Below, one piece after another: positions 1-64,000 of a stretch of DNA of 64,000 bases (its first letter is position 1; the number at the start of each line of letters is the position of its first letter). A program made the position numbers and the translations under genes. Source of the DNA: Sphingobacterium arenae (lineage in GTDB: Bacteria; Bacteroidota; Bacteroidia; Sphingobacteriales; Sphingobacteriaceae); assembly GCF_014692505.1 (NCBI RefSeq), contig NZ_JACNYK010000001.1, positions 1,373,922-1,437,921 on the forward strand, in the 5' to 3' direction. The notes below the pieces were generated by a model. The model made no database searches and was not told the origin of the DNA. It was given only the letters and a program-made list of their open reading frames with translations.

Positions 1-61
1 AATTTTAGGCAAGATGAGAACCGTGGCTCGAACCGTTTTCCATTTATAATAATATTACAAT

Positions 62-646
62 TTAAAACTTATATCCAACAGATAAGCCTACTATTCGATC
101 TCGGCTATCAAGGGCTTTACTCGTTTTGTTAACCGAGTGATTATATCGAAGATCTATCGTAAAGCGATTGATGTCCGTTCCGATGTTCACAACGCCATCA
201 AAAGTGAATGTATTGAAATTTGTGTTATCTGTAGCATCAATCTTTTTTAAGTTATAGTTTACTTGAGGACCTACGGAAGCTCGTAAATTCATTTGCGCTG
301 TTTCTATGATTTTATAGCCTAGTTGGATCGGTAAATTCAATTGATAGAAAGTCGGCTTGTAGTTTCGTTGTTGAAATGTATATTTCGACTTAAAGGTAGA
401 AAAGGTTAATTCTCCTTGCAGATATAGTTTTTCAGAAGTTCGAGCGAAAACTCCCGCTTGTATCCCAAACTTCGATTCAGAATCACTGACCGCTTTATTG
501 CCAAAGCTTGGCATATTGTATAAAGCTCCTGCCCTCAAACCGTATGTAATGTCTTGGGCATATGCTGTTAACTGAAAGCCAAGACATAAAACGAAAATCG
601 TTAATACGTGCTGTGCTTGTTTTTGCATTTTTTGCGTTTTTTTCAT
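62..646 (-). CDS. Small outer-membrane beta-barrel protein
   Basis: The protein has 194 residues. It starts with a basic segment and a hydrophobic stretch ending in AYAQ near residue 31, the usual Bacteroidota signal-peptide form with cleavage just before Gln. The mature part has alternating polar/hydrophobic strands with glycines and ends in an aromatic residue (VGYKF), typical of small OMP_b-brl porin-like proteins. Such proteins sit in the outer membrane; the ligand is unknown. It is divergent from the ECF sigma operon, separated by about 220 bp, and lies at the window edge, so its other neighbours are not visible. The family call comes from pattern only and no specific function is supported. 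Confidence 0.7.
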   Translation of the reverse strand: MKKTQKMQKQAQHVLTIFVLCLGFQLTAYAQDITYGLRAGALYNMPSFGNKAVSDSESKFGIQAGVFARTSEKLYLQGELTFSTFKSKYTFQQRNYKPTFYQLNLPIQLGYKIIETAQMNLRASVGPQVNYNLKKIDATDNTNFNTFTFDGVVNIGTDINRFTIDLRYNHSVNKTSKALDSRDRIVGLSVGYKF

Positions 647-866
647 TTTGTGATTACGTTTAAGATTAAATATTGTTTATTCTTTTAGGTATATGACAGT
701 TTATTCTGGATATACCCTTACTGTAAAATAAAAATAAATTGTCGTTGTCTATTTTTGTTCCAAAAGAATGGAGAATGTGGATGAAAAAACAAAAAGAGAA
801 AATCTTTCAAGGGTGAAAACCGAATTGATTGTCTTTATAGATAGTTAGGGCATTTAGAATATAAAT
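647..866. other. Divergent intergenic region before the ECF sigma gene
   Basis: This AT-rich stretch of 220 bp separates the minus-strand barrel gene from the ECF sigma gene. A TATTTTTG box (750-757, plus strand) matches the TAnnTTTG -7 element, but no TTTG lies 19-21 bp upstream, so it is only a weak promoter candidate for the sigma operon. I see no RNA gene or small coding region. Confidence 0.35.
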
Positions 867-1400
867 ATGCTGTTAGATAAAGAAAAAAAATTTGAAGAAG
901 TATTCAGGGCTCATTTTGGAGAGCTGCATCGATATGCTTTTAAAATATTGGGGAATACCGAGACGGCGGAAGAAACTGTTCAACAAGTTTTTTTGAAACT
1001 GTGGGAAAAAGACTGGCAACGAATTATCCATACATCTGTTCGATCCTATCTGTACCGTGCGGTATATAACGAGAGTGTAAATCTCATTAAGCGAGAACAA
1101 CGAAAGGTTCGATATGAAATAGATCTGCAACATGCTGGGGCTAATCACACCTATGCAGAACAAAGTGATACTGAATTGCGACGACAATTGCATGTCGCCC
1201 TGGCTAGATTACCAGAAAAGAGCCGGATGGTATTTGAGATGAGTAGGTTTCAGGAATTGAAATATCATGAAATAGCAGACGCGCTGACATTGTCACTAAA
1301 AACTGTGGAAGGGCATATGACCAGAGCGTTGAAACACTTGCGACATCATCTCGCAGATTATTTAAATCTATTGACTTTAATCATCATGACAGGATTATGA
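867..1400 (+). CDS. ECF-family RNA polymerase sigma-70 factor
   Basis: The protein has 177 residues, the normal size for an ECF sigma factor. Region 2 spans about residues 8-75 (FEEVFRAHFGEL, then AEETVQQVFLKLWEK) and binds core polymerase and the -10 DNA. Region 4 spans about 112-165 (LPEKSRMVFEMSR, then a helix-turn-helix with YHEIADAL and TVEGHMTRAL). Its stop overlaps the FecR start by 4 bp (ATGA), indicating translational coupling to its anti-sigma factor. In this family the sigma factor is held by FecR until an outer-membrane partner signals, and it then transcribes target genes, often including its own operon. The regulon cannot be read from the sequence. Confidence 0.9.
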   Translation: MLLDKEKKFEEVFRAHFGELHRYAFKILGNTETAEETVQQVFLKLWEKDWQRIIHTSVRSYLYRAVYNESVNLIKREQRKVRYEIDLQHAGANHTYAEQSDTELRRQLHVALARLPEKSRMVFEMSRFQELKYHEIADALTLSLKTVEGHMTRALKHLRHHLADYLNLLTLIIMTGL

Positions 1401-2326
1401 AAGAATTGATAATAAAATATATTGTTGGAGAAGCCAACAATCAAGAGCGTCTTTTGGTGGAAGCGTGGGTTGCTGAGCAAAGCGACAATAAAAAGGAATT
1501 GGAGGAAATGAAAAAAGTATGGGACATTGGGGGCGAATTTAATGAGGTTCCTGAAATAAACATTGATAAGGCATGGTCTGATTTCGTTCGGATGCGTGGC
1601 AAGGGGAAGCGATATAGCCTGAATTGGATGCACATAGCTGCGTCGTTGGTACTGTTGGGGGCATTTGCTTTTTGGGGACTCCGATCTTTTCTAAGCGTAG
1701 AAACACAACTAGCAACAGATCTACAGGTACAACACATTGGATTGCCGGACGGGAGTACGGTGCATCTAAATACACACGCAGAAATGGTGTATCGAAAGCA
1801 ATGGCTTGAGAAAGACCGAAAGGTTCGGCTACTGAAAGGAGAAGTCTTTTTTGACGTAAAAAAAGACATACATCATCCTTTTGTCATCGAAAGCGGTAAA
1901 AGTAAAATCACAGTGTTAGGGACAAGTTTTCAGGTTCGGCGAGATGGAATGGATACAGAAGTTATTGTTGCGAGTGGTGCTGTAAAAGTTGGCTACAGGG
2001 GGCAGGAAGTTGTTTTAAAGCCTAATCAGATGATTGTTGTCTCGGATACCTCTGATCGGGAAGCCCGCATAGACACCGTTCCGGATCAGCTTTATCGGTA
2101 TTATGTTCATCAGGAATTTACATTCGAAAATACGCCCTTGCCACGAGTTTTTGAAATTTTAGGGAAGGCCTATCAAAAAAAGTTTCTTATCGAAGACCCA
2201 AGAATCAAGGCTTTAACCTATACGGCAACGTTCGAGCAGCAGGATCTGAACGAAATCATTGACGTGATTCTTAAAACGTTCAGCTTAAAAATAAGTAAAA
2301 AAGATGAGGCCTATTACATTAATTAA
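1397..2326 (+). CDS. FecR-family anti-sigma factor
   Basis: The protein has 309 residues. A cytoplasmic N-terminus (about 1-75) would bind the sigma factor, followed by one membrane helix at about 76-98 (MHIAASLVLLGAFAFWG). The periplasmic FecR domain is at about 105-205 (LPDGSTVHLNTHAEMVY, GEVFFDVKKD, FVIESGKSKITVLGTSF) and a DUF4974 C-terminal domain at about 235-305, which in this family contacts the STN domain of the outer-membrane partner. It overlaps the upstream sigma gene by 4 bp and also overlaps or abuts the STN-barrel gene downstream, so the three form one signalling operon. Cognate pairing with the neighbouring sigma factor is inferred from this arrangement. Confidence 0.9.
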   Translation: MKELIIKYIVGEANNQERLLVEAWVAEQSDNKKELEEMKKVWDIGGEFNEVPEINIDKAWSDFVRMRGKGKRYSLNWMHIAASLVLLGAFAFWGLRSFLSVETQLATDLQVQHIGLPDGSTVHLNTHAEMVYRKQWLEKDRKVRLLKGEVFFDVKKDIHHPFVIESGKSKITVLGTSFQVRRDGMDTEVIVASGAVKVGYRGQEVVLKPNQMIVVSDTSDREARIDTVPDQLYRYYVHQEFTFENTPLPRVFEILGKAYQKKFLIEDPRIKALTYTATFEQQDLNEIIDVILKTFSLKISKKDEAYYIN

Positions 2327-4070
2327 ACAGTTTATGTCAAAATACGCTGACGTTATCAAACATTTGAAAATTATCCTATATATTATTCGGAAATCGAAGC
2401 TTTTCCTGGTTAGCGCGGTGATCGTTGTTTTTAACTATTTACCAGTCTTTGCTCAAAATAGACTTTCAAACAATATACAGCTGCCGAAATTTGAGGGAGC
2501 AAGTATGAGAGATGTTTTTGAGATCTTAAAAAAAGATCAAGCGGTATTGTTTTCCTATGATAGCAAACTACTCGATTTAGATAAAGAAGTTTTTGTAGGC
2601 TCTTATCAAGGGACGTTGATCGATTATTTGGAAAAGTTGCTTGGCAAGCAATACAGTTTTAACGAGACCAATTCGCATATTATTATAAGGTATGCTCCGC
2701 AACAGATGAATTTAAGTACCGTCGATTTGGATACGACCAAAAATAATCGGACGAGAATTTCTGGCTATGTTAAAGATATTCGAACGGATATACCGGTTAG
2801 TTTTGCGACTGTATACGACAGAACGACATATCAAGCAGCTACGCTTACGAATAAACGTGGATATTTTGAGCTAGATGTTAAGCATCCAGAAGCTACTTTT
2901 ACAATTGCCTTGAGTAAAGAAAACTACCGCGATACGATGCTCGTCTTATTGCTCCCGGTAGAGGTGTCGCTCTCCGGGAAGGAGAGGAAAACTGGGTATT
3001 ATTATGCGTCTGATTCTAGTAAAATGATTTCAAATACCGCCTTTGGTAGATTCTTTACGAGTTCCAGACAACGAATACAAAACCTTAATTTAGGAGGATT
3101 CTTTGTGTACAGCCCTTTTCAAGTTTCGATGACTCCTGGTTTGAGTACGCACGGGCTTTTCAACTCGCAGGTAGTTAATAAGTTTTCGCTAAACATCATT
3201 GGAGGATATACAGCGGGAGTGAATGGGACGGAAATTGCTGGTGCTTTTAATGTCAACCAGTTTGATATGCACGGCCTCCAATTTGCCGGTTTATTCAATG
3301 TGGTTGGAGGCGACGTTAAAGGATTCCAGGCGGCGGGAATCAGCAATGTTGGTTTGAATAAATTGGCCGGTGCACAATTTGCAGGCGGGTGGAATAGCGC
3401 GGATACGGCTCTGTCGGGAATACAATTAACAGGGGGTATCAATAAGGTTAATTATGCTCCAAAGAACCTGCAGTTTGCCGGCGTGATGAATTTAGCTAAG
3501 GATGAGATCGGAAGCCAATTGGCGGGAGGAATTAATGTGGCCAAGAAGGTGCACGGTGTGCAGTTTGCTGTTGTTAACGTTGCTGACAGTAGCGATTATC
3601 CTATCGGCGTGTTTAATTGGATTAGAAATGGCTCCCGTCAATTGTCAGTAGGCATCGACGAAAGTCGGTTCACGAATTTAAATTTTAAAAGTGGTGGACG
3701 GGTGTTATATAGTGTCTTGGGAATAGGAGCCTATCTAAGTTATCATGACGTTAAATACGGTATTGAGGCGGGTATTGGAGCGCATCTGTTGCGAAGAACA
3801 ACGTTTACCTTGTCTACAGAACTGGTTCATCGCACACATTTTGATAAGGATTTTAAATACATTGATCCTAACCGAAGTTCTCTACGTCTTGTACCGGCGA
3901 TCAATTTAAGCCGGCATCTTCAGGTATATGCGGCACCTTCGCTAACCTATGCGGAGGCAGTCAATCCTATGCAGGAAGCTAGGGGTCGGGTATGGAGGTT
4001 TTGGGGAGCCGACCAGAGAAGAAATACCTTTCACGGTGGGGGAACAATTGGTTTGACGTATATTTTCTAA
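2304..4070 (+). CDS. STN / CarboxypepD_reg-like protein with repeat-rich C-terminal barrel, third gene of the ECF-FecR operon
   Basis: 588 residues from the first ATG, which overlaps fecR by 23 bp; the ATG at 2335 gives a shorter leader and is equally plausible. A signal segment ends in VFAQ near residue 51. An STN (secretin/TonB N-terminal) domain follows at about 55-130 (MRDVFEILKKDQAVLFSYDSKLL), then a CarboxypepD_reg-like domain at about 150-225 (ISGYVKDIRTDIPVSFATV). The rest looks like an outer-membrane barrel whose first part repeats a G-hydrophobic-Q-hydrophobic-AG-x-x-N motif (HGLQFAGLFN, GFQAAGISN, LAGAQFAGGWN, GIQLTGGIN, LQFAGVMN), resembling the LA_2272-type surface repeat. I find no TonB plug. 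The STN domain probably signals to FecR's C-terminus. The ligand is unknown. Confidence 0.7.
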   Translation: MRPITLIKQFMSKYADVIKHLKIILYIIRKSKLFLVSAVIVVFNYLPVFAQNRLSNNIQLPKFEGASMRDVFEILKKDQAVLFSYDSKLLDLDKEVFVGSYQGTLIDYLEKLLGKQYSFNETNSHIIIRYAPQQMNLSTVDLDTTKNNRTRISGYVKDIRTDIPVSFATVYDRTTYQAATLTNKRGYFELDVKHPEATFTIALSKENYRDTMLVLLLPVEVSLSGKERKTGYYYASDSSKMISNTAFGRFFTSSRQRIQNLNLGGFFVYSPFQVSMTPGLSTHGLFNSQVVNKFSLNIIGGYTAGVNGTEIAGAFNVNQFDMHGLQFAGLFNVVGGDVKGFQAAGISNVGLNKLAGAQFAGGWNSADTALSGIQLTGGINKVNYAPKNLQFAGVMNLAKDEIGSQLAGGINVAKKVHGVQFAVVNVADSSDYPIGVFNWIRNGSRQLSVGIDESRFTNLNFKSGGRVLYSVLGIGAYLSYHDVKYGIEAGIGAHLLRRTTFTLSTELVHRTHFDKDFKYIDPNRSSLRLVPAINLSRHLQVYAAPSLTYAEAVNPMQEARGRVWRFWGADQRRNTFHGGGTIGLTYIF

Positions 4071-4097
4071 CGTTATAGAAACGCACAAAGATTAGAT

Positions 4098-4137
4098 CAA
4101 CAAAAAGAGAGCGCATATATGCGCTCTCTTTTTGTTG
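4098..4137. terminator. Perfect 40-bp palindrome, bidirectional terminator
   Basis: The two 20-base arms are exact reverse complements. The GC-rich core GAGAGCGC/GCGCTCTC is flanked by A5 on one side and T5 on the other, so it forms a strong hairpin with a U-tract whichever strand is transcribed. It would end the sigma/FecR/STN-barrel operon on the plus strand and tRNA-Gln on the minus strand. Its right edge overlaps the last bases of the tRNA gene, so tRNA maturation and termination share sequence. Confidence 0.85.
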
Positions 4138-4205
4138 TCCCACCTGGATTCGAACCAAGACTAAATGAACCAAAATCACTTGTACTACCCTTATACTATG
4201 GGACA
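4135..4205 (-). tRNA. tRNA-Gln (anticodon TTG)
   Basis: Read on the minus strand, the gene folds into a full cloverleaf: acceptor stem TGTCCCA/TGGGACA (7 bp), D arm GTAT/GTAC with GG in its loop, anticodon stem AGTGA/TCATT with loop TTTTGGT (anticodon TTG, reading CAA), a short variable loop, and T arm CTTGG/CCAGG with loop TTCGAAT. The discriminator base is A and no CCA is encoded, so CCA must be added by nucleotidyltransferase. A consensus promoter lies upstream (4246-4276), and a palindromic terminator abuts the 3' end. Confidence 0.95.
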
Positions 4206-4245
4206 AACTTTTGTCGAAACCGGGTTTGTTTCCGTTTTGACGATG

Positions 4246-4276
4246 CAAATATACAGCAGTTTTTAAAACTTACAAA
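4246..4276 (-). promoter_or_regulatory. Bacteroidota-type promoter for tRNA-Gln
   Basis: On the minus strand TTTG (4273-4276) and TATATTTG (4246-4253) are separated by exactly 19 bp. Both boxes match the TTTG / TAnnTTTG consensus of the primary Bacteroidota sigma factor. The expected start point near 4241 lies about 36 nt before the tRNA 5' end, giving a short 5' leader for RNase P. Confidence 0.8.
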
Positions 4277-4465
4277 AAAAAATAGCTAAAATCCTATATC
4301 CAGACTGATTCTCAGTGAAATATTTTTTTACGAGAAGTAGAAAGTATGAGCTTTTAATTGTAGTGTTTGTAACAAACTTCGTTAAAATGTGCAAATAATA
4401 TTTAATAGTCGGTTAGTATTCCTTATTTTCGGAGCGTATTTTAGAATAACCTTATCTAGTATAGA

Positions 4466-7400
4466 ATGGATTACAAGAAGATCAACAACCTTTTGGGATG
4501 GATATGTGGAATCATCGCGACGGTAATATATATCATGACGGTCGAACGTACGGTGAGCTGGTGGGATTGTGGTGAATTTATTGCCTCGGCTTTTAAAATG
4601 CAGATTGTGCACCAACCGGGCGCCCCTCTGTTTTTGATGATACAAAATCTATTTTCCAATTTAGCGATGGGGGATACCTCCCGGATTGCATTTTGGATGA
4701 ATATAGGATCTGTTGTCTGTAGTGGTTTGACAATTCTCTTTCTGTTTTGGACAATTACCGCCTTGGCGCGTAAAGTATTTGTCGGCACATCGGACCATGC
4801 CGAATTAAGTTCTCCGCAACTATTTGTCGTTATGGCTTCTGGAGTGGTAGGGGCACTAGCATATGCTTTCACGGATACGTTTTGGTTTTCTGCTGTGGAA
4901 TCGGAGGTATATGCGATGTCTTCCCTTTGCACGGCCGTCGTATTTTGGGCTATATTGAAATGGGAAGCGCGGGCGGATGAACCGCAAGCAGATAAATGGC
5001 TTGTACTGATAGCGTATGTGATGGGGTTGTCCATTGGCGTGCATTTGCTGAACTTATTGGTTATCCCTGCAATCGCTTTGGTTATTTATTTCCGGAAAAC
5101 AAAACAAAGTACCAGTGCTGGAATTTTAAAAGCGTTGGCGCTAGGAGTCGTTGTGTTGGCCTTTATCCTTTGGGGGGTCATCCAATATTCTGTTAAAATT
5201 GCGGCCTATTTTGATTTGTTCTTCGTGAATACGCTGGGCTTAGGTTTTGGTTCGGGTCTCGCTTTCTTTATCCTATTACTCGTTGGCGGATTGACCTATG
5301 GTATTTATTATTCTGTCAAAAAGAAGAAGTATATCTTGAATATTGCCATGATCAGTACGGCTTTTATTATTTTGGGGTACAGTTCTTTTGCGATGATTAT
5401 GATTCGTGCAAAAGCTAACCCTACTTTAAATAATAGTGATCCCGATAATGCGTTTTCATTTCTCAGTTATTTGAACAGGGAACAATACGGCGATGAGCCC
5501 CTCTTTAAAGGTAAGTTCTTCGACGCCCGGCTTACGAGTGTAGAAGATGGAAAGAAAGTGTATCGCAAGGATGGTAATAAATATGTGGTCGCTAAGCGTA
5601 ATCCGGCCTATGGTTATGATAGAGAAACTATATTTCCCCGAATTTACAGTGATAAAGGTGGACATCCAGAATATTATCGAGAATATTTGGGATTGGGACC
5701 GAATGAGGCACCGACATTTGCAGACAACTTAAAGTTCTTCTTTGGTTATCAGATTGGGCATATGTACGGTCGCTACTTTCTATGGAATTTTGCTGGACGC
5801 CAAAATGACCAGCAAGGACATGGTTCCTTTACGGAGGGAAATTGGATAAGTGGTGTCAAACCTATTGATAATATGTTGGTTGGTGGACAAGATGCGCTAC
5901 CCACTTCGGCGAAAACAGACCCGTCTCGGAATACGTATTTTTTTCTACCACTTATTCTAGGGTTACTTGGAGCTTTTTGGCACTTTGGTAAACGACAGCG
6001 TGATGCTGGTGTAGTCGGGTTATTGTTTTTCTTTACGGGTATTGCTATCGTATTATATCTGAACCAAAACCCATTACAGCCGCGGGAGCGAGACTATGCT
6101 TATGCCGGTTCTTTTTATGCATTCAGTATTTGGATTGGTCTGGGTGTTTTGGCGATTGCAGATTTCCTTCGAAAGAAAACGAATATAAAGGTTGCGGGGT
6201 ATGCGGCAGCAGTTGTAGGTGTATTGGCGGGTCCTGTTATTCTTATTGCGCAGAATTATAATGATCACAATCGTTCCGAGAAATCTTTAGCGAGAGATAT
6301 GGCTCGAAATTATCTGGAATCTTGCGCGCCTAATGCGATTTTGTTTAGCTATGGGGATAACGATACCTATCCGCTGTGGTATGTGCAAGAGGTGGAAGGT
6401 TTCCGTACCGACGTTCGCGTTGTCAATTTGAGTCTACTTAGTGCGGATTGGTATATGAAACAGATGATGAAGAAAGTCAATGACGCTGACGCATTGCCCA
6501 TTAATATTGACCCTGAACTGATTAAAGATGGTGTGCGTGATGTAATTTATTACCAAGATTATAATGTGCCGGGCTATATTCCTGTTCAAGATCTTCTGAA
6601 GGTGATGTTGTCAGATAATCAGCAGAATAAAGCGCAATTACAGAGCGGTGAGTTCGTTAACGTGTTGCCAACTAAAAAAATGGAGTTGACTGTGGATAAA
6701 AAGGCTGTTTTGGTAAATAAAGTTGTTCCTAAAGAATGGGAATCTGCTATTGTGGATACCATGCGCTGGACATACAGTCAAAACTATGTGAGCCGCGCGG
6801 AACTTTCGATGTTGGCAATTTTGGCTAATAATAATTGGAAACGTCCTATCTATTATACGATTACTACACCGGAAACAAACTACATGGGATTGGATAGGTA
6901 TTTAATAAACGAAGGTTTTGCCTATCGCCTGATGCCGGTCGACTTCGGATTACAAGAAGGAGATCCATCCACGATCGAGAACACCGAACAGATATACGAT
7001 AACGTAATGAATAAATTTTCGTGGGGCAATATTGGAAATGCGTCGTATATAGATCCTGATTCCTATCGCTATATCAGTATGTATGTGGGATCGATATATG
7101 GTCAATCTGCACAGCAACTGTTGTCGGGAGGGGAAACGGACAAAGCGAAGAAATTGGTGTTGGATGCGTATGAAAATATGCCAAAAAAGGCATTTCTTAT
7201 GTCGGAGGTAATGGGTTATGTTCCTCTACTGGGGGCTATGTATGAAGTAGGTGAAGCTGATAAGGCAAATGAGATTACACAGCGAAACTTAACCTTTATT
7301 CGCGAAAACATGGCGTATTACGAGAGGGTAGGACAAACAAAATCTAACTTGGAATATCAGAATATGCGTTTTGGGCTAGCATCGATTCAACGATACAAAC

Positions 7401-7495
7401 ACATGTTAGATGAGATCGACCAACCGGAGTTGAAAAAACAAATAAACGAGTTATTCCAGACGTACAGACATTATTTTGAACAAGCTGGCGAATAA
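4466..7495 (+). CDS. DUF2723 / GT117 family multi-pass membrane glycosyltransferase
   Basis: The protein has 1009 residues. The N-terminal half is polytopic with about a dozen hydrophobic helices. The first loop carries the family signature WWDCGEFIASAFKMQ, with acidic residues D34 and E37 placed as in GT-C type enzymes that use lipid-linked sugars. The C-terminal third is soluble and helical and probably faces the periplasm. DUF2723 is related to eukaryotic TMEM260, a protein O-mannosyltransferase, and is widespread in Bacteroidota, where secreted proteins are O-glycosylated; a role in protein glycosylation is inferred from that. pyrR follows 47 bp downstream, and I see no functional link to it. 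Substrate and sugar are unknown. Confidence 0.8.
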   Translation: MDYKKINNLLGWICGIIATVIYIMTVERTVSWWDCGEFIASAFKMQIVHQPGAPLFLMIQNLFSNLAMGDTSRIAFWMNIGSVVCSGLTILFLFWTITALARKVFVGTSDHAELSSPQLFVVMASGVVGALAYAFTDTFWFSAVESEVYAMSSLCTAVVFWAILKWEARADEPQADKWLVLIAYVMGLSIGVHLLNLLVIPAIALVIYFRKTKQSTSAGILKALALGVVVLAFILWGVIQYSVKIAAYFDLFFVNTLGLGFGSGLAFFILLLVGGLTYGIYYSVKKKKYILNIAMISTAFIILGYSSFAMIMIRAKANPTLNNSDPDNAFSFLSYLNREQYGDEPLFKGKFFDARLTSVEDGKKVYRKDGNKYVVAKRNPAYGYDRETIFPRIYSDKGGHPEYYREYLGLGPNEAPTFADNLKFFFGYQIGHMYGRYFLWNFAGRQNDQQGHGSFTEGNWISGVKPIDNMLVGGQDALPTSAKTDPSRNTYFFLPLILGLLGAFWHFGKRQRDAGVVGLLFFFTGIAIVLYLNQNPLQPRERDYAYAGSFYAFSIWIGLGVLAIADFLRKKTNIKVAGYAAAVVGVLAGPVILIAQNYNDHNRSEKSLARDMARNYLESCAPNAILFSYGDNDTYPLWYVQEVEGFRTDVRVVNLSLLSADWYMKQMMKKVNDADALPINIDPELIKDGVRDVIYYQDYNVPGYIPVQDLLKVMLSDNQQNKAQLQSGEFVNVLPTKKMELTVDKKAVLVNKVVPKEWESAIVDTMRWTYSQNYVSRAELSMLAILANNNWKRPIYYTITTPETNYMGLDRYLINEGFAYRLMPVDFGLQEGDPSTIENTEQIYDNVMNKFSWGNIGNASYIDPDSYRYISMYVGSIYGQSAQQLLSGGETDKAKKLVLDAYENMPKKAFLMSEVMGYVPLLGAMYEVGEADKANEITQRNLTFIRENMAYYERVGQTKSNLEYQNMRFGLASIQRYKHMLDEIDQPELKKQINELFQTYRHYFEQAGE

Positions 7496-7542
7496 AAAAA
7501 GGAAAAGCACAAAAAATACATTATTTTTGCTTAAATATTCCC

Positions 7543-8091
7543 ATGATGAAACAATCCATTTTATTAGAAGGAGCTAAATTTCAAATAACGATCAAGCGTC
7601 TATGCCAGCAACTGATTGAGGATCATGGCGATTTTTCCAATGCGGTGCTTATTGGGATTCAACCCCGCGGCACTTACTTGGCGAAACGTATTCAAAATGA
7701 ACTGGAAAAAATGACGGGGGCAGAGATCCAACTCGGTATTCTAGATATTACTTTTTACCGCGATGACTTTCGAATGAAGGGTGCTAATCCGTTGATCGCA
7801 AACAGTACAGATATCGATTTTATGGTCGATGACAAAGACGTTATTTTGATCGATGATGTACTCTGGACAGGACGAACCATTCGTTCCGCAATGGATGCGA
7901 TTCAAGCTTTTGGCAGGCCGGGTAAAATGGAACTCATGGTGCTCGTCGATCGTCGTTTTTCTCGTCAAATACCTATCCAGCCTGACTATATTGGCATACA
8001 GGTGGATTCTATTGATTCGCAAAAAGTGATTGTGAGCTGGCAGGATATCGACGAGACAGATAGCATTGTGCTGATTACGGAAAAGAAATAA
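7543..8091 (+). CDS. pyrR: PyrR-type bifunctional pyr regulator / uracil phosphoribosyltransferase
   Basis: The protein has 182 residues, the normal PyrR length. The PRPP-binding loop VILIDDVLWTGRTIRSAMDA lies at about 99-118, and the pattern GIQPRGTYLAKRI near the N-terminus matches the PyrR fold. PyrR can make UMP from uracil and PRPP, and in Firmicutes it also binds pyr mRNA. pyrB lies 22 bp downstream, so a pyrimidine role is well supported, but RNA-binding regulation is not shown here. A TATTTTTG box at 7522-7529 could start a transcript with a leader of only about 9 nt; it overlaps an imperfect hairpin in the gap after the glycosyltransferase gene. The ATG at 7546 is an equivalent start. 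Confidence 0.88.
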   Translation: MMKQSILLEGAKFQITIKRLCQQLIEDHGDFSNAVLIGIQPRGTYLAKRIQNELEKMTGAEIQLGILDITFYRDDFRMKGANPLIANSTDIDFMVDDKDVILIDDVLWTGRTIRSAMDAIQAFGRPGKMELMVLVDRRFSRQIPIQPDYIGIQVDSIDSQKVIVSWQDIDETDSIVLITEKK

Positions 8092-8113
8092 CGCGAGAGA
8101 AAATTTTGATAAC

Positions 8114-9052
8114 ATGTCAACTACAATAGAGCAGCTAAGTACAAGACATCTTCTGGGAATAAAGGATTTGAATGAAAATGATATTCAACTTATTCTGGAT
8201 ACGGCAGCAAATTTTAAAGAAGTATTAAATCGTCCGATAAAGAAAGTTCCGTCTCTACGGGATATTACGATTGCAAATGTGTTTTTCGAAAATTCTACGC
8301 GTACGCGTTTATCTTTCGAATTAGCAGAAAAACGCCTCTCCGCTGATACTATCAATTTTGCAGCTTCTTCTTCCTCTGTTAGTAAAGGTGAAACATTGAT
8401 TGATACGGTTAATAATATTTTGGCCATGAAAGTTGATATGATTGTCATGCGCCATCCGTATGCGGGAGCTGGCGTTTTCCTGCGTAAACATGTCGATGCA
8501 CAGATCGTCAATGCCGGAGACGGTGCGCATGAACACCCTACGCAGGCTTTACTCGATTCCTTTTCTATTCGTGAGCGCTTGGGTGATGTCGCGGGGCGAA
8601 AAGTAACGATCATTGGCGATATACTACACTCCCGTGTTGCACTGTCGAACATCCTTTGCTTGCAAAAACAGGGAGCGGAGGTCATGGTATGTGGGCCGAC
8701 GACCCTGATTCCAAAATATATCAGTTCCCTCGGTGTTAAAGTGGAGCACAATTTACGCAGGGCGTTACAGTGGTGTGATGTGGCTAATATGTTGCGTATA
8801 CAGCTTGAGCGGCAAGATATAGGTTATTTTCCTTCCTTACGGGAATATTCTATGCTCTATGGGCTTAATAAAGAGATTCTAGATTCTTTGGATAAACAGA
8901 TTACGATTATGCATCCCGGTCCGATCAATAGGGGGGTAGAGATCACATCAGATGTGGCGGACAGTGAACATTCCATCATTCTGGAACAGGTTGAAAACGG
9001 TGTGGCGGTGCGTATGGCAGTGCTTTATTTGCTTGCTGGACAACGGGGGTGA
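8114..9052 (+). CDS. pyrB: Aspartate carbamoyltransferase catalytic chain
   Basis: The protein has 312 residues, matching catalytic-chain length. It carries the carbamoyl-phosphate binding motif FENSTRTRLSFELAEKRL (about 56-73), a SSSSVSKGET loop (about 77-86), the HPTQALLDSF motif and a C-terminal MHPGPINRGVE. It condenses carbamoyl phosphate with aspartate, the committed step of pyrimidine synthesis in the cytoplasm. It is co-transcribed with pyrR and followed by a strong terminator. No regulatory chain (pyrI) is adjacent, so it probably acts as a PyrB trimer or with a partner elsewhere. Confidence 0.96.
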   Translation: MSTTIEQLSTRHLLGIKDLNENDIQLILDTAANFKEVLNRPIKKVPSLRDITIANVFFENSTRTRLSFELAEKRLSADTINFAASSSSVSKGETLIDTVNNILAMKVDMIVMRHPYAGAGVFLRKHVDAQIVNAGDGAHEHPTQALLDSFSIRERLGDVAGRKVTIIGDILHSRVALSNILCLQKQGAEVMVCGPTTLIPKYISSLGVKVEHNLRRALQWCDVANMLRIQLERQDIGYFPSLREYSMLYGLNKEILDSLDKQITIMHPGPINRGVEITSDVADSEHSIILEQVENGVAVRMAVLYLLAGQRG

Positions 9053-9090
9053 TCGACGGATGTTCGGTCCTGTGGCGTTAAAAAAAATGA

Positions 9091-9122
9091 AATATGCCCA
9101 GCTTTTAAAAGTTGGGCATATT
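9091..9122. terminator. Terminator after pyrB
   Basis: A 32-nt inverted repeat has arms AATATGCCCAGCTTTT and AAAAGTTGGGCATATT, which pair fully with one G-T. It is preceded by an A7 run and followed by further Ts, so it is a good intrinsic terminator for the pyrR-pyrB transcript. Confidence 0.85.
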
Positions 9123-9289
9123 TTTTGGGTAAAAAGTTCGTTATAAAGACATGGTTACCAACAGATGTTAAGAACTTTTGAGGAAAACGTGAAAGTTTAG
9201 TTATAATTTAGTATCCTGAAGAATTGAGCCTTGAGGTGAGGCGTTTTCATGTTTAATGCGAAGATTTAGTTGTTGAATAATTCATCAGT

Positions 9290-12200
9290 ATGAATAAGAA
9301 AATTTATGGTGTAGGAGTGGCATTGAGTTTAATGGGGGCCACTGCGTTTGGGCAACAAACGGCCTGGCAACAGATAAACAATGCGTACAAATCCGGAATG
9401 GAGTTGTTTGAAAGAGGGAAATTTAGCTCTGCAGCAAAGCAGTTTGATCGAGTCGAAGACATCCGGACTAAATCTACCTTGCAACTGGACGAGACGGAGG
9501 AGCTCACCCTAATCAAAGAAAATGTTCGCTTTTATCAAGCTATCTGTGCACTGGAGTTAGGCGATACCAATGCCGAATCCCGTTTCTTGAAATATATTAA
9601 AGACTATCCAGCCAGTGCCAATTCGAAAGCGGCGTATTTTCAGATAGGTCGATCATATTATGCGAAGAAAGACTATGTTAAAGCCATAGAATGGTTTGAA
9701 AAAATTGACAGTAAGAACCTTGCAGGTGCCGAGAACGTAGAGTACCGTTTTAAACTTGCTTATGCGAAGTTTATGACGGATGATTACGAGACTTCCAAAC
9801 CACTATTTGAACGGTTGAAAGATGAAAGTGGTCAGTATCAGGAAGCATCGATCTATTACTACGCCTATTTGAGCTATTTGGATGCTGAATATAAAACGGC
9901 ATTAAATGAATTCGAAAGGCTAGAGGGATCGAAGGCCTATGAAAACAGCTATCCTTATTATATCACTGCGCTTTACTTTTTAGATAAGCGCTATGATGAT
10001 GTTTTAAATTATGCTTTGCCCATCTTGGATCGTACGAAGCAAGAGAATGAAACAGAGCTTTTCCGGATCGTCGCGGCAACTTATTTTATAAAAGGGGATT
10101 TAGAAAAGTCAAAAAGCTATTACGATAAATTTCAGGCCCAGGATCAAGGAAAAACACAAAACAATCAAGATAGCTACCAGATCGGTTACATTGCTTATAG
10201 ACTGAAGGATTATGACAAAGCCATCAGCGAATTAGAGAAGCTGAGTGAGCCAGATGCCTATTATCAGAGTGCGATGATTACATTGGGGGATGCCTTTTTG
10301 AAAACTGGAAATAAGCAAAGTGCACGTAATGCTTTTTTTAGAGCTTCAAAATTGGATTTCGATCCGGAGCTTAAAGAAGAGGGGCTTTTTAATTACGCGA
10401 AGCTATCGTACGAGTTGGAGTTTCATCAAGTAGCCTTGGACGCAACGCAAGAATATTTAGATACATACCCACGTTCCGCGCGTTTGGAAGAAGCAAAAAC
10501 TTTATTGGCAGAAGTATTGTTGAGTACAAAAAACTACCGTGCTGCGGTCGATATTTTGGAAAGTATCGGAAAGCGTGGCCAGGAGGCTAATGCCGCTTAC
10601 CAAAAAGTAACCTATTATCGTGGATTGGAGTTCTATAATGAACGCGCTTTTGAAAATGCCATCTCCATGTTCATGCGTTCTGAAGCCCACCAATATGATC
10701 AAGAGATATATGCTTTGGCGTTGTACTGGAAAGCGGAAGCCATGTATGAAGTACGTAAGTATGGCGAATCTGTAGCTAATTTTAACAAATTCATGCAATT
10801 GCCTGCAGCGCGTAAAACGGATGTATACAGTTATGCCAATTATGCGCTAGCCTATGCAGCATTCCGTAACGATCGTTATAATACCGCCGCGAATTACTTT
10901 GAACGCTTTTTGGCAACAGGTGGCAAAGAGGGAATAGAGTTGAATACACGCAACGACGCCATTGCCCGTTTAGCAGATTCTTATTTCGGTATGAAAAACT
11001 ACGGTCGGGCGATGGAATATTATAATCGGCTGATTAACTCGAATGCGGCGAGCCAGGATTACGCATTGTTCCAAAGAGGAATTATACAAGGATTACAAGG
11101 GGATAACAATGCGAAAATTGCCACATTAAATTCCGTTGTAACGAAGTATCCAAAATCAAATTATGCGGATGATGTAGCCTTTGAAATTCCCTATACGCAT
11201 TTCTTAATGGGTGACCATGATCGTGCAATTGATGGCTTACAACAGATGGTAGAAGATTACCCTCGTAGTAGCTATGTGCCTCGAGCATTGGTTACGATTG
11301 GATTGGTTCAATATAATAAAAATGAAAATGAAGCTGCGTTAGCGACATTCCAGCGCGTCGTAGATCAGTATGCGATAACAGATGAGGCGCAGCAAGCCAT
11401 GCGTTCCATTGAGAATATCTACTTAGATAAAGGCGATGCAACTGGATATATCCGCTATGCCACGAGTACCAATATTGGTGACTTGAGCACGGCCGAACAG
11501 GATAGCCACACCTTTAGCGTGGCAAAAACATTATTTGATAGAGGTAATTATCAAGGGGCGGTCGAGGCAATAAATGCCTATTTTGATAAATTTCCAAAAC
11601 CTATTCAAGAGAAACACGCACGCTTTATCCGCGGGGAAAGTTATGCGCGGTTAGGTAAAGACAGCGAAGCTCTTCACGATTTTAATATTATCATGAACGA
11701 TTGGACTAGTGCTTATACCGAACAAACTTTAGTTAGCGTTGCCAAATTACACCTAAATAAAAAGGCGTACAATGAGGCTGTACAGGTATTGCGAAAGCTA
11801 GAGTTGACCTCCGAATATAAGTCAAATTATGGTTTTGCGATCAAAAACCAATTGATCGCTTACTATAATTTAGGAGATTATGTGCAGACAGAAACCTACG
11901 CAAAATTGGTGAAAGAACACGATAAATCTTCCGAAGAAGATATTGCACTTGCTCATCTTTATTCGGGTAAAGCATATGTGGCTACTAATAAATCGGCGGA
12001 AGCATTGAAAGAATTTAATCTCGCAGCATTGAAGAGCAATACCATTACGGGAGCAGAAGCGAGATATCTCGTAGCGGACCAACAATTGAAAGCGAAGCAA
12101 TACGATAAAGCGATTGAGTCCGCATTCGATATTTCCAATACCTTTTCTTCGTATGACTATTGGGTGGCTAAAGGATTTATTCTAATGGCTGATGCTTATG

Positions 12201-12319
12201 CTGGTAAAGGCGATACCTTCCAAGCGAAGTCAACATTAGAAAGTGTAATCGACAATTATGATAATGAAGAGGACGATGTACTAAAAGATGCTCAGTCTCG
12301 TTTACAAAAATTGAAATAA
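9290..12319 (+). CDS. Large TPR-repeat protein of the ExbB/ExbD envelope operon
   Basis: The protein has 1009 residues with a signal peptide ending near FGQQ (residue about 23). The whole mature chain is helical repeats with tetratricopeptide spacing (AAYFQIGRSYYAKKDYVKAIEWFEKI, ALYWKAEAMYEVRKYGESVANF, EIPYTHFLMGDHDRAIDGLQQM), I estimate more than 15 units. Exported TPR proteins of this kind are periplasmic or outer-membrane-associated scaffolds. It is the first gene of a tight run (next gene 15 bp on) with a barrel, HU-SPOR, ExbB, ExbD and TonB-like genes, suggesting it scaffolds that machine. A weak promoter may lie at 9177-9211 (TTTG, then TATAATTTAG). No enzyme motif is visible. Confidence 0.8.
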   Translation: MNKKIYGVGVALSLMGATAFGQQTAWQQINNAYKSGMELFERGKFSSAAKQFDRVEDIRTKSTLQLDETEELTLIKENVRFYQAICALELGDTNAESRFLKYIKDYPASANSKAAYFQIGRSYYAKKDYVKAIEWFEKIDSKNLAGAENVEYRFKLAYAKFMTDDYETSKPLFERLKDESGQYQEASIYYYAYLSYLDAEYKTALNEFERLEGSKAYENSYPYYITALYFLDKRYDDVLNYALPILDRTKQENETELFRIVAATYFIKGDLEKSKSYYDKFQAQDQGKTQNNQDSYQIGYIAYRLKDYDKAISELEKLSEPDAYYQSAMITLGDAFLKTGNKQSARNAFFRASKLDFDPELKEEGLFNYAKLSYELEFHQVALDATQEYLDTYPRSARLEEAKTLLAEVLLSTKNYRAAVDILESIGKRGQEANAAYQKVTYYRGLEFYNERAFENAISMFMRSEAHQYDQEIYALALYWKAEAMYEVRKYGESVANFNKFMQLPAARKTDVYSYANYALAYAAFRNDRYNTAANYFERFLATGGKEGIELNTRNDAIARLADSYFGMKNYGRAMEYYNRLINSNAASQDYALFQRGIIQGLQGDNNAKIATLNSVVTKYPKSNYADDVAFEIPYTHFLMGDHDRAIDGLQQMVEDYPRSSYVPRALVTIGLVQYNKNENEAALATFQRVVDQYAITDEAQQAMRSIENIYLDKGDATGYIRYATSTNIGDLSTAEQDSHTFSVAKTLFDRGNYQGAVEAINAYFDKFPKPIQEKHARFIRGESYARLGKDSEALHDFNIIMNDWTSAYTEQTLVSVAKLHLNKKAYNEAVQVLRKLELTSEYKSNYGFAIKNQLIAYYNLGDYVQTETYAKLVKEHDKSSEEDIALAHLYSGKAYVATNKSAEALKEFNLAALKSNTITGAEARYLVADQQLKAKQYDKAIESAFDISNTFSSYDYWVAKGFILMADAYAGKGDTFQAKSTLESVIDNYDNEEDDVLKDAQSRLQKLK

Positions 12320-12334
12320 GTAAGAATAGGAAGA

Positions 12335-14080
12335 ATGATGAAGCATAAAAAAGTATTTAAGAATTACGCTATCATGGCGTTATTACTTGGTATAGGTGTG
12401 GAGGGGTATGCACAACAGCGGGATACTGTTCCGGACAGACCGGTGACAGTCGATTCATTTGATATTGTCCGTGATTATAGGCCTATTCTAGCAGATGCGG
12501 TTAAGATTCGTCGTAGCCCCGATATGACAAATAAGCGTAGCTACATGCCGAAATTATCTTATGGAAATATACCCGACAAAAAGCTGGATATCAACACGGG
12601 ATTGAAAGAATTAAATGTGCAGGAAACACCTTTTTCTCAGGCACAGGATTTGCGAAGTAATTACGTGAAGTTTGGCTTAGGAAATTTCAACACCATATTG
12701 GGTGAAGGTTATTTCTCTTATGATGAATATGAAGATATGCAGGTGGGCGGTTTCCTAAAGCACCTAAGTCAAAAAGGAAGCCTAGAAGGGCAGAAATTTT
12801 CCCGTCAGGAAGTAGGTGTATTCGGCAGACGAATTCTACCTTTATTTACGGTCGATGGTTTAATCGGCTATAATCGCTATGCGACCAATTTTTATGGAAT
12901 ACCACTGGCGGATGATGGTATGTCGTCTCTAAACCCATCGCCAGAGAGTCAGGCATTCAACGATATTTATTTTACGGGCGAGCTAACAAGTAACTATGAC
13001 CCGAATGATGACCAAGCCATAACCTATTCCGCAAAGTTGGACGCCTATTCGTTTAGTGATAAATTTGATGCGAAGGAAACATCATTCGCATTATCTGCTT
13101 ATCTAAATAAGCGGGTGAACGCTTTTAATGTTGGAGCAAATGTAAGCGTCGATATAAATAGTGTTGACGGCACGAACAATATCTCTAGTGGAGGAAGAAC
13201 AAAGAATTCGCTAGCAACTTTAAACCCGTATATCCGTTTTAAAGGAGATAATTATGCGATTACGTTAGGCGCGAACTTTATTCCTGAGTTTGGAGATAGT
13301 ACTAGTTTCAATATTTTCCCGTCGGCTGAAGTGGATTTTGCATTAGCGCCAGAATACTTCCATATTTTCGGTGGGGTAAATGGAGGAGTAAAAAAAGCTT
13401 CTTATCGGGAATTTGCCAGACAAAATCCGTTTTTAGGTAGTCACCTTGCTATTCAGAATATGGTGGAGCGTTTACACATTTTCGGGGGGATTAAAGGAAA
13501 CGCAGGAGCAACATTCGGTTACAAAGTAAAAGCCATTTACCGACAATTAGAAGGAATGCCTTTGTTCGTTAACAATACAGGAACGCCTTTTCAGTTTGAT
13601 ATCCTTTATGATGGAAATGGCGATAAAGCGGTAAAACATGTTGGCGTAGAGGGAGAGATTAATGTGCGTCTTTCCAAATTAGTGAATTTGGGAGGTCGTT
13701 TAAATATCGATGAGTATACCTCTGCACAGCAAGAGGAGGTCTGGCATACACCAAAAATACGGCTGGCAGCCAATGCACGCTTTAATATTTCTGAAAAATT
13801 GTATATAGACGCAGAGGCGTTATTCCACGGTGTATCTTATGGAAAAGCTTTTGATTATAGTTATGACGCTTCTTCAGGTGCTTATATCCCAACAGGCGAC
13901 TACTATAGAAAAGAAGTACCTTCGTTTTTCGATTTGAGTGCGGGAGCCGAATATAAAGCGACGAAGCAGTTGGGGTTATTTGTGAAAGCAAATAATATTT
14001 TCAATACAGAATATCAAACATATTTATATTATCCGAAGCTCGGATTTAACGTACTCGGTGGTTTAAATTTTTCATTTTAA
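12335..14080 (+). CDS. TonB-receptor-like outer-membrane barrel without a plug domain
   Basis: The protein has 581 residues. The signal peptide ends near EGYAQ (residue about 27). A conserved-looking periplasmic segment VDSFDIVRDYRPILADAVKI follows at about 40-60, then alternating strands to the end. The C-terminus has the terminal-strand pattern seen in TonB-dependent receptors (LFVKANNIFNTEYQ, ending GLNFSF). I find neither an STN/CarboxypepD_reg module nor a recognisable plug, so it is shorter than a standard receptor. It sits between the giant TPR gene and the HU-SPOR gene, upstream of exbB/exbD/tonB-like genes, so it may be the outer-membrane end of a trans-envelope complex. The transported or bound partner is unknown. 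Confidence 0.75.
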   Translation: MMKHKKVFKNYAIMALLLGIGVEGYAQQRDTVPDRPVTVDSFDIVRDYRPILADAVKIRRSPDMTNKRSYMPKLSYGNIPDKKLDINTGLKELNVQETPFSQAQDLRSNYVKFGLGNFNTILGEGYFSYDEYEDMQVGGFLKHLSQKGSLEGQKFSRQEVGVFGRRILPLFTVDGLIGYNRYATNFYGIPLADDGMSSLNPSPESQAFNDIYFTGELTSNYDPNDDQAITYSAKLDAYSFSDKFDAKETSFALSAYLNKRVNAFNVGANVSVDINSVDGTNNISSGGRTKNSLATLNPYIRFKGDNYAITLGANFIPEFGDSTSFNIFPSAEVDFALAPEYFHIFGGVNGGVKKASYREFARQNPFLGSHLAIQNMVERLHIFGGIKGNAGATFGYKVKAIYRQLEGMPLFVNNTGTPFQFDILYDGNGDKAVKHVGVEGEINVRLSKLVNLGGRLNIDEYTSAQQEEVWHTPKIRLAANARFNISEKLYIDAEALFHGVSYGKAFDYSYDASSGAYIPTGDYYRKEVPSFFDLSAGAEYKATKQLGLFVKANNIFNTEYQTYLYYPKLGFNVLGGLNFSF

Positions 14081-14092
14081 GCGCAGAACATA

Positions 14093-14100
14093 TAACTTTG
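14093..14100 (+). promoter_or_regulatory. Possible internal -7 box upstream of the HU-SPOR gene
   Basis: TAACTTTG matches TAnnTTTG exactly and lies 19 nt before the ATG at 14120, within the 39-bp gap of the operon. No TTTG occurs at the expected distance upstream, so this is a weak candidate for an internal promoter serving the HU-SPOR, exbB, exbD and tonB-like genes. Confidence 0.3.
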
Positions 14101-14119
14101 TGAGTTAATAGAAAATAGG

Positions 14120-15184
14120 ATGAATTTAGGTAGGAACGTTTATAACCTGTTAAAGAGGCAACCCGAAGTATACGTAGAGGGGTTGGGTTCTTTCAGGCGG
14201 AACCATACGCCGGCAACGTATGACGAGAAGCGAAATGTCTATCTTCCACCTATAACATATATTGATTTTGAACAGACAAGCCGACAAGGATATGATTTTA
14301 TTCAATATATACAGCAGTTAGAGCTTATAGACCGAAAGGAAGCCGAGGAAGCGGTAGCATTACAAGTTATCGATTTGCTACGTCATGTGCGAGAGGAGGG
14401 CCAAGCGAAGTTAGATGATTTAGGTCATTTGGTAAGCTATGGAGATAGCTATGTTTTCAAAGCATTGGATCTGTCCGGCTTTCATTATGAACCTGTCGAA
14501 GCGATAGCCGGACAACCGCAACCCACCGAAGAGGATACCCCTGAATTGGATGAAAAGAGCCCTGTAATGGAAGATGTTGCCAACATTGGTGAAGAACCGA
14601 CGGAGGGCGCGCAATCAATACCGGAAATAGAGCAACCCGTCGCAGCTGATATTGTGGAATCGGTTGTTGCTGATGAAGAGGCGGTCAGCCCACGGAGCAA
14701 TACAATATGGTATGCAGTTATCGTCGTGATTGCGTTAGGAATCATGGTTGCGTTGTATTTAGCAAACCGACATCAATCGAGCGTACCGGAAACACAAGTG
14801 TTAGCTATCGATTCAAATTTGCACAAACGAGATACGACGGCGCTTTCGTTGGCAGGAGATTCAACACAGGTCATCGACTCACTGGCACAAAATAATATAG
14901 ATAGCGCCGAAATAAAAACAAAAATGAAGGAACTGTTGGTTCCCGAACACCACACTTGGCAGATTGTGATAGGTTCACATAAAACGTTGGCACAGGCTTA
15001 TGAACAAGCAGAATCCTACAATAAAGCTGGATTCCCGAAGGTAAGGGTCATTCCGAGCAACCTAGCAAAGAATCGGAAGAAAGTAATCTGGGATTCGTAC
15101 GGAACAAAACAAGAAGTGGACTCTGCCCTGAAATATGTGCAAAGGCATCACATCAAGGACGCCTGGCCGGATAAGATTAAATAG
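14120..15184 (+). CDS. HU-like (CCDC81-type) / transmembrane / SPOR domain protein
   Basis: The protein has 354 residues with no signal peptide. Residues 1-115 carry two HU-CCDC81-like units (NLLKRQPEVYVEGLGSFRRN; KLDDLGHLVSYGDSYVFKAL). An acidic linker follows, then one membrane helix at about 197-216 (WYAVIVVIALGIMVALYLAN), a periplasmic linker and a C-terminal SPOR domain at about 279-350 (TWQIVIGSHKTLAQAYEQAESY). SPOR domains bind peptidoglycan strands stripped of stem peptides at division sites. The topology puts the HU-like part in the cytoplasm and SPOR in the periplasm. It lies 38 bp before exbB. A septal or cell-envelope role is inferred; whether the HU-like part binds DNA or protein is unknown. 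Confidence 0.85.
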   Translation: MNLGRNVYNLLKRQPEVYVEGLGSFRRNHTPATYDEKRNVYLPPITYIDFEQTSRQGYDFIQYIQQLELIDRKEAEEAVALQVIDLLRHVREEGQAKLDDLGHLVSYGDSYVFKALDLSGFHYEPVEAIAGQPQPTEEDTPELDEKSPVMEDVANIGEEPTEGAQSIPEIEQPVAADIVESVVADEEAVSPRSNTIWYAVIVVIALGIMVALYLANRHQSSVPETQVLAIDSNLHKRDTTALSLAGDSTQVIDSLAQNNIDSAEIKTKMKELLVPEHHTWQIVIGSHKTLAQAYEQAESYNKAGFPKVRVIPSNLAKNRKKVIWDSYGTKQEVDSALKYVQRHHIKDAWPDKIK

Positions 15185-15222
15185 AAAGTAAACAAACTCA
15201 TAACAAATATTATAAAAAGACG

Positions 15223-15915
15223 ATGTCATTTATGCAAGAGATGGATTCTTTGAACACAGTTCAACAGCAGACTATAGAGTTAGCGACGACCGAAGAGAGC
15301 CTGAATATGATTCAGATGTTGATGAAAGGCGGATGGATCATGATTCCCATCACATTTCTTTTGTTTCTCGCATTGGTTATCTTTTTTGAGCGATATATCA
15401 CGATCAGGAAGGCGACAAAATCGGATACCGGTCTAATGTCACAGGTGAAGAGTAATGTAATGTCTGGTCGCTTGGACGCGGCAGTTGCCGTATGTCGTTC
15501 CAACAATTCGGCATTGGGACGGATGCTCCAAAAAGGATTGTCTCGTGTAGGAAGGCCGATTAAAGATATTGAAGCTGCTATAGAAAATGCAGGTAAACTG
15601 GAGGTGTCTAAATTGGAGAAAAATATCAATATTTTAGGTATTGTGGCGGGTATCGCACCGATGATGGGTTTTGTTGGAACCATTTTTGGGGTTATTCAGA
15701 TTTTTCGTGAGGTAGAAATGGCTGGAGGTATCGATATCGGTACGGTTTCGGGCGGTCTATATGTGAAGATGATTGCCTCGGCTAGTGGTTTAACGGTGGG
15801 TATCTTGGCTTATATCGGTTATCACGCATTGAACATGATGGTGGAGAGACTAATTCTGCGGATGGAAACAGATGCCGTAGAGTTTATCGATTTATTGGAC
15901 GAGCCGGGTGTATAA
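15223..15915 (+). CDS. MotA/TolQ/ExbB proton-channel family protein
   Basis: The protein has 230 residues. Helix 1 is at about 36-58 (GGWIMIPITFLLFLALVIFF). The long cytoplasmic loop follows, then the paired helices at about 134-156 (ILGIVAGIAPMMGFVGTIFG) and 185-207 (IASASGLTVGILAYIGYHAL), which hold the family's conserved G-x-x-GT-x-x-G and small-residue faces. With ExbD it forms an inner-membrane proton channel that energises a TonB- or TolA-like protein. exbD is 11 bp downstream. Whether it is functionally ExbB or TolQ cannot be told from sequence; the SPOR neighbour favours a Tol-like role. Confidence 0.9.
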   Translation: MSFMQEMDSLNTVQQQTIELATTEESLNMIQMLMKGGWIMIPITFLLFLALVIFFERYITIRKATKSDTGLMSQVKSNVMSGRLDAAVAVCRSNNSALGRMLQKGLSRVGRPIKDIEAAIENAGKLEVSKLEKNINILGIVAGIAPMMGFVGTIFGVIQIFREVEMAGGIDIGTVSGGLYVKMIASASGLTVGILAYIGYHALNMMVERLILRMETDAVEFIDLLDEPGV

Positions 15916-15926
15916 AATTTTTTAAA

Positions 15927-16334
15927 ATGAATTTAAGGAATAGACGACATAAGCCTGCAGCAGAGGTACACACTGCAGCACTGAACGATATCATGTTTTT
16001 CTTGATGTTGTTTTTCCTATTGGCTTCTGCAGTTGCGAACCCACAGGTGGTCAAGTTACTTTTACCAAAATCAAGCGCGGGAGAACAATCGGTGGCAAAA
16101 AAGACCATGACGGTTTCCATCACATCGGATTTGACTTATCATGTTGATAAGCAACCGGTGAGTTTAGAACAATTGGAACCGCTTATTCAGTCGAATATAG
16201 CGACAGGTGAGGAATTAACGATTATGTTATACGCAGATAGTGCAGTGCCTATTCAGAACGTCATCGCGGTGATGGACATAGCCAATAGGAATGGTGTCAG
16301 GATGGTTCTAGCAACAGAGCCGAAGAGAGAGTAG
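15927..16334 (+). CDS. ExbD/TolR-family protein
   Basis: The protein has 135 residues. A short cytoplasmic tail precedes one membrane helix (IMFFLMLFFLLASAVA) that begins right after D21, the conserved protonatable aspartate in LNDIMFF. A small periplasmic domain follows (about 45-130), ending in VRMVLATEP, as in other ExbD/TolR proteins. It partners the ExbB/TolQ protein encoded 11 bp upstream to form the proton-driven motor. Confidence 0.92.
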   Translation: MNLRNRRHKPAAEVHTAALNDIMFFLMLFFLLASAVANPQVVKLLLPKSSAGEQSVAKKTMTVSITSDLTYHVDKQPVSLEQLEPLIQSNIATGEELTIMLYADSAVPIQNVIAVMDIANRNGVRMVLATEPKRE

Positions 16335-16382
16335 AATTAAACGTTTGGAAAATAGCATGGTCAAAAGCTAAACAAAAAAGAT

Positions 16383-17204
16383 ATGTATTACCACACACAA
16401 GAGGAAAATAATATGCCTAAGGCGCTGGGGCTTTCGACTGCGGTGATGGGTTTATTCGTGTTGATTGGTTTTTTTATCGTATTTGGAGGAGATATACCGC
16501 GTTATGGCATGGGCGGAATTATTGTAAATTATGGTACTGCAGAGGAGGGAATGGGAGACGATTACATGAGCGTTGACGAACCGTCTATGAATGAAAACGC
16601 CAATAATGTACAACCCGATAAAGTAGATCCAAATACGACTCCTGTGCCGACACCATCACAACAAGTGACGGATAAAGTGGTCGCAACACAGGATATGGAT
16701 GATGCGCCTGCTGTGCCTAAGCAGGAAAAACCGATACAGGCAAACGCAGATATCGCTACGCCGGAAAAGAAAGAATCGAAACCTGCGGTTAATCCAAATG
16801 CTTTATACAAAGGCAAGCAAAATAATACTACAGGTAAAGGTGATGGAACTGGCACGACTGCTGGAAATCAGGGTAGTAACTTAGGAGATCCGTTGGCTAG
16901 TAATTATGGTGATGGCGGCTCGGGAGATGGGAATATGATGTTGGACATTAAAAACCGAAACTGGGCAGTACCACCTAAATTTGACGATCGCGGACAACGT
17001 CCCGGACGGGTGGTGGTGCTGTTTACGGTGAATAAAGAAGGAAGAATTACTTCTGCCAGAGCCGGTCGTTCTGGGACGACCTTATCCGAGCCAGGACTCT
17101 GGGAGAAAATTGAACGTGCAGTTATGTCGGCGCGTTTGAATCAGTTGCAGAACGCACCGGAATCCCAACAAGGAACCATTGTTTTCAACTTCAAGTCTAG
17201 GTAA
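16383..17204 (+). CDS. TonB/TolA-like energy transducer
   Basis: The protein has 273 residues. One N-terminal membrane helix is at about 14-35 (ALGLSTAVMGLFVLIGFFIV). A long low-complexity periplasmic linker rich in Pro, Asn, Gln, Lys and Gly follows (about 40-180, including TPVPTPSQQ and KGDGTGTTAGNQGS). A compact C-terminal TonB-like domain lies at about 185-273 (GRVVVLFTVNKEGRITSARA, ending GTIVFNFKSR). The layout is that of TonB or TolA: anchored with ExbB/ExbD and reaching across the periplasm. Its gene follows exbD by 48 bp and precedes folC by 5 bp. The likely partner is the barrel or TPR protein of the same operon (inference). Confidence 0.85.
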   Translation: MYYHTQEENNMPKALGLSTAVMGLFVLIGFFIVFGGDIPRYGMGGIIVNYGTAEEGMGDDYMSVDEPSMNENANNVQPDKVDPNTTPVPTPSQQVTDKVVATQDMDDAPAVPKQEKPIQANADIATPEKKESKPAVNPNALYKGKQNNTTGKGDGTGTTAGNQGSNLGDPLASNYGDGGSGDGNMMLDIKNRNWAVPPKFDDRGQRPGRVVVLFTVNKEGRITSARAGRSGTTLSEPGLWEKIERAVMSARLNQLQNAPESQQGTIVFNFKSR

Positions 17205-17209
17205 CTTAC

Positions 17210-18514
17210 ATGGTAAAAACATATGATGAGGTAATTGGGTATCTATTCGCTCGGTTACCCATGTTTACCCGTGATGGTGCCAGCGCGATAAAAAAAGATA
17301 CCGACAATACGATGCGTCTTTGTCAGGCACTGGGTAACCCGCAAAACAAATTTAGATCTATTCATATCGCCGGCACCAACGGAAAGGGCTCCACATCTCA
17401 TATGTTAGCTTCTATTCTGGCTTCTGCCGGATATAAAACAGGATTATACACCTCACCACATCTCGTCGATTTTAGAGAACGTATCCGTATAAACGGAGTA
17501 ATGATTCCACAAGGAAAAGTCACCAATTTTGTTAATAGACATCGTTCTTTAATAGAAGAGACTCAACCGTCTTTTTTTGAGGTAACGGTAGCTATGGCGT
17601 TTGATTATTTTGCGTCAGAAAATGTAGATGTTGCCGTTGTAGAAGTAGGGCTAGGTGGGCGATTAGACAGTACCAATATTTTAGTTCCTGAATTATGTGT
17701 GATCACTAATATTGGTATGGACCACATCGATTTGCTCGGCAGCACGCTAGCGGAGATAGCGAGCGAAAAGGCGGGTATCATCAAACCGCATGTGCCAGTC
17801 GTTTTATCGGAACGAGATGAATCAATTGCTTACGTCTTTCAGCAGAAAGCCCGAAAAATGAATGCTCCCCTTCGTTTTGCTTCAACAGAATTAGCCGTGC
17901 AGGCTTGCGAACCTAGCGGTATTGGCCTAACGTTAAATATCGTAGATAACATACACCATATAGCGAACGAGATCTACGTTGGATTAGCGGGATATTATCA
18001 ACAAAAAAATATCTTGGGAGTATTGACGGCTGTGGATGAATTGAGAAAACTTGGGTGGGAGATTGGAGAAGAGCAATTACGGTATGGTCTCGCTTATGTA
18101 GAAGGGAATACAGGCTTACAAGGAAGATGGCAAACACTATCTGTAGATCCCCTTATTATCTGCGATACGGGACATAATGAAGATGGTATACGGGAGGTTG
18201 TGGCGAACATCCAAGCAACAGCACATCATAATTTACATGTTGTTATTGGAGCTATGCGGGATAAAGATTTAAGCCACATGCTTCCTCAACTCCCGAAGGA
18301 GGCCGTTTATTATTTCTGTAGCCCGGATATGCCACGAGCCTTGCCTGCCATGGAATTGAAAGAGGAAGCGGACAAATACGAATTAAAGGGCCAAGCATAC
18401 TCTTCTATCGCTAACGCCCTTACTTCGGCAAAGCGAGCTTATGCAGACGGAGATCTAATCTTTGTCGGAGGTAGCAATTTTGTGGTGGCCGATGTACTAA
18501 AAGAATATAAATAA
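17210..18514 (+). CDS. folC: Bifunctional folylpolyglutamate / dihydrofolate synthase
   Basis: The protein has 434 residues, the usual FolC length. The ATP loop GTNGKGST is at 55-62, followed by YTSPHLVDFRERIRING (about 82-98) and the Mur-ligase-like ITNIGMDHIDLLGSTLAEIA with EKAGIIK. The C-terminal domain holds DTGHNEDG. It adds L-glutamate to dihydropteroate and then to folates in the cytoplasm. It begins 5 bp after the tonB-like gene, so it is co-transcribed with the envelope operon, and it converges on the AI-2E-family gene with only 6 bp between stops. Confidence 0.95.
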   Translation: MVKTYDEVIGYLFARLPMFTRDGASAIKKDTDNTMRLCQALGNPQNKFRSIHIAGTNGKGSTSHMLASILASAGYKTGLYTSPHLVDFRERIRINGVMIPQGKVTNFVNRHRSLIEETQPSFFEVTVAMAFDYFASENVDVAVVEVGLGGRLDSTNILVPELCVITNIGMDHIDLLGSTLAEIASEKAGIIKPHVPVVLSERDESIAYVFQQKARKMNAPLRFASTELAVQACEPSGIGLTLNIVDNIHHIANEIYVGLAGYYQQKNILGVLTAVDELRKLGWEIGEEQLRYGLAYVEGNTGLQGRWQTLSVDPLIICDTGHNEDGIREVVANIQATAHHNLHVVIGAMRDKDLSHMLPQLPKEAVYYFCSPDMPRALPAMELKEEADKYELKGQAYSSIANALTSAKRAYADGDLIFVGGSNFVVADVLKEYK

Positions 18515-18520
18515 CCGTTT

Positions 18521-19615
18521 TTATTCGTTGTCTGTATTCATCGTAGACGAATCATTTTGTCGCGGGATACGCGAACGTTTGTAATCTCGCACAATACCCT
18601 TACCGTACTCATTGCTATAAACCTTAACCAATACGCCAATGGAAGAAAGGATCAATGGGCCAAAGATAAGTCCGAGCATACCGAAGAGGTTTAAGCCTAA
18701 TAATACACCAAATACCGTAATCATCGGGGGAACGTTTCCAATGGTTTTTAAAATGGTAAAACGTAGGATGTTATCTATCCCACCTACTAAAAAGAAACAG
18801 TATAGCGTTAGACCAATAGCATTCCCTAAAGAACCTGTAGCAAAGGCGATGAGGCAGATAGGTACATAAATCGTCATGGTTCCCAAAATAGGAATAATGG
18901 ATGCGATTCCTGTTAATAATCCAAGCAAGATATAACTTTCGACCCCGAAAATCCAATATCCTATCATCGCAACTATACCTTGAAAAAATCCAAGTATAGG
19001 GATTCCAAGCGCATTGGAACGGACCATCATGTTCACTTCATCCCATATCTCCTGTTTACTCGTACGGCTGAATGGGAGAGCGCGATATATGGTGATTTCC
19101 ATTTTCTTTGCATGCACCTGCATAAAATAAAGGACAAAGAGGGTTACGATAATGTTAACGGCTACCTCTGCAACGGAATTTAAGATATTAGGCACGTAAC
19201 GTGTCAAGTTTTGCAAAAAAGCTAATAATGCCGCGTCTGACATGTCGATATCCCTTAAGAGAGGTTTATCAGCCATATATTCCTTTAGCATGTTAAATTT
19301 CTCAATGATCTCATCGCGGTTGCCTAGAAAACTGTTGAGCTGTGCTATCAGATAATCGATAAGCGCCCACAGGGGCAATACGATAAAAACAACAGAAAGC
19401 ACGATAAAGAAGATACTGGTCAATGATTTTTTCCAGTGACGAACATCTGTAAGATGGAAATAAGACTTACGAAACAGGATATAAAGCGTAATGGCTCCCA
19501 AAAAGCCAGGTAAATAGTATAATAGATTACTGAAAACGAGAATCAATATCAAGACAATGATAATGATCAGCATAATCTGATTGATGGAATTGTTGTTAAT
19601 TTGTTTGTATTTCAT
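18521..19615 (-). CDS. AI-2E family transporter (PerM/TqsA-like)
   Basis: The protein has 364 residues with about seven or eight membrane helices (e.g. IMLIIIIVLILILVFSNLLYYLPG; LFVLYFMQV; GFFQGIVAMIGYWIFGV; GLLTGIASIIPILGTMTIYVP). The SIIPILGT signature and the C-terminal GLIFGPLILS pattern mark the AI-2E/PerM family. Members export autoinducer-2 or act as ion/proton antiporters; the substrate here is unknown. The charged C-terminal tail is cytoplasmic. It is transcribed alone and convergent with folC. Confidence 0.88.
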   Translation of the reverse strand: MKYKQINNNSINQIMLIIIIVLILILVFSNLLYYLPGFLGAITLYILFRKSYFHLTDVRHWKKSLTSIFFIVLSVVFIVLPLWALIDYLIAQLNSFLGNRDEIIEKFNMLKEYMADKPLLRDIDMSDAALLAFLQNLTRYVPNILNSVAEVAVNIIVTLFVLYFMQVHAKKMEITIYRALPFSRTSKQEIWDEVNMMVRSNALGIPILGFFQGIVAMIGYWIFGVESYILLGLLTGIASIIPILGTMTIYVPICLIAFATGSLGNAIGLTLYCFFLVGGIDNILRFTILKTIGNVPPMITVFGVLLGLNLFGMLGLIFGPLILSSIGVLVKVYSNEYGKGIVRDYKRSRIPRQNDSSTMNTDNE

Positions 19616-19700
19616 GTTTCGACGTTATACTGTCACAAAATACATAATTAGCCCCATTTTTCATTTATTTTTTTTGATGGCTAATGCCAAGCTCGGTCAT

Positions 19701-20783
19701 TTACATCTTGCTTTTCAAATCTAATATCTCTTCAATTTTGGGTTGAATGATTTTTACCATGCGTTCGAAACCAACATCTGTTGGGTGTGTCCCATCTATG
19801 GTGCCCTCATAATCGTCGCCGATTAGATGATCAGCAGGCAGGTAAAACAGGTTTTTATAGCCTGCTGCTAGCAATCGTTCATATTCTGTTCTGAAGTTTA
19901 CGTTTTGCTTATGCCGTTTTTTCTTCCATTCTAGGTTATAATTTCCGATCTGCCTTATAATACTCTCCATCATTAAGATAGGTGTGTTCGGATGTCTTTT
20001 TCTGAGTTCTTTTACGAACGCAAAAGTACGTTCTGTAACCTGCTCGGGCGAGCAATTGGGAACACAGTCCATGACGATAAGATCCACACCTTCGATGTCA
20101 TTTATCATTTGGGCGACGGACAGTTCCATTCGCGCATTACCACTGACGCCCATATTGATGACGTCGGCATGCATGCTGCGAGAGATTTTTGCCGGGTAGG
20201 CCAAACCTGGACGGCTTGCTGAGGCTCCATGTACGATACTGGAGCCATAAATGACTATTTTTTTGTCAAATTGTTGTATCGTAGGAGAAAACGAGGCATC
20301 TTCATCAATACGTAGTTGGAAGGAACGAAGTTCTTTATAAAGAGGGAAATAAAGAAGAAATTCTTTTTCGGTCTTCTCCATATTTTCGACGATAGTATAG
20401 CTACTCTCTGCTTTTTTCAATTGGGGACGTGCAACACCAGCGAAACGCCAGCCATCAGGTTCTTTCACATAGGCATCAAAGCCACGAGACATAATAGGAG
20501 TCGAGTTATTACCCAATGCGGCATCAGCCGTTTCCCAGTCAATGGAAAGTTTAGCACTATTTGTGCGGAAGGTAATAAATAGCCCCGCAGCATGTGCATA
20601 TAACTTCTTCACCGCAGGGGGGATATTGTGGTATTTTATGGTGTCTACCCGGTGAAAACCAGGGACTTCAGAAAACGCCCGACCTTGCACAGTAAGAATA
20701 GATGATGGGATAACTTGTTGAGCCCGTATGCCGGTAAGACTACTCAGTAACACAATAATCACCAAGAGATATTTTTTTTGCAT
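19701..20783 (-). CDS. Secreted SGNH/GDSL-family hydrolase
   Basis: The protein has 360 residues with a signal peptide ending IRAQQ (about residue 22). An N-terminal beta domain (about 25-165) precedes the SGNH hydrolase fold. The nucleophile block is VIYGSSIVHGAS with Ser182 in the GDS position, block II Gly is in GVSGNARME, block III is DCVPNCS (Asn), and the Asp/His pair is in DGTHPTDVGF. Such two-domain enzymes deacetylate polysaccharides or cleave other esters in the periplasm; the substrate is unknown. A consensus promoter lies at 20804-20835 and interleaves with the rplM promoter. Confidence 0.88.
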   Translation of the reverse strand: MQKKYLLVIIVLLSSLTGIRAQQVIPSSILTVQGRAFSEVPGFHRVDTIKYHNIPPAVKKLYAHAAGLFITFRTNSAKLSIDWETADAALGNNSTPIMSRGFDAYVKEPDGWRFAGVARPQLKKAESSYTIVENMEKTEKEFLLYFPLYKELRSFQLRIDEDASFSPTIQQFDKKIVIYGSSIVHGASASRPGLAYPAKISRSMHADVINMGVSGNARMELSVAQMINDIEGVDLIVMDCVPNCSPEQVTERTFAFVKELRKRHPNTPILMMESIIRQIGNYNLEWKKKRHKQNVNFRTEYERLLAAGYKNLFYLPADHLIGDDYEGTIDGTHPTDVGFERMVKIIQPKIEEILDLKSKM

Positions 20784-20803
20784 ATATTATCGATTAGGTT
20801 TTC

Positions 20804-20835
20804 CAAACATAAATAAAATGTTTTGTATTTTCAAA
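20804..20835 (-). promoter_or_regulatory. Promoter of the SGNH hydrolase gene
   Basis: On the minus strand TTTG (20832-20835) and TATGTTTG (20804-20811) are separated by 20 bp and match the Bacteroidota consensus exactly. The predicted start is near 20799, giving a leader of about 16 nt. It interleaves with the opposing rplM promoter. Confidence 0.7.
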
Positions 20836-20853
20836 TTCATTGTTGTACCTTTG
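20822..20853 (+). promoter_or_regulatory. Promoter of the rplM-rpsI-rpsB operon
   Basis: TTTG (20822-20825) and TACCTTTG (20846-20853) are separated by 20 bp, an exact consensus match. The predicted start is near 20858, which leaves a leader of about 63 nt before the GTG start of rplM. That leader has a small hairpin, ATTGTA (20862-20867) with TACAGT (20873-20878) around GGGAT, which could be part of a ribosomal-protein leader element; that last point is speculative. Confidence 0.8.
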
Positions 20854-20920
20854 CAGACCTTATTGTAGGGATTACAGTAGGAAAGAACATTTTTATTAAT
20901 ATTTATTTAATCGAAAGCAA

Positions 20921-21364
20921 GTGAATACGTTAAGTTACAAAACTGTCTCTGCCAACAAAAACACCGTTAACAAGGAGTGGATTGTTGTTGACGCTGAAGG
21001 AGAGATTTTGGGGCGCTTAGCAAGCCAGATTGCGAAAGTAATTCGTGGTAAGCATAAGCCGGAGTTCACCCCACACGTAGACTGTGGAGATAACGTGATC
21101 GTTATCAATGCAGACAAAGTAAAGTTGACTGGGAACAAATTAAGCGACAAGGTGTATACCCGTTACACAGGCTACCCAGGTGGTCAGCGCTTTACCTCTC
21201 CAAAAGAAATCTTGGCTAAGCATCCGGAACGTCTTATTGAGAAGGCAGTTCGTGGTATGTTGCCTAAAAATCGTTTAGGTCGTCAATTATTTGGAAACCT
21301 TTATGTTTATGCAGGTACAGAGCACAAGCATGAGGCGCAGAAACCAAAACCAGTTAAATTTTAA
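20921..21364 (+). CDS. rplM: 50S ribosomal protein L13 (uL13)
   Basis: The protein has 147 residues starting at GTG. Typical L13 blocks are present: [20 protein letters not shown] (about 21-40), [18 protein letters not shown] and the C-terminal [20 protein letters not shown]. It binds 23S rRNA early in 50S assembly. It is first in an operon with rpsI (11 bp downstream), the conserved L13-S9 arrangement, and is driven by a consensus promoter. The GTG start fits the alignment with the family N-terminus, and no in-frame ATG lies closer. Confidence 0.97.
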
Positions 21365-21368
21365 GGAG
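21363..21368 (+). promoter_or_regulatory. Strong Shine-Dalgarno site of rpsI
   Basis: AAGGAG overlaps the rplM stop codon and ends 7 nt before the rpsI ATG. Most starts in this window have no such motif, so this site stands out. Confidence 0.7.
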
Positions 21369-21375
21369 AGCAAAT

Positions 21376-21762
21376 ATGTCAACAACAAATACTTCAGGAA
21401 GAAGAAAGACAGCCGTTGCCCGCATTTATTTATCTGCTGGTAGTGGAAACATTATCGTAAACGGTAAAGATTATAAAGAGTATTTTCCAACATTGCCATT
21501 GCAATATATTGTTACTCAGTCTGTTGAGGTAGCAGGTGTTGCTGGAAATTTTGATGTAAAAGTTAACGTGAATGGTGGTGGCGTTAAGGGCCAAGCTGAA
21601 GCGGTACGTTTAGCTATAGCGAAAGCTCTAGTAGAACTTGACCCAGAGGTAAAACCAGCGTTGCGTGCTAAAGGTTTGATGACACGTGATGACCGTATGG
21701 TTGAGCGTAAGAAACCAGGGCGTCGCAAAGCACGTAGAAGGTTCCAATTCAGTAAACGTTAA
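21376..21762 (+). CDS. rpsI: 30S ribosomal protein S9 (uS9)
   Basis: The protein has 128 residues with the S9 hallmarks: GRRKTAVARIYL at the N-terminus, GKDYKEYFP, and the basic C-terminal tail RKKPGRRKARRRFQFSKR, whose last residues reach the ribosomal P site and contact tRNA. It lies between rplM and rpsB in one operon and has a strong Shine-Dalgarno sequence. Confidence 0.98.
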   Translation: MSTTNTSGRRKTAVARIYLSAGSGNIIVNGKDYKEYFPTLPLQYIVTQSVEVAGVAGNFDVKVNVNGGGVKGQAEAVRLAIAKALVELDPEVKPALRAKGLMTRDDRMVERKKPGRRKARRRFQFSKR

Positions 21763-21764
21763 TC

Positions 21765-21773
21765 AAAGGAGGA
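21765..21773 (+). promoter_or_regulatory. Near-perfect Shine-Dalgarno site of rpsB
   Basis: AAAGGAGGA, with GGAGG ending 8 nt before the ATG at 21781, is almost full complementarity to the 16S tail. This is exceptional in a Bacteroidota genome, where most genes lack the motif. Confidence 0.8.
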
Positions 21774-21780
21774 TCAAAAA

Positions 21781-22587
21781 ATGGCAAGAACAACATATCA
21801 AGAACTATTGGATGCAGGTGTTCACTTTGGTCACCTTACTCGTAAGTGGGATCCGAAAATGGCTAAGTACATTTTCATGGAACGCAACGGTATCCACATC
21901 ATCGACTTGAACAAAACTTTAACGAAATTAGAGGAAGCTGCTTCAGCTATCAAACAAATCGTTAAATCAGGTCGTAAAGTGCTATTTGTAGCAACAAAAA
22001 AACAAGCAAAAGAAATCATCTCTGAGCAAGCGAAAGCAGTAAATATGCCGTTCGTAACAGAAAGATGGTTGGGGGGTATGCTTACTAACTTTGCAACAGT
22101 GCGTAAGTCTATCAAGAAAATGTCTAACATTGACAAAATGCAAAAAGACGGTACATATGCGGTATTGTCTAAAAAAGAGAAGCTCATGATTCAACGCGAG
22201 CGTGTGAAATTGGAGAGTCTTTTAGGAGGTATCGCTGATTTGAATCGTTTGCCTGCTGCTTTGTTTGTCATCGATGTAAAAAAAGAACATATAGCGATTT
22301 CAGAAGCAATCAAGTTGAATATTCCTACTTTTGCAATGGTGGATACCAACTCGGATCCTTCTAATATCGACTTCCCTATTCCTGCAAATGATGATGCTAC
22401 AAAATCAATTAGCTTAATCGCAAGCATTATAGGAAAGGCTATTCAAGAAGGTTTGGATGAACGCAAACGCGATAAGGAAGAAGAGGCTGAAAAAGAAGCG
22501 GTAGCTGCTAAGGCTGCGGTAGATAACGGTGAAGCTGAAGAAGCTAACACTGGAAAGCGTCCTCGTAAAGCAAAAGACGGAGAATAA
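21781..22587 (+). CDS. rpsB: 30S ribosomal protein S2 (uS2)
   Basis: The protein has 268 residues. Family blocks include LLDAGVHFGHLTRKWDPKM, NGIHIIDLNKT, FVATKKQAKEII, RWLGGMLTNFATV and the later FAMVDTNSDPSNIDFPIPAN. The last 40 residues are a Glu/Ala/Lys-rich extension (KEEEAEKEAVAAKAAV), longer than in E. coli S2. It assembles late on the 30S subunit. It lies 18 bp after rpsI with a near-perfect Shine-Dalgarno sequence, and a hairpin follows before tsf. Confidence 0.98.
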   Translation: MARTTYQELLDAGVHFGHLTRKWDPKMAKYIFMERNGIHIIDLNKTLTKLEEAASAIKQIVKSGRKVLFVATKKQAKEIISEQAKAVNMPFVTERWLGGMLTNFATVRKSIKKMSNIDKMQKDGTYAVLSKKEKLMIQRERVKLESLLGGIADLNRLPAALFVIDVKKEHIAISEAIKLNIPTFAMVDTNSDPSNIDFPIPANDDATKSISLIASIIGKAIQEGLDERKRDKEEEAEKEAVAAKAAVDNGEAEEANTGKRPRKAKDGE

Positions 22588-22607
22588 TATTCCTCTCCGT
22601 GTGGAAG

Positions 22608-22678
22608 CCGGATGAACAAGTGTTAGTCTTTATGGAGCATTGCTTCGCGGAGTCTACATAAGTTCGTCCGGTTTTTTT
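22608..22678 (+). terminator. Long hairpin with T-run between rpsB and tsf
   Basis: Outer arms CCGGATGAAC (22608-22617) and GTTCGTCCGG (22662-22671) pair over 10 bp with one G-T and are followed directly by T7. The 44-nt interior can itself form a small hairpin (GGAGC/GCTTC). This is a terminator or partial attenuator that would lower readthrough from the ribosomal operon into tsf. Confidence 0.75.
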
Positions 22679-22768
22679 ATTATTTAACAAAAGTTTAATG
22701 CCTGCGTTACATATACATATTATACTTGTCAGGCTGTCGAATTGTAAAAATTATTAAAGAAATAAAAC

Positions 22769-23605
22769 ATGTCAGTAAAAATTTCTGCATCAGATGTAAA
22801 CAAATTGCGTCAACAAACGGGCGCTGGTATGATGGATTGTAAAAAAGCATTAGTAGAATCAAATGGTGATTTCGAAGCTGCTATCGATTATTTGCGTAAA
22901 AAAGGTGCTAAAGTTGCTGCTAGCCGTCAAGATCGTGATTCTAACGAGGGTGTGGTTATCGCTAAGGCCACTGCTGATGGAAAATCAGGTATCGTAGTGG
23001 AGGTGAACTGTGAGACAGACTTCGTAGCAAAAAATGCAGACTTCGTAGCCTTCGCAGAAAAAATCGCTGACATCGCTTTGCAAAATAACCCTGCTTCCGT
23101 TGAGGAATTGAAAGCTTTAGAGCTGGATGGTAAAAAAATTGGCGACGCTTTAATCGAGCAAACTGGTGTGATCGGTGAAAAAATCGATGTTTCTAAGTAC
23201 GAAACTGTTTCTGCAGAGAAAGTGGTAGCCTATATCCACGGAAATTATCGTTTAGGTGTATTGGTTGGCCTTTCTGCTAATGTAGCAGGGATTGATGAAG
23301 CTGGTAAAGATGTGGCTATGCAAATTGCTGCAATGAACCCTGTTGCAATCGATAAGGATGGTGTAGATCAAGAGATCGTTGATCGTGAAATCGCTATTGC
23401 GAAAGAACAAATTATCGCAGAAGGTAAGCCTGCTGAAATGGCGGAGAAAATTGCACAAGGTAAATTGAACAAATTCTTCAAAGATACGACGTTATTAAAC
23501 CAAGAGTTCGTGAAAGACTCTTCTAAAAATATTGCTCAATTCTTAGATTCCGTTTCTAAAGGTTTGACGGTCAATGCATTTAAGCGCGTTCAATTAGGGG
23601 CATAG
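22769..23605 (+). CDS. tsf: Translation elongation factor Ts
   Basis: The protein has 278 residues. The N-terminal UBA-like domain has LRQQTGAGMMDCKKAL (about 12-27), followed by the core motif VVEVNCETDFVAKNADF (about 76-92), which exchanges GDP for GTP on EF-Tu, and the dimer core (HGNYRLGVLVGLSAN). The rpsB-tsf order is conserved across bacteria. A TATACTTG element at 22721-22728 (one mismatch) may give it its own promoter after the hairpin behind rpsB. No Shine-Dalgarno is visible, in contrast to rpsI and rpsB. Confidence 0.98.
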   Translation: MSVKISASDVNKLRQQTGAGMMDCKKALVESNGDFEAAIDYLRKKGAKVAASRQDRDSNEGVVIAKATADGKSGIVVEVNCETDFVAKNADFVAFAEKIADIALQNNPASVEELKALELDGKKIGDALIEQTGVIGEKIDVSKYETVSAEKVVAYIHGNYRLGVLVGLSANVAGIDEAGKDVAMQIAAMNPVAIDKDGVDQEIVDREIAIAKEQIIAEGKPAEMAEKIAQGKLNKFFKDTTLLNQEFVKDSSKNIAQFLDSVSKGLTVNAFKRVQLGA

Positions 23606-23616
23606 TTCCTGTTCGT

Positions 23617-23664
23617 GGCAAAAATAAAGCCTGTCTGATCGTTCGGACAGGCTTTATTTTTGCC
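23617..23664. terminator. Terminator after tsf
   Basis: An inverted repeat has arms ending GCCTGTC and GACAGGC, extended by A/T-rich flanks (GGCAAAAATAAA and TTTATTTTTGCC) to about 19 bp with a short loop. The T-rich right arm makes it an intrinsic terminator, potentially in both directions. Confidence 0.85.
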
Positions 23665-23775
23665 TGAAAAATTAAAATTTAACCTATTTTAAGATACAAT
23701 CACTAAACTTTTACTTTTTTTTGTCATCTTTATAAGATGGGCACTTTACCCATAGTATAATAGGAAGGACTTTGG

Positions 23776-25491
23776 ATGAATATGTTTAAAAAAATAGCTT
23801 ATATCGGATTGCTTGTTATTGTAGGATTGTTTTGCACAACGTGTATGTATGCACAGCAGGCACAAACTGACGACAAACCGTATAAGCAGTTGTTGGTCGA
23901 TGTGGAAGCAAGGCTACGCACGGGGGACTTCGCAGGGGCGATAGAAAAACTGGATGACATTATCGCCAAATATCCCGATGCAGCGGAAGTATATTATGCT
24001 AAGGCACTTTTATATGGACAAGCCCGCAATTTCGATGTAGCGATTTCGTTGACAGAAAAGGCATTAGAAATAGAGCCTAAAAATATGTTATATGTCAACT
24101 ATCTAGTGGAATTATATAAAGGCAAGGGAGATGTTGCTGCTGCGATTCCCGTTATCGACCGAGCAATCGCTATATATCCGAATAACGCATCGCTGTACCG
24201 GGAGAAAATGCTCTTGTTACATGCTTCAAAGCAATCAGATGAAGCTTTGAAGATATATGATGACGCGGTTGCCGAGTTTGGAAGCTCCGACACGTTAGAT
24301 GTGATGAAAGCGGAGATGTTACTTGATTTGGATAGAAAGCAGGAAGCAGAAAAATTGTTATTACCGCAAGTTCAAAATAACACTAGCCTCCGCCAGGTTT
24401 ACAGCACCTTAGGATTCATATACATGGATCGGAATGCTACGAAGCGAGCCGTACAGATATTAGAGAAAGGATTGAAGAACACGGAAGACCCGCTCTTATA
24501 TTTAGATCTTGCAGATGCATATACAGCGGAAAAAAAAGATAAACAGGCCTTTGAGTCGTTGCGAAAAGCTTTCGAATCGATGGATGTTAATTATATGGAT
24601 AAACATCGCGTGATGTTTACATTATTGAGTGGGAAGTCAGGTTTTAAACTGGAGCAAATTCAGCAGTTAGCTAATATATTGGTGTTGAAACACCCACGCA
24701 TAGCCGATAGCCATGTAGCGAAAGGCGATGTGCTTTGGAGACAGGGAAACTTGCAAGAGGCGAGATCCCTTTTCCTTACAGCTGTAGGGATCAATCAGGC
24801 ACATGTAGATGCTTGGCGGATGTTGATGAATGTGGAAATGGCACTTAATGAGGTTGATCAAGCAATTCATCACGGTTTAGAGGCATTAGAAGTAAATCCC
24901 AATAATCCGATGCTGTTGTATTTTACCGGCTTGGCTTATATGGTGAAGGATGACGGAGAAAATGCCCGCAAAATGATGGAAGCGGCATTGGATAACAATG
25001 GAGAGGATAATACGTATTTACAGTCGCTTATTTATGCGGGGCTTGGTGATCTATACCATAAACTGGAGATGGCGGATGTATCTGATGTTGCGTATGAAGA
25101 GGCCATAAAACTTGACAGTACAAACGCTACTGCTATGAATAACTATGCATACTATCTGGCAGAGCGTAAAGAGAAGCTCGATTTGGCAGAAAAACTTTCT
25201 CGACAATCCAACGAATTGGAACCTGCATCTGCTACTTTTCAAGATACTTACGCATGGGTACTTTTTCAGCAAGAAAATTATAAAGAAGCCCTAAAATGGA
25301 TAGAAAAGGCAGTTCACGGATCATCGCCGTCAGCGGTACTATATGAGCATTATGGTGATATCCTTTTTAAATCTGGGAATAGTAAAGATGCGTTAAAGCA
25401 ATGGCAAAGAGCATTGACGATGAGTGACGGAAGTGACGTCGATGTGGAGAAATTAAAATCAAAAATAGAAACAAAAAAATATGTGGAGTAG
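23776..25491 (+). CDS. Exported TPR-repeat protein
   Basis: The protein has 571 residues with a signal peptide ending CMYAQQ (about residue 28). TPR units run from about 35 to 560 (AEVYYAKALLYGQARNFDVAISLTEKAL; LYLDLADAYTAEKKDKQAFESL; AMNNYAYYLAERKEKLDLAEKL; VLYEHYGDILFKSGNSKDALKQW). Its last codons overlap the DUF4292 gene by 11 bp, so the two are translationally coupled. That pairing suggests joint action in outer-membrane biogenesis, for example as a scaffold for lipoprotein handling (inference). No catalytic motif is visible. Confidence 0.8.
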   Translation: MNMFKKIAYIGLLVIVGLFCTTCMYAQQAQTDDKPYKQLLVDVEARLRTGDFAGAIEKLDDIIAKYPDAAEVYYAKALLYGQARNFDVAISLTEKALEIEPKNMLYVNYLVELYKGKGDVAAAIPVIDRAIAIYPNNASLYREKMLLLHASKQSDEALKIYDDAVAEFGSSDTLDVMKAEMLLDLDRKQEAEKLLLPQVQNNTSLRQVYSTLGFIYMDRNATKRAVQILEKGLKNTEDPLLYLDLADAYTAEKKDKQAFESLRKAFESMDVNYMDKHRVMFTLLSGKSGFKLEQIQQLANILVLKHPRIADSHVAKGDVLWRQGNLQEARSLFLTAVGINQAHVDAWRMLMNVEMALNEVDQAIHHGLEALEVNPNNPMLLYFTGLAYMVKDDGENARKMMEAALDNNGEDNTYLQSLIYAGLGDLYHKLEMADVSDVAYEEAIKLDSTNATAMNNYAYYLAERKEKLDLAEKLSRQSNELEPASATFQDTYAWVLFQQENYKEALKWIEKAVHGSSPSAVLYEHYGDILFKSGNSKDALKQWQRALTMSDGSDVDVEKLKSKIETKKYVE

Positions 25492-26263
25492 AGTAGTTTT
25501 GCTCGTGGTGGTGAGTGTCGTGGCCTTTACTTCTTGTAAAACGAAACGAAAAGTAACTATGCCTACGCATGACACACCAGCGGAAACTGGGAACGCCCTT
25601 GCAACGAATATCAAGACTTTCGAAATGAGTAATCTGGATTTTTATACCTTTTCCGGACGAGCAAAAACAAAGATCGAGATGGGTAAAAACATACAGGATG
25701 TTACATTAAATGTACGAATAGAACGCGATAAAGCGATTTGGTTATCTGTTACAGCCATATTGGGCGTTGAGGTAGCTCGAATCTTAATAACCCCCGACAG
25801 TGTTAAAATACTCAATAAATTGCAGGGAGAGTATATCGCAAAACCTTTTCATTATATATATAATTATACAAATCGAGGTGTTACCTTTGCTATACTACAA
25901 GATCTATTGATGGCAAATGTGTCTTCTAATTTGTTACGTACCAACGACGTACAGGTGGCTAGTGCTACAGATGAATTCATTGTCGTTGGGATTAAAGAAG
26001 AATTATCCTATCAGTATCGTATTAATAAAGAAAATAGACCTTTCAATTTTGTCTTGCAAGAAGTGGGGGGTGGGCATAATCTTGAAGCGTTTTACGGAGA
26101 CTATGTGAAAACGAACGGTTATAATTTTCCGGAAGATATGGCGTTAAATATCGTAGGGGAAGAGGTGTCGTTGAAAGCACGGTTGGGGTATAACCGTGTT
26201 TCTTTTAATGAGCATATCGAAATGCCCTTTTCTGTTCCTAGTCGGTACAAAGTAATAAATTAG
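25481..26263 (+). CDS. DUF4292 family lipoprotein, LolB-like
   Basis: The protein has 260 residues. A short hydrophobic leader ends in the lipobox-like FTSC, so the mature protein probably starts at a lipidated Cys near residue 19. The rest forms strands consistent with the open half-barrel of LolA/LolB-type lipoprotein carriers (YTFSGRAKTKIEMGKNIQDV; KAIWLSVTAILGVEVARILI), and DUF4292 is regarded as the Bacteroidota counterpart. It would insert lipoproteins into the outer membrane. It overlaps the TPR gene upstream, and the EnvC-like gene follows by 81 bp, in a run of envelope genes. Confidence 0.8.
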   Translation: MWSRVVLLVVVSVVAFTSCKTKRKVTMPTHDTPAETGNALATNIKTFEMSNLDFYTFSGRAKTKIEMGKNIQDVTLNVRIERDKAIWLSVTAILGVEVARILITPDSVKILNKLQGEYIAKPFHYIYNYTNRGVTFAILQDLLMANVSSNLLRTNDVQVASATDEFIVVGIKEELSYQYRINKENRPFNFVLQEVGGGHNLEAFYGDYVKTNGYNFPEDMALNIVGEEVSLKARLGYNRVSFNEHIEMPFSVPSRYKVIN

Positions 26264-26344
26264 GGATAATCATAAAATCATAAAAAAGCATAAAATAATT
26301 TTTATTTTTGTAGGCTTATTTTTGCCGAAAAGAGAAAACGGTAC

Positions 26345-27616
26345 ATGGATATTAGAAAAATACTATTTAGCTTCTTATTTGTTTGTAGTGTCGGGGTGGG
26401 ACTGGTTTCCGCGCAAAGTAGTGCTGAATTAAAAAAGCAACGAGAAAAGATAGATGCAGAGATTGCGGAATTGATGAAGATTGTCCGGGCTAAAACACAA
26501 GAAAAGCTATTGTCTCAAAAGGAGGTGAATGCGTTAAGCCGACAACTTAATCTCCGAGAAGATAAAATTAAAACGATAAGTTCAGAGCTACGGATCATTA
26601 ATAGCAATATACAAAAAAATACAAAAGCGGTTAATGAATTGAAAGCGGAATTGGAAAAGATGCGAAAGGATTATGAGAAAATGATTCTCTTTGCTTTCCG
26701 AAACAAAAACGGTTATAATAAACTGATGTTTATTTTTGCCTCTAAGGACTTTAACCAAGCCTTCAAAAGGGTGAAATATTTGCAGCAATTTAACGACGCC
26801 CGCAAAATAAAGGCGGCAGAAATTGAGGCTACAAAACAGGAAATAGAGCTGAAAATTTCGCAATTAGAAAGAGATCGGGAAATGCAAAATAAACTGTTGA
26901 AAGAACAGGAAGCGGAGAAGGCCATCATTGCCAAAGATCGATCTGCGCATGCGAAAGAACTCAGTCAATTGAAAAGAGAAGAAACGGATTATAGAGGGCA
27001 ACTCAGCAAGAAACAGCAAGAAAAAAAACGTATCGATGCGATGATTCAAGCGGCCATACGTAGAGAGATCGAAGCACAGAGAAAACTCGCTGAGGCAGCA
27101 CGAAGAAAAGCAGCAGAAGCAGAAGCTAGACGAACGGGTAAAACTGTTGAAGAAGTGGAGAAATCAACACCACGGAAATCAGATAGTGAGGTTCTGCGTT
27201 CTACACCGGAAGCTGCAAAGCTGTCCGCAGATTTCAAATCCAATCGTGGACGCCTGCCTTGGCCAGTATCACAAGGAAACGTTGTGCGAAATTTTGGTTT
27301 CGAAACAGTAGAGCGGAATGTACGTATTGATAACTCGGATGTGGCTATTCGCACAGCTGATAACGCTGCAGTGAAAGCGGTTTTCGAGGGAGATGTGGTA
27401 CAGGTGGTTGGAAGTTTTGTCGTAATAAAACACGGGGAATATTTTACATCTTACTCCAACTTGAAGAGTGTGTCTGTAAGACGCGGGCAGAAAGTAGGGA
27501 GAGGACAACAAATTGGAACAGCGGGGGAAGATCCGGACGCCGGTTATTCCATTGTAAACTTTGGGGTGTTTCAAGGACAGACTGCAATGAATCCTGTTTC
27601 GTGGTTAGCAAAATAG
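26345..27616 (+). CDS. EnvC-like murein hydrolase activator (degenerate LytM/M23 domain)
   Basis: The protein has 423 residues with a signal peptide ending VSAQ. A long coiled coil runs from about 25 to 265, then the LytM/M23 domain at about 300-420 (LPWPVSQGNVVRNFG). The zinc ligands of active M23 enzymes look lost: the H-x-x-x-D site reads NVRIDNSD, the Y-x-H-L motif reads YSNL, and the H-x-H motif reads IVNFG. It is therefore probably not a peptidase but, like E. coli EnvC, an activator of cell-wall amidases during division. Two TATTTTTG boxes lie upstream (26303-26310, 26317-26324) without a clear -33 partner. Confidence 0.87.
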   Translation: MDIRKILFSFLFVCSVGVGLVSAQSSAELKKQREKIDAEIAELMKIVRAKTQEKLLSQKEVNALSRQLNLREDKIKTISSELRIINSNIQKNTKAVNELKAELEKMRKDYEKMILFAFRNKNGYNKLMFIFASKDFNQAFKRVKYLQQFNDARKIKAAEIEATKQEIELKISQLERDREMQNKLLKEQEAEKAIIAKDRSAHAKELSQLKREETDYRGQLSKKQQEKKRIDAMIQAAIRREIEAQRKLAEAARRKAAEAEARRTGKTVEEVEKSTPRKSDSEVLRSTPEAAKLSADFKSNRGRLPWPVSQGNVVRNFGFETVERNVRIDNSDVAIRTADNAAVKAVFEGDVVQVVGSFVVIKHGEYFTSYSNLKSVSVRRGQKVGRGQQIGTAGEDPDAGYSIVNFGVFQGQTAMNPVSWLAK

Positions 27617-27642
27617 TTACAGGAAATTCAGGATTTTAATTA

Positions 27643-27650
27643 TATATTTG
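27643..27650 (+). promoter_or_regulatory. Candidate -7 box of the tatA-like gene
   Basis: TATATTTG matches TAnnTTTG exactly and lies 42 nt before the start codon in the 76-bp gap after the EnvC-like gene. No clear TTTG is found 19-21 bp upstream. Confidence 0.35.
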
Positions 27651-27692
27651 TAATACGTTGATAATGAAAGCAACGCTAAGAATGTTAAAGCT

Positions 27693-27899
27693 ATGTATAC
27701 ATCGGGATTATTATTTATTGGAACGCAAGAGATTATTATCATAGTTGTTTTGGTTTTGCTACTTTTTGGTGGTAAAAAAATTCCAGAATTAATGCGTGGT
27801 CTAGGCCGCGGTGTTAAGGAGTTTAAAGACGGACAGCGAGACGACGCTAGTGAAAACCAAAACAACAACACAAATAATAACAATAACCCCCAGAATTAA
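27693..27899 (+). CDS. tatA: TatA/TatE-family twin-arginine translocase subunit
   Basis: The protein has 68 residues: one membrane helix (about 10-24, [17 protein letters not shown]), then the hinge [23 protein letters not shown] that forms the TatA amphipathic helix, then an Asn-rich disordered tail. TatA oligomers form the conduit for folded proteins with twin-arginine signals. tatC is not adjacent; in Bacteroidota it is commonly elsewhere. A terminator follows. Confidence 0.9.
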
Positions 27900-27918
27900 T
27901 TAGAGGGTGGAAAAAAAT

Positions 27919-27953
27919 AAGAGTTTCGTGGGGTAGTCCTTTACGAAACTCTT
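27919..27953 (+). terminator. Terminator after tatA
   Basis: Arms AAGAGTTTCGT (27919-27929) and ACGAAACTCTT (27943-27953) pair over 11 bp with a 13-nt loop, and a T-rich stretch follows shortly after. Confidence 0.7.
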
Positions 27954-28020
27954 TGAGTTTTTTGACGTGAATATACTACTTGGGGAAAATTTACGTTTAG
28001 ATAAAAACACCAAATACCGT

Positions 28021-29328
28021 ATGATTAAAAGCCTTTTGTGGTTAATGCCTTTTTGTCTATTCGGGTTTCAGTCCTCCTTGCATGCGCAAGACATGGAACT
28101 CGTTGATATGGAACCCGTCCCATTACATCTGATCGAGGCCGCATCCAACCAACGGCAAATCATTATTTCTGGCTTGGATTCGCTTAAAACATTGTCTTAT
28201 TGTGCTCCTCTTTACACGGCAGAAGACTCCTTGGTCTTCAACCGTATGCGTAAAATACAACAGACTATTCCATTAGCCCTGAACGAAGAAATTAAGTCTT
28301 ATATCGATAAGTATATTTCACGTAATTACAATCCTTACATGAATAAATTAAAAGGATTGACGGAGTATTATTTTCCTATATATGAAAAGATATTTTCTGA
28401 AAATCAGTTGCCTGAAGAATTAAAATACCTATCCGTTATTGAATCGTCCTTAGATCCGAACCTGGTATCTCGTGCAGGTGCAGTGGGGCCATGGCAATTT
28501 ATGTACCCAACGGCTAAGGTATACGATCTGACAATGGATAGCTACATAGACGAACGGAAAGATCCATATGCTGCCTGTTATGCGGCGAGCCGTTATTTTC
28601 AGGATGCTTACGACGAATTTAACGATTGGTTATTGGCATTGGCATCTTATAATTGTGGGAGGGGATGTGTGCGACGCGCCATTCAAAGATCTGGACTGCA
28701 AAATCCGGACTTTTGGCAGCTCGCTCCTTATTTGCCGAAAGAAACTCAAAATTATATACCCAAGTTCATAGCGATGACATACACGTTAAAACACGCAGAT
28801 GACTACGGCATATCCGCCGCTGCTACCGATTTCGCTTGGGAAGCAAGGCCTATCATGGTGGAAAAACCAATTAACCTACAACAAGTTGCGCAAGCGGTCG
28901 ATTTACCCTTGGAAACCATCAAGAAGTTTAATCCCGCGTACAAACGTACAGTTGTAAATGCCAGTACGGAAAGTCCGAAACGTTTGGTTTTACCGCACAA
29001 GGGGTCTTTGAACGATAGCTTGCTATATGTCGTATTAAATGATCAGGTCGGCGATAGAAGTAATATGTTGGCTATAAAAGATGAGCGTGCATCCACCTCT
29101 CCGAGCAAACGTTCGTCGGGATCGGGAGAAAGATTGGTTGCTGTTTCCAGGAAAGCTACAAAAAGAGGAGCGGTATACACCACGTATACTGTTAAAAAGG
29201 GCGATACATTATCACATATAGCGGCTCGATATAAGGGAGCCACTGTTGCTCAGATAAAAACAGATAACAATCTGCGTAGTACAAGACTTAAGATAGGCCA
29301 GAAGCTGCGGATTAAGAAATCGTCTTGA
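28021..29328 (+). CDS. Lytic transglycosylase with C-terminal LysM (MltD-like)
   Basis: The protein has 435 residues from ATG 28021. I prefer this start because it gives a clean signal peptide ending SLHAQ, whereas the in-frame GTG at 27967 adds 18 polar residues. The SLT domain (about 95-265) has the catalytic Glu in YLSVIESSLDP, then GAVGPWQFMYPTAK and ALASYNCGRG. LysM peptidoglycan-binding modules follow, one weak near 280-330 and one clear at the C-terminus (YTVKKGDTLSHIAARYKG). It cleaves peptidoglycan glycan strands to 1,6-anhydroMurNAc ends in the periplasm. It converges on a phosphoribosyltransferase gene with 4 bp between stops. Confidence 0.9.
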   Translation: MIKSLLWLMPFCLFGFQSSLHAQDMELVDMEPVPLHLIEAASNQRQIIISGLDSLKTLSYCAPLYTAEDSLVFNRMRKIQQTIPLALNEEIKSYIDKYISRNYNPYMNKLKGLTEYYFPIYEKIFSENQLPEELKYLSVIESSLDPNLVSRAGAVGPWQFMYPTAKVYDLTMDSYIDERKDPYAACYAASRYFQDAYDEFNDWLLALASYNCGRGCVRRAIQRSGLQNPDFWQLAPYLPKETQNYIPKFIAMTYTLKHADDYGISAAATDFAWEARPIMVEKPINLQQVAQAVDLPLETIKKFNPAYKRTVVNASTESPKRLVLPHKGSLNDSLLYVVLNDQVGDRSNMLAIKDERASTSPSKRSSGSGERLVAVSRKATKRGAVYTTYTVKKGDTLSHIAARYKGATVAQIKTDNNLRSTRLKIGQKLRIKKSS

Positions 29329-29332
29329 CCTT

Positions 29333-29848
29333 CTACGATAACCAGGCTGCGTCTTCTTTTTTGTCGAACTCTTCCAGTTCAACTTCCACATGTTCCTTTA
29401 ATATTGTAGAGAGTTTAAGTCCATAATAATCACTGAACAATGGAAACTGATGATGAGATCGGTCGATGAGTACTGCTGTTCGCATTTTCTTGAGAGGTAC
29501 GTTAAGGAATAAGCCAAGCCCATATGCTAGCGTACGACCGCTATTGAGTACGTCGTCGATCAATATAATTACTTTATTTTTTGCCGTTTCAACGGGAATG
29601 TCGGTAATCGCCTCTAAATTTCTTTTCGTTTTTGAAATCGAAACTTTGATGAGTTCGATGCTTTTTTCTGGAGCAATGTCTTTTAAAAGCTGCTGAAGTC
29701 GCTCTGCAAAAACGTAACCTCGGTCTGCAACGCCAACCAATACCAAAGATCTTTCATCGAAGTTATCTTCGAGTATTTGATATGCGATACGAATAGATTT
29801 TTGTTTGATCTGTTCTTTATCAAGAATAAGAGTTCGTTTATTAGACAT
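29333..29848 (-). CDS. Phosphoribosyltransferase-domain protein (PyrR/Hpt-like)
   Basis: The protein has 171 residues from the ATG at 29848 (MSNKRTLIL); ATGs at 29857 and 29884 are possible, but the longer leader has no family-like content. The PRPP loop VIILIDDVLNSGRTLAYG (about 92-109) and the N-terminal LVGVADRGYVFAERLQ match type I phosphoribosyltransferases of the hypoxanthine/PyrR group. It would transfer ribose-5-phosphate from PRPP to a base; which base is unclear. It is a distant relative of the pyrR product in this window but is not near pyrimidine genes. It is transcribed after the NlpC gene, with a terminator between. Confidence 0.8.
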   Translation of the reverse strand: MSNKRTLILDKEQIKQKSIRIAYQILEDNFDERSLVLVGVADRGYVFAERLQQLLKDIAPEKSIELIKVSISKTKRNLEAITDIPVETAKNKVIILIDDVLNSGRTLAYGLGLFLNVPLKKMRTAVLIDRSHHQFPLFSDYYGLKLSTILKEHVEVELEEFDKKEDAAWLS

Positions 29849-29880
29849 ATTACACATGTTGATTATTGCCCCATAAAAAT

Positions 29881-29921
29881 ACAAAAAAGGTTCGGATATC
29901 CTTTACATCCGAACCTTTTGT
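29881..29921 (-). terminator. Terminator after the NlpC/P60 gene
   Basis: On the minus strand AAAGGTTCGGAT and ATCCGAACCTTT pair around a 9-nt loop and are followed by a T run. It lies 23 bp past the NlpC stop and just upstream of the phosphoribosyltransferase gene. Confidence 0.8.
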
Positions 29922-29943
29922 AATCACCTTTCAAGAAAAGAGA

Positions 29944-30519
29944 TTAATGTAAGTTTTTATCTTCATCGTCGGACCCAGTATCCGCTAACATGGCTTCATT
30001 TATTTCCGACGGCCTACCGCCGTTGTAATAATACCGTTTCCAATAAGCCTCATTAAGATTGCTAATCATAACACCCCTACTAGAGGCAGCATGCGCGAAT
30101 TTATCATCGCCCAAATAGATGCCTACATGCGTAATCTGCCGGCTACGAATTTTAAAAAATACAAGGTCGCCCGGTTGCAGATCGTTTTTACGGATTGGTT
30201 TTACGTTTGCGTATTGATTACGGCTGTTGTAGCCTATAGTTGTATTAAAAACATTCTCGTATACAGCGAGGGAAAACTTGGAGCAATCAATGCCTTTTTT
30301 GGAGTCCCCACCTAAACGATAAGGAGTGCCTAACCATTCGTATACGAATTGATAAAGCTTTGTGTTTGCCATCGCATTAGACGCGACGCCCATTATCTGT
30401 GAAAAGTATTCTTTGGCTAGGTTATCAGGGTCAGAAGAAGTCGATTTTGCTGTTTGTGCCTGAGACACAGTGCATAAGCCTACGAAAAGCATGCCTGCTG
30501 TCAGTTTTTTTATATTCAT
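29944..30519 (-). CDS. NlpC/P60 family cell-wall peptidase
   Basis: The protein has 191 residues from ATG 30519, giving a signal peptide ending VSQAQ. The upstream in-frame ATG at 30588 is rejected because it lies before the predicted transcription start. The NlpC/P60 domain spans about 70-165, with catalytic Cys in GGDSKKGIDCSKFSLAVY and His in ITHVGIYLGDDKFAHAAS. Such enzymes cut the D-gamma-glutamyl-diaminopimelate bond of peptidoglycan stem peptides. The C-terminus is acidic and disordered. The leader carries a 5' hairpin. Confidence 0.9.
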   Translation of the reverse strand: MNIKKLTAGMLFVGLCTVSQAQTAKSTSSDPDNLAKEYFSQIMGVASNAMANTKLYQFVYEWLGTPYRLGGDSKKGIDCSKFSLAVYENVFNTTIGYNSRNQYANVKPIRKNDLQPGDLVFFKIRSRQITHVGIYLGDDKFAHAASSRGVMISNLNEAYWKRYYYNGGRPSEINEAMLADTGSDDEDKNLH

Positions 30520-30554
30520 TACGTCGCCTATTTCACTATTGATGATACGTTTGT

Positions 30555-30580
30555 GTCCTGTCTTATATTTTCTACAGGAC
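30555..30580 (-). promoter_or_regulatory. 5' hairpin in the NlpC/P60 mRNA leader
   Basis: GTCCTGT and ACAGGAC pair over 7 bp around a 12-nt AT-rich loop. On the minus strand the base of this hairpin coincides with the predicted +1 (about 30581), so the mRNA would begin with it. Such 5' stem-loops commonly protect mRNA from decay. Confidence 0.5.
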
Positions 30581-30585
30581 TGAAG

Positions 30586-30617
30586 CAAATCTACTACATA
30601 ATGTCTAGGGTTCCAAG
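30586..30617 (-). promoter_or_regulatory. Promoter of the NlpC/P60 gene
   Basis: On the minus strand CTTG (30614-30617; TTG core matches) and TAGATTTG (30586-30593; TAnnTTTG exact) are separated by 20 bp. The predicted start near 30581 rules out the longer ORF start at 30588. Confidence 0.55.
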
Positions 30618-30762
30618 CATTTTGGTGTTTATTTTATACTTTTTTAACGTATTTTAACAAAAATTTTATTGTTTTTCAATTAAACTATTTTTTAAACGCG
30701 TAGTTGGATTGCTACTTTTTCTAAAAATGCTTTTGTTAAAATTCAATTAAAATTAAAAAATA

Positions 30763-30795
30763 TTTGACTGTTTCAAATTAAAACCCCTATATTTA
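30763..30795 (+). promoter_or_regulatory. Promoter of the threonine operon leader
   Basis: TTTG (30763-30766), a 21-bp spacer and TATATTTA (30788-30795, one mismatch to TAnnTTTG) predict a start near 30800, 13 nt before the leader peptide. The AT-rich stretch between this promoter and the NlpC promoter (30618-30762) holds nothing else I can recognise. Confidence 0.6.
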
Positions 30796-30812
30796 TATCG
30801 TTTTTCAAAAAT

Positions 30813-30881
30813 ATGGAAAGTTTACACCTTATTATTACAACGATTATTATTACCACCGACGCGATTCATCGGAGGAAGTAA
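30813..30881 (+). CDS. thrL: Threonine operon leader peptide (22 aa, Ile/Thr-rich)
   Basis: An ATG-to-TAA frame encodes MESLHLIITTIIITTDAIHR followed by two more residues (Arg, Lys). Ten of 22 codons are Ile (6) or Thr (4), clustered at positions 7-15, the same bias as the E. coli thr leader. It lies between a candidate promoter and a terminator just upstream of thrA. Its Thr codons 14-15 (ACC ACC) form part of protector segment 1 of the attenuator, so a ribosome stalled there for lack of charged tRNA-Thr would block that segment. The codon content and RNA pairings are seen directly; function is inferred. Confidence 0.88.
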   Translation: MESLHLIITTIIITTDAIHRRK

Positions 30882-30944
30882 TTCTATTGTATAAGAAAGT
30901 GTACATAACATATAGAGCCTTCCTCCAAATGGGAAGGCTTTTTT
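30853..30944 (+). promoter_or_regulatory. Threonine attenuator with mutually exclusive pairings
   Basis: Four segments are visible. Segment 1 (CCACCGA, 30853-30859) pairs with segment 2 (TCGGAGG, 30869-30875), with one A-A mismatch. Segment 2 as GGAGGAAG (30871-30878) pairs perfectly over 8 bp with segment 3, CTTCCTCC (30919-30926). Segment 3 as AGCCTTCC (30916-30923) pairs over 8 bp with segment 4, GGAAGGCT (30932-30939), followed by a T run to 30944. Normal translation to the stop covers segment 2 and lets the terminator form. Stalling at the Thr/Ile codons covers segment 1 and allows the 2:3 antiterminator. Confidence 0.85.
30916..30944 (+). terminator. Attenuator terminator before thrA
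   Basis: Stem AGCCTTCC/GGAAGGCT has an 8-nt loop and is followed by a run of six T. It is the 3:4 hairpin of the thr attenuator and ends 41 nt before the thrA start. Confidence 0.88.
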
Positions 30945-30985
30945 AGTTAGTATATACATTATTTTAAATTAATAAATAAACTGAA

Positions 30986-33433
30986 ATGAAAGTATTAAAG
31001 TTTGGAGGGACGTCAGTTGGCAATGTAGAGAGTGTAAAAGCTGTATTAGACATTGTTAAGAGCTCTTACGATAAAGGAGAGAATCCTTTAGTCGTCTTGT
31101 CGGCTATGTCTGGTGTAACGAACTTGTTGACCAAAATGGCAGAAAATGCAGCAGGACGTATCCCTTTTGACGAAGATTTAAAGTTGTTGGAAGAACGTCA
31201 TTTTGAAGTGGTGAAAAAGCTCATCGCGGTAAAATACCAGAACCCGGTTTTTACCAAATTGAAATTGATGCTCAATGAATTAGAAGACGTTTTGCAAGGG
31301 ATCAATGCGCTCCGCGAACTAAGCTTGCAGAGTAAAGACTTGATTATCTCCTTTGGAGAACGACTATCAAACTATATGGTTTCTAAAATCATGGAACAGT
31401 ACGTGGAACAAACCACATATATTGATGCCTCTCATTATATAAAAACAGATTCCAATTTCGGACACGCACACATAAATGAGGAGGTCACCAATCAACTTAT
31501 TCAGTCGCTGGCTCATACATACGGAGAAAAACTTTTATTTGTTACCGGTTTTATAGGGTCGAATGAGAACGGACGTGTCACCACACTAGGAAGAGGGGGA
31601 TCTGATTATACAGCGGCGATTTTTGGGTCGGTTCTGGAAGCTTCCACTATTGAGATTTGGACGGATGTCAATGGGATGTTGACGGCGGATCCCCGTATTG
31701 TAAAGAAAGCCTTTTCCCAACCCACTTTATCCTATAATGAGGCGATGGAGCTTTCTTACTTTGGAGCGAAGGTCATTTATCCACCGACTATGATTCCAGC
31801 TTTTTTGAAAAAAATTCCTATTGTAATCAGAAACACCTTCGAACCAACATTTCCCGGTACAGTTATCCAATTTGAAAGTGGGAAATCTGTTTATCCAATT
31901 AAAGGGATTTCCTCTATCGCTTCTATTTCTGTTATCAATGTTTCCGGAAGTGGCATGATTGGTAAGTCAGGGTTCAGTGGTCGTCTTTTCACGTTGTTAG
32001 CAAGAGAGCAGATTAACGTGGTACTGATCACGCAATCCTCGTCGGAGCACAGTATTACTTTTGCGGTCCATCCAAACGATGCTACGAAAGCTGTACAACT
32101 TATCAAAATGGAGTTTGAACTCGAGTTGGAAGCAAATAAACTAGTTCTCCCAACCGTTGAAAATGATCTTTCCGTATTAGCAATTGTTGGAGAGAATATG
32201 AAACAAACACCGGGAATGTCAGGTCGTTTATTCCATGCATTGGGCAGAAATGGGATCAATGTGCGGGCTATTGCACAGGGATCTTCCGAGCTTAATATAT
32301 CGGTAATTATCGAGCAGGAGAATATGGCGAAGGCGCTGAATACAGTGCACGATGCATTTTTTGCGGAATTAAAGAAAACCTTGTACGTATTTAGTATAGG
32401 CACAGGTAATATCGGCGGCACGTTGTTTAAGCAAATCCATGAGCAATATAACTTTTTAGTGGAGAATAACGACTTGGAAATTAAAGTGGCGGGTATAGCT
32501 AACTCAAGAAAAATGCTTTTCGATGCAGAAGGTATTGATTTGGCAGACTGGCGCACAACGTTGGAAGGACAAGGTGAGGTGGCAGATTTGTCCGGTTTTG
32601 TGGAACGTATGAAGGCCATGAATCTTCCAAATTGTGTTTTTATCGATAATACAGCTAGCCCACTTCCATCTACTTATTATTTGGATGTATTTAAATCGAA
32701 TATTTCAGTTGTCACCTGTAATAAAATAGCCAACTCCGGCGAATATACGCAGTACAAATCGCTTCATGATACCGCACGTAAATATGGTGTCGACTTTTTC
32801 TATGAGACGAATGTAGGAGCCGGCTTACCTATTGTTCGCGTGTTGAAAGATCTGATGTTGAGTGGAGACCGTATTGTACGTATCGAAGCTATTCTCTCCG
32901 GAACGATTTCGTATATATTCAATAACTTTACAGGAGATGCTTCTTTTTATGAAATCGTCAAGCAGGCACAAGAATTGGGATATACAGAACCCGACCCGCG
33001 GGATGATCTAGGAGGAATTGACTTCATGCGGAAGATGCTTATTTTAGCGCGAGATGCAGGGCACGTGATTGAACCTTCGGATGTTAATTTAGGTGCCATC
33101 CTTCCCCCGGCATGTTTAGAAGCCGCATCTGTTGATGATTTCTATGCCGAGCTGCTTAAAGCTGATCAGTATTTCAACAAATTAAAAGAAGAAGCAGAAA
33201 GTCAAAAGAAAGTAATCCGGTACATTGGAAAGTTAGAAGATGGTAAAGTATCGATTGCGTTGGAGATGGTTGACGAAAATCATCCTTTCTACGCCTTGTC
33301 GGGAAGCGACAATATCATCTCATTTACGACAGAGCGTTATAAGGAACGCCCGTTGGTCGTAAAAGGCCCTGGGGCCGGAGCGGAAGTGACTGCTGCGGGG
33401 GTATTTGCTGATTTGGTTAATGTGGGAGCGTAA
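30986..33433 (+). CDS. thrA: Bifunctional aspartate kinase / homoserine dehydrogenase I
   Basis: The protein has 815 residues, the length of fused ThrA enzymes. The aspartokinase domain (about 1-290) begins KFGGTSVG and has TLGRGGSDYTAA. Two ACT regulatory domains follow (about 310-460; GKSGFSGRLFTLLARE and GMSGRLFHALGRNG), and then homoserine dehydrogenase (about 465-815; NAD(P)-loop SIGTGNIGGTLF, catalytic region GAGLPIVRVLKDL, EPDPRDDLGGIDFMRK). It catalyses the first and third steps of the Asp-to-Thr pathway and is probably inhibited by threonine through the ACT domains. It is the first gene after the thr attenuator; thrB follows by 26 bp. Confidence 0.97.
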   Translation: MKVLKFGGTSVGNVESVKAVLDIVKSSYDKGENPLVVLSAMSGVTNLLTKMAENAAGRIPFDEDLKLLEERHFEVVKKLIAVKYQNPVFTKLKLMLNELEDVLQGINALRELSLQSKDLIISFGERLSNYMVSKIMEQYVEQTTYIDASHYIKTDSNFGHAHINEEVTNQLIQSLAHTYGEKLLFVTGFIGSNENGRVTTLGRGGSDYTAAIFGSVLEASTIEIWTDVNGMLTADPRIVKKAFSQPTLSYNEAMELSYFGAKVIYPPTMIPAFLKKIPIVIRNTFEPTFPGTVIQFESGKSVYPIKGISSIASISVINVSGSGMIGKSGFSGRLFTLLAREQINVVLITQSSSEHSITFAVHPNDATKAVQLIKMEFELELEANKLVLPTVENDLSVLAIVGENMKQTPGMSGRLFHALGRNGINVRAIAQGSSELNISVIIEQENMAKALNTVHDAFFAELKKTLYVFSIGTGNIGGTLFKQIHEQYNFLVENNDLEIKVAGIANSRKMLFDAEGIDLADWRTTLEGQGEVADLSGFVERMKAMNLPNCVFIDNTASPLPSTYYLDVFKSNISVVTCNKIANSGEYTQYKSLHDTARKYGVDFFYETNVGAGLPIVRVLKDLMLSGDRIVRIEAILSGTISYIFNNFTGDASFYEIVKQAQELGYTEPDPRDDLGGIDFMRKMLILARDAGHVIEPSDVNLGAILPPACLEAASVDDFYAELLKADQYFNKLKEEAESQKKVIRYIGKLEDGKVSIALEMVDENHPFYALSGSDNIISFTTERYKERPLVVKGPGAGAEVTAAGVFADLVNVGA

Positions 33434-33459
33434 TCAAGATAGAGTTATAAGTTATAGTA

Positions 33460-34437
33460 ATGAATCAAAATAAAACAGTTAAAAAAATAGATTTTGATAA
33501 AATCTTGAATACCGTCCGGGTGTTTGCACCGGCTACTGTAGCGAACATGATATGTGGATTTGATATATTGGGTTTCGCTGTAGACTATCCGGGGGATGAG
33601 GTCGTTATGTATCGCGTAGCAACGCCTGGAGTGCGTATCCGTTCGATAACCGGAGATGATGGAAGACTGCCGGTCGATGCAGATAAAAATACGGTAAGCG
33701 CCTGCGTACAAATGGTATTGGAATATCTTGGCATTTCGAAAGAAATCGGAGTAGAGATTGAACTCATCAAACATATGCCTATCGGGAGTGGTTTGGGGTC
33801 GAGTTCCGCTAGTACCGTAGGCGGGTTGTTTGCCATCAATAGTTTGTTGGGAAACCCGTTGACCAAGGAAGAATTGTTGCCTTTCTGTGTGGAAGGCGAG
33901 CGTCTTGCCTGCGGTCATGGACATGCTGATAACGTGGCTCCAGCTTTGATGGGTGGTATTACGTTAATCCGCGGACAACATCCGCTTGACGTGATCAAAC
34001 TGCCGGTGCCGGAAGAACTGTATGCGGGAATAGTCTTTCCCAAGGTTGATGTACCTACGCGTGATGCGCGGCAGCTTATAAAAGAAAAAGTGTTTTTGAG
34101 AGATGCCGTTACCCAGTGGGGCAATATCGCTGGGCTAATCGCAGGCCTATATGAAAGGGATTACGCGTTGATTAGTAGAAGCATGCACGACGTGCTTATC
34201 GAACCTACCCGCGCGATTTTGATTCCAGAATTTTATACCATGAAGCAAATTGCGCTCGATGCAGGCGCTCTAAGTTTTGGTATTTCGGGATCGGGACCTT
34301 CTGTAGTTGCTATTTCCCGCGGTGAGGAAACGGCTAAAAATGCGGCGAACCTCATCCAGAAACACTTAACAGATTGTGAGATCGATAGTTTTAAATATGT
34401 ATCGCCTGTCAATATCAATGGCCCAAAAATTTTATAA
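33460..34437 (+). CDS. thrB: Homoserine kinase
   Basis: The protein has 325 residues. As a GHMP kinase it has the phosphate loop GSGLGSSSAS at 109-118, preceded by HMPI, with the N-terminal motif ICGFDILGFAVD and the C-terminal FGISGSGPSVVAI. It phosphorylates homoserine to O-phosphohomoserine in the cytoplasm. It lies between thrA and thrC (6 bp to thrC), giving the classical thrABC order under the same attenuator. Confidence 0.96.
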   Translation: MNQNKTVKKIDFDKILNTVRVFAPATVANMICGFDILGFAVDYPGDEVVMYRVATPGVRIRSITGDDGRLPVDADKNTVSACVQMVLEYLGISKEIGVEIELIKHMPIGSGLGSSSASTVGGLFAINSLLGNPLTKEELLPFCVEGERLACGHGHADNVAPALMGGITLIRGQHPLDVIKLPVPEELYAGIVFPKVDVPTRDARQLIKEKVFLRDAVTQWGNIAGLIAGLYERDYALISRSMHDVLIEPTRAILIPEFYTMKQIALDAGALSFGISGSGPSVVAISRGEETAKNAANLIQKHLTDCEIDSFKYVSPVNINGPKIL

Positions 34438-34443
34438 TAAAAG

Positions 34444-35751
34444 ATGAAATTATATAGTACAAACAATAAGGAACTTCGTGTTTCCTTTCAGGAAGCCGTC
34501 TTCAATTCATTGCCGTCGGACAAAGGCTTATATATGCCCGAAGTTATTCCATCATTGGATCCTGCTTTTATTCGTAATATTCAACAATATTCTTTACAAG
34601 ATATCGCTTTTGAAGTAGCGCAGGCGTTAATCGGAAATGATATTCCAGACGATGATTTAAAGAGCATTATCGCCGATGCGATTAATTTTGATGCGCCCGT
34701 TCGGTTTCTAGATGCGGAAACAGCCGTATTAGAATTATTCCACGGACCGTCATACGCCTTCAAGGATTTTGGCGCGCGATTTATGAGTCGGGTAATGGGC
34801 TATTTCTCTAAGCAAGGAGATCAATTGTTAGATGTTTTAGTTGCTACCTCCGGAGATACCGGTGGAGCTGTCGCATCAGGGTTTTTAGGCGTCGAAGGTA
34901 CACGTGTAACCATACTTTATCCCAAAGGCAAGGTGTCTAAAGTGCAGGAAGAACAATTGACAACGAACGGGAAAAATATACGTGCATTGGAGGTTGACGG
35001 TACGTTTGACGATTGTCAAGCACTGGTGAAAACGGCATTTAATGACGCTGAGCTTAATAACGTGCTGAGATTGACTTCTGCTAATTCCATTAATATTGCT
35101 CGATTGATACCGCAAACATTCTATTATTTTTGGGCATACGCACAACTAAAATCACAAAGTATTTCTGAAGTCGTTTTTACAGTTCCTAGCGGTAATTTTG
35201 GTAATATCGGTGCGGGCTTATTAGCCTATAAAATGGGACTACCGGTGAAACACTTCGTAGCGGGAACCAATATCAATGATACTGTTCCACGTTTTTTGCA
35301 ATCAGGTAGCTACGATCCGAAGCCGTCGGTGCAGACACTGGCAAACGCAATGGACGTGGGGAATCCGAGCAATTGGGTGCGTATTCAAGATATGTTTCAC
35401 AACAATTTGGAAGAACTTCGTCACATCGTATCATCTTATACGTATGATGATGACCAAACGGTGAAAGCAATGGAAGAGCTTTATAATAAATATCAGTATA
35501 TAGCTTGTCCACATACAGCTATTGCTTATCTCGCATCGAATCAATATCGGCAAGATCACCCAGGAACATATGCTTCTGTGTTTTTATCAACAGCCCATCC
35601 ATGTAAATTTCCCGATGCTATTTCTGCGGAAGTATTTGCAAAAATTGAATTGCCAAAAGGTGCCGAGGAATTAGCTGGGAAGCCAAAGATAGCGACGGAA
35701 TTACCTGCGGACTACGAAAGATTTAAATCCTATCTGCTTGTCAATAATTAA
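34444..35751 (+). CDS. thrC: Threonine synthase
   Basis: The protein has 435 residues, matching the long E. coli/yeast-type enzyme. The PLP lysine is K107 in SYAFKDFGARF. The phosphate-binding region VATSGDTGGAVASGF (about 137-151) and TVPSGNFGNIGAGLLA follow, with a C-terminal CPHTAIAYLAS. It converts O-phosphohomoserine to threonine. It is the last gene of the thr operon. I find no clear T-tracted terminator after it; the next structure is an inverted repeat at 35878-35909. Confidence 0.97.
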   Translation: MKLYSTNNKELRVSFQEAVFNSLPSDKGLYMPEVIPSLDPAFIRNIQQYSLQDIAFEVAQALIGNDIPDDDLKSIIADAINFDAPVRFLDAETAVLELFHGPSYAFKDFGARFMSRVMGYFSKQGDQLLDVLVATSGDTGGAVASGFLGVEGTRVTILYPKGKVSKVQEEQLTTNGKNIRALEVDGTFDDCQALVKTAFNDAELNNVLRLTSANSINIARLIPQTFYYFWAYAQLKSQSISEVVFTVPSGNFGNIGAGLLAYKMGLPVKHFVAGTNINDTVPRFLQSGSYDPKPSVQTLANAMDVGNPSNWVRIQDMFHNNLEELRHIVSSYTYDDDQTVKAMEELYNKYQYIACPHTAIAYLASNQYRQDHPGTYASVFLSTAHPCKFPDAISAEVFAKIELPKGAEELAGKPKIATELPADYERFKSYLLVNN

Positions 35752-35858
35752 TTATAAAAAGGATTAAAAGCAACAGTTCTACTATTGATGTGTTTATTCC
35801 GTTTTAAAAAGATAACCTTAATTTAACAAAAAACTAAGGATATTTGTGCCTAAATTAA

Positions 35859-35909
35859 TTTGGGTAGATGGCAGAAAGATTGCTATATTGTAAACGCAAT
35901 ATAGCAATC
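35859..35909 (+). promoter_or_regulatory. Perfect 13-bp inverted repeat overlapping a possible promoter before the ECF sigma gene
   Basis: GATTGCTATATTG (35878-35890) and CAATATAGCAATC (35897-35909) are exact reverse complements around a 6-nt loop, with no T run after them. A TTTG (35859-35862) lies 21 bp before TATATTG (35884-35890), which is one base short of TAnnTTTG. The repeat could be an operator over the -7 region, a leader hairpin, or a T-poor terminator for the thr operon. Confidence 0.4.
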
Positions 35910-35964
35910 GATCGGATTATGATGTTCCAATGGTTCGTTATGGAGTCCGACGTTTAAGTTAGAT

Positions 35965-36597
35965 ATGACGAATTATTCGCACATAGAATATTGGCAGCGT
36001 TTTATTCAGGGAGATCAAGAGGCATTCAGAAGCTTATATGACCTATATGTCAATGCGCTTTTTTCTTATGCAATTCGATATTGTGCCGACGAGGAAATAG
36101 TAAAGGATAGCATACATGATTTGTTTGTTGATTTACATCGGTATCGTTCCAGATTGAATCTTCACGTGAATGTAAAAGCCTATCTGTTTGGTTCTCTTCG
36201 CCGAAAAGTGGTAGAAAGTAAGAGAAAAAGTATAGACCGTTCTATTTCTGCCGAAAACTATCGTTTTCGATTGGGATTGGATACCGAAGACTATATTACG
36301 TTATCTGATGATAAAGAAAACGAGGTTTTAACGAAACTTCGTGCTGAAATGGAGAAATTGCCATACCGCCAAAAAGAGGCTCTTTATTTGCGGTTTACCT
36401 GTGAAATGTCCTATGAACAGGTTGCCCAAATTATGGATATTTCTATCGCATCTTGTCGTACGCTTATATATAGGGCTATAAAGGATTTGCGTCTACGGAT
36501 GGAAAACAATAAAATTTCTCAATTATTATTCATCGCATTTCTGCCGGTTCGGGAAAGTAACGATCAGCCTATTACAAGTCGCTCCATGCTCATTTAA
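35965..36597 (+). CDS. ECF-family RNA polymerase sigma factor of the SusCD locus
   Basis: The protein has 210 residues. Sigma region 2 is at about 10-90 (FIQGDQEAFRSLYDLYVNALFSYA; DSIHDLFVDLHRYR; LFGSLRRKVVESKR). Region 4 is at about 128-178 (LPYRQKEALYLRF, YEQVAQIMDISIASCRTLIYRA). A C-terminal tail of about 25 residues lies beyond region 4. FecR, an STN-type SusC and SusD follow in order, the standard trans-envelope signalling set in which substrate binding to SusC releases this factor. The gap to FecR (175 bp) is larger than in the first ECF-FecR pair in the window, so fecR may have its own promoter. Confidence 0.9.
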   Translation: MTNYSHIEYWQRFIQGDQEAFRSLYDLYVNALFSYAIRYCADEEIVKDSIHDLFVDLHRYRSRLNLHVNVKAYLFGSLRRKVVESKRKSIDRSISAENYRFRLGLDTEDYITLSDDKENEVLTKLRAEMEKLPYRQKEALYLRFTCEMSYEQVAQIMDISIASCRTLIYRAIKDLRLRMENNKISQLLFIAFLPVRESNDQPITSRSMLI

Positions 36598-36772
36598 TCA
36601 AGATACCTTCTGTTCTGTATATTTAAGCTTTTGCTTTTTTACGTTGATTTCCGGTTGATTCTAATTTTTTTCTTTTTTTTCAAAATTCCTGTCTATAAAA
36701 AGATAATTCGGTTCTCTATATATGTAGATAAAGACGGAATTATTTATAAATCCCAAAAGCGTTAATCGATAT

Positions 36773-37891
36773 ATGGAACGTAAAGTAGAGGACATTCTAA
36801 GTGGCGACTCACCCCGCGAGGATCTCGATAAAGAGGCGGCTGCCGACGTTAGAAAGTTGGGAGACCGTATTTTAAACATATTGCAATCGACGAAATCCCT
36901 CAGGTTGTCATCTGAGGCGCACGTGACGTTATGGACACGTATCGAAGAAACAACGAAAAATGCCCGTCGACGGAATCGTCAAATTAAAATCTTAAGATAT
37001 AGCGCAGTTGCTTGCGCCTTTATTGCGCTTTCATTCTTTTTTTGGAATAGGCAGGACCCTGATATTTCTTATAATTCCTTATTGTATAATGCCATGAATA
37101 ACCAAAATTTGATAACAGAGGAACAAGAGGTATCTATGAGACATGGCGATGGACAAAACGTGCGTATTTCCGACGGGCAAGAGGTTATTGATTTAAGTTT
37201 GGATCAGAAGTATGAGAATGCCAGAAAGAAAACGTCTACATTCAATACACTTACGGTGCCTTATGGAAAACGTATCGAAGTCATATTGCCGGATAACTCG
37301 AAAGTGTGGTTGAATGCGGGGTCGCAACTGACATTCCCAACCATATTTGACGCTGCTGAAAGACGGGTATATTTGGAAGGCGAGGGGTATTTTGATGTAG
37401 AGAGCGATGTAAAAAGACCGTTCTACGTTCATACGGCAAATCTGGAGGTCAAAGTATTGGGGACAACGTTTAACATTAGTTCTTATAAAGATGATCCTTT
37501 TGCTTCAACAGTGTTGCTTAGCGGAGAAATAGAATTACAAGGGGCGGGAGAGACATTATTTGAACCTCAAATCCTAAAACCAGGAACTGCTGCCGTATTG
37601 CGCAAGGACAGTAAACATTTATCTATTTCCAACGAAACTGTTGAAGATCATATCTCATGGAGACAGAAACAACTTATTTTGAAAAATACCCCTTTGGCAG
37701 AGATTACCACGAGGCTAGAGCGTGTTTATAATACGGATATTACAGTAGAATCTACGTCTGGATCTAATGAAACCTTTTCGGGGAGGTTAGATTTAACACA
37801 GCCTTTAACGAGTTTACTGACAACATTATATAACCCAGTTGAATACCAACTTCAACAAGAGGAAAGGAGGATCACGATCAAGAAAAAGTAA
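36773..37891 (+). CDS. FecR-family anti-sigma factor of the SusCD locus
   Basis: The protein has 372 residues: a cytoplasmic N-terminus, a membrane helix at about 75-92 (YSAVACAFIALSFFFW), a long spacer, a FecR domain at about 155-255 (VPYGKRIEVILPDNSKVWLN; VYLEGEGYFDVESDVKRPF; LEVKVLGTTFNIS) and a DUF4974 domain at about 290-370 (LILKNTPLAEITTRLERVYN). It is larger than the FecR at 1397. It should hold the sigma factor encoded upstream and touch the STN domain of the SusC downstream. Confidence 0.9.
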   Translation: MERKVEDILSGDSPREDLDKEAAADVRKLGDRILNILQSTKSLRLSSEAHVTLWTRIEETTKNARRRNRQIKILRYSAVACAFIALSFFFWNRQDPDISYNSLLYNAMNNQNLITEEQEVSMRHGDGQNVRISDGQEVIDLSLDQKYENARKKTSTFNTLTVPYGKRIEVILPDNSKVWLNAGSQLTFPTIFDAAERRVYLEGEGYFDVESDVKRPFYVHTANLEVKVLGTTFNISSYKDDPFASTVLLSGEIELQGAGETLFEPQILKPGTAAVLRKDSKHLSISNETVEDHISWRQKQLILKNTPLAEITTRLERVYNTDITVESTSGSNETFSGRLDLTQPLTSLLTTLYNPVEYQLQQEERRITIKKK

Positions 37892-37932
37892 CACGATGTT
37901 TAACTGACATACTAACAAAAGTCGATAAAAGA

Positions 37933-37962
37933 AATAGGCAGATGCGGCTACATCCACCTATT
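37933..37962 (+). other. Hairpin between fecR and susC
   Basis: AATAGGCAGATG and CATCCACCTATT can pair over 12 positions with two adjacent mismatches around a 6-nt loop. No T run follows. It may slow decay or partly terminate between regulator and transporter genes. Confidence 0.35.
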
Positions 37963-38011
37963 TATAAGTGTATTAATTAACAAAATATTAATTTATAACG
38001 ATTGTAAATCT

Positions 38012-41000
38012 ATGAAGTTTCTTTACAATAGGCAAACCTTTTTTGTCAAAGAAAGGCATAAAAGTCTATACCAAAAAGCGATCCGTATGATAAAGTTAAC
38101 AGCTCTTTTTTTGTGTTTGGGAATGGTGGCAGTTCATGCCGACACCTATTCACAAAATGTCAGTGTTGATATCAGAAACGGTAAATTGATCGATTTATTT
38201 GAGGAAATCGAAGGACAAAGTGAATACGTATTTCTGTATAGAGATAAATTAGTTGCCGATAAAAAGATAAATATAACCGCCAAAAATGAAAATTTACAAC
38301 GTCTTTTGAAGAAGACGCTAAACGCCGAAAATTTAGATTATACCATTACCGGTAATCAAATTACCATTATGCTGCGGAAAGAAGTCCAGCAGCGAGTTGT
38401 TTCCGGTACCGTCAGGGATGAAGATGGGAACCCGCTTGCGGCGGCGAACGTATTGATCAGGGGATCAACGGTAGGCACCGTGACAGATGACGCAGGGCGT
38501 TATCAAATTACAATAAATGGCGAGGTGACATTAATGTTCAGTATGATGGGATACCAGGAAGTGGAAGAAGGTACGCAGAATCGAACCCGTATTGATGTGG
38601 TACTACGTTCTGATACTCGAGATATAGATGAAGTGGTGGTGACGGGCTACAGCCAGATCGAGAGAAGACACGTGGCTTCTTCGGTATCCGAAGTGAATAT
38701 GGACCGGGTTACCAATAGACCGATGTCCAAATTGCAGGAAGCATTTAGCGGCACTGTGCCGGGGGTGATGATGATGCAGAGTAGTAATATGCCGGGGGAG
38801 ACGCCCGGAGACATATCGATTCGTGGAATTAGCACGTTAAAAGGACAGGCACCTTTGGTCATTGTCGACGGAATGGAACAGACGCTTACAGACATTGATC
38901 CCAATCAGGTTAAAAGTATTTCCGTACTGAAAGATGCTGCATCCGCTTCACTTTATGGTTCTAAAGGAGCAAATGGTGTAATCATTATCGAGACGCATCG
39001 TGGACAGCCGGGGCAGTTTAAAGTGGACCTACACCATTGGTCGGGTGTTAGCTCACAGATCGACAAGCCTGATTTCGTCGGCGCTGCAGATTATATGCGT
39101 CTGAACAATGAAGCACGTGGCTTGCAGGGGCAGTCGCACCTTTTTTCGGATGAAGATATTGCAAAAGCTGAATCGGGCGAAACACCTTCTGTAGATTGGT
39201 TGGATGCTATTGCGGAACGTACCCCATTCAAGCAGAATACCAGTGCTAATATCTCTGGTGGCGGAGGTGTCGGAACATTTAATCTGATGCTGGGATATAT
39301 GGCCGATAAGGGGTTGAATAATATTGAGGGATCTGACAAATTCAGTGCACGTTTTAATACCAACATCAATATGGCGGATAAGTTTGTGTTGTTGGCTGAT
39401 TTTTATGCACATCGCTTACAGAACGATCGACTTATGGCTAACACCAACGGGCATGGATTATATCAGGATGCTTGGAAGATGAATCCGACGCAATCGATAT
39501 TTTATGATACCGATCGGCCAGATCACTACGCGCTATACAATAATCTTAATCCTGTGGCATCGATCCACCACGGTGGGACACGAAGCAGTATGTATGATCG
39601 GAGCACGATTAATTTAAGGCCTCGTTACTTCATCAGTGATAACTTCTCTATCGATGGTAACGTATCTTATCTGATCAATAAATCAGCATGGAAACAGGAG
39701 CGTTTAACCTACCGTTTTTATGATGAAGAAGGTAAACCGGCACTGATATGGGGGAACAATGTTGATGCAACCCAGAATGTAAGCGAGAGCCAGTTGACCG
39801 CAAGGGCAAACATCAACTACCAGGAATCTCTGTTTAACAATCGTGATAAAATCTATTTGATCGCCGGTACAGAGACCATGTCAAATATTTTTTCGGACTA
39901 TAGAGAAATTAATAAAGCTTCTTTCTTCGGGAAGTTAAACTATGTATTTGATGAACGTTATCTCCTCGAAGTGACGGCACGCGCCGATGGCAGTAGCAAA
40001 TTTGCACCCGGCCATCGCTGGGGATTTTTCCCCTCCGCAGCCTTAGCTTGGAATGTACATAACGAGAAGTTTATGCAGGATTTGAAGACCAGTGGAGCGA
40101 TCAACAACCTGAAATTCCGGTTCTCTTATGGTAAAATCGGTAACGAAAATGTGGATCCTTATCTTTGGCAAGAAGTGGTGAATAACTGGGGATGGTACAC
40201 ACGTGTCCCTAATCCTGAGTTTAGTTGGGAAAAGCAAAATCAATGGAATATTGGGATGGATTTGGCAGCTTTGAAGAACCGATTGAATGTGACGGCAGAA
40301 GTATATCATAAACATTCCTACGATCTGATTTACGATAACTTTCCTATTCCCCCGCTAATTGGTGCAAGTATTTTAGAATCCAGTGTTAATATTGGCGAAG
40401 TCGAAAATAAAGGTTGGGAGATCGGTGCCAGTTGGAGTGATAAAGCCGGAGATTTTTCCTATTCCGTCGGCGGGATGCTGTTCGATAACGTAAACCGTGT
40501 ACTCAAAGCTGGTTATTCCACTACTGATAGTTTGGTGTTTAAAGGAAATGAAGATAAAATATGGTATCGAGGTATTGCTATTGATAACTATTATGGATAC
40601 CAAAGCAATGGCTATTATCAAAATCAAGAAGAACTGGATGCTACTGAAGCGAAACTGGCGAACACGCAAATCGGCGATATTCGCTATGTGGATCAAAATG
40701 GAGACGGTATCATTAATGAAAATGACCGTATAAACCTGGGAGACCCCTTTCCGCATATGAATTTTGCTGTTAATGTAGATATGCGATACAAAAACTGGGA
40801 TTTTAGTATGCTAGGGCAGGGCGTAGGTCGTCGAACACAACGGATACGGGGACTTGAAGCTTATCCGGTATTGATGGACGGCAGTGAGAATAGTTTAGGT
40901 ACGCCGCGGCAGTATTATATGGATAACCGATGGACACCGGACAATCCGAATAGCCGCTTTCCGAGGGTATGGACTGGCGCTTCGCCGAATGCCAATCTCA

Positions 41001-41251
41001 GCGACGTGTGGTTGGGCGATGCGGCTTACTTTCGTATCAAAACAATACAGCTAGGCTATACCTTTAAAAATATTGGTAAATCTATCCGTAATGTGCGTGT
41101 CTATGTGAATGCACAGGATGCGATTACCTTCACCAAGTGGGAAGGATTGGAGCCGGAAATTGAAGAGAAAGATTCGGCGCGCTTTTACGGTAACGGAGCC
41201 TATCCGCGAATGGCTACATACAGCATAGGTATTAAAGCAACAATATTGTAA
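38012..41251 (+). CDS. SusC/RagA-family TonB-dependent receptor with STN domain
   Basis: The protein has 1079 residues. After a long basic leader and signal sequence (to about residue 48) come an STN domain (about 50-115; DLFEEIEGQSEYVFLYRDKL), CarboxypepD_reg (about 128-205; VSGTVRDEDGNPLAAANVLI), a TonB-box-like DEVVVTGY, a plug (about 220-340; ISIRGISTLKGQAPLVIVDG, SVLKDAASASLYGSKGANGV) and a C-terminal barrel. With SusD it imports an oligomer or peptide across the outer membrane using TonB energy, and the STN domain passes a binding signal to FecR. Substrate is unknown; no polysaccharide enzyme lies nearby. Confidence 0.95.
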   Translation: MKFLYNRQTFFVKERHKSLYQKAIRMIKLTALFLCLGMVAVHADTYSQNVSVDIRNGKLIDLFEEIEGQSEYVFLYRDKLVADKKINITAKNENLQRLLKKTLNAENLDYTITGNQITIMLRKEVQQRVVSGTVRDEDGNPLAAANVLIRGSTVGTVTDDAGRYQITINGEVTLMFSMMGYQEVEEGTQNRTRIDVVLRSDTRDIDEVVVTGYSQIERRHVASSVSEVNMDRVTNRPMSKLQEAFSGTVPGVMMMQSSNMPGETPGDISIRGISTLKGQAPLVIVDGMEQTLTDIDPNQVKSISVLKDAASASLYGSKGANGVIIIETHRGQPGQFKVDLHHWSGVSSQIDKPDFVGAADYMRLNNEARGLQGQSHLFSDEDIAKAESGETPSVDWLDAIAERTPFKQNTSANISGGGGVGTFNLMLGYMADKGLNNIEGSDKFSARFNTNINMADKFVLLADFYAHRLQNDRLMANTNGHGLYQDAWKMNPTQSIFYDTDRPDHYALYNNLNPVASIHHGGTRSSMYDRSTINLRPRYFISDNFSIDGNVSYLINKSAWKQERLTYRFYDEEGKPALIWGNNVDATQNVSESQLTARANINYQESLFNNRDKIYLIAGTETMSNIFSDYREINKASFFGKLNYVFDERYLLEVTARADGSSKFAPGHRWGFFPSAALAWNVHNEKFMQDLKTSGAINNLKFRFSYGKIGNENVDPYLWQEVVNNWGWYTRVPNPEFSWEKQNQWNIGMDLAALKNRLNVTAEVYHKHSYDLIYDNFPIPPLIGASILESSVNIGEVENKGWEIGASWSDKAGDFSYSVGGMLFDNVNRVLKAGYSTTDSLVFKGNEDKIWYRGIAIDNYYGYQSNGYYQNQEELDATEAKLANTQIGDIRYVDQNGDGIINENDRINLGDPFPHMNFAVNVDMRYKNWDFSMLGQGVGRRTQRIRGLEAYPVLMDGSENSLGTPRQYYMDNRWTPDNPNSRFPRVWTGASPNANLSDVWLGDAAYFRIKTIQLGYTFKNIGKSIRNVRVYVNAQDAITFTKWEGLEPEIEEKDSARFYGNGAYPRMATYSIGIKATIL

Positions 41252-41269
41252 TCTACAAACATAAAGAAG

Positions 41270-42868
41270 ATGAAAACGAAATTTATATTTATGATTTCTC
41301 TATTGGTAGTTCTTACGAGTTGTGAGAGTTTTTTGGACAAGCGCGACCCAACTGCTACTACCTTTGAGGAGTTTTTCAATACCGAAGCTGATTTACAGCG
41401 TGTGACCTACAGTTCTTATCTGGATTTTTTCACTCCCCGGGATAACCGCAGACTTCTCTTTTATATGAAAGATGGTAGATCTGATGATGCGTATGCTCGA
41501 GTGGAAGGCGATCATCACCTGCGCATTGCGAACGGTAATATCAACGCCAATACACGAGCATTTGAATATTATTATACCTTGCATATGAAACATATTGGTC
41601 GTATCAATATGTATATTGCTAATATCGATAAGCCTTATTTAGAAAATGAAGCAGTACGACAGAAATATAAAGCTATCCTGGAAGGATTGCGTGTATGGCA
41701 CTATTTTGAAGCTACAACACGATGGGGAAATATCCCCTTTCTGCTGGAGCCGGCTACGATAGAGGAAGCGAAACAACCACCTTTACCACAGGCCGAGATA
41801 TTAGACAAGCTGTTTGAAATGTCAGATAATATTATTAGCCGCTTACCCTCGGGGGAATATTCTACAGATAAGCACTTTTTGAATAAAGAATCTTTCAAAA
41901 CGCTTGTAATGCGCTATGCTTTGTACCATGGGCGTTATGAACTAGCGGCCCGTTTGGCACAGGAAGTTATGGAAAGTGGAAGATATGAGCTTTATCCGAA
42001 TTATGGAGATTTGTTTCAGTACGCCGGAGCATCGTCAAATAAAGAATTTATCCAGCATCATAATTTGGAAGCAGTAGGCGCTAATAACACCTGGTCTTTC
42101 CGGGATTTGGGTCCGCATTTCCGTACAGGAAATGGGCAATCTTATAGCGTCCCGACCAAAGCATTAGTAGATGCTTATTGGACGTTACAAGGACGGCCCA
42201 TCGATGATTGCCCACTCCATAGTAAGGAAGAATATGAATTAGATCCCAAATTGAACAGAGACCCACGTTACCAAGCGAGCATCATGGGACACGGAGATAT
42301 ATTTTATGGCGAAGAAATTGATATCTATACCCCCGGACAACCCATGTACTACCAGAACCTGAGAGCCAGTAAATCGGGATATTGGTATCGTAAGTTTGTA
42401 CCCGAAGAAGATGCCTTTCGTAACGGCAATTTAGTATTTGGTATCACCCGTTATGCCGAAGTCTTGCTAACCTACGCGGAGGCCAAAATTATGCAAGATG
42501 ATATCGATGCTTTGGCAAAAGACTGCATCAATCAGGTGAGAAGACGGGCGGGGTTGGATATGAGCTATGCAGACGTTACACTATCGGAATATAGTGCTTA
42601 TAACCAACAGCAGTGGATTGATTTGGTCCGTAACGAACGCCGTACGGAGTTTGCAGGAGAAGGGATGCGTTATGACGATATTATCCGATGGAAAATTGCC
42701 GAAGATGTATTAAATAAACCAGCATTAGGGCATACTAGAATGGTTGGGAATCAAAAACAAACGCTACACATCGAAAATAGGACTTTTGCACCACACAATT
42801 ATTTGTGGCCGCACCATGCGTTACAGCTGAAAATAGAACCAGATCTCGTACAAAACCCAGGTTACTAA
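41270..42868 (+). CDS. SusD/RagB-family nutrient-binding lipoprotein
   Basis: The protein has 532 residues. The lipobox VLTSC places the lipidated Cys at 18. SusD features follow: N-terminal SusD-like region (DPTATTFEEFFNTEADLQR), TPR-like helices, and the C-terminal family motif (RYAEVLLTYAEAKI; CINQVRRRAGLD; LVRNERRTEFAGEGMRYDDIIRW). It forms the lid on the SusC barrel encoded 18 bp upstream. The locus has no visible hydrolase, so the ligand cannot be guessed. A terminator follows. Confidence 0.95.
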   Translation: MKTKFIFMISLLVVLTSCESFLDKRDPTATTFEEFFNTEADLQRVTYSSYLDFFTPRDNRRLLFYMKDGRSDDAYARVEGDHHLRIANGNINANTRAFEYYYTLHMKHIGRINMYIANIDKPYLENEAVRQKYKAILEGLRVWHYFEATTRWGNIPFLLEPATIEEAKQPPLPQAEILDKLFEMSDNIISRLPSGEYSTDKHFLNKESFKTLVMRYALYHGRYELAARLAQEVMESGRYELYPNYGDLFQYAGASSNKEFIQHHNLEAVGANNTWSFRDLGPHFRTGNGQSYSVPTKALVDAYWTLQGRPIDDCPLHSKEEYELDPKLNRDPRYQASIMGHGDIFYGEEIDIYTPGQPMYYQNLRASKSGYWYRKFVPEEDAFRNGNLVFGITRYAEVLLTYAEAKIMQDDIDALAKDCINQVRRRAGLDMSYADVTLSEYSAYNQQQWIDLVRNERRTEFAGEGMRYDDIIRWKIAEDVLNKPALGHTRMVGNQKQTLHIENRTFAPHNYLWPHHALQLKIEPDLVQNPGY

Positions 42869-42884
42869 ACTTAATTAAAAAAAC

Positions 42885-42918
42885 AAAACAGGTGGAAGAA
42901 AAACTTTCACCTGTTTTT
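42885..42918 (+). terminator. Terminator after susD
   Basis: AACAGGTGGAAG (42887-42898) and CTTTCACCTGTT (42904-42915) pair over 12 bp with one G-T around a 5-nt A loop, followed by a T run: a strong intrinsic terminator. Confidence 0.9.
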
Positions 42919-42943
42919 TTCTGATTTTGCCCTCCTAAACCCA

Positions 42944-42951
42944 TACTTTTG
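42944..42951 (+). promoter_or_regulatory. -7 box for a leaderless rlmI-like mRNA
   Basis: TACTTTTG matches TAnnTTTG exactly and ends 5 nt before the ATG at 42957, so the predicted +1 falls on or next to the start codon. A TTTG at 42926-42929 is only 14 bp upstream, too close for a normal spacer. Confidence 0.5.
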
Positions 42952-42956
42952 CAAAT

Positions 42957-44141
42957 ATGAATAAAATAACATTGCATAAAGGCAAAGAGAAGGCTGCCTG
43001 GCAATTACACCCTTGGGTTTTTTCTGGCGCAATAAAAAATGTAGATGGGACACCTACAAATGGTACTGTTGTTAAGGTTTTTAATATAGATAAAGAATTT
43101 ATAGCATATGGCGTTTACAACGCCCACTCAAGGGTAGCCGTCCGTTTATTGGAATGGGACCCGGAGCATCCGATAGACGAAATTTGGTGGCGCAATAGGA
43201 TACGCCGAGCTTTAGAACTGAGAACTCATTTGTTAACGGATCAGAATAATACGGTGCGTTTGGTTTTTGCAGAAGCCGATTTTTTACCAGGGCTTATCGT
43301 CGACAAATATGGTGATTTTTTGTCGTTACAAGTACATTCTTCGGGTATAGAAGCTGTAAAGAACATCATTGTTGATGAGCTGGTACAGCTTGTACAACCT
43401 AAAGGGATCTATGAGCGGAGTGATTTAAACGCCCGCCAACATGAGGGACTACGAGACACCAATGGGCTACTTTACGGAGACATGCCACCCGAATTTGTCG
43501 AGGTCGTAGAAAATGGTATTCGCTATCAAGTCAATATTATTGAAGGGCAGAAATCTGGCTTTTACTGTGATCAGCGGGATAATCGCTTATTAGCGGCACA
43601 ATACGTCAGCGGGAAACGTGTGTTAGACTGTTTCTGCTATTCCGGCGGGTTTACACTGAATGCTTTTAAGATGGGAGCCTCTTCCATTGTTTCTGTGGAT
43701 AGTTCTGCGTTAGCGATAGAAACGCTAAATAAAAATATAATATTGAATGGTTTTGACGCGACGATGTTGACAGCAGTACAGGCCGATGTCAATAAATATC
43801 TTCGGCAGTTGGGAGAGAAAGAAGAAAAGTTTGACGTTATTATTCTCGACCCGCCTAAGTATGCACCATCTCGTTCGGCATTAGACAAGGCGGCTAGGGC
43901 TTATAAAGATTTGAATAGACGAGCTCTGCTCTTGCTGGAAAGTGGTGGGCTATTGGCCACGTTTTCCTGTTCGGGTGCAATGGATATGGATACCTTTAAG
44001 CAAGTTATCGCATGGTCGGCCTTGGACGCTGGGAAGGAAATCCAGTTTATCAGGCAATTCAATCAGCCAGAGGATCACCCTATTCGAGCATCATTTCCAG
44101 AAGGTGAATATTTAAAAGGATTGTTGATTAGAGTAGTGTAA
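42957..44141 (+). CDS. Class I SAM-dependent rRNA methyltransferase (RlmI-like)
   Basis: The protein has 394 residues, the RlmI length. An N-terminal PUA-like RNA-binding domain (about 1-75; AWQLHPWVFSGAIKNVDG) precedes the methyltransferase domain. SAM motif I is VLDCFCYSGGFTLNAF (about 222-237), the acidic SVDSS comes next, and motif IV DPPKYAPSR with LATFSCSGAM follows. E. coli RlmI makes m5C1962 in 23S rRNA, and the same type of modification is likely here. It is monocistronic, between a terminator and its own -7 box, probably as a leaderless mRNA. Confidence 0.88.
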   Translation: MNKITLHKGKEKAAWQLHPWVFSGAIKNVDGTPTNGTVVKVFNIDKEFIAYGVYNAHSRVAVRLLEWDPEHPIDEIWWRNRIRRALELRTHLLTDQNNTVRLVFAEADFLPGLIVDKYGDFLSLQVHSSGIEAVKNIIVDELVQLVQPKGIYERSDLNARQHEGLRDTNGLLYGDMPPEFVEVVENGIRYQVNIIEGQKSGFYCDQRDNRLLAAQYVSGKRVLDCFCYSGGFTLNAFKMGASSIVSVDSSALAIETLNKNIILNGFDATMLTAVQADVNKYLRQLGEKEEKFDVIILDPPKYAPSRSALDKAARAYKDLNRRALLLLESGGLLATFSCSGAMDMDTFKQVIAWSALDAGKEIQFIRQFNQPEDHPIRASFPEGEYLKGLLIRVV

Positions 44142-44189
44142 GATACTCGGCTTTTTGACAAAAATGTGAATATATTCAAAAAGTAAGCC

Positions 44190-44220
44190 TTTGATAAGAT
44201 CGTGATACATGGTAACTTTG
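44190..44220 (+). promoter_or_regulatory. Promoter of the fatty-acid hydroxylase gene
   Basis: TTTG (44190-44193), a 19-bp spacer and TAACTTTG (44213-44220) match consensus exactly. The predicted start near 44225 lies downstream of the TTG at 44222, so translation must begin at the ATG at 44249. Confidence 0.8.
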
Positions 44221-44248
44221 TTTGCTTTGTTTATCAAAAATATGTGCT

Positions 44249-44908
44249 ATGGCAAAGAAATTATATGTTTCTAACGGGACCGAATCCGTTCGGATGTTTA
44301 AAAATAATTTTTTAGAATCTCTGACCAAAATACATTACAGTATTCCACTGATATTTTGGATTCCAGTGATAGGCTATTTTATTTACAAAGCATACACAGA
44401 AGGGGAAATGTCTGTAGGAAATATTATCCTGTATTTTTTCGCTGGGCTAGCATTTTGGACGTTAGCAGAATATATACTGCATCGCTGGGTTTTTCATTAT
44501 GAGCCAACTTCTAGTTGGGGCAAACGGATACATTTTATTTTTCATGGCGTTCATCACGATTATCCGAAAGACCGTTTACGGTTAGTGATGCCCTTATCGG
44601 CTAGTATTCCACTGGCGACCATCATTTATCTTATTTTCAGTCTGTTCTTACCGGAGTTTATATTAGCCTCTTTTTTTGCGGGATTTTTATTGGGCTATCT
44701 TATTTATGATGAATGCCACTATGCCATGCACCACGCTAATTTTAAGTCGGGCTTATTCAAGAAAATAAAAGATCACCATATGTTGCATCACTATTCGGAT
44801 CCAGAGCGTGGATTCGGTGTGAGCTCGGCGATATGGGATGTTATATTCAATTCTGGTTTTCGGAAAAAAAAGAAGAAGAACACGATAAAAGAAAAAGACG
44901 TTGATTAG
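44249..44908 (+). CDS. Sterol desaturase / fatty-acid hydroxylase family protein (FA2H-like)
   Basis: The protein has 219 residues from ATG 44249; the TTG-started longer frame is excluded by the promoter position. Four membrane helices surround the di-iron His clusters: ILHRWVFHYE, HGVHHDYPKDRLRLVMP, ECHYAMHH and HHMLHHY. The segment HGVHHDYPKDRLRLV is close to the signature of eukaryotic fatty-acid 2-hydroxylases (Scs7/FA2H), without their cytochrome b5 domain. 2-hydroxylation of sphingolipid acyl chains is plausible because Sphingobacteriaceae make ceramides with 2-hydroxy acids. That link is inference. It converges on fabH. Confidence 0.82.
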   Translation: MAKKLYVSNGTESVRMFKNNFLESLTKIHYSIPLIFWIPVIGYFIYKAYTEGEMSVGNIILYFFAGLAFWTLAEYILHRWVFHYEPTSSWGKRIHFIFHGVHHDYPKDRLRLVMPLSASIPLATIIYLIFSLFLPEFILASFFAGFLLGYLIYDECHYAMHHANFKSGLFKKIKDHHMLHHYSDPERGFGVSSAIWDVIFNSGFRKKKKKNTIKEKDVD

Positions 44909-44921
44909 TCAGCGTCCTTTT
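44892..44921. terminator. Terminator shared by the hydroxylase and fabH genes
   Basis: GACGTTGA (44897-44904) and TCAGCGTC (44909-44916) pair with one G-T around TTAG, flanked by A5 on the left and CTTTT on the right. It overlaps the hydroxylase stop codon and lies between convergent genes, so it can serve both strands. Confidence 0.7.
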
Positions 44922-44928
44922 CATTTAT

Positions 44929-45981
44929 CTACCAACGTATTAGCGCCGAACCCCAGGTAAAACCAGCGCCAAACGCTGCTAAGCATATGAGGTCACCATC
45001 TTTAATTTTTCCCTCCTCCCACGCTTCACATAAAGCGATAGGGACTGATGCTGCGGTGGTATTCCCATATTTCTGAATATTGTTAAAAACTTGATCATCC
45101 CCTAGCCTTAACGTTTTCTGAACAAATTGGGCAATTCGTAGGTTGGCTTGATGGGGGATAAGTAAATTAATATCAGTTGATTGAAGATTGTTTTTCGTCA
45201 AGGATTCTAATATGACTTCCGGAAATTTAACCACGGCTTTTTTGAATACTGCTTGTCCGTCCATATAGGGGAAAGCAGTGCCGTCGTCCAACATTTCCTT
45301 GGTCATCAACATTCCGCCAAGTTCCTGCTTCGGCCAGTCGGGCTGTTGATCTTGATCTAACCATATTCCGCTTGAGCTCCCTGGATAGTACATAGCAAGC
45401 TTTTCCGCGTCAGCGCCGTCCGAATGTAAATGGGTGCTTAGAATGCCTTTTCCTGGCTCGCTCGTTGGTTGTAAGACAACGGCCCCGGCCCCATCTCCAA
45501 AAATAACGGACACTGAACGCCCTCGGGTAGAATAATCTAGCGCAAAAGAGTGCTTTTCTGCACCTACAACCAAGATATTTTTATACATACCCGTTTTGAT
45601 AAACTGATCAGCAATCGAAAGCGCATAAACAAAACCGGAGCACTGATTTCTGATATCCAGTGCACCAATTTCTCCCATCCCCATTTCACGTTGTAATAAC
45701 ACACCACAACCCGGAAAATAGTAATCGGGCGATAATGTTGCGAATATGATAAAATCAATATCTTCTACTGTAGTATTTGCCCGTTCGATCGCAATTCTAG
45801 CCGCTTCGATACCCATTGTAGTAGTCGTCTCTCCTATACGGTCGGCATAGCGTCGCTCTTTGATGCCTGTCCGCTCTTGGATCCATTCATCATTGGTATC
45901 CATAAACCGGGTAAGGTCATCATTTGTGTAAACATTTTTTGGCACGTAATAACCTATGCCGGCAATTTTCGATTGAAACAT
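44929..45981 (-). CDS. fabH: 3-oxoacyl-ACP synthase III family protein (FabH)
   Basis: The protein has 350 residues with the thiolase fold. The catalytic triad is visible: Cys114 in LDIRNQCSGFVYA, His in LIPHQANLRIA and Asn in KYGNTTAASVP. FabH condenses acetyl-CoA (or branched starters, common in Bacteroidota) with malonyl-ACP to start fatty-acid synthesis. It is encoded apart from other fab genes and is divergent from clpS; several FabH paralogues per genome are usual in this group, so it could serve a specialised lipid instead. Confidence 0.92.
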   Translation of the reverse strand: MFQSKIAGIGYYVPKNVYTNDDLTRFMDTNDEWIQERTGIKERRYADRIGETTTTMGIEAARIAIERANTTVEDIDFIIFATLSPDYYFPGCGVLLQREMGMGEIGALDIRNQCSGFVYALSIADQFIKTGMYKNILVVGAEKHSFALDYSTRGRSVSVIFGDGAGAVVLQPTSEPGKGILSTHLHSDGADAEKLAMYYPGSSSGIWLDQDQQPDWPKQELGGMLMTKEMLDDGTAFPYMDGQAVFKKAVVKFPEVILESLTKNNLQSTDINLLIPHQANLRIAQFVQKTLRLGDDQVFNNIQKYGNTTAASVPIALCEAWEEGKIKDGDLICLAAFGAGFTWGSALIRW

Positions 45982-46034
45982 CTTACTTTCCTCATGATTA
46001 GTTTGTAAATCTACATATTTTTTAAAATATTAAT

Positions 46035-46042
46035 TATTTTTG
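46035..46042 (+). promoter_or_regulatory. -7 box for a leaderless clpS mRNA
   Basis: TATTTTTG matches TAnnTTTG and ends 4 nt before the ATG at 46047, placing the predicted +1 on the A of the start codon. No TTTG at 19-21 bp is present (the nearest, 46002-46005, is 29 bp away). Confidence 0.5.
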
Positions 46043-46046
46043 CAGA

Positions 46047-46328
46047 ATGGGGGTACAAATAGAGCAAGAAGCGTTCACGCTTGAAGAGATATTGGCGACT
46101 GTCCGGTCTTCGAACCGTTTGATTCTATGGAATGACGAAGTTAACACATTTGATCATGTTATCGATTGCCTGATGAAGCATCTGCAGTACTCGGAAGGGC
46201 AAGCAGAACAAATTGCGTGGAAAGTACATACGGAAGGCAAATGCGCCGTACTCGAAGGTTCTTTCACAGAGATGGAAATATACCGAAAAATCTTAAAATC
46301 CGAGGGGTTGACAGTTTCTGTAGAGTAA
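46047..46328 (+). CDS. clpS: ATP-dependent Clp protease adaptor ClpS
   Basis: The protein has 93 residues. The core is LILWNDEVNTFDHVIDCLMKHL (about 26-47), with the Asn-Asp-Glu patch that holds the N-degron amino group, and later AWKVHTEGKCAVLEG. ClpS delivers proteins with destabilising N-terminal residues to ClpAP-type proteases. clpA is not adjacent. The gene is alone, divergent from fabH, with a -7 box directly before the start codon. Confidence 0.93.
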   Translation: MGVQIEQEAFTLEEILATVRSSNRLILWNDEVNTFDHVIDCLMKHLQYSEGQAEQIAWKVHTEGKCAVLEGSFTEMEIYRKILKSEGLTVSVE

Positions 46329-46638
46329 TATTTTGATGCGTCCCACTAGCCCGCACTTTTCTCGCATCGACAATAGTTTACATATGGCATTAAGAAGGTT
46401 GAGGATGAGATAGTACAATTGTACAAATATCCCTTTAACACAACAATGTCGCATCCGGATTTTTGGGATCTGTAGAAACTCATCCTTATTACGATCCCCT
46501 CCTCTCAAACATCCAAAGCGACGATTTTTTTTGTTTCTTTTTTCGGAAAAAAAATAAAAATCCCATCGTAATAATGCGGTTACGATAGAACGATAGCAGC
46601 TTTTATTTTGTTTTTTTGTGAAAAGGATAATTTTTTAC
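46329..46638. other. 310-bp intergenic region with inverted repeats before the TonB-dependent receptor
   Basis: No gene is recognisable. Visible structure: GATGCG/CGCATC near 46342-46376, the palindrome GTACAATTGTAC (46413-46424), and a separated 10-bp inverted repeat TTATTACGAT (46488-46497) / ATCGTAATAA (46565-46574) that encloses a T8/A8-rich hairpin-like stretch. The core ACGAT recurs several times. It may hold operators or a structured leader for the receptor gene. Confidence 0.35.
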
Positions 46639-49137
46639 ATGATGTTTACGCGAAACTTGAAGCTTATTTTTTTTATTATTTTTTGCCCGATATTTCTTTT
46701 TGCACAACAAGGGAAGATAGAAACTATTATTATCGACGAGGAGACAAAGGAGCCTATCATAGGCGCTAGTGCTTCCCTTCTCCAACAATCCAACCAACAT
46801 TATATTCAAGGAGCACAGAGCGACATTGAAGGTAAACTAATGTTTTCTGATGTTGATTTCGGAACATATGCGATCCGGATTACGTACGTTGGGAAAGAAA
46901 ATGTTCTTATTGAAAACGTACGTGTAGCGAATTCACAGCCAGTAAAACTGGCGCAGGTATCCATGATGGATGATGGCAAGCTGATCGAGGAAGTAGTTGT
47001 GGAAGGACGTACGCCAGAGATGCGTTTGGGAATTGATAAAAAGGTGTTCGATGTTTCCCAAAGTTTGGTCAGTGTAGGGGGGTCTGCCAGTGATTTGTTA
47101 CAGAATGTGCCCACGCTTGACGTCGATGTCGATGGGAATGTTTCTCTCCGCGGTTCCAGCAGCGTAAAAATTTTGATTGATGGAAGAGAATCAGCGATGG
47201 CCGGTTCCGATATAAATGCATTGCTACAATCCTTGCCTGCCAATAGCATAGAAAAGGTTGAACTTATTACCAACCCGTCTGCCAAATATGATGCGGAGGG
47301 CCAATCGGGTATTATCAACATTATATTAAAAAAGAACGTGAGAACTGGGTTGAATGGAAGTGTGACGGCATCGGGTGGTTCTTATGATAACTACAGTGCT
47401 GGGGTGGACTTGAATTATCGAGATCGCAAATTTAATTTCTTTGGCGGATATAACTATGCGAATAGGGTTCGTCCGGGGAACGATTTTAATGATAATACAG
47501 AACTCATCGATGGCGTAATTCAGGAAAATAGTGCCCGTACAATTAGCACGAGTGAAAATAGCCGGAAAGGTAAGAACCATACGTTTAGGTTTGGTACGGA
47601 TTGGTACGCCGCACCGAAAACTACGCTTAGCCTAGGTGCAAATGTTAGCGTTCGCGATAATGACAGGCGCTCGGATATTGATTATCGTTATTTTAATGTC
47701 CTGGGTCTAGGGGACCGATCTTCTCGAATTTCACAGCAATACGAAGAAGATCTGGGGATGGATATAACCTTTGATTTTAAGCAGGAACTCAAAAGAGAGG
47801 GAGAAGAGATTACCGCTAATATTACGTATGGTAACGATACGGAAGATGGGACAAATGATTTTCATCAAACTTATGCCAATAATCGTGCGGATTTCCGACG
47901 CCAGAATGTAACGAGTGAGGCCGGAAAGAACTGGAATTTTCAAGTAGATTATGTTCTGCCGTTCGGGGAAGATCACAAATTTGAAGCAGGTTATCGTACC
48001 ATCGTACGTAACAGTGAGGATACCCAATGGTCGGAAGTATTGGATACCCTGACGAATCAATTTCTGCCGGACTATAGTGTTAGCAACGATTTTGACCTGG
48101 CGAATAGTGTGCATGCATTATATGCGAATTATCAACGAAAGCTGACAGAGAAATTAGGTATGCAAGTGGGGCTGCGTGGAGAGCAAACCTATTTAAGGTC
48201 TACTTACTATAATTTAGATCCAGACGCACCCGAAGATGAAAAAAGAAATGACGGAAATCAAGATTTCTTTCGTCTTTACCCGAGTGCTTTTTTGTCGTAT
48301 GAAGTGGGTGATTCCGGTGACAAAGTACAGCTTTCTTATACACGCAGAGTGCAACGCCCACGAGGGTGGCAGGTGAACCCCTTCGTCAACGTAAATGATG
48401 AAATCAATTATCGACAAGGTAATCCAAACTTATTGCCCGAAGATATACATTCCTTTGAATTGAGTTTTGCGAAATTTTATGACAAGTGGAACTTTATTAG
48501 TTCCGCGTATTATCGTCGCTCAAGTGATATGATGAGTCCGTTTTTGAGGGATCCCGAAGAAATAGCGGATATTGTCGGCGACAGAAGTAACGTGACGTAT
48601 AGTCGCTGGGAAAACGTTTCGAAACAAAATGCGATGGGACTGGAACTGATATCAAAAGTGAACTTTCTGCAGTGGTGGGACGCCACGGCAAATGTGAACT
48701 TGTTTTATGATAAAACCATGCCTTATGCAGAATTCAACACGGGAGATGTAGAGAACTTCAGCTGGAACGGAAACATCAATACCAATGTGAAATTTACAAA
48801 ATCCACCACTTTGCAGGCTCGTGGTTTCTATCGTGCTCCCCGGAAATGGGTGCAAGGTCGGATGAAATCCATGGCGGGCTTGGATGTTGCTGTACGTCAG
48901 GACGTGTTAGCCGGTAAAGGGAGCGTGATGTTTAATGTGCGTGATGTATTCAACAGCCAACGGTTCCGTATGGAAAATAACTTGCCTACCCAGTTTAATC
49001 AAAGGGAAAGCCGATGGATGCGACGCATGTTCTCACTGTCATTCACCTACCGTTTCGGTATGCAAGATTTGACAAAGAAACAAGAAGATCGTGGAGGAGA
49101 TAATGGGATGGACGAAGGTATGGAAGGCGGCTTTTAA
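46639..49137 (+). CDS. TonB-dependent receptor-like outer-membrane protein (OMP_b-brl_3 type)
   Basis: 832 residues from ATG 46639; an in-frame GTG at 46618 would add seven residues and cannot be excluded. The signal peptide ends FLFAQQ. A carboxypeptidase-regulatory-like domain (about 25-110; IDEETKEPIIGASASLL) leads to EEVVVEGRTPEM, then the plug (SASDLLQNVPTLDVDVDGNV; VKILIDGRESA; IEKVELITNPSAKYDAEGQSGIINI) and a large barrel ending in an acidic, Gly-rich tail. There is no STN domain and no SusD partner. It belongs to the single-component receptors of Bacteroidota. Ligand is unknown. Confidence 0.88.
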   Translation: MMFTRNLKLIFFIIFCPIFLFAQQGKIETIIIDEETKEPIIGASASLLQQSNQHYIQGAQSDIEGKLMFSDVDFGTYAIRITYVGKENVLIENVRVANSQPVKLAQVSMMDDGKLIEEVVVEGRTPEMRLGIDKKVFDVSQSLVSVGGSASDLLQNVPTLDVDVDGNVSLRGSSSVKILIDGRESAMAGSDINALLQSLPANSIEKVELITNPSAKYDAEGQSGIINIILKKNVRTGLNGSVTASGGSYDNYSAGVDLNYRDRKFNFFGGYNYANRVRPGNDFNDNTELIDGVIQENSARTISTSENSRKGKNHTFRFGTDWYAAPKTTLSLGANVSVRDNDRRSDIDYRYFNVLGLGDRSSRISQQYEEDLGMDITFDFKQELKREGEEITANITYGNDTEDGTNDFHQTYANNRADFRRQNVTSEAGKNWNFQVDYVLPFGEDHKFEAGYRTIVRNSEDTQWSEVLDTLTNQFLPDYSVSNDFDLANSVHALYANYQRKLTEKLGMQVGLRGEQTYLRSTYYNLDPDAPEDEKRNDGNQDFFRLYPSAFLSYEVGDSGDKVQLSYTRRVQRPRGWQVNPFVNVNDEINYRQGNPNLLPEDIHSFELSFAKFYDKWNFISSAYYRRSSDMMSPFLRDPEEIADIVGDRSNVTYSRWENVSKQNAMGLELISKVNFLQWWDATANVNLFYDKTMPYAEFNTGDVENFSWNGNINTNVKFTKSTTLQARGFYRAPRKWVQGRMKSMAGLDVAVRQDVLAGKGSVMFNVRDVFNSQRFRMENNLPTQFNQRESRWMRRMFSLSFTYRFGMQDLTKKQEDRGGDNGMDEGMEGGF

Positions 49138-49197
49138 AAAATCAGATATTTTTCTACCTTTAACGGACAACTAAAAAAATAAAAGATGTGTTTTAAC

Positions 49198-50007
49198 ATG
49201 AAGAAAAGATTTTTGTATATGGTAGGATCGGTAGTGTTATTGTCCTCCACTATTTGTAAGGCACAAGATGTAGCCGGCAACAATGTTCCCCCCTATGAGT
49301 TGAATAATCTTCCCAAGATGGATATGAATAAAATTCAAAAAAATGCGGAAGGAGCCTATGTGCTCTTTAATGGCACATCATTGGAGGGGTGGCGAGGGTA
49401 CAACAAAGCAAATGTTCCAGCAAAGTGGAGTATTGAAGAGGGAACCTTAAAATTCTCTGGGAAGGACGCGGGGCTAACCAAAAACGATGGGGGAGACATT
49501 ATTTTTGCACACGATTTTCAGAATTTTGAATTGGAGTTTGAATGGAAGATTTCCCATGCAGGTAATTCAGGCGTGTTTTTCTTAGCAAAAGAAGTAAAAG
49601 GACAAGCTATATATATATCGAGCCCGGAATACCAATTGTTAGATAATGAGAATCATCCGGACGCTAAACAAGGGGTTGATGGCAATCGTAAATCGGGATC
49701 CCTTTATGACATGATTCCGGCCAAGCCACAAAATGGTAAACCCGCTGGAGAATGGAATAAAGCGAAGATTGTCGTCAATAAAGGGAAAGTTACCCATTAT
49801 CAAAATGGAGAGAAAGTGGTTGAGTATACATTGTGGACACCCGATTGGACCGCCTTATTGCAAGCGAGTAAGTTCAGTCAAGAAAAATGGCCATTGGCAT
49901 TTGAATTATTGAATAACGTAGGGGGAGTTTCTAAATCGGGTGTGATCGGGTTTCAAGATCACGGTGATGATGTGTGGTTGAAGAATATAACCGTGAAAGT
50001 TTTATAA
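49198..50007 (+). CDS. Secreted DUF1080 protein (3-keto-disaccharide hydrolase family)
   Basis: 269 residues from ATG 49198 (an ATG at 49186 adds four). The signal peptide ends TICKAQ. The DUF1080 beta-sandwich spans about 55-268 with the family signatures LFNGTSLEGWRGY, EFEWKISHAGNSGVFF, EYQLLDNENHPD and GEWNKAKIVV. The family includes hydrolases of 3-keto-glycosides in the periplasm; here no dehydrogenase partner is adjacent, so substrate and activity stay open. TACCTTTA (49155-49162, one mismatch) could be its -7 box. It converges on yjjG. Confidence 0.88.
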   Translation: MKKRFLYMVGSVVLLSSTICKAQDVAGNNVPPYELNNLPKMDMNKIQKNAEGAYVLFNGTSLEGWRGYNKANVPAKWSIEEGTLKFSGKDAGLTKNDGGDIIFAHDFQNFELEFEWKISHAGNSGVFFLAKEVKGQAIYISSPEYQLLDNENHPDAKQGVDGNRKSGSLYDMIPAKPQNGKPAGEWNKAKIVVNKGKVTHYQNGEKVVEYTLWTPDWTALLQASKFSQEKWPLAFELLNNVGGVSKSGVIGFQDHGDDVWLKNITVKVL

Positions 50008-50023
50008 TTCAAGCCACAGAGAT

Positions 50024-50080
50024 ATGCAGAGATGGGATTATCCTGAACTCTCCAAGGGTCATTTAATCGCATCTCTGCAT
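50024..50080. repeat. Long inverted repeat between convergent genes
   Basis: ATGCAGAGATG followed by GATTA, and TAATC followed by CATCTCTGCAT, form two matching arms separated by one G-G mismatch, with a central loop of about 23 nt. Just before it is a CCACAGAGAT motif, which resembles dispersed CACAGAG-type intergenic repeats known in Bacteroidota genomes. It could be a bidirectional terminator or a REP-like element. Confidence 0.5.
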
Positions 50081-50081
50081 T

Positions 50082-50783
50082 TTAGAATACCTGTTGTAAT
50101 TCCGCTAAATCGCGAATCATATGACGGATATCTTTCGGTTGTTCGAGACCCATGGCATTAAAGAAGATAGCATCAATACCCGCGTTTTGTGCACCACGAA
50201 CATCGGCATCGAGACTATCTCCAATCATGATAGATGTTGTTTTCTCCGCTTCTCCATGCTGTAACGCGTGCTCGAAGATTCTAGGATCGGGTTTATTTAC
50301 TCCGAATAATTCGGAAATAACAATCGTTTTAAAATAGGGCTTTAGTTTGCTGTGTTCCAACTTCTTTTCACAGGCCTCTTTGAAACCATTTGATATCAAA
50401 TGTAGTTTATATTTACGCTGTAAATAGGCTAATGTTTCAATCGCATTTGGAAACAGGTTTGTTTTGGTAGGGCAAATGTGTAAATACTCCTCCTCAAAAG
50501 CCTCCGGAAATAGTTCTGGGTCAATTCCAAGCTGGGTAAAAGTATCAGCAAACCGAAGTCGGCGTAGGGTCGACTTGTCGATTTTTCCGTGATGGTAAAG
50601 TGCCCAAAGCCGGTGATTATTTACAGTATACGTCTCGATAAAAAGATCAGAATCAGCCTTTCCGATCAATTTGTCAAAATGATATTTATAGTAAAGATCA
50701 TGTAGCGTTTCCTGTGCGTTCTTGTCAAAATCCCAAATCGTGTGATCTAAGTCGAAGAAAATATCTTTTTTGTGGAAAAACAT
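50082..50783 (-). CDS. yjjG: HAD-family noncanonical pyrimidine nucleotidase (YjjG type)
   Basis: The protein has 233 residues. HAD motif I is FFDLDHTIWDFD with Asp11 and Asp13, motif II is LISNGFKEA, motif III is the Lys in NKPDPRIFEHAL, and motif IV is SIMIGDSLDADVRGAQNAG. The helical cap and motif context match YjjG, which dephosphorylates dUMP/UMP and mutagenic pyrimidine analogues. A TATATTTG box lies 4 nt before the start codon on the minus strand, again predicting a leaderless mRNA. Confidence 0.88.
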   Translation of the reverse strand: MFFHKKDIFFDLDHTIWDFDKNAQETLHDLYYKYHFDKLIGKADSDLFIETYTVNNHRLWALYHHGKIDKSTLRRLRFADTFTQLGIDPELFPEAFEEEYLHICPTKTNLFPNAIETLAYLQRKYKLHLISNGFKEACEKKLEHSKLKPYFKTIVISELFGVNKPDPRIFEHALQHGEAEKTTSIMIGDSLDADVRGAQNAGIDAIFFNAMGLEQPKDIRHMIRDLAELQQVF

Positions 50784-50787
50784 AAGG

Positions 50788-50795
50788 CAAATATA
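50788..50795 (-). promoter_or_regulatory. -7 box for a leaderless yjjG mRNA
   Basis: On the minus strand TATATTTG ends 4 nt before the ATG (50783), so +1 is predicted at the start codon. No -33 TTTG is visible at normal spacing. Confidence 0.5.
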
Positions 50796-50856
50796 GCACC
50801 TTTCTTAACCTATTGTCATATTGCGCCGAGTATTTCCTTTCAGGTTAACAAATGGT

Positions 50857-50864
50857 TATTTTTG
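50857..50864 (+). promoter_or_regulatory. Candidate -7 box of the histidine kinase operon
   Basis: TATTTTTG matches TAnnTTTG and ends 20 nt before the ATG at 50885. A TTTC at 50833-50836 sits 20 bp upstream as an imperfect -33 element. Confidence 0.45.
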
Positions 50865-50884
50865 TATGACATTAATTTATCTGT

Positions 50885-51766
50885 ATGAAGCGAGCGCTCG
50901 TGCTGTTTTATTTTTTGGTGTTTTACGCTATTACACAATTACTTTGGTGGGGGTATCTGCTGGTTAATTACGAACCGGAACGCAAGGGGATGATCATTGG
51001 AGAAGGGCTTTTCTTCTTTTTGATTTTTATTTGGGGAGCCATGCGGCTGAAGAAGCTATTCACGCGCGAGCATAAACAGCAGCAGCAGCAACAAAACTTT
51101 CTACTCTCTGTAACGCATGAATTGAAATCACCTCTCGCTTCCGTAAAGCTATACATCCAGACTATTCTAAAGCGTGATCTAGAAAGAGAGCAGCAAAAAG
51201 TTTTCCTCTCTAATTCCTTAAAGGATATCGAAAGATTGGACGATCTTGTCGAAAATGTATTATTGACAACCAAATTGGAAAACCGAAGTTTTAATTTTCC
51301 AAAAGAAAATTTTAATTTAACAGAATTGGTGGACAATGTGGTTGACAGACTGCAAAAAAATGCATGTAGTTCTCAGGTGATAAAGCCGGATTTGGAAGCA
51401 GGGCTAATTATTCGTGCAGATAAATTTGCCATCACAAATGTTGTGACTAATCTAATTGAAAATGCGATTAAATATTCGCCACCTTGTGCGACTGTAGAAG
51501 TGCAGCTTAAAGAGGAAGAGGAAGGTAATCGTATCATCTTTTCAGTGGCTGACCACGGTCCGGGCGTTGTAGACGAAGAAAAAAAGAATATATTTAATAA
51601 GTTTTACAGAATAGGCAATGAGTCGACGCGTAAAACTAAAGGCACAGGTTTAGGGTTGTATATAGTGAAGACGGTATTGCAAAAACACAACGCCTCCATT
51701 AAGGTAAAAGATAACGCTCCATCTGGGAGTATTTTTGAAGTAACATTTGAAAATTATGCAAGCTAA
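50885..51766 (+). CDS. Sensor histidine kinase with minimal membrane input domain
   Basis: The protein has 293 residues. Two helices (about 4-28 and 35-53) are joined by only about six residues, so there is no periplasmic sensor domain. A Gln run (66-70) precedes HisKA, whose phosphorylated His78 lies in VTHELKSPLASVKLY. The ATPase domain has N box NAIKYSP, G1 DHGPGVV and G2 GTGLGLYIVK. It probably senses within the membrane or through a partner. It overlaps the response-regulator gene by 20 bp, so the two are coupled. Confidence 0.93.
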   Translation: MKRALVLFYFLVFYAITQLLWWGYLLVNYEPERKGMIIGEGLFFFLIFIWGAMRLKKLFTREHKQQQQQQNFLLSVTHELKSPLASVKLYIQTILKRDLEREQQKVFLSNSLKDIERLDDLVENVLLTTKLENRSFNFPKENFNLTELVDNVVDRLQKNACSSQVIKPDLEAGLIIRADKFAITNVVTNLIENAIKYSPPCATVEVQLKEEEEGNRIIFSVADHGPGVVDEEKKNIFNKFYRIGNESTRKTKGTGLGLYIVKTVLQKHNASIKVKDNAPSGSIFEVTFENYAS

Positions 51767-52463
51767 GCAACGTATATTATTGGTGGAAGATGAGGAACAC
51801 TTGTTAGAAGCCATCAAATTGAATTTAGAATTAGAAGGCTATCGTGTAACGACAGCGACCGACGGAAAGAAAGCATTAAAGATATTTAAAGAAGAACGCT
51901 TCAATCTAGTGGTTTTAGATGTGATGATTCCCGAAATCGACGGTTTTCAGGTTGCGGAGACCATTCGTTTACAAAATTCGGAGGTGCCTATTATGTTTTT
52001 AACTGCAAAAAATAGTAGCGAAGACCGTATCACAGGCTTAAAAAAAGGTGCGGACGACTATCTAGTAAAGCCTTTTAACTTGGAAGAGTTGATTCTCCGT
52101 GTAGGCAATTTGATCCGTAGAGGACTTAAGTCAGACGATCTAAAGGAATTTAACTCGTATACTATTGGTGATAAGACAATTTATTTTAACTCCTATGAAC
52201 TTCATCATGCGGATGGAAACATCACCTCACTAACAAAAAAGGAAACCATGCTGTTGAAGCTATTGATCGAACGTAAAAATGAAGCGGTTTCCCGAGAGCA
52301 AATATTAGAGACTGTGTGGAATTATGATGTCTATCCATCGACGCGTACGATAGATAATTTTATTTTGACATTTCGTAAATATTTTGAACCAGATCAAAAA
52401 CATCCTGTGTATTTTCATTCAATCCGTGGGGTGGGGTATAAGTTTACGGATACACCAACATAA
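51747..52463 (+). CDS. OmpR/PhoB-type response regulator
   Basis: 238 residues from ATG 51747; the ATG at 51756 is equally possible. The receiver domain (about 9-125) has acidic residues in VEDEE, phospho-acceptor Asp58 in VVLDVMIPEIDG, and Lys in DYLVKPF. The winged-helix domain is at about 140-235 (TLTKKETMLLKLLIERKNEAV simplified as a trans_reg_C core; RTIDNFILTFRKYFE; SIRGVGYKF). It pairs with the kinase upstream. The same operon continues with a TPR protein, hemE and hemJ. Confidence 0.95.
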   Translation: MKIMQAKQRILLVEDEEHLLEAIKLNLELEGYRVTTATDGKKALKIFKEERFNLVVLDVMIPEIDGFQVAETIRLQNSEVPIMFLTAKNSSEDRITGLKKGADDYLVKPFNLEELILRVGNLIRRGLKSDDLKEFNSYTIGDKTIYFNSYELHHADGNITSLTKKETMLLKLLIERKNEAVSREQILETVWNYDVYPSTRTIDNFILTFRKYFEPDQKHPVYFHSIRGVGYKFTDTPT

Positions 52464-52469
52464 GAGTAA

Positions 52470-52985
52470 ATGAACACACGAGCAAGAATGATTGTCATCG
52501 GCATTGCGGTGACATTTCTTCTTTATGCAGTTTACGAGAAGCATTACAATATTACAATTTATATTTTAGGGCTGATTGGATACTTCATTTGGAGCCATTA
52601 TCGGGAAGGTACTGTTTTCTTGGCTACGCAAGCTTTTCACAAACAAGATTACGAGAAGACAAAAAGCTTGCTGTCGGAAATTAAAGATCCCGACAAGTTG
52701 CGGAAGAAGCGACGGAACTATTACGAATTTATGATGGGTAATATTGCGTTGAAAGAGGAGCGGATTGACGACGCTGAGTATCATTTTCAATTAGCATCTC
52801 GTTTACCCTGGAAACGGGATACAGAGAAGGGGTTCGTATTGATTAATTTGGCAAATATTAGTTTACGCAAGCGTAATTATGAACGTGTTCCAGCCTATCT
52901 TGAACTCGCTAGTAAGCTCAAGCTTACAGAACGTCAAAAAGGAATTATCGAAAAAATACAAAAAGAACTAAATAAACAGACGTAG
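52470..52985 (+). CDS. Membrane-anchored TPR-like protein
   Basis: The protein has 171 residues. Two hydrophobic segments (about 7-21 and 27-43) form a hairpin anchor, followed by a helical region with TPR-like units (FMMGNIALKEERIDDAEYHFQLA; FVLINLANISLRKRNYERVPAY). The function is unknown; it may be an adaptor. It is tightly placed, 6 bp after the response regulator, and its stop overlaps the hemE GTG by one base, so it belongs to the kinase-regulator-heme operon. Confidence 0.75.
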   Translation: MNTRARMIVIGIAVTFLLYAVYEKHYNITIYILGLIGYFIWSHYREGTVFLATQAFHKQDYEKTKSLLSEIKDPDKLRKKRRNYYEFMMGNIALKEERIDDAEYHFQLASRLPWKRDTEKGFVLINLANISLRKRNYERVPAYLELASKLKLTERQKGIIEKIQKELNKQT

Positions 52986-54019
52986 TGAACAAAACTTTAC
53001 AGAACGATTTATTGATTAGAGCTGCGTTATCGCAGTCTACGGAGAGACCTCCTGTTTGGATGATGCGTCAAGCTGGACGCTTTATGCCCGAATATTGGGA
53101 AATAAAGAATAAATACAGTTTTTTGGAAATGTGTAAAACACCGGAAATCGCAGCAGATGTCACCATGTTGCCGGTAGATCTGTTGGATATCGACGCAGCG
53201 ATCCTATTTTCTGATATCCTGGTAACGGGTGAGGCCATGGGAGGAGACCTATCGTTTGAACAAGGAGTAGGCCCTCGATTTAGTAATCCCGTACGTACGC
53301 AGGCGGATATAGATCAGCTCGAAGTCGATTGTTTAGATAAACTACAATACGTGGCAGATGCTATTCGAGTAGTACAAGAACGTCTGGGAGGACGTATCCC
53401 TTTAATTGGCTTTGCAGGAGCACCATTCACGCTATTAAGTTATCTTGTAGAGGGAGGTTCGTCTAAAGATTTTAAACGAACAAAATTGTTGCTTAATAAT
53501 GAACCCGCGTTAGCCCATCAGCTTCTGCAAAAAATTGCCGACGTCACGATAAGTTATCTGAATATGCAAATTGATGCCGGTGTCAATGCTGTACAATTGT
53601 TTGATAGTTGGGCATTAGCATTATCATGGAACGATTATCGCGATTTTGCACATTACTATAATAAATATATTCTGGACAATATCAAACGGTCCGTTCCCGT
53701 GATTTCTTTCTGTAAAGGTTCTTCGGTATTTGCGCCGATGATGGCAGAAGCAAATCCAGATGTGGTATCCATCGACTGGAATGCTGATTTAAAAAATGTG
53801 AAACAAATGCTCCCCAAGGGGATTGCCGTACAAGGCAATTTAGATCCATTTGTATTGTATGCAGATAAGCAGGTTATTACGGATAAAATTTTACAATTGT
53901 TTGAGCGTATGCGTGGCGAGGATGGATTTATCTTTAATTTAGGGCATGGGATTATGCCGGATATTCCCTTTGATAACGTGAAGCATGCTATTAACCTTGT
54001 AAAGGAATTTCGATATTAG
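52985..54019 (+). CDS. hemE: Uroporphyrinogen decarboxylase
   Basis: The protein has 344 residues from a GTG that overlaps the previous stop by one base. Signatures: RQAGRFMPEY at 28-37 (substrate-binding Arg residues), the Asp-containing FSDILV, GFAGAPFTLLSYL, and C-terminal NLGHGIMPDIPFDNV. It decarboxylates uroporphyrinogen III to coproporphyrinogen III in heme synthesis. hemJ follows 47 bp downstream. Confidence 0.97.
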   Translation: MNKTLQNDLLIRAALSQSTERPPVWMMRQAGRFMPEYWEIKNKYSFLEMCKTPEIAADVTMLPVDLLDIDAAILFSDILVTGEAMGGDLSFEQGVGPRFSNPVRTQADIDQLEVDCLDKLQYVADAIRVVQERLGGRIPLIGFAGAPFTLLSYLVEGGSSKDFKRTKLLLNNEPALAHQLLQKIADVTISYLNMQIDAGVNAVQLFDSWALALSWNDYRDFAHYYNKYILDNIKRSVPVISFCKGSSVFAPMMAEANPDVVSIDWNADLKNVKQMLPKGIAVQGNLDPFVLYADKQVITDKILQLFERMRGEDGFIFNLGHGIMPDIPFDNVKHAINLVKEFRY

Positions 54020-54066
54020 TCTATTGTGATTCGTAAACTTGCTCAGGCAGGAACGAATCACAAACA

Positions 54067-54621
54067 ATGAATGAACAGATGATATACCTATACGCAAAAT
54101 CACTGCATATTATCTTTATGGTCTGTTGGATGGCGGGGCTGTTCTACATGCCCCGTTTGTTCGTCTACCATACAGAAGCAAAGCAAAAACTGGACATGGA
54201 GTACCAGGTTTTGCATGCGCAATTTATCGTTATGGAACGAAGGCTTTGGTGGGTGATCACCACGCCGGCGATGTATATCACTGTCGCTTCTGCATTGACC
54301 ATGCTTTATCTATCGCCAGGTTTGTTAAGTCAAGGATGGATGCACGTGAAACTTACATTTGTCGCGGCTTTACTCGTTTATCATTTTAAAAGTCAGCACA
54401 TCATGAAGCAATTGGCTGCAGGTACGTCTACATGGACTTCCACACAGTTACGCCTGTGGAACGAAATTTCCACCATTATTCTTTTTGCCATCGTTTTTTT
54501 AGTTATTTTTAGGTCTGCGATCGATTGGATTTACGGTGTGGTAGGTTTGTTAGGGCTAGCGCTCTTATTGATGCTGCTGATTAAGCTTTACAGAAGGTAT
54601 CGAAATGCGAAAAAAGAGTAA
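54067..54621 (+). CDS. hemJ: Protoporphyrinogen oxidase HemJ / CopD-like
   Basis: The protein has 184 residues with four or five membrane helices. The conserved His14 lies in KSLHIIFMVCWMAGLFYMPR, later motifs are ERRLWWVITTPAMYIT and WMHVKLTFVAALLVYH, as in the HemJ family that oxidises protoporphyrinogen IX to protoporphyrin IX. Its location next to hemE in one operon supports the heme role over the alternative CopD annotation. Confidence 0.88.
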   Translation: MNEQMIYLYAKSLHIIFMVCWMAGLFYMPRLFVYHTEAKQKLDMEYQVLHAQFIVMERRLWWVITTPAMYITVASALTMLYLSPGLLSQGWMHVKLTFVAALLVYHFKSQHIMKQLAAGTSTWTSTQLRLWNEISTIILFAIVFLVIFRSAIDWIYGVVGLLGLALLLMLLIKLYRRYRNAKKE

Positions 54622-54652
54622 CGTAGGAGACTAATTATCAGGAAATAGACAT

Positions 54653-57005
<2,353 letters not shown>

Positions 57006-57301
57006 CCTCTTTTTTATAGACGAAAAAGTTTAGATTACGGGGATTCGTGAAGTGTTATAATCGATTCATTTTCAGATTATTATTTATTTCTTTTGTTTTG
57101 ATTTTTCCTGTATAGACAGCAGGGGTATCTTTATCTCAAATCAAAATTCAGAACTTTGATGTCGCTAATAATATTAAGATACCAAAAAAATTATTGTACT
57201 TATCTACTATCATAATCATAGAATCATAAAATACCGACTGATGCTTATATGAAGTACGTATCAGTAAATGAAAATGCGAGCCATAATTAATTTATATAAA
57301 T
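57006..57301. other. 296-bp AT-rich region between regulator and BACON genes
   Basis: I see no gene, RNA or consensus promoter here. It should hold the promoter of the BACON-SusC-SusD operon and any binding site of the DUF6377 regulator, but no clear palindrome or TTTG/TAnnTTTG pair is visible. Confidence 0.35.
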
Positions 57302-58273
57302 ATGAAACAAAAAAGAAATATTTTCTGGGGCTTTGTACTATTGCTCGGCTGTCTAGGATTTTTTGCCTGTTCAAAGGAGGACAATACCAAGAATGCTGCT
57401 GCACGTCTCAAGGTAGACAAAATACAGCTATCTGTTATCCAATCGGGAAGATTGAGCTCCGGTAGCAAGCCTACGCTTACCGTTTTAGCAAATTTAGGAT
57501 ATGAAATAACGAGTGATGTCAACTGGATAACGACGGATAAACCTATAGGAAGGGGACAAACAGACGTGATAATCGACATCCAGGAAAACACCACTGGGGA
57601 TACCCGTATAGGGCAACTTACTATATCTTCTAAAGAGTTAAAAGAAAAAGTAACGGTTATACAGACTATGGATTTAGACACGGATGATGGTCAAGATGTA
57701 GGATTCGTATACTTGGAAGATGACTTTAGCTGGTGTGAAGAATTTGGAGGAGAAGATGAAATTGAAAAACAAGCTACCGGAACGACAATTAATGCGAATA
57801 CCGTAGCCGCTGCAAAAGCGGCACTCAATTCCAGAGGATATGAAGACATTAATTCGGGAGGCAATTGTTTCTATTTAGGGAAACATTACTTTAAAATGGG
57901 GAAAACTAACTATCAAACTGGGGTTCGACTTACCAATATTCCTAATCTTGAAGACGGTAAAACAACAAATGCCCGTCTTACATTCAATGCCACCCCAATT
58001 CGTACGGGTAGCGGGAACTATGACAATGTACAGGTTATCGTTGAGATTGAGGGGCCGGGTACTGTCGGCGGCGGATCAAAAAAGACAAGTGAGGAAATCA
58101 GCATACAGATTCCCAACGGTGGCCCTTGGCATTGGGTTGAAAGAAGTGTGGAACTTTTCGGAATAGAAGCAGGTAGCAAGATCACATTAAAAACAACAAA
58201 AACAGGTTCCGATACAGGTACTTTTCGCTGGAGCTTGAATGATATCAAGATTGAAAAAATAAAAACAAACTAG
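57302..58273 (+). CDS. BACON-domain lipoprotein with unassigned C-terminal domain (1)
   Basis: The protein has 323 residues. The lipobox FFAC puts the lipidated Cys at 23. One BACON-like beta domain is at about 38-120 (DVNWITTDKPIGRGQTDVII; VTVIQTMDL). A C-terminal domain of about 200 residues begins DDGQDVGFVYLEDDFSW and includes HYFKMGKTNYQTG, LTFNATPIRTG, VEIEGPG and RWSLNDIKIEK. This domain recurs in the next gene. BACON domains bind glycan or mucin-like surfaces, and the C-terminal part looks like a beta sandwich, perhaps a carbohydrate-binding module (inference). Being upstream of SusC/D is unusual for surface lipoproteins. Confidence 0.75.
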   Translation: MKQKRNIFWGFVLLLGCLGFFACSKEDNTKNAAARLKVDKIQLSVIQSGRLSSGSKPTLTVLANLGYEITSDVNWITTDKPIGRGQTDVIIDIQENTTGDTRIGQLTISSKELKEKVTVIQTMDLDTDDGQDVGFVYLEDDFSWCEEFGGEDEIEKQATGTTINANTVAAAKAALNSRGYEDINSGGNCFYLGKHYFKMGKTNYQTGVRLTNIPNLEDGKTTNARLTFNATPIRTGSGNYDNVQVIVEIEGPGTVGGGSKKTSEEISIQIPNGGPWHWVERSVELFGIEAGSKITLKTTKTGSDTGTFRWSLNDIKIEKIKTN

Positions 58274-58286
58274 CATCCAATAGATT

Positions 58287-59861
58287 ATGAAAAATATAAA
58301 AGCAACTGTCATCTTGCTGACCATTTTGGCAACAATGTCTTTTCATTCTTGTAAGCAGACATTGGATATGGATGACATTTTCGAAGTATCAACGAATAGC
58401 GTTTCGTTGAATTATCAGGGGCTATTAGAAAACGGAGATCATGCCCAGATTGAAATCGGTACCAGCGGAACCTGGCAAGTATCGTCAAAGCCGGAGTGGA
58501 TAGAACTCAGTAAAGGCACTGGTGATCGTGGTCGTTATACGATCTTTTTAACCGGAGAAGAAGCTGGGACGATGGAAGACAGAGAAGGCAAGATTGTATT
58601 TGAAAGCCTCGGTCAAACGATTTCTGTCGATATCAAACAAGTGAAAAAAGTAGAGGAACTAAATATATCTCCTGCAGAAATAGCGGTTAATATCAGAGGT
58701 TTACTTGATAATGGAAAAGCACCGGCTATCTATATATCCACGAATTCAGATTGGCGTATTTCCGAATTACCGGAATGGATTTCCGTGGACAAAACGGAGG
58801 GAAAAGCGGGGAATGTCTCGGTAATATTAACGGTTACGAAGAATAATACAGGAGAATCTCGTCAAGGGTCGTTTACGGTTATTTCCGGTGATAAAACGGA
58901 AAAAGTCGATGTAGAACAGGACCTTACTTATATTCCGCTGACGGAGGTCACTATAATCACAGGGAATCAAAGTGGAGCAATTACCAGCGGGGCGGCAACC
59001 TTTGAGATTAATGCTGTTGAGGCTTGGACATTGGCAAGCGACAGTTGGATACACGTAACGCCCAATAAAGGAGATGCTGGTACAACGGAAGTGACTGTTA
59101 GTCTGGAACCGACTGCCGTAGCACGTACCGGTGCGATTACCATTAAAGATGCTGATAATTTAACTACTGTTGTTACCGTGAAACAAGAAGTATTGTTGCC
59201 GGACGATGGAAAAGCGGTTGGATATTTATATTATGCAGATGACTTTGAATGGGTACGTCCATATGGCGGAGAAGACGAGTTGTTGAAAGCACCTACCTCA
59301 GCGGGGCATGGAAAAGGTTTCGCGGGATCAACTAAAAATATGCACACCACCGGTCCCACGGGATCTGCGACAGTGTCTGCCGCTACAGCCTTCGCAAATC
59401 GCAACTATGAGGATGTCAATTGGAACGGGAACGCCTTCTATTATGGTGCGCACTATTTCAAAATGGGAAAGACAGACGTAGAAACCGGAATTAAATTGGT
59501 GTCTATACCGAATACAACAGCAGACAGATCAACGAATGTGAGACTGACGTTTAATGCGACACCTGCGCGAGGAGGAAGTTCGGGAAGTGGGTTCGATGAT
59601 GTCATCTTGATGGTCGAGATAGAAGGGCCGGGATCGGTTGGCATAGATGATAAAAGCACCAAGTATAAAGATGATCTTGACATCCAGATTCCAGATAACG
59701 CGGCTACTGATTGGTATTGGATAGAAAAAAGTGTGGTTCTTTATGGCATCACCTCCGAAACAAAAGTCATCATAAGGCCAAGTACGAAAACCCTTGGTGG
59801 CAGATACAATCGTTGGTTGTTGAACGACATCAAGTTGGAGAAACACAGTAAGGTAAATTAG
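58287..59861 (+). CDS. Triple-BACON lipoprotein with the same C-terminal domain (2)
   Basis: The protein has 524 residues. The lipobox FHSC gives Cys22. Three BACON-like repeats lie at about 33-117, 120-212 and 215-300 (SGTWQVSSKPEWIELSKGTG; SDWRISELPEWISVDKTEG; EAWTLASDSWIHVTPNKGD). The C-terminal domain (about 305-524) aligns with that of the preceding gene: GYLYYADDFEW, YGGEDEL, HYFKMGKTDVETG, LTFNATPARGG, VEIEGPGSVG, WLLNDIKLEK. The pair arose by tandem duplication with BACON-number change. It probably sits at the cell surface with SusC/D as accessory glycan-binding protein. Confidence 0.78.
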   Translation: MKNIKATVILLTILATMSFHSCKQTLDMDDIFEVSTNSVSLNYQGLLENGDHAQIEIGTSGTWQVSSKPEWIELSKGTGDRGRYTIFLTGEEAGTMEDREGKIVFESLGQTISVDIKQVKKVEELNISPAEIAVNIRGLLDNGKAPAIYISTNSDWRISELPEWISVDKTEGKAGNVSVILTVTKNNTGESRQGSFTVISGDKTEKVDVEQDLTYIPLTEVTIITGNQSGAITSGAATFEINAVEAWTLASDSWIHVTPNKGDAGTTEVTVSLEPTAVARTGAITIKDADNLTTVVTVKQEVLLPDDGKAVGYLYYADDFEWVRPYGGEDELLKAPTSAGHGKGFAGSTKNMHTTGPTGSATVSAATAFANRNYEDVNWNGNAFYYGAHYFKMGKTDVETGIKLVSIPNTTADRSTNVRLTFNATPARGGSSGSGFDDVILMVEIEGPGSVGIDDKSTKYKDDLDIQIPDNAATDWYWIEKSVVLYGITSETKVIIRPSTKTLGGRYNRWLLNDIKLEKHSKVN

Positions 59862-59892
59862 TAGCTCTTTGTCATAGAAATAATATCATAAA

Positions 59893-62856
59893 ATGAAAAA
59901 ATTAAGAAAGCGTGCGCTTTATCATATATTAGCCCCCATATTTGCGTTCTTTACGCTTATATCGACAGCCCAAGGGCAGACTAATAATATCTCGGGAACC
60001 ATCAAGGATGAAGATGGTGAAGTAATGATCGGCGTGAGTGTCACCGTGAAAGGGGAGCAAAAAACAACCGTTTCTGACCGGGAAGGAAACTATGCGATCA
60101 GTAATATTCAACCAACAGATGTATTGGTATTTTCACTTATCGGTTATCAAACCGTAGAAGAGTTGGCGGGTGACCGAAGTGAGATTAATATTCAATTGGT
60201 CTCCTCATTCATTGATTTAGGCGAGACCGTTGTTATCGGGTACGGCTCTTTGGAAAAACGACAGGTTACTTCCTCCATTACATCTATTCGAGGCGATAAG
60301 CTTACTTCAGGACTTGGCGGAGCTACCATTGCAACTGCTTTACGGGGAAAGGTGCCGGGATTGATGATTGACGGTACTTCGAGTCCGAACGCCGGTAACA
60401 GTTTTCAGTTAAGGGGAGTTGCTTCTGTAAACGCAGGGCAAGGACCATTGGTTGTTATTGATGGTATTCCCGGTGGCGATATCCGGGCGCTTAGCCAAGA
60501 AGACATTGAAACCATTGACGTGTTAAAAGATGCCTCGGCAGGTGCTATTTACGGTACGCGTGCCGCAGGTGGTGTTATACTCATAACTACCAAGCAAGCT
60601 AAAGTGGGCGATGTAAAAGTGCAATACAGTGGAGAGTTTTCGACAGAACAGGTAAGAAAACGTCCTGATCTTCTTACATCGAGTGAATATGTCATGTATG
60701 GTCTTGGTCAAGATTATGGATACGATACGGACTGGTATAGTGCGTTGACCAATGATCGCCCGTTTTCACACCGTCAAGTGCTCAATATATCTGGCGGTAG
60801 TCCGAACGCGCTGATATATACTACGTTTTCGACACAGGATCAAAAAGGAATTGTCATTGGCGACGGACGGAAAGATTATGCTGGGCGTATGAATAGCAAA
60901 TTTTCCTTATTTGACAATAAAGTAGAGATTCAGGCACGTGCAGAATACCGTCAAGCACAACGAGATCAGCGAAACGGTTCCGGTTCTTTCAATGCGGCGA
61001 TGATGTTAAATCCAACCATACCGATATACAACGATGCGAATGAATCGGGGTATAACGTAAGGGAAATTGGTATTTCTGGAACGAGTTACAATCCCGTCGC
61101 TGATATCATGTTGAAAACCTATGATGGAAAAGACAGCTGGTTGTTAAGCGATGTTTCGCTTAATATTAACCTGACAGATAATTTATCTGCAAAGGGAACT
61201 GTTGGATATCAAGAATCAAAATGGCAGTTGTACCGTTATACATCTCCTCATCATAAATCATCCGTCGATAATGCAAGACGAGGAGAGGGTTATCATGGAT
61301 TTAGTAAAGATAACCGTTTTTCTGCAGATGCTTATCTTAACTATAAGAAGATATTCCAAGAGAATCACCATGTTGATGCGGTAGCCGGATATAGTTATTG
61401 GGAAGGAAATGGCGAAAGCTTTAATATGACAAATTACAATTTTACGATCGAAGGGGTGGGGCCGTGGAATATGGAAGACGGTACGTGGCTAAGCGATGGA
61501 AGAGCAGGCATGGCTTCACAGAAAGATCCACGTGAACGCCTTTTATCGCTGTTTGGGCGTGTTAATTATACGTTTAAAAACCGTTATATCCTATCCGGAA
61601 GTTATCGGCGAGAGGGCTCTTCTAAATTCGGTCCAAACCATCGTTGGGGGAACTTTTGGGCTGTTTCGGGAGGATGGCGACTTATTGAAGAAGACTTTAT
61701 CAAAGATTTACCTTTCATCAGTGACCTAAAGCTACGTGCAGGTTACGGTGTAACAGGTAACAATAGTTTTGGTAACGGTTACGCGACCCGTATGTACAGC
61801 CCGGATAGTCAAATGTATCCGACGCCCACAGGTGAGTGGATCTACGCATACGGACCACAACGAAATGTCAACTCTAATCTCAAATGGGAAGAAAAAGGTG
61901 AGTTTAACGCTGGAGTAGACTTTGGATTCTGGAACAATCGCTTATTTGGTAAATTTGATATTTATCAACGGCGCGTGAAAGACCTGTTATTCCAAACGGA
62001 TGCCCCAACGCCTCCAATGACCCATACCACCATCATGCGAAATGTGGGAACCTTACAGAATAAAGGTTGGGAATTTGAACTGGGTGGCGAAATCGTCCGT
62101 AATAAAGATTGGAACTATAATACCATAGCCCGTTTTTCACACAATACGTCCAAAATATTGGATTTGGGAGAAGACGGTGTTATCGATATGGATGCTTTTC
62201 CTTCTCCGGGTAACCCAGGAAGGGCCGGACGTCTATTGAATGGATCGACCATCGGTCAATTCTTTGTCTTTAAATATGCGGGACTAGACGAAAATGGAAA
62301 ATGGTTGATCCACGACCAGAACGGCGAGATCGTTCCAGGCACAAGTGAAAATTTGATCAACGATAATAAACACTATGTTGGCAATGCCATCCCTAAGTTG
62401 ACCGTTTCATGGGATCACAACTTAAGCTATAAACAATTTGATTTCTCGGCATCTCTACGTAGCTATATTAATTATGATGCGTTTAGTCAAGTCAATATGT
62501 ATTATGGGTTGCGTACGCAGTCGCAATTTAATGTATTAAAAGAAGCATTTGATCGATACGCTGCTGTCAATGATGAAAAAATATTGAGCGATGTATTTAT
62601 AAGCGACGCTTCTTTTGTAGCGCTTGATGCAGTCAGCGCTGGATACACGTTCGATTTAAAGAAATATACACCATATATATCGAAAGCACGATTGTACTTT
62701 ACCTCAAGAGACTTATTGGTATTGACCTCTTATAAAGGAATCAATCCTGAAGTAAGTTTAAACGGACTATTCCCAGGTTTTGAACAAATTAATAGTACGG
62801 CTAGTATGTATCCACAAACCCGTCGGTTCACGTTAGGCGTACAATTGACATTCTAA
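59893..62856 (+). CDS. SusC/RagA-family TonB-linked outer-membrane protein (no STN domain)
   Basis: The protein has 987 residues. After the signal peptide (ending TAQGQ) comes a CarboxypepD_reg domain directly (about 34-110; ISGTIKDEDGEVMIGVSVTV), with no STN, then the TonB-box-like GETVVIGYG, the plug (FQLRGVASVNAGQGPLVVID; DVLKDASAGAIYGTRAAGGV) and a barrel. The lack of STN fits control by the DUF6377 protein rather than FecR. SusD follows 13 bp downstream. It imports an unknown, probably oligomeric, nutrient across the outer membrane. Confidence 0.95.
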   Translation: MKKLRKRALYHILAPIFAFFTLISTAQGQTNNISGTIKDEDGEVMIGVSVTVKGEQKTTVSDREGNYAISNIQPTDVLVFSLIGYQTVEELAGDRSEINIQLVSSFIDLGETVVIGYGSLEKRQVTSSITSIRGDKLTSGLGGATIATALRGKVPGLMIDGTSSPNAGNSFQLRGVASVNAGQGPLVVIDGIPGGDIRALSQEDIETIDVLKDASAGAIYGTRAAGGVILITTKQAKVGDVKVQYSGEFSTEQVRKRPDLLTSSEYVMYGLGQDYGYDTDWYSALTNDRPFSHRQVLNISGGSPNALIYTTFSTQDQKGIVIGDGRKDYAGRMNSKFSLFDNKVEIQARAEYRQAQRDQRNGSGSFNAAMMLNPTIPIYNDANESGYNVREIGISGTSYNPVADIMLKTYDGKDSWLLSDVSLNINLTDNLSAKGTVGYQESKWQLYRYTSPHHKSSVDNARRGEGYHGFSKDNRFSADAYLNYKKIFQENHHVDAVAGYSYWEGNGESFNMTNYNFTIEGVGPWNMEDGTWLSDGRAGMASQKDPRERLLSLFGRVNYTFKNRYILSGSYRREGSSKFGPNHRWGNFWAVSGGWRLIEEDFIKDLPFISDLKLRAGYGVTGNNSFGNGYATRMYSPDSQMYPTPTGEWIYAYGPQRNVNSNLKWEEKGEFNAGVDFGFWNNRLFGKFDIYQRRVKDLLFQTDAPTPPMTHTTIMRNVGTLQNKGWEFELGGEIVRNKDWNYNTIARFSHNTSKILDLGEDGVIDMDAFPSPGNPGRAGRLLNGSTIGQFFVFKYAGLDENGKWLIHDQNGEIVPGTSENLINDNKHYVGNAIPKLTVSWDHNLSYKQFDFSASLRSYINYDAFSQVNMYYGLRTQSQFNVLKEAFDRYAAVNDEKILSDVFISDASFVALDAVSAGYTFDLKKYTPYISKARLYFTSRDLLVLTSYKGINPEVSLNGLFPGFEQINSTASMYPQTRRFTLGVQLTF

Positions 62857-62869
62857 AATTAGATAAGAT

Positions 62870-64000
62870 ATGAAACGCAATTCACTAAAATATTTTAAAC
62901 TATCTGGAGTCATGCTTTCCCTTTTATTGGGAGGTTGTGATCTCAATGAACAACACTATTCTTCGGTTACGCCGGATACCTTTTTTACATCAAAAGAAAG
63001 TACATACGCTGTCCTTGCTCGTCCGTTTACCCATTGGCGATGGTTTATTGGTGCCGACCGTTGGTATCTACAGGAGTTGACGACGGATGCAATGACCTGT
63101 CCGCAGCGTGCTGAGGATTGGTATAATGGAGGTGAATATTTCCGCTTGCAGTACCATACTTGGAATCCGGATGATCGTTTTGTCGAAAATACGTATAACG
63201 GAGTTGGAGGGGGGATCGCCCGTACGATGTCTGCTAAAGAAGATTTGGAGGCATTGGATTATTCGACTGTCGGAATGACAGAACAAGACAAGGCAGATCA
63301 AGTTCAACAATTGGAGGCTTTGATTGCATGGTTCTATATGCGCGGTCTTGATTTTTTTGGTGGAATGCCCATATATGAATCAACCCAAGATGAGCTACGT
63401 CCAAGAGCTTCGGCACAAGAAACATTCGACCACATAGAAGGATTGCTGAAAAATGCAATTCCCAACTTGAAGAAAAAGACGCAATTGGGCGCATTTGAAG
63501 ATGGATATATCAGACAAGCGGCCGCTGCATCCATGTTGGCACAGCTTTATTTCAATGCAGAGGCTTATACCGGACAGGACCGATTTGCGGAATGTGCTGC
63601 TATTTGCCAAGATATCATTAACGTTGAATACGGCGTTTATGAACTTGATAATACATGGTGGGGACCGCACGGTTTCGATAACGATCGCTCTCCGGAAATA
63701 ATTTGGGCAGCTCCTTCCAAAGGCGGTTCCACAACAGATGCCGCATGGCTTTGGTACTGGCGATATTTCTATCATCAGGAAAGCGGTAAATACTTTGGTG
63801 GAGTCTCCGGGAATGGAGCACCATACAATGGTTTTATGCTTAGTCCTTCCCGCAAACCTACCGGACAGATATATACAGAATTTAAATTAGGGAATCCTTA
63901 CGAGAAATTCCATGATAATGATCTTCGAAAAAAACCTTTTGTTTATAGAGGTAATAAGAATTACGAAGGTATGTTCTTGGTGGGTACTCAAACAAATCCT
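62870..64000 (+). CDS. SusD/RagB-family lipoprotein (3' end beyond the window)
   Basis: Open from ATG 62870 to the window end, 377 codons without a stop. The lipobox LGGC gives Cys23 (MLSLLLGGCDLNEQHYSSV). SusD-type features: PDTFFTSKESTYAVLARPF, then helical segments such as VQQLEALIAWFYMRGLDFFG and AAASMLAQLYFNAEAY. It partners the SusC encoded 13 bp upstream. The C-terminal part, and any enzymes that follow, lie outside the window. Confidence 0.92.
   Translation, partial: MKRNSLKYFKLSGVMLSLLLGGCDLNEQHYSSVTPDTFFTSKESTYAVLARPFTHWRWFIGADRWYLQELTTDAMTCPQRAEDWYNGGEYFRLQYHTWNPDDRFVENTYNGVGGGIARTMSAKEDLEALDYSTVGMTEQDKADQVQQLEALIAWFYMRGLDFFGGMPIYESTQDELRPRASAQETFDHIEGLLKNAIPNLKKKTQLGAFEDGYIRQAAAASMLAQLYFNAEAYTGQDRFAECAAICQDIINVEYGVYELDNTWWGPHGFDNDRSPEIIWAAPSKGGSTTDAAWLWYWRYFYHQESGKYFGGVSGNGAPYNGFMLSPSRKPTGQIYTEFKLGNPYEKFHDNDLRKKPFVYRGNKNYEGMFLVGTQTNP

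Follow-up and report, generated by a model that had tools for sequence, protein, structure and literature searches.

Structure of the thrABC locus and its leader region

In the window (the whole stretch of 64,000 nucleotides analysed here), thrA, thrB and thrC follow each other with gaps of 26 bases between thrA and thrB and 6 bases between thrB and thrC, and the nearest relatives of thrA come from Sphingobacterium species (92-94% identical). Directly upstream of these genes, positions 30763-30944 comprise a promoter-like element, a short leader ORF, a set of RNA segments with alternative pairings, and an intrinsic terminator (Table 1).

Table 1. Features of the thrABC locus and its upstream region, in window coordinates.
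Feature	Coordinates	Strand	Evidence
Promoter-like element of the Bacteroidota type: -33 TTTG (30763-30766), N21, -7 TATATTTA (30788-30795)	30763..30795	+	direct reading and recurrence
Leader ORF MESLHLIITTIIITTDAIHRRK, 22 codons (6 Ile, 4 Thr), ATG 30813 to TAA 30879-30881	30813..30881	+	counterpart kept in 143 of 153 distinct sequences upstream of thrA
Control codon run Ile-Ile-Thr-Thr-Ile-Ile-Ile-Thr-Thr	30831..30857	+	last two Thr codons, ACC ACC (30852-30857), most constant
Segment 1, putative protector, partner of segment 2	30846..30859	+	own 1:2 pairing beats swapped (0 of 2000 permutations)
Segment 2, partner of segment 3 through its core GGAGGAAG (30871-30878) and of segment 1 over its full length	30869..30882	+	
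Linker hairpin beside the 2:3 helix, completing the composite antiterminator	30882..30917	+	folding; double changes in several linker pairs
Segment 3, CUUCCUCC: 5' arm of the terminator and partner of segment 2	30919..30926	+	
Intrinsic terminator: 3:4 hairpin (30914-30941) and T6 tract (30939-30944)	30914..30944	+	
thrA, bifunctional aspartate kinase / homoserine dehydrogenase I, 815 aa	30986..33433	+	NF006959 equivalog, 1019 bits (cut-off 726)
thrB, homoserine kinase	33460..34437	+	TIGR00191, 217 bits (cut-off 168); NF002288, 363 bits (cut-off 194)
thrC, threonine synthase	34444..35751	+	TIGR00260, 285 bits (cut-off 167)

A first-pass annotation of this DNA had described here a promoter, a leader of 22 codons rich in Ile and Thr, and mutually exclusive 1:2, 2:3 and 3:4 pairings followed by a T run, and all these elements were located. 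In the leader peptide, the residues M E S L H L precede the control run I I T T I I I T T, and D A I H R R K follow it. Thus, 10 of the 22 leader codons specify Thr or Ile, a richness in codons for the end product that is a mark of the attenuator class. As Thr is the precursor of Ile, joint sensing of the two amino acids fits the biochemistry.

The terminator, with the hairpin core GCCUUCC...GGAAGGC, lies before the first structural gene, as in other members of this class, its T6 tract being about 41 nt upstream of thrA. As for the competing structure, the annotation had proposed an antiterminator of 8 bp. The complementarity of GGAGGAAG in segment 2 with CUUCCUCC is indeed perfect over 8 bp, but the whole antiterminator is larger, since the RNA linking segments 2 and 3 forms a hairpin of its own, adding 12 bp (30882-30893 with 30900-30905 and 30912-30917). 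The composite structure, that is, the 2:3 helix together with the linker hairpin, has a folding energy of -18.8 kcal/mol at 37 C, before segment 4 exists. The 223-nt region as a whole has a folding z-score of -2.6 relative to shuffled sequences.

Conservation and specificity of the leader

We assembled 153 distinct upstream regions of thrA, drawn from 80 named contigs and 94 genomes of the same genus. A Thr/Ile-rich leader ORF is present in 143 of them, including nearly every Sphingobacteriaceae genome examined, and in 142 of these 143 it is followed by a terminator, whose T tract starts 43-69 nt past the leader stop codon. Of the ten upstream regions lacking the leader, nine come from outside Sphingobacteriaceae (one Cytophagales, one Lewinella, three other Bacteroidetes, four Treponema), and the tenth is on a truncated contig.

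The constant element of the leader is the Thr codons (2-11 per leader), while the number of Ile codons ranges from 1 to 8; some Pedobacter leaders consist almost entirely of Thr (MNSTITTTTTTTGITRRKVS). The distance from the start of the last Thr codon to the first G, in the purine-rich part of segment 2, equals 17 nt in 79 of 136 relatives and falls between 14 and 18 nt in 130 of them. Segment 2 is retained despite different reading frames at the C-terminus of the peptide (RRK, AEE, GGSSSMVK). The leader peptides matched no curated leader model in Pfam or NCBIfam, short biased peptides being poor HMM targets.

The specificity of the arrangement was assessed with a blind detector, defined as an ORF of 14-40 codons with at least seven of nine consecutive codons for Thr or Ile, followed by a terminator. 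It yielded 78 matches at thrA and none elsewhere (658 kb, both strands); the one match in the window starts at 30813. The arrangement of leader and terminator before thrA is not due to chance, the proper check on which is its conservation.

Covariation of the alternative pairings

In an alignment-free test, we computed duplex energies both for segments taken from one species and for segments exchanged between species, using 37 representative types of segment 3 and 2000 permutations. Own segments paired more strongly than swapped ones for 2:3 (-14.6 vs -11.8 kcal/mol), 3:4 (-20.3 vs -13.7 kcal/mol) and 1:2 (-13.3 vs -11.3 kcal/mol), with a count of 0 of 2000 in each case; these counts are not true probabilities, because the rows of the alignment are related. 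The control pairings gave nothing for 1:3 (1438 of 2000) and little for 2:4 (76 of 2000).

Individual base pairs were counted in MAFFT alignments constructed for each clade, the partner slid by 1-3 columns serving as the control. In Sphingobacterium, 95% of terminator pairs and 86% of antiterminator pairs are standard, compared to 46-71% and 41-68%, respectively, after sliding. In Pedobacter, Mucilaginibacter and relatives, the terminator behaves similarly (92% vs 37-60%), with double changes in 7 of 12 pairs; the signal from the antiterminator is weaker (73% vs 49-56%), as the registers shift between clades.

Compensation is also seen directly. In the 2:3 helix, GGAGGAAG is combined with CUUCCUCC in most species, and CGGGGC with GUCCCG in one Pedobacter clade. 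In the 1:2 pairing, CAGG...CCUG alternates with CCGG...CCGG, so that a synonymous change of the last Thr codon (ACA/ACC) is matched in segment 2. RNAalifold applied to whole alignments recovered some terminator pairs only, since the mutually exclusive structures and shifting registers blur the consensus; moreover, a single consensus fold is uninformative here, as segment 3 takes part in two alternative pairings. Thus, both the swap test and the pair counts reveal a competing antiterminator with covariation, another mark of the attenuator class.

The first-pass annotation had read the region as a ribosome-stalling thr attenuator and had specified in advance what would count against this reading, including a lack of conservation of the Thr/Ile run or of complementary changes among relatives. 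Relatives turned out to have both: Thr/Ile leaders persist throughout Sphingobacteriaceae, and interspecies changes in the 1:2, 2:3 and 3:4 pairings are matched. The reading thus passed this test.

Ribosome position and predicted fold

In a classical attenuator, a stalled ribosome should leave segment 2 free, and a ribosome that has completed the ORF should cover it. We placed a simulated ribosome, covering 12 nt from the A-site codon onward, on RNA ending at segment 3, and calculated equilibrium folding for 142 sequences. When the A site holds the last Thr codon, segment 3 is sequestered by upstream RNA with a mean probability of 0.82. This value stays at about 0.8 over positions ranging from some ten codons upstream of that codon to one codon downstream, decreases to 0.68 two codons and to 0.34 three codons past it, and reaches 0.07 at the stop codon, where 136 of the 142 sequences are under 0.3. 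In the leader from the window, the switch occurs between the GCG codon (0.85) and the next codon, ATT (0.26). The scan thus reproduced the spacing expected of the class, and, given this spacing, a stall anywhere in the control run would correspond to antitermination, and a finished leader, to termination.

The protector role of the 1:2 pairing is less certain. Under equilibrium folding, a free segment 1 still faces competition from the antiterminator, which wins even where segment 1 is partly free; protection would therefore depend on 1:2 forming first, through co-transcriptional kinetics.

Promoter-like element and start of leader translation

The promoter-like element is not specific to the window. 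The pattern TTTG-N21-TAT(A/C)TTTA recurs approximately 17-20 nt upstream of the leader ATG in many relatives, and 81 of 137 relatives reach a best score of 9 or 10 (maximum 10) against the promoter consensus, compared to 12 of 137 shuffled sequences. Since the element is so close to the ATG, a short 5' UTR is expected for the leader mRNA, approximately 10-17 nt if transcription starts where the position of the element suggests.

How a leader without a Shine-Dalgarno (SD) sequence is translated had been raised as a question in the initial reading, and its premise holds: none of the 4-mers GGAG, GAGG, AGGA, AAGG and GGGG occurs at positions -18 to -4 in any of the 137 leaders. The starts are A-rich at positions -7 to -3, with A at -6 in 78% and at -7 in 74% of the 137 leaders. 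In Flavobacterium johnsoniae, where SD sequences are absent, initiation is favoured by adenines at -3 and -6 (PMC6847099), and according to PMC9976891 the anti-SD is sequestered in Bacteroidia ribosomes, which do not recognise SD sequences. Hence a plausible answer is that the short, A-rich start explains ribosome loading at the leader. The core of segment 2, GGAGGAAG, itself resembles an SD sequence; its presence is accounted for by RNA pairing.

Proposed mechanism and alternatives

Taken together, the anatomy, the conservation, the covariation and the agreement of the predicted fold with the position of the ribosome make it very likely that the region is a classical ribosome-mediated transcription attenuator of thrABC. 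We infer in addition translation of the leader, close following of the polymerase by the ribosome, and a response to Thr and Ile. RNA polymerase would start about 10-17 nt upstream of the leader ATG, as the promoter-like element suggests, and a ribosome would load with no SD sequence and trail the polymerase, close coupling of transcription and translation being assumed. If charged tRNA-Thr or tRNA-Ile is scarce, the ribosome would stall within the control run, its front stopping immediately before segment 2; segment 2 and the linker hairpin would then capture segment 3 before segment 4 is made, no terminator would form, and thrABC would be transcribed. Vice versa, if both Thr and Ile are plentiful, the ribosome would reach the stop codon and cover segment 2, so that the 3:4 hairpin would form and transcription would stop at the T tract. 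In an untranslated leader, the 1:2 pairing may protect the terminator.

Alternatively, the nascent IIITTG peptide could arrest the ribosome in response to a ligand, as in TnaC or ErmC, with codon starvation not being the signal. The motif is strongly conserved in Sphingobacterium; however, in relatives the run varies (TITTTTTTTG, TTTNTTTTTTLL, IITSTTG), and the window itself has Asp in place of Gly, hence it is the Thr content that is kept, not the motif. In addition, conservation of ACCACCGG, including the synonymous compensatory change, is explained by the 1:2 pairing, and the residues past the control run change frame freely. We therefore consider peptide arrest very improbable.

Slightly less credible still is translational regulation in which the SD-like GGAGGAAG serves as a reinitiation site for a second short ORF starting at TTG 30889. 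The motif is suitably spaced before this TTG, and in the window and its closest relatives the frame runs past the hairpin with no stop codon, but this candidate ORF was rejected, as it is closed in other relatives. Further, the start of thrA lies about 100 nt downstream in its own A-rich context; SD sequences are not recognised by Bacteroidia ribosomes (PMC9976891); and where CGGGGC replaces the motif, in a Pedobacter clade, segment 3 has changed together with it. Equally hard to credit is a constitutive terminator with an incidental ORF, which would insulate thrA or end an unrelated short RNA: a terminator after a short transcript could serve so, but for this it would require neither a leader nor segment 2, nor a set distance from the last Thr codon, nor the 1:2 and 2:3 pairings, all of which are conserved and co-vary.

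Comparison with known attenuators

Attenuation of the thr operon is a textbook case in Escherichia coli, where a Thr/Ile-rich leader of about 21 codons (thrL) precedes thrABC, the control codons lie inside segment 1, and one segment is common to the antiterminator and the terminator. The attenuator in the window shares with it the target operon, the Thr/Ile leader, the control codons in segment 1 and the shared segment. It differs in the leader without an SD sequence, the promoter of the Bacteroidota type, and the linker hairpin in the antiterminator. This agrees with the earlier suggestion of an enterobacterial-like design of unrelated sequence, as there is no demonstrable sequence homology: with 27.8 bits for the Rfam Thr_leader model (RF00506), whose gathering threshold is 55 bits, the region does not belong to that family, and the model gives higher scores at eight other places in the genome. 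At the gathering threshold, the only Rfam match in the window is a tRNA. The Bacteroid-trp RNA (RF01692), a candidate cis-regulatory RNA of Bacteroidetes linked to trp by its name (Weinberg 2010, PMC2864571), scores at best 32 bits in the genome, with a threshold of 49 bits, and not at thrA.

According to a 2010 survey, leader peptides were not known outside Proteobacteria and Actinobacteria, to which the survey then added Firmicutes (PMC2965389). In the same phylum as the window, a 2021 study of Flavobacterium psychrophilum reports strong clues for leader-peptide attenuation upstream of amino-acid operons; threonine and thrA do not appear in its main text (PMC9723704). A comparative paper of 2010 in Mol Biol (Lopatovskaya, Seliverstov, Lyubetsky; known here through its citation in PMC4833913) may already list a thr attenuator from Bacteroidetes. 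The thr case is thus of a kind already suggested for Flavobacterium, and is an unusually well supported example. Given the F. psychrophilum report and the his leaders before hisG described below, leader-peptide attenuation is probably widespread in Bacteroidota.

For a phylum in which ribosomes disregard SD sequences, the thr leader provides an example of ribosome-mediated attenuation that is both strongly conserved and open to experiment. It carries attenuation of the threonine operon far outside Proteobacteria, to a case lacking detectable sequence homology, and is thus relevant to the frequency with which such switches evolve afresh. If this reading is true, a family-wide switch with no SD sequence and a very short 5' UTR implies fast loading and close coupling in Bacteroidota. 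That the ribosome of this phylum loads fast enough on nascent, almost leaderless RNA and follows the polymerase closely enough for classical attenuation is a tentative proposal, to which we give somewhat less than even credence. The thr attenuator could serve as a reporter of both transcription-translation coupling and start-codon loading in Bacteroidota.

Other leaders in Bacteroidia

A strong full-length match to bifunctional thrA was found in 30 of 139 sampled Bacteroidia genomes, and outside Sphingobacteriaceae an intrinsic terminator is rare upstream of this gene. A different type of thr leader occurs in other Bacteroidia families: the ORF upstream of thrA is Thr-rich, at its end a short GC-rich hairpin with perfect pairing spans both its last Thr codon and its stop codon (ACCCCUUAGGGGU, ACGGGGUGACCCGU), and an intrinsic terminator is lacking; by strict criteria this is seen in 6 of 24 cases, compared to 0.02 expected from shuffled sequences. 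These leaders are possibly subject to Rho-dependent or pause-based control. The ThrA proteins from four loci in Treponema MAGs, which have no leader, are 46-47% identical to that of the window, and gene transfer is possible.

The window genome shows no leader upstream of ilvD, a gene that seems to be internal to an operon. Upstream of hisG in many Bacteroidia, a His-rich ORF is followed by a hairpin and a T tract in 18 of 23 parsed regions, as counted by eye; thus, classical his attenuators look widespread in the class. They differ from the thr leader of the window in both the amino acid and the sequence. The window genome also has a His-rich leader upstream of hisG, MTYLFTHHMHFHHRHFGDM, with an AUCGCC...GGCGAU hairpin beside the stop codon and no T-tract terminator, and two relatives carry leaders related to it.

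Finally, TTTCTACGTGA lies downstream of the stop codons of thr leaders in one family (two loci) and downstream of the stop codon of the his leader in the window genome, where it has a single copy; the pattern ACNACCCCTTAGGGGT occurs in only 4 of 396 Bacteroidia genomes.
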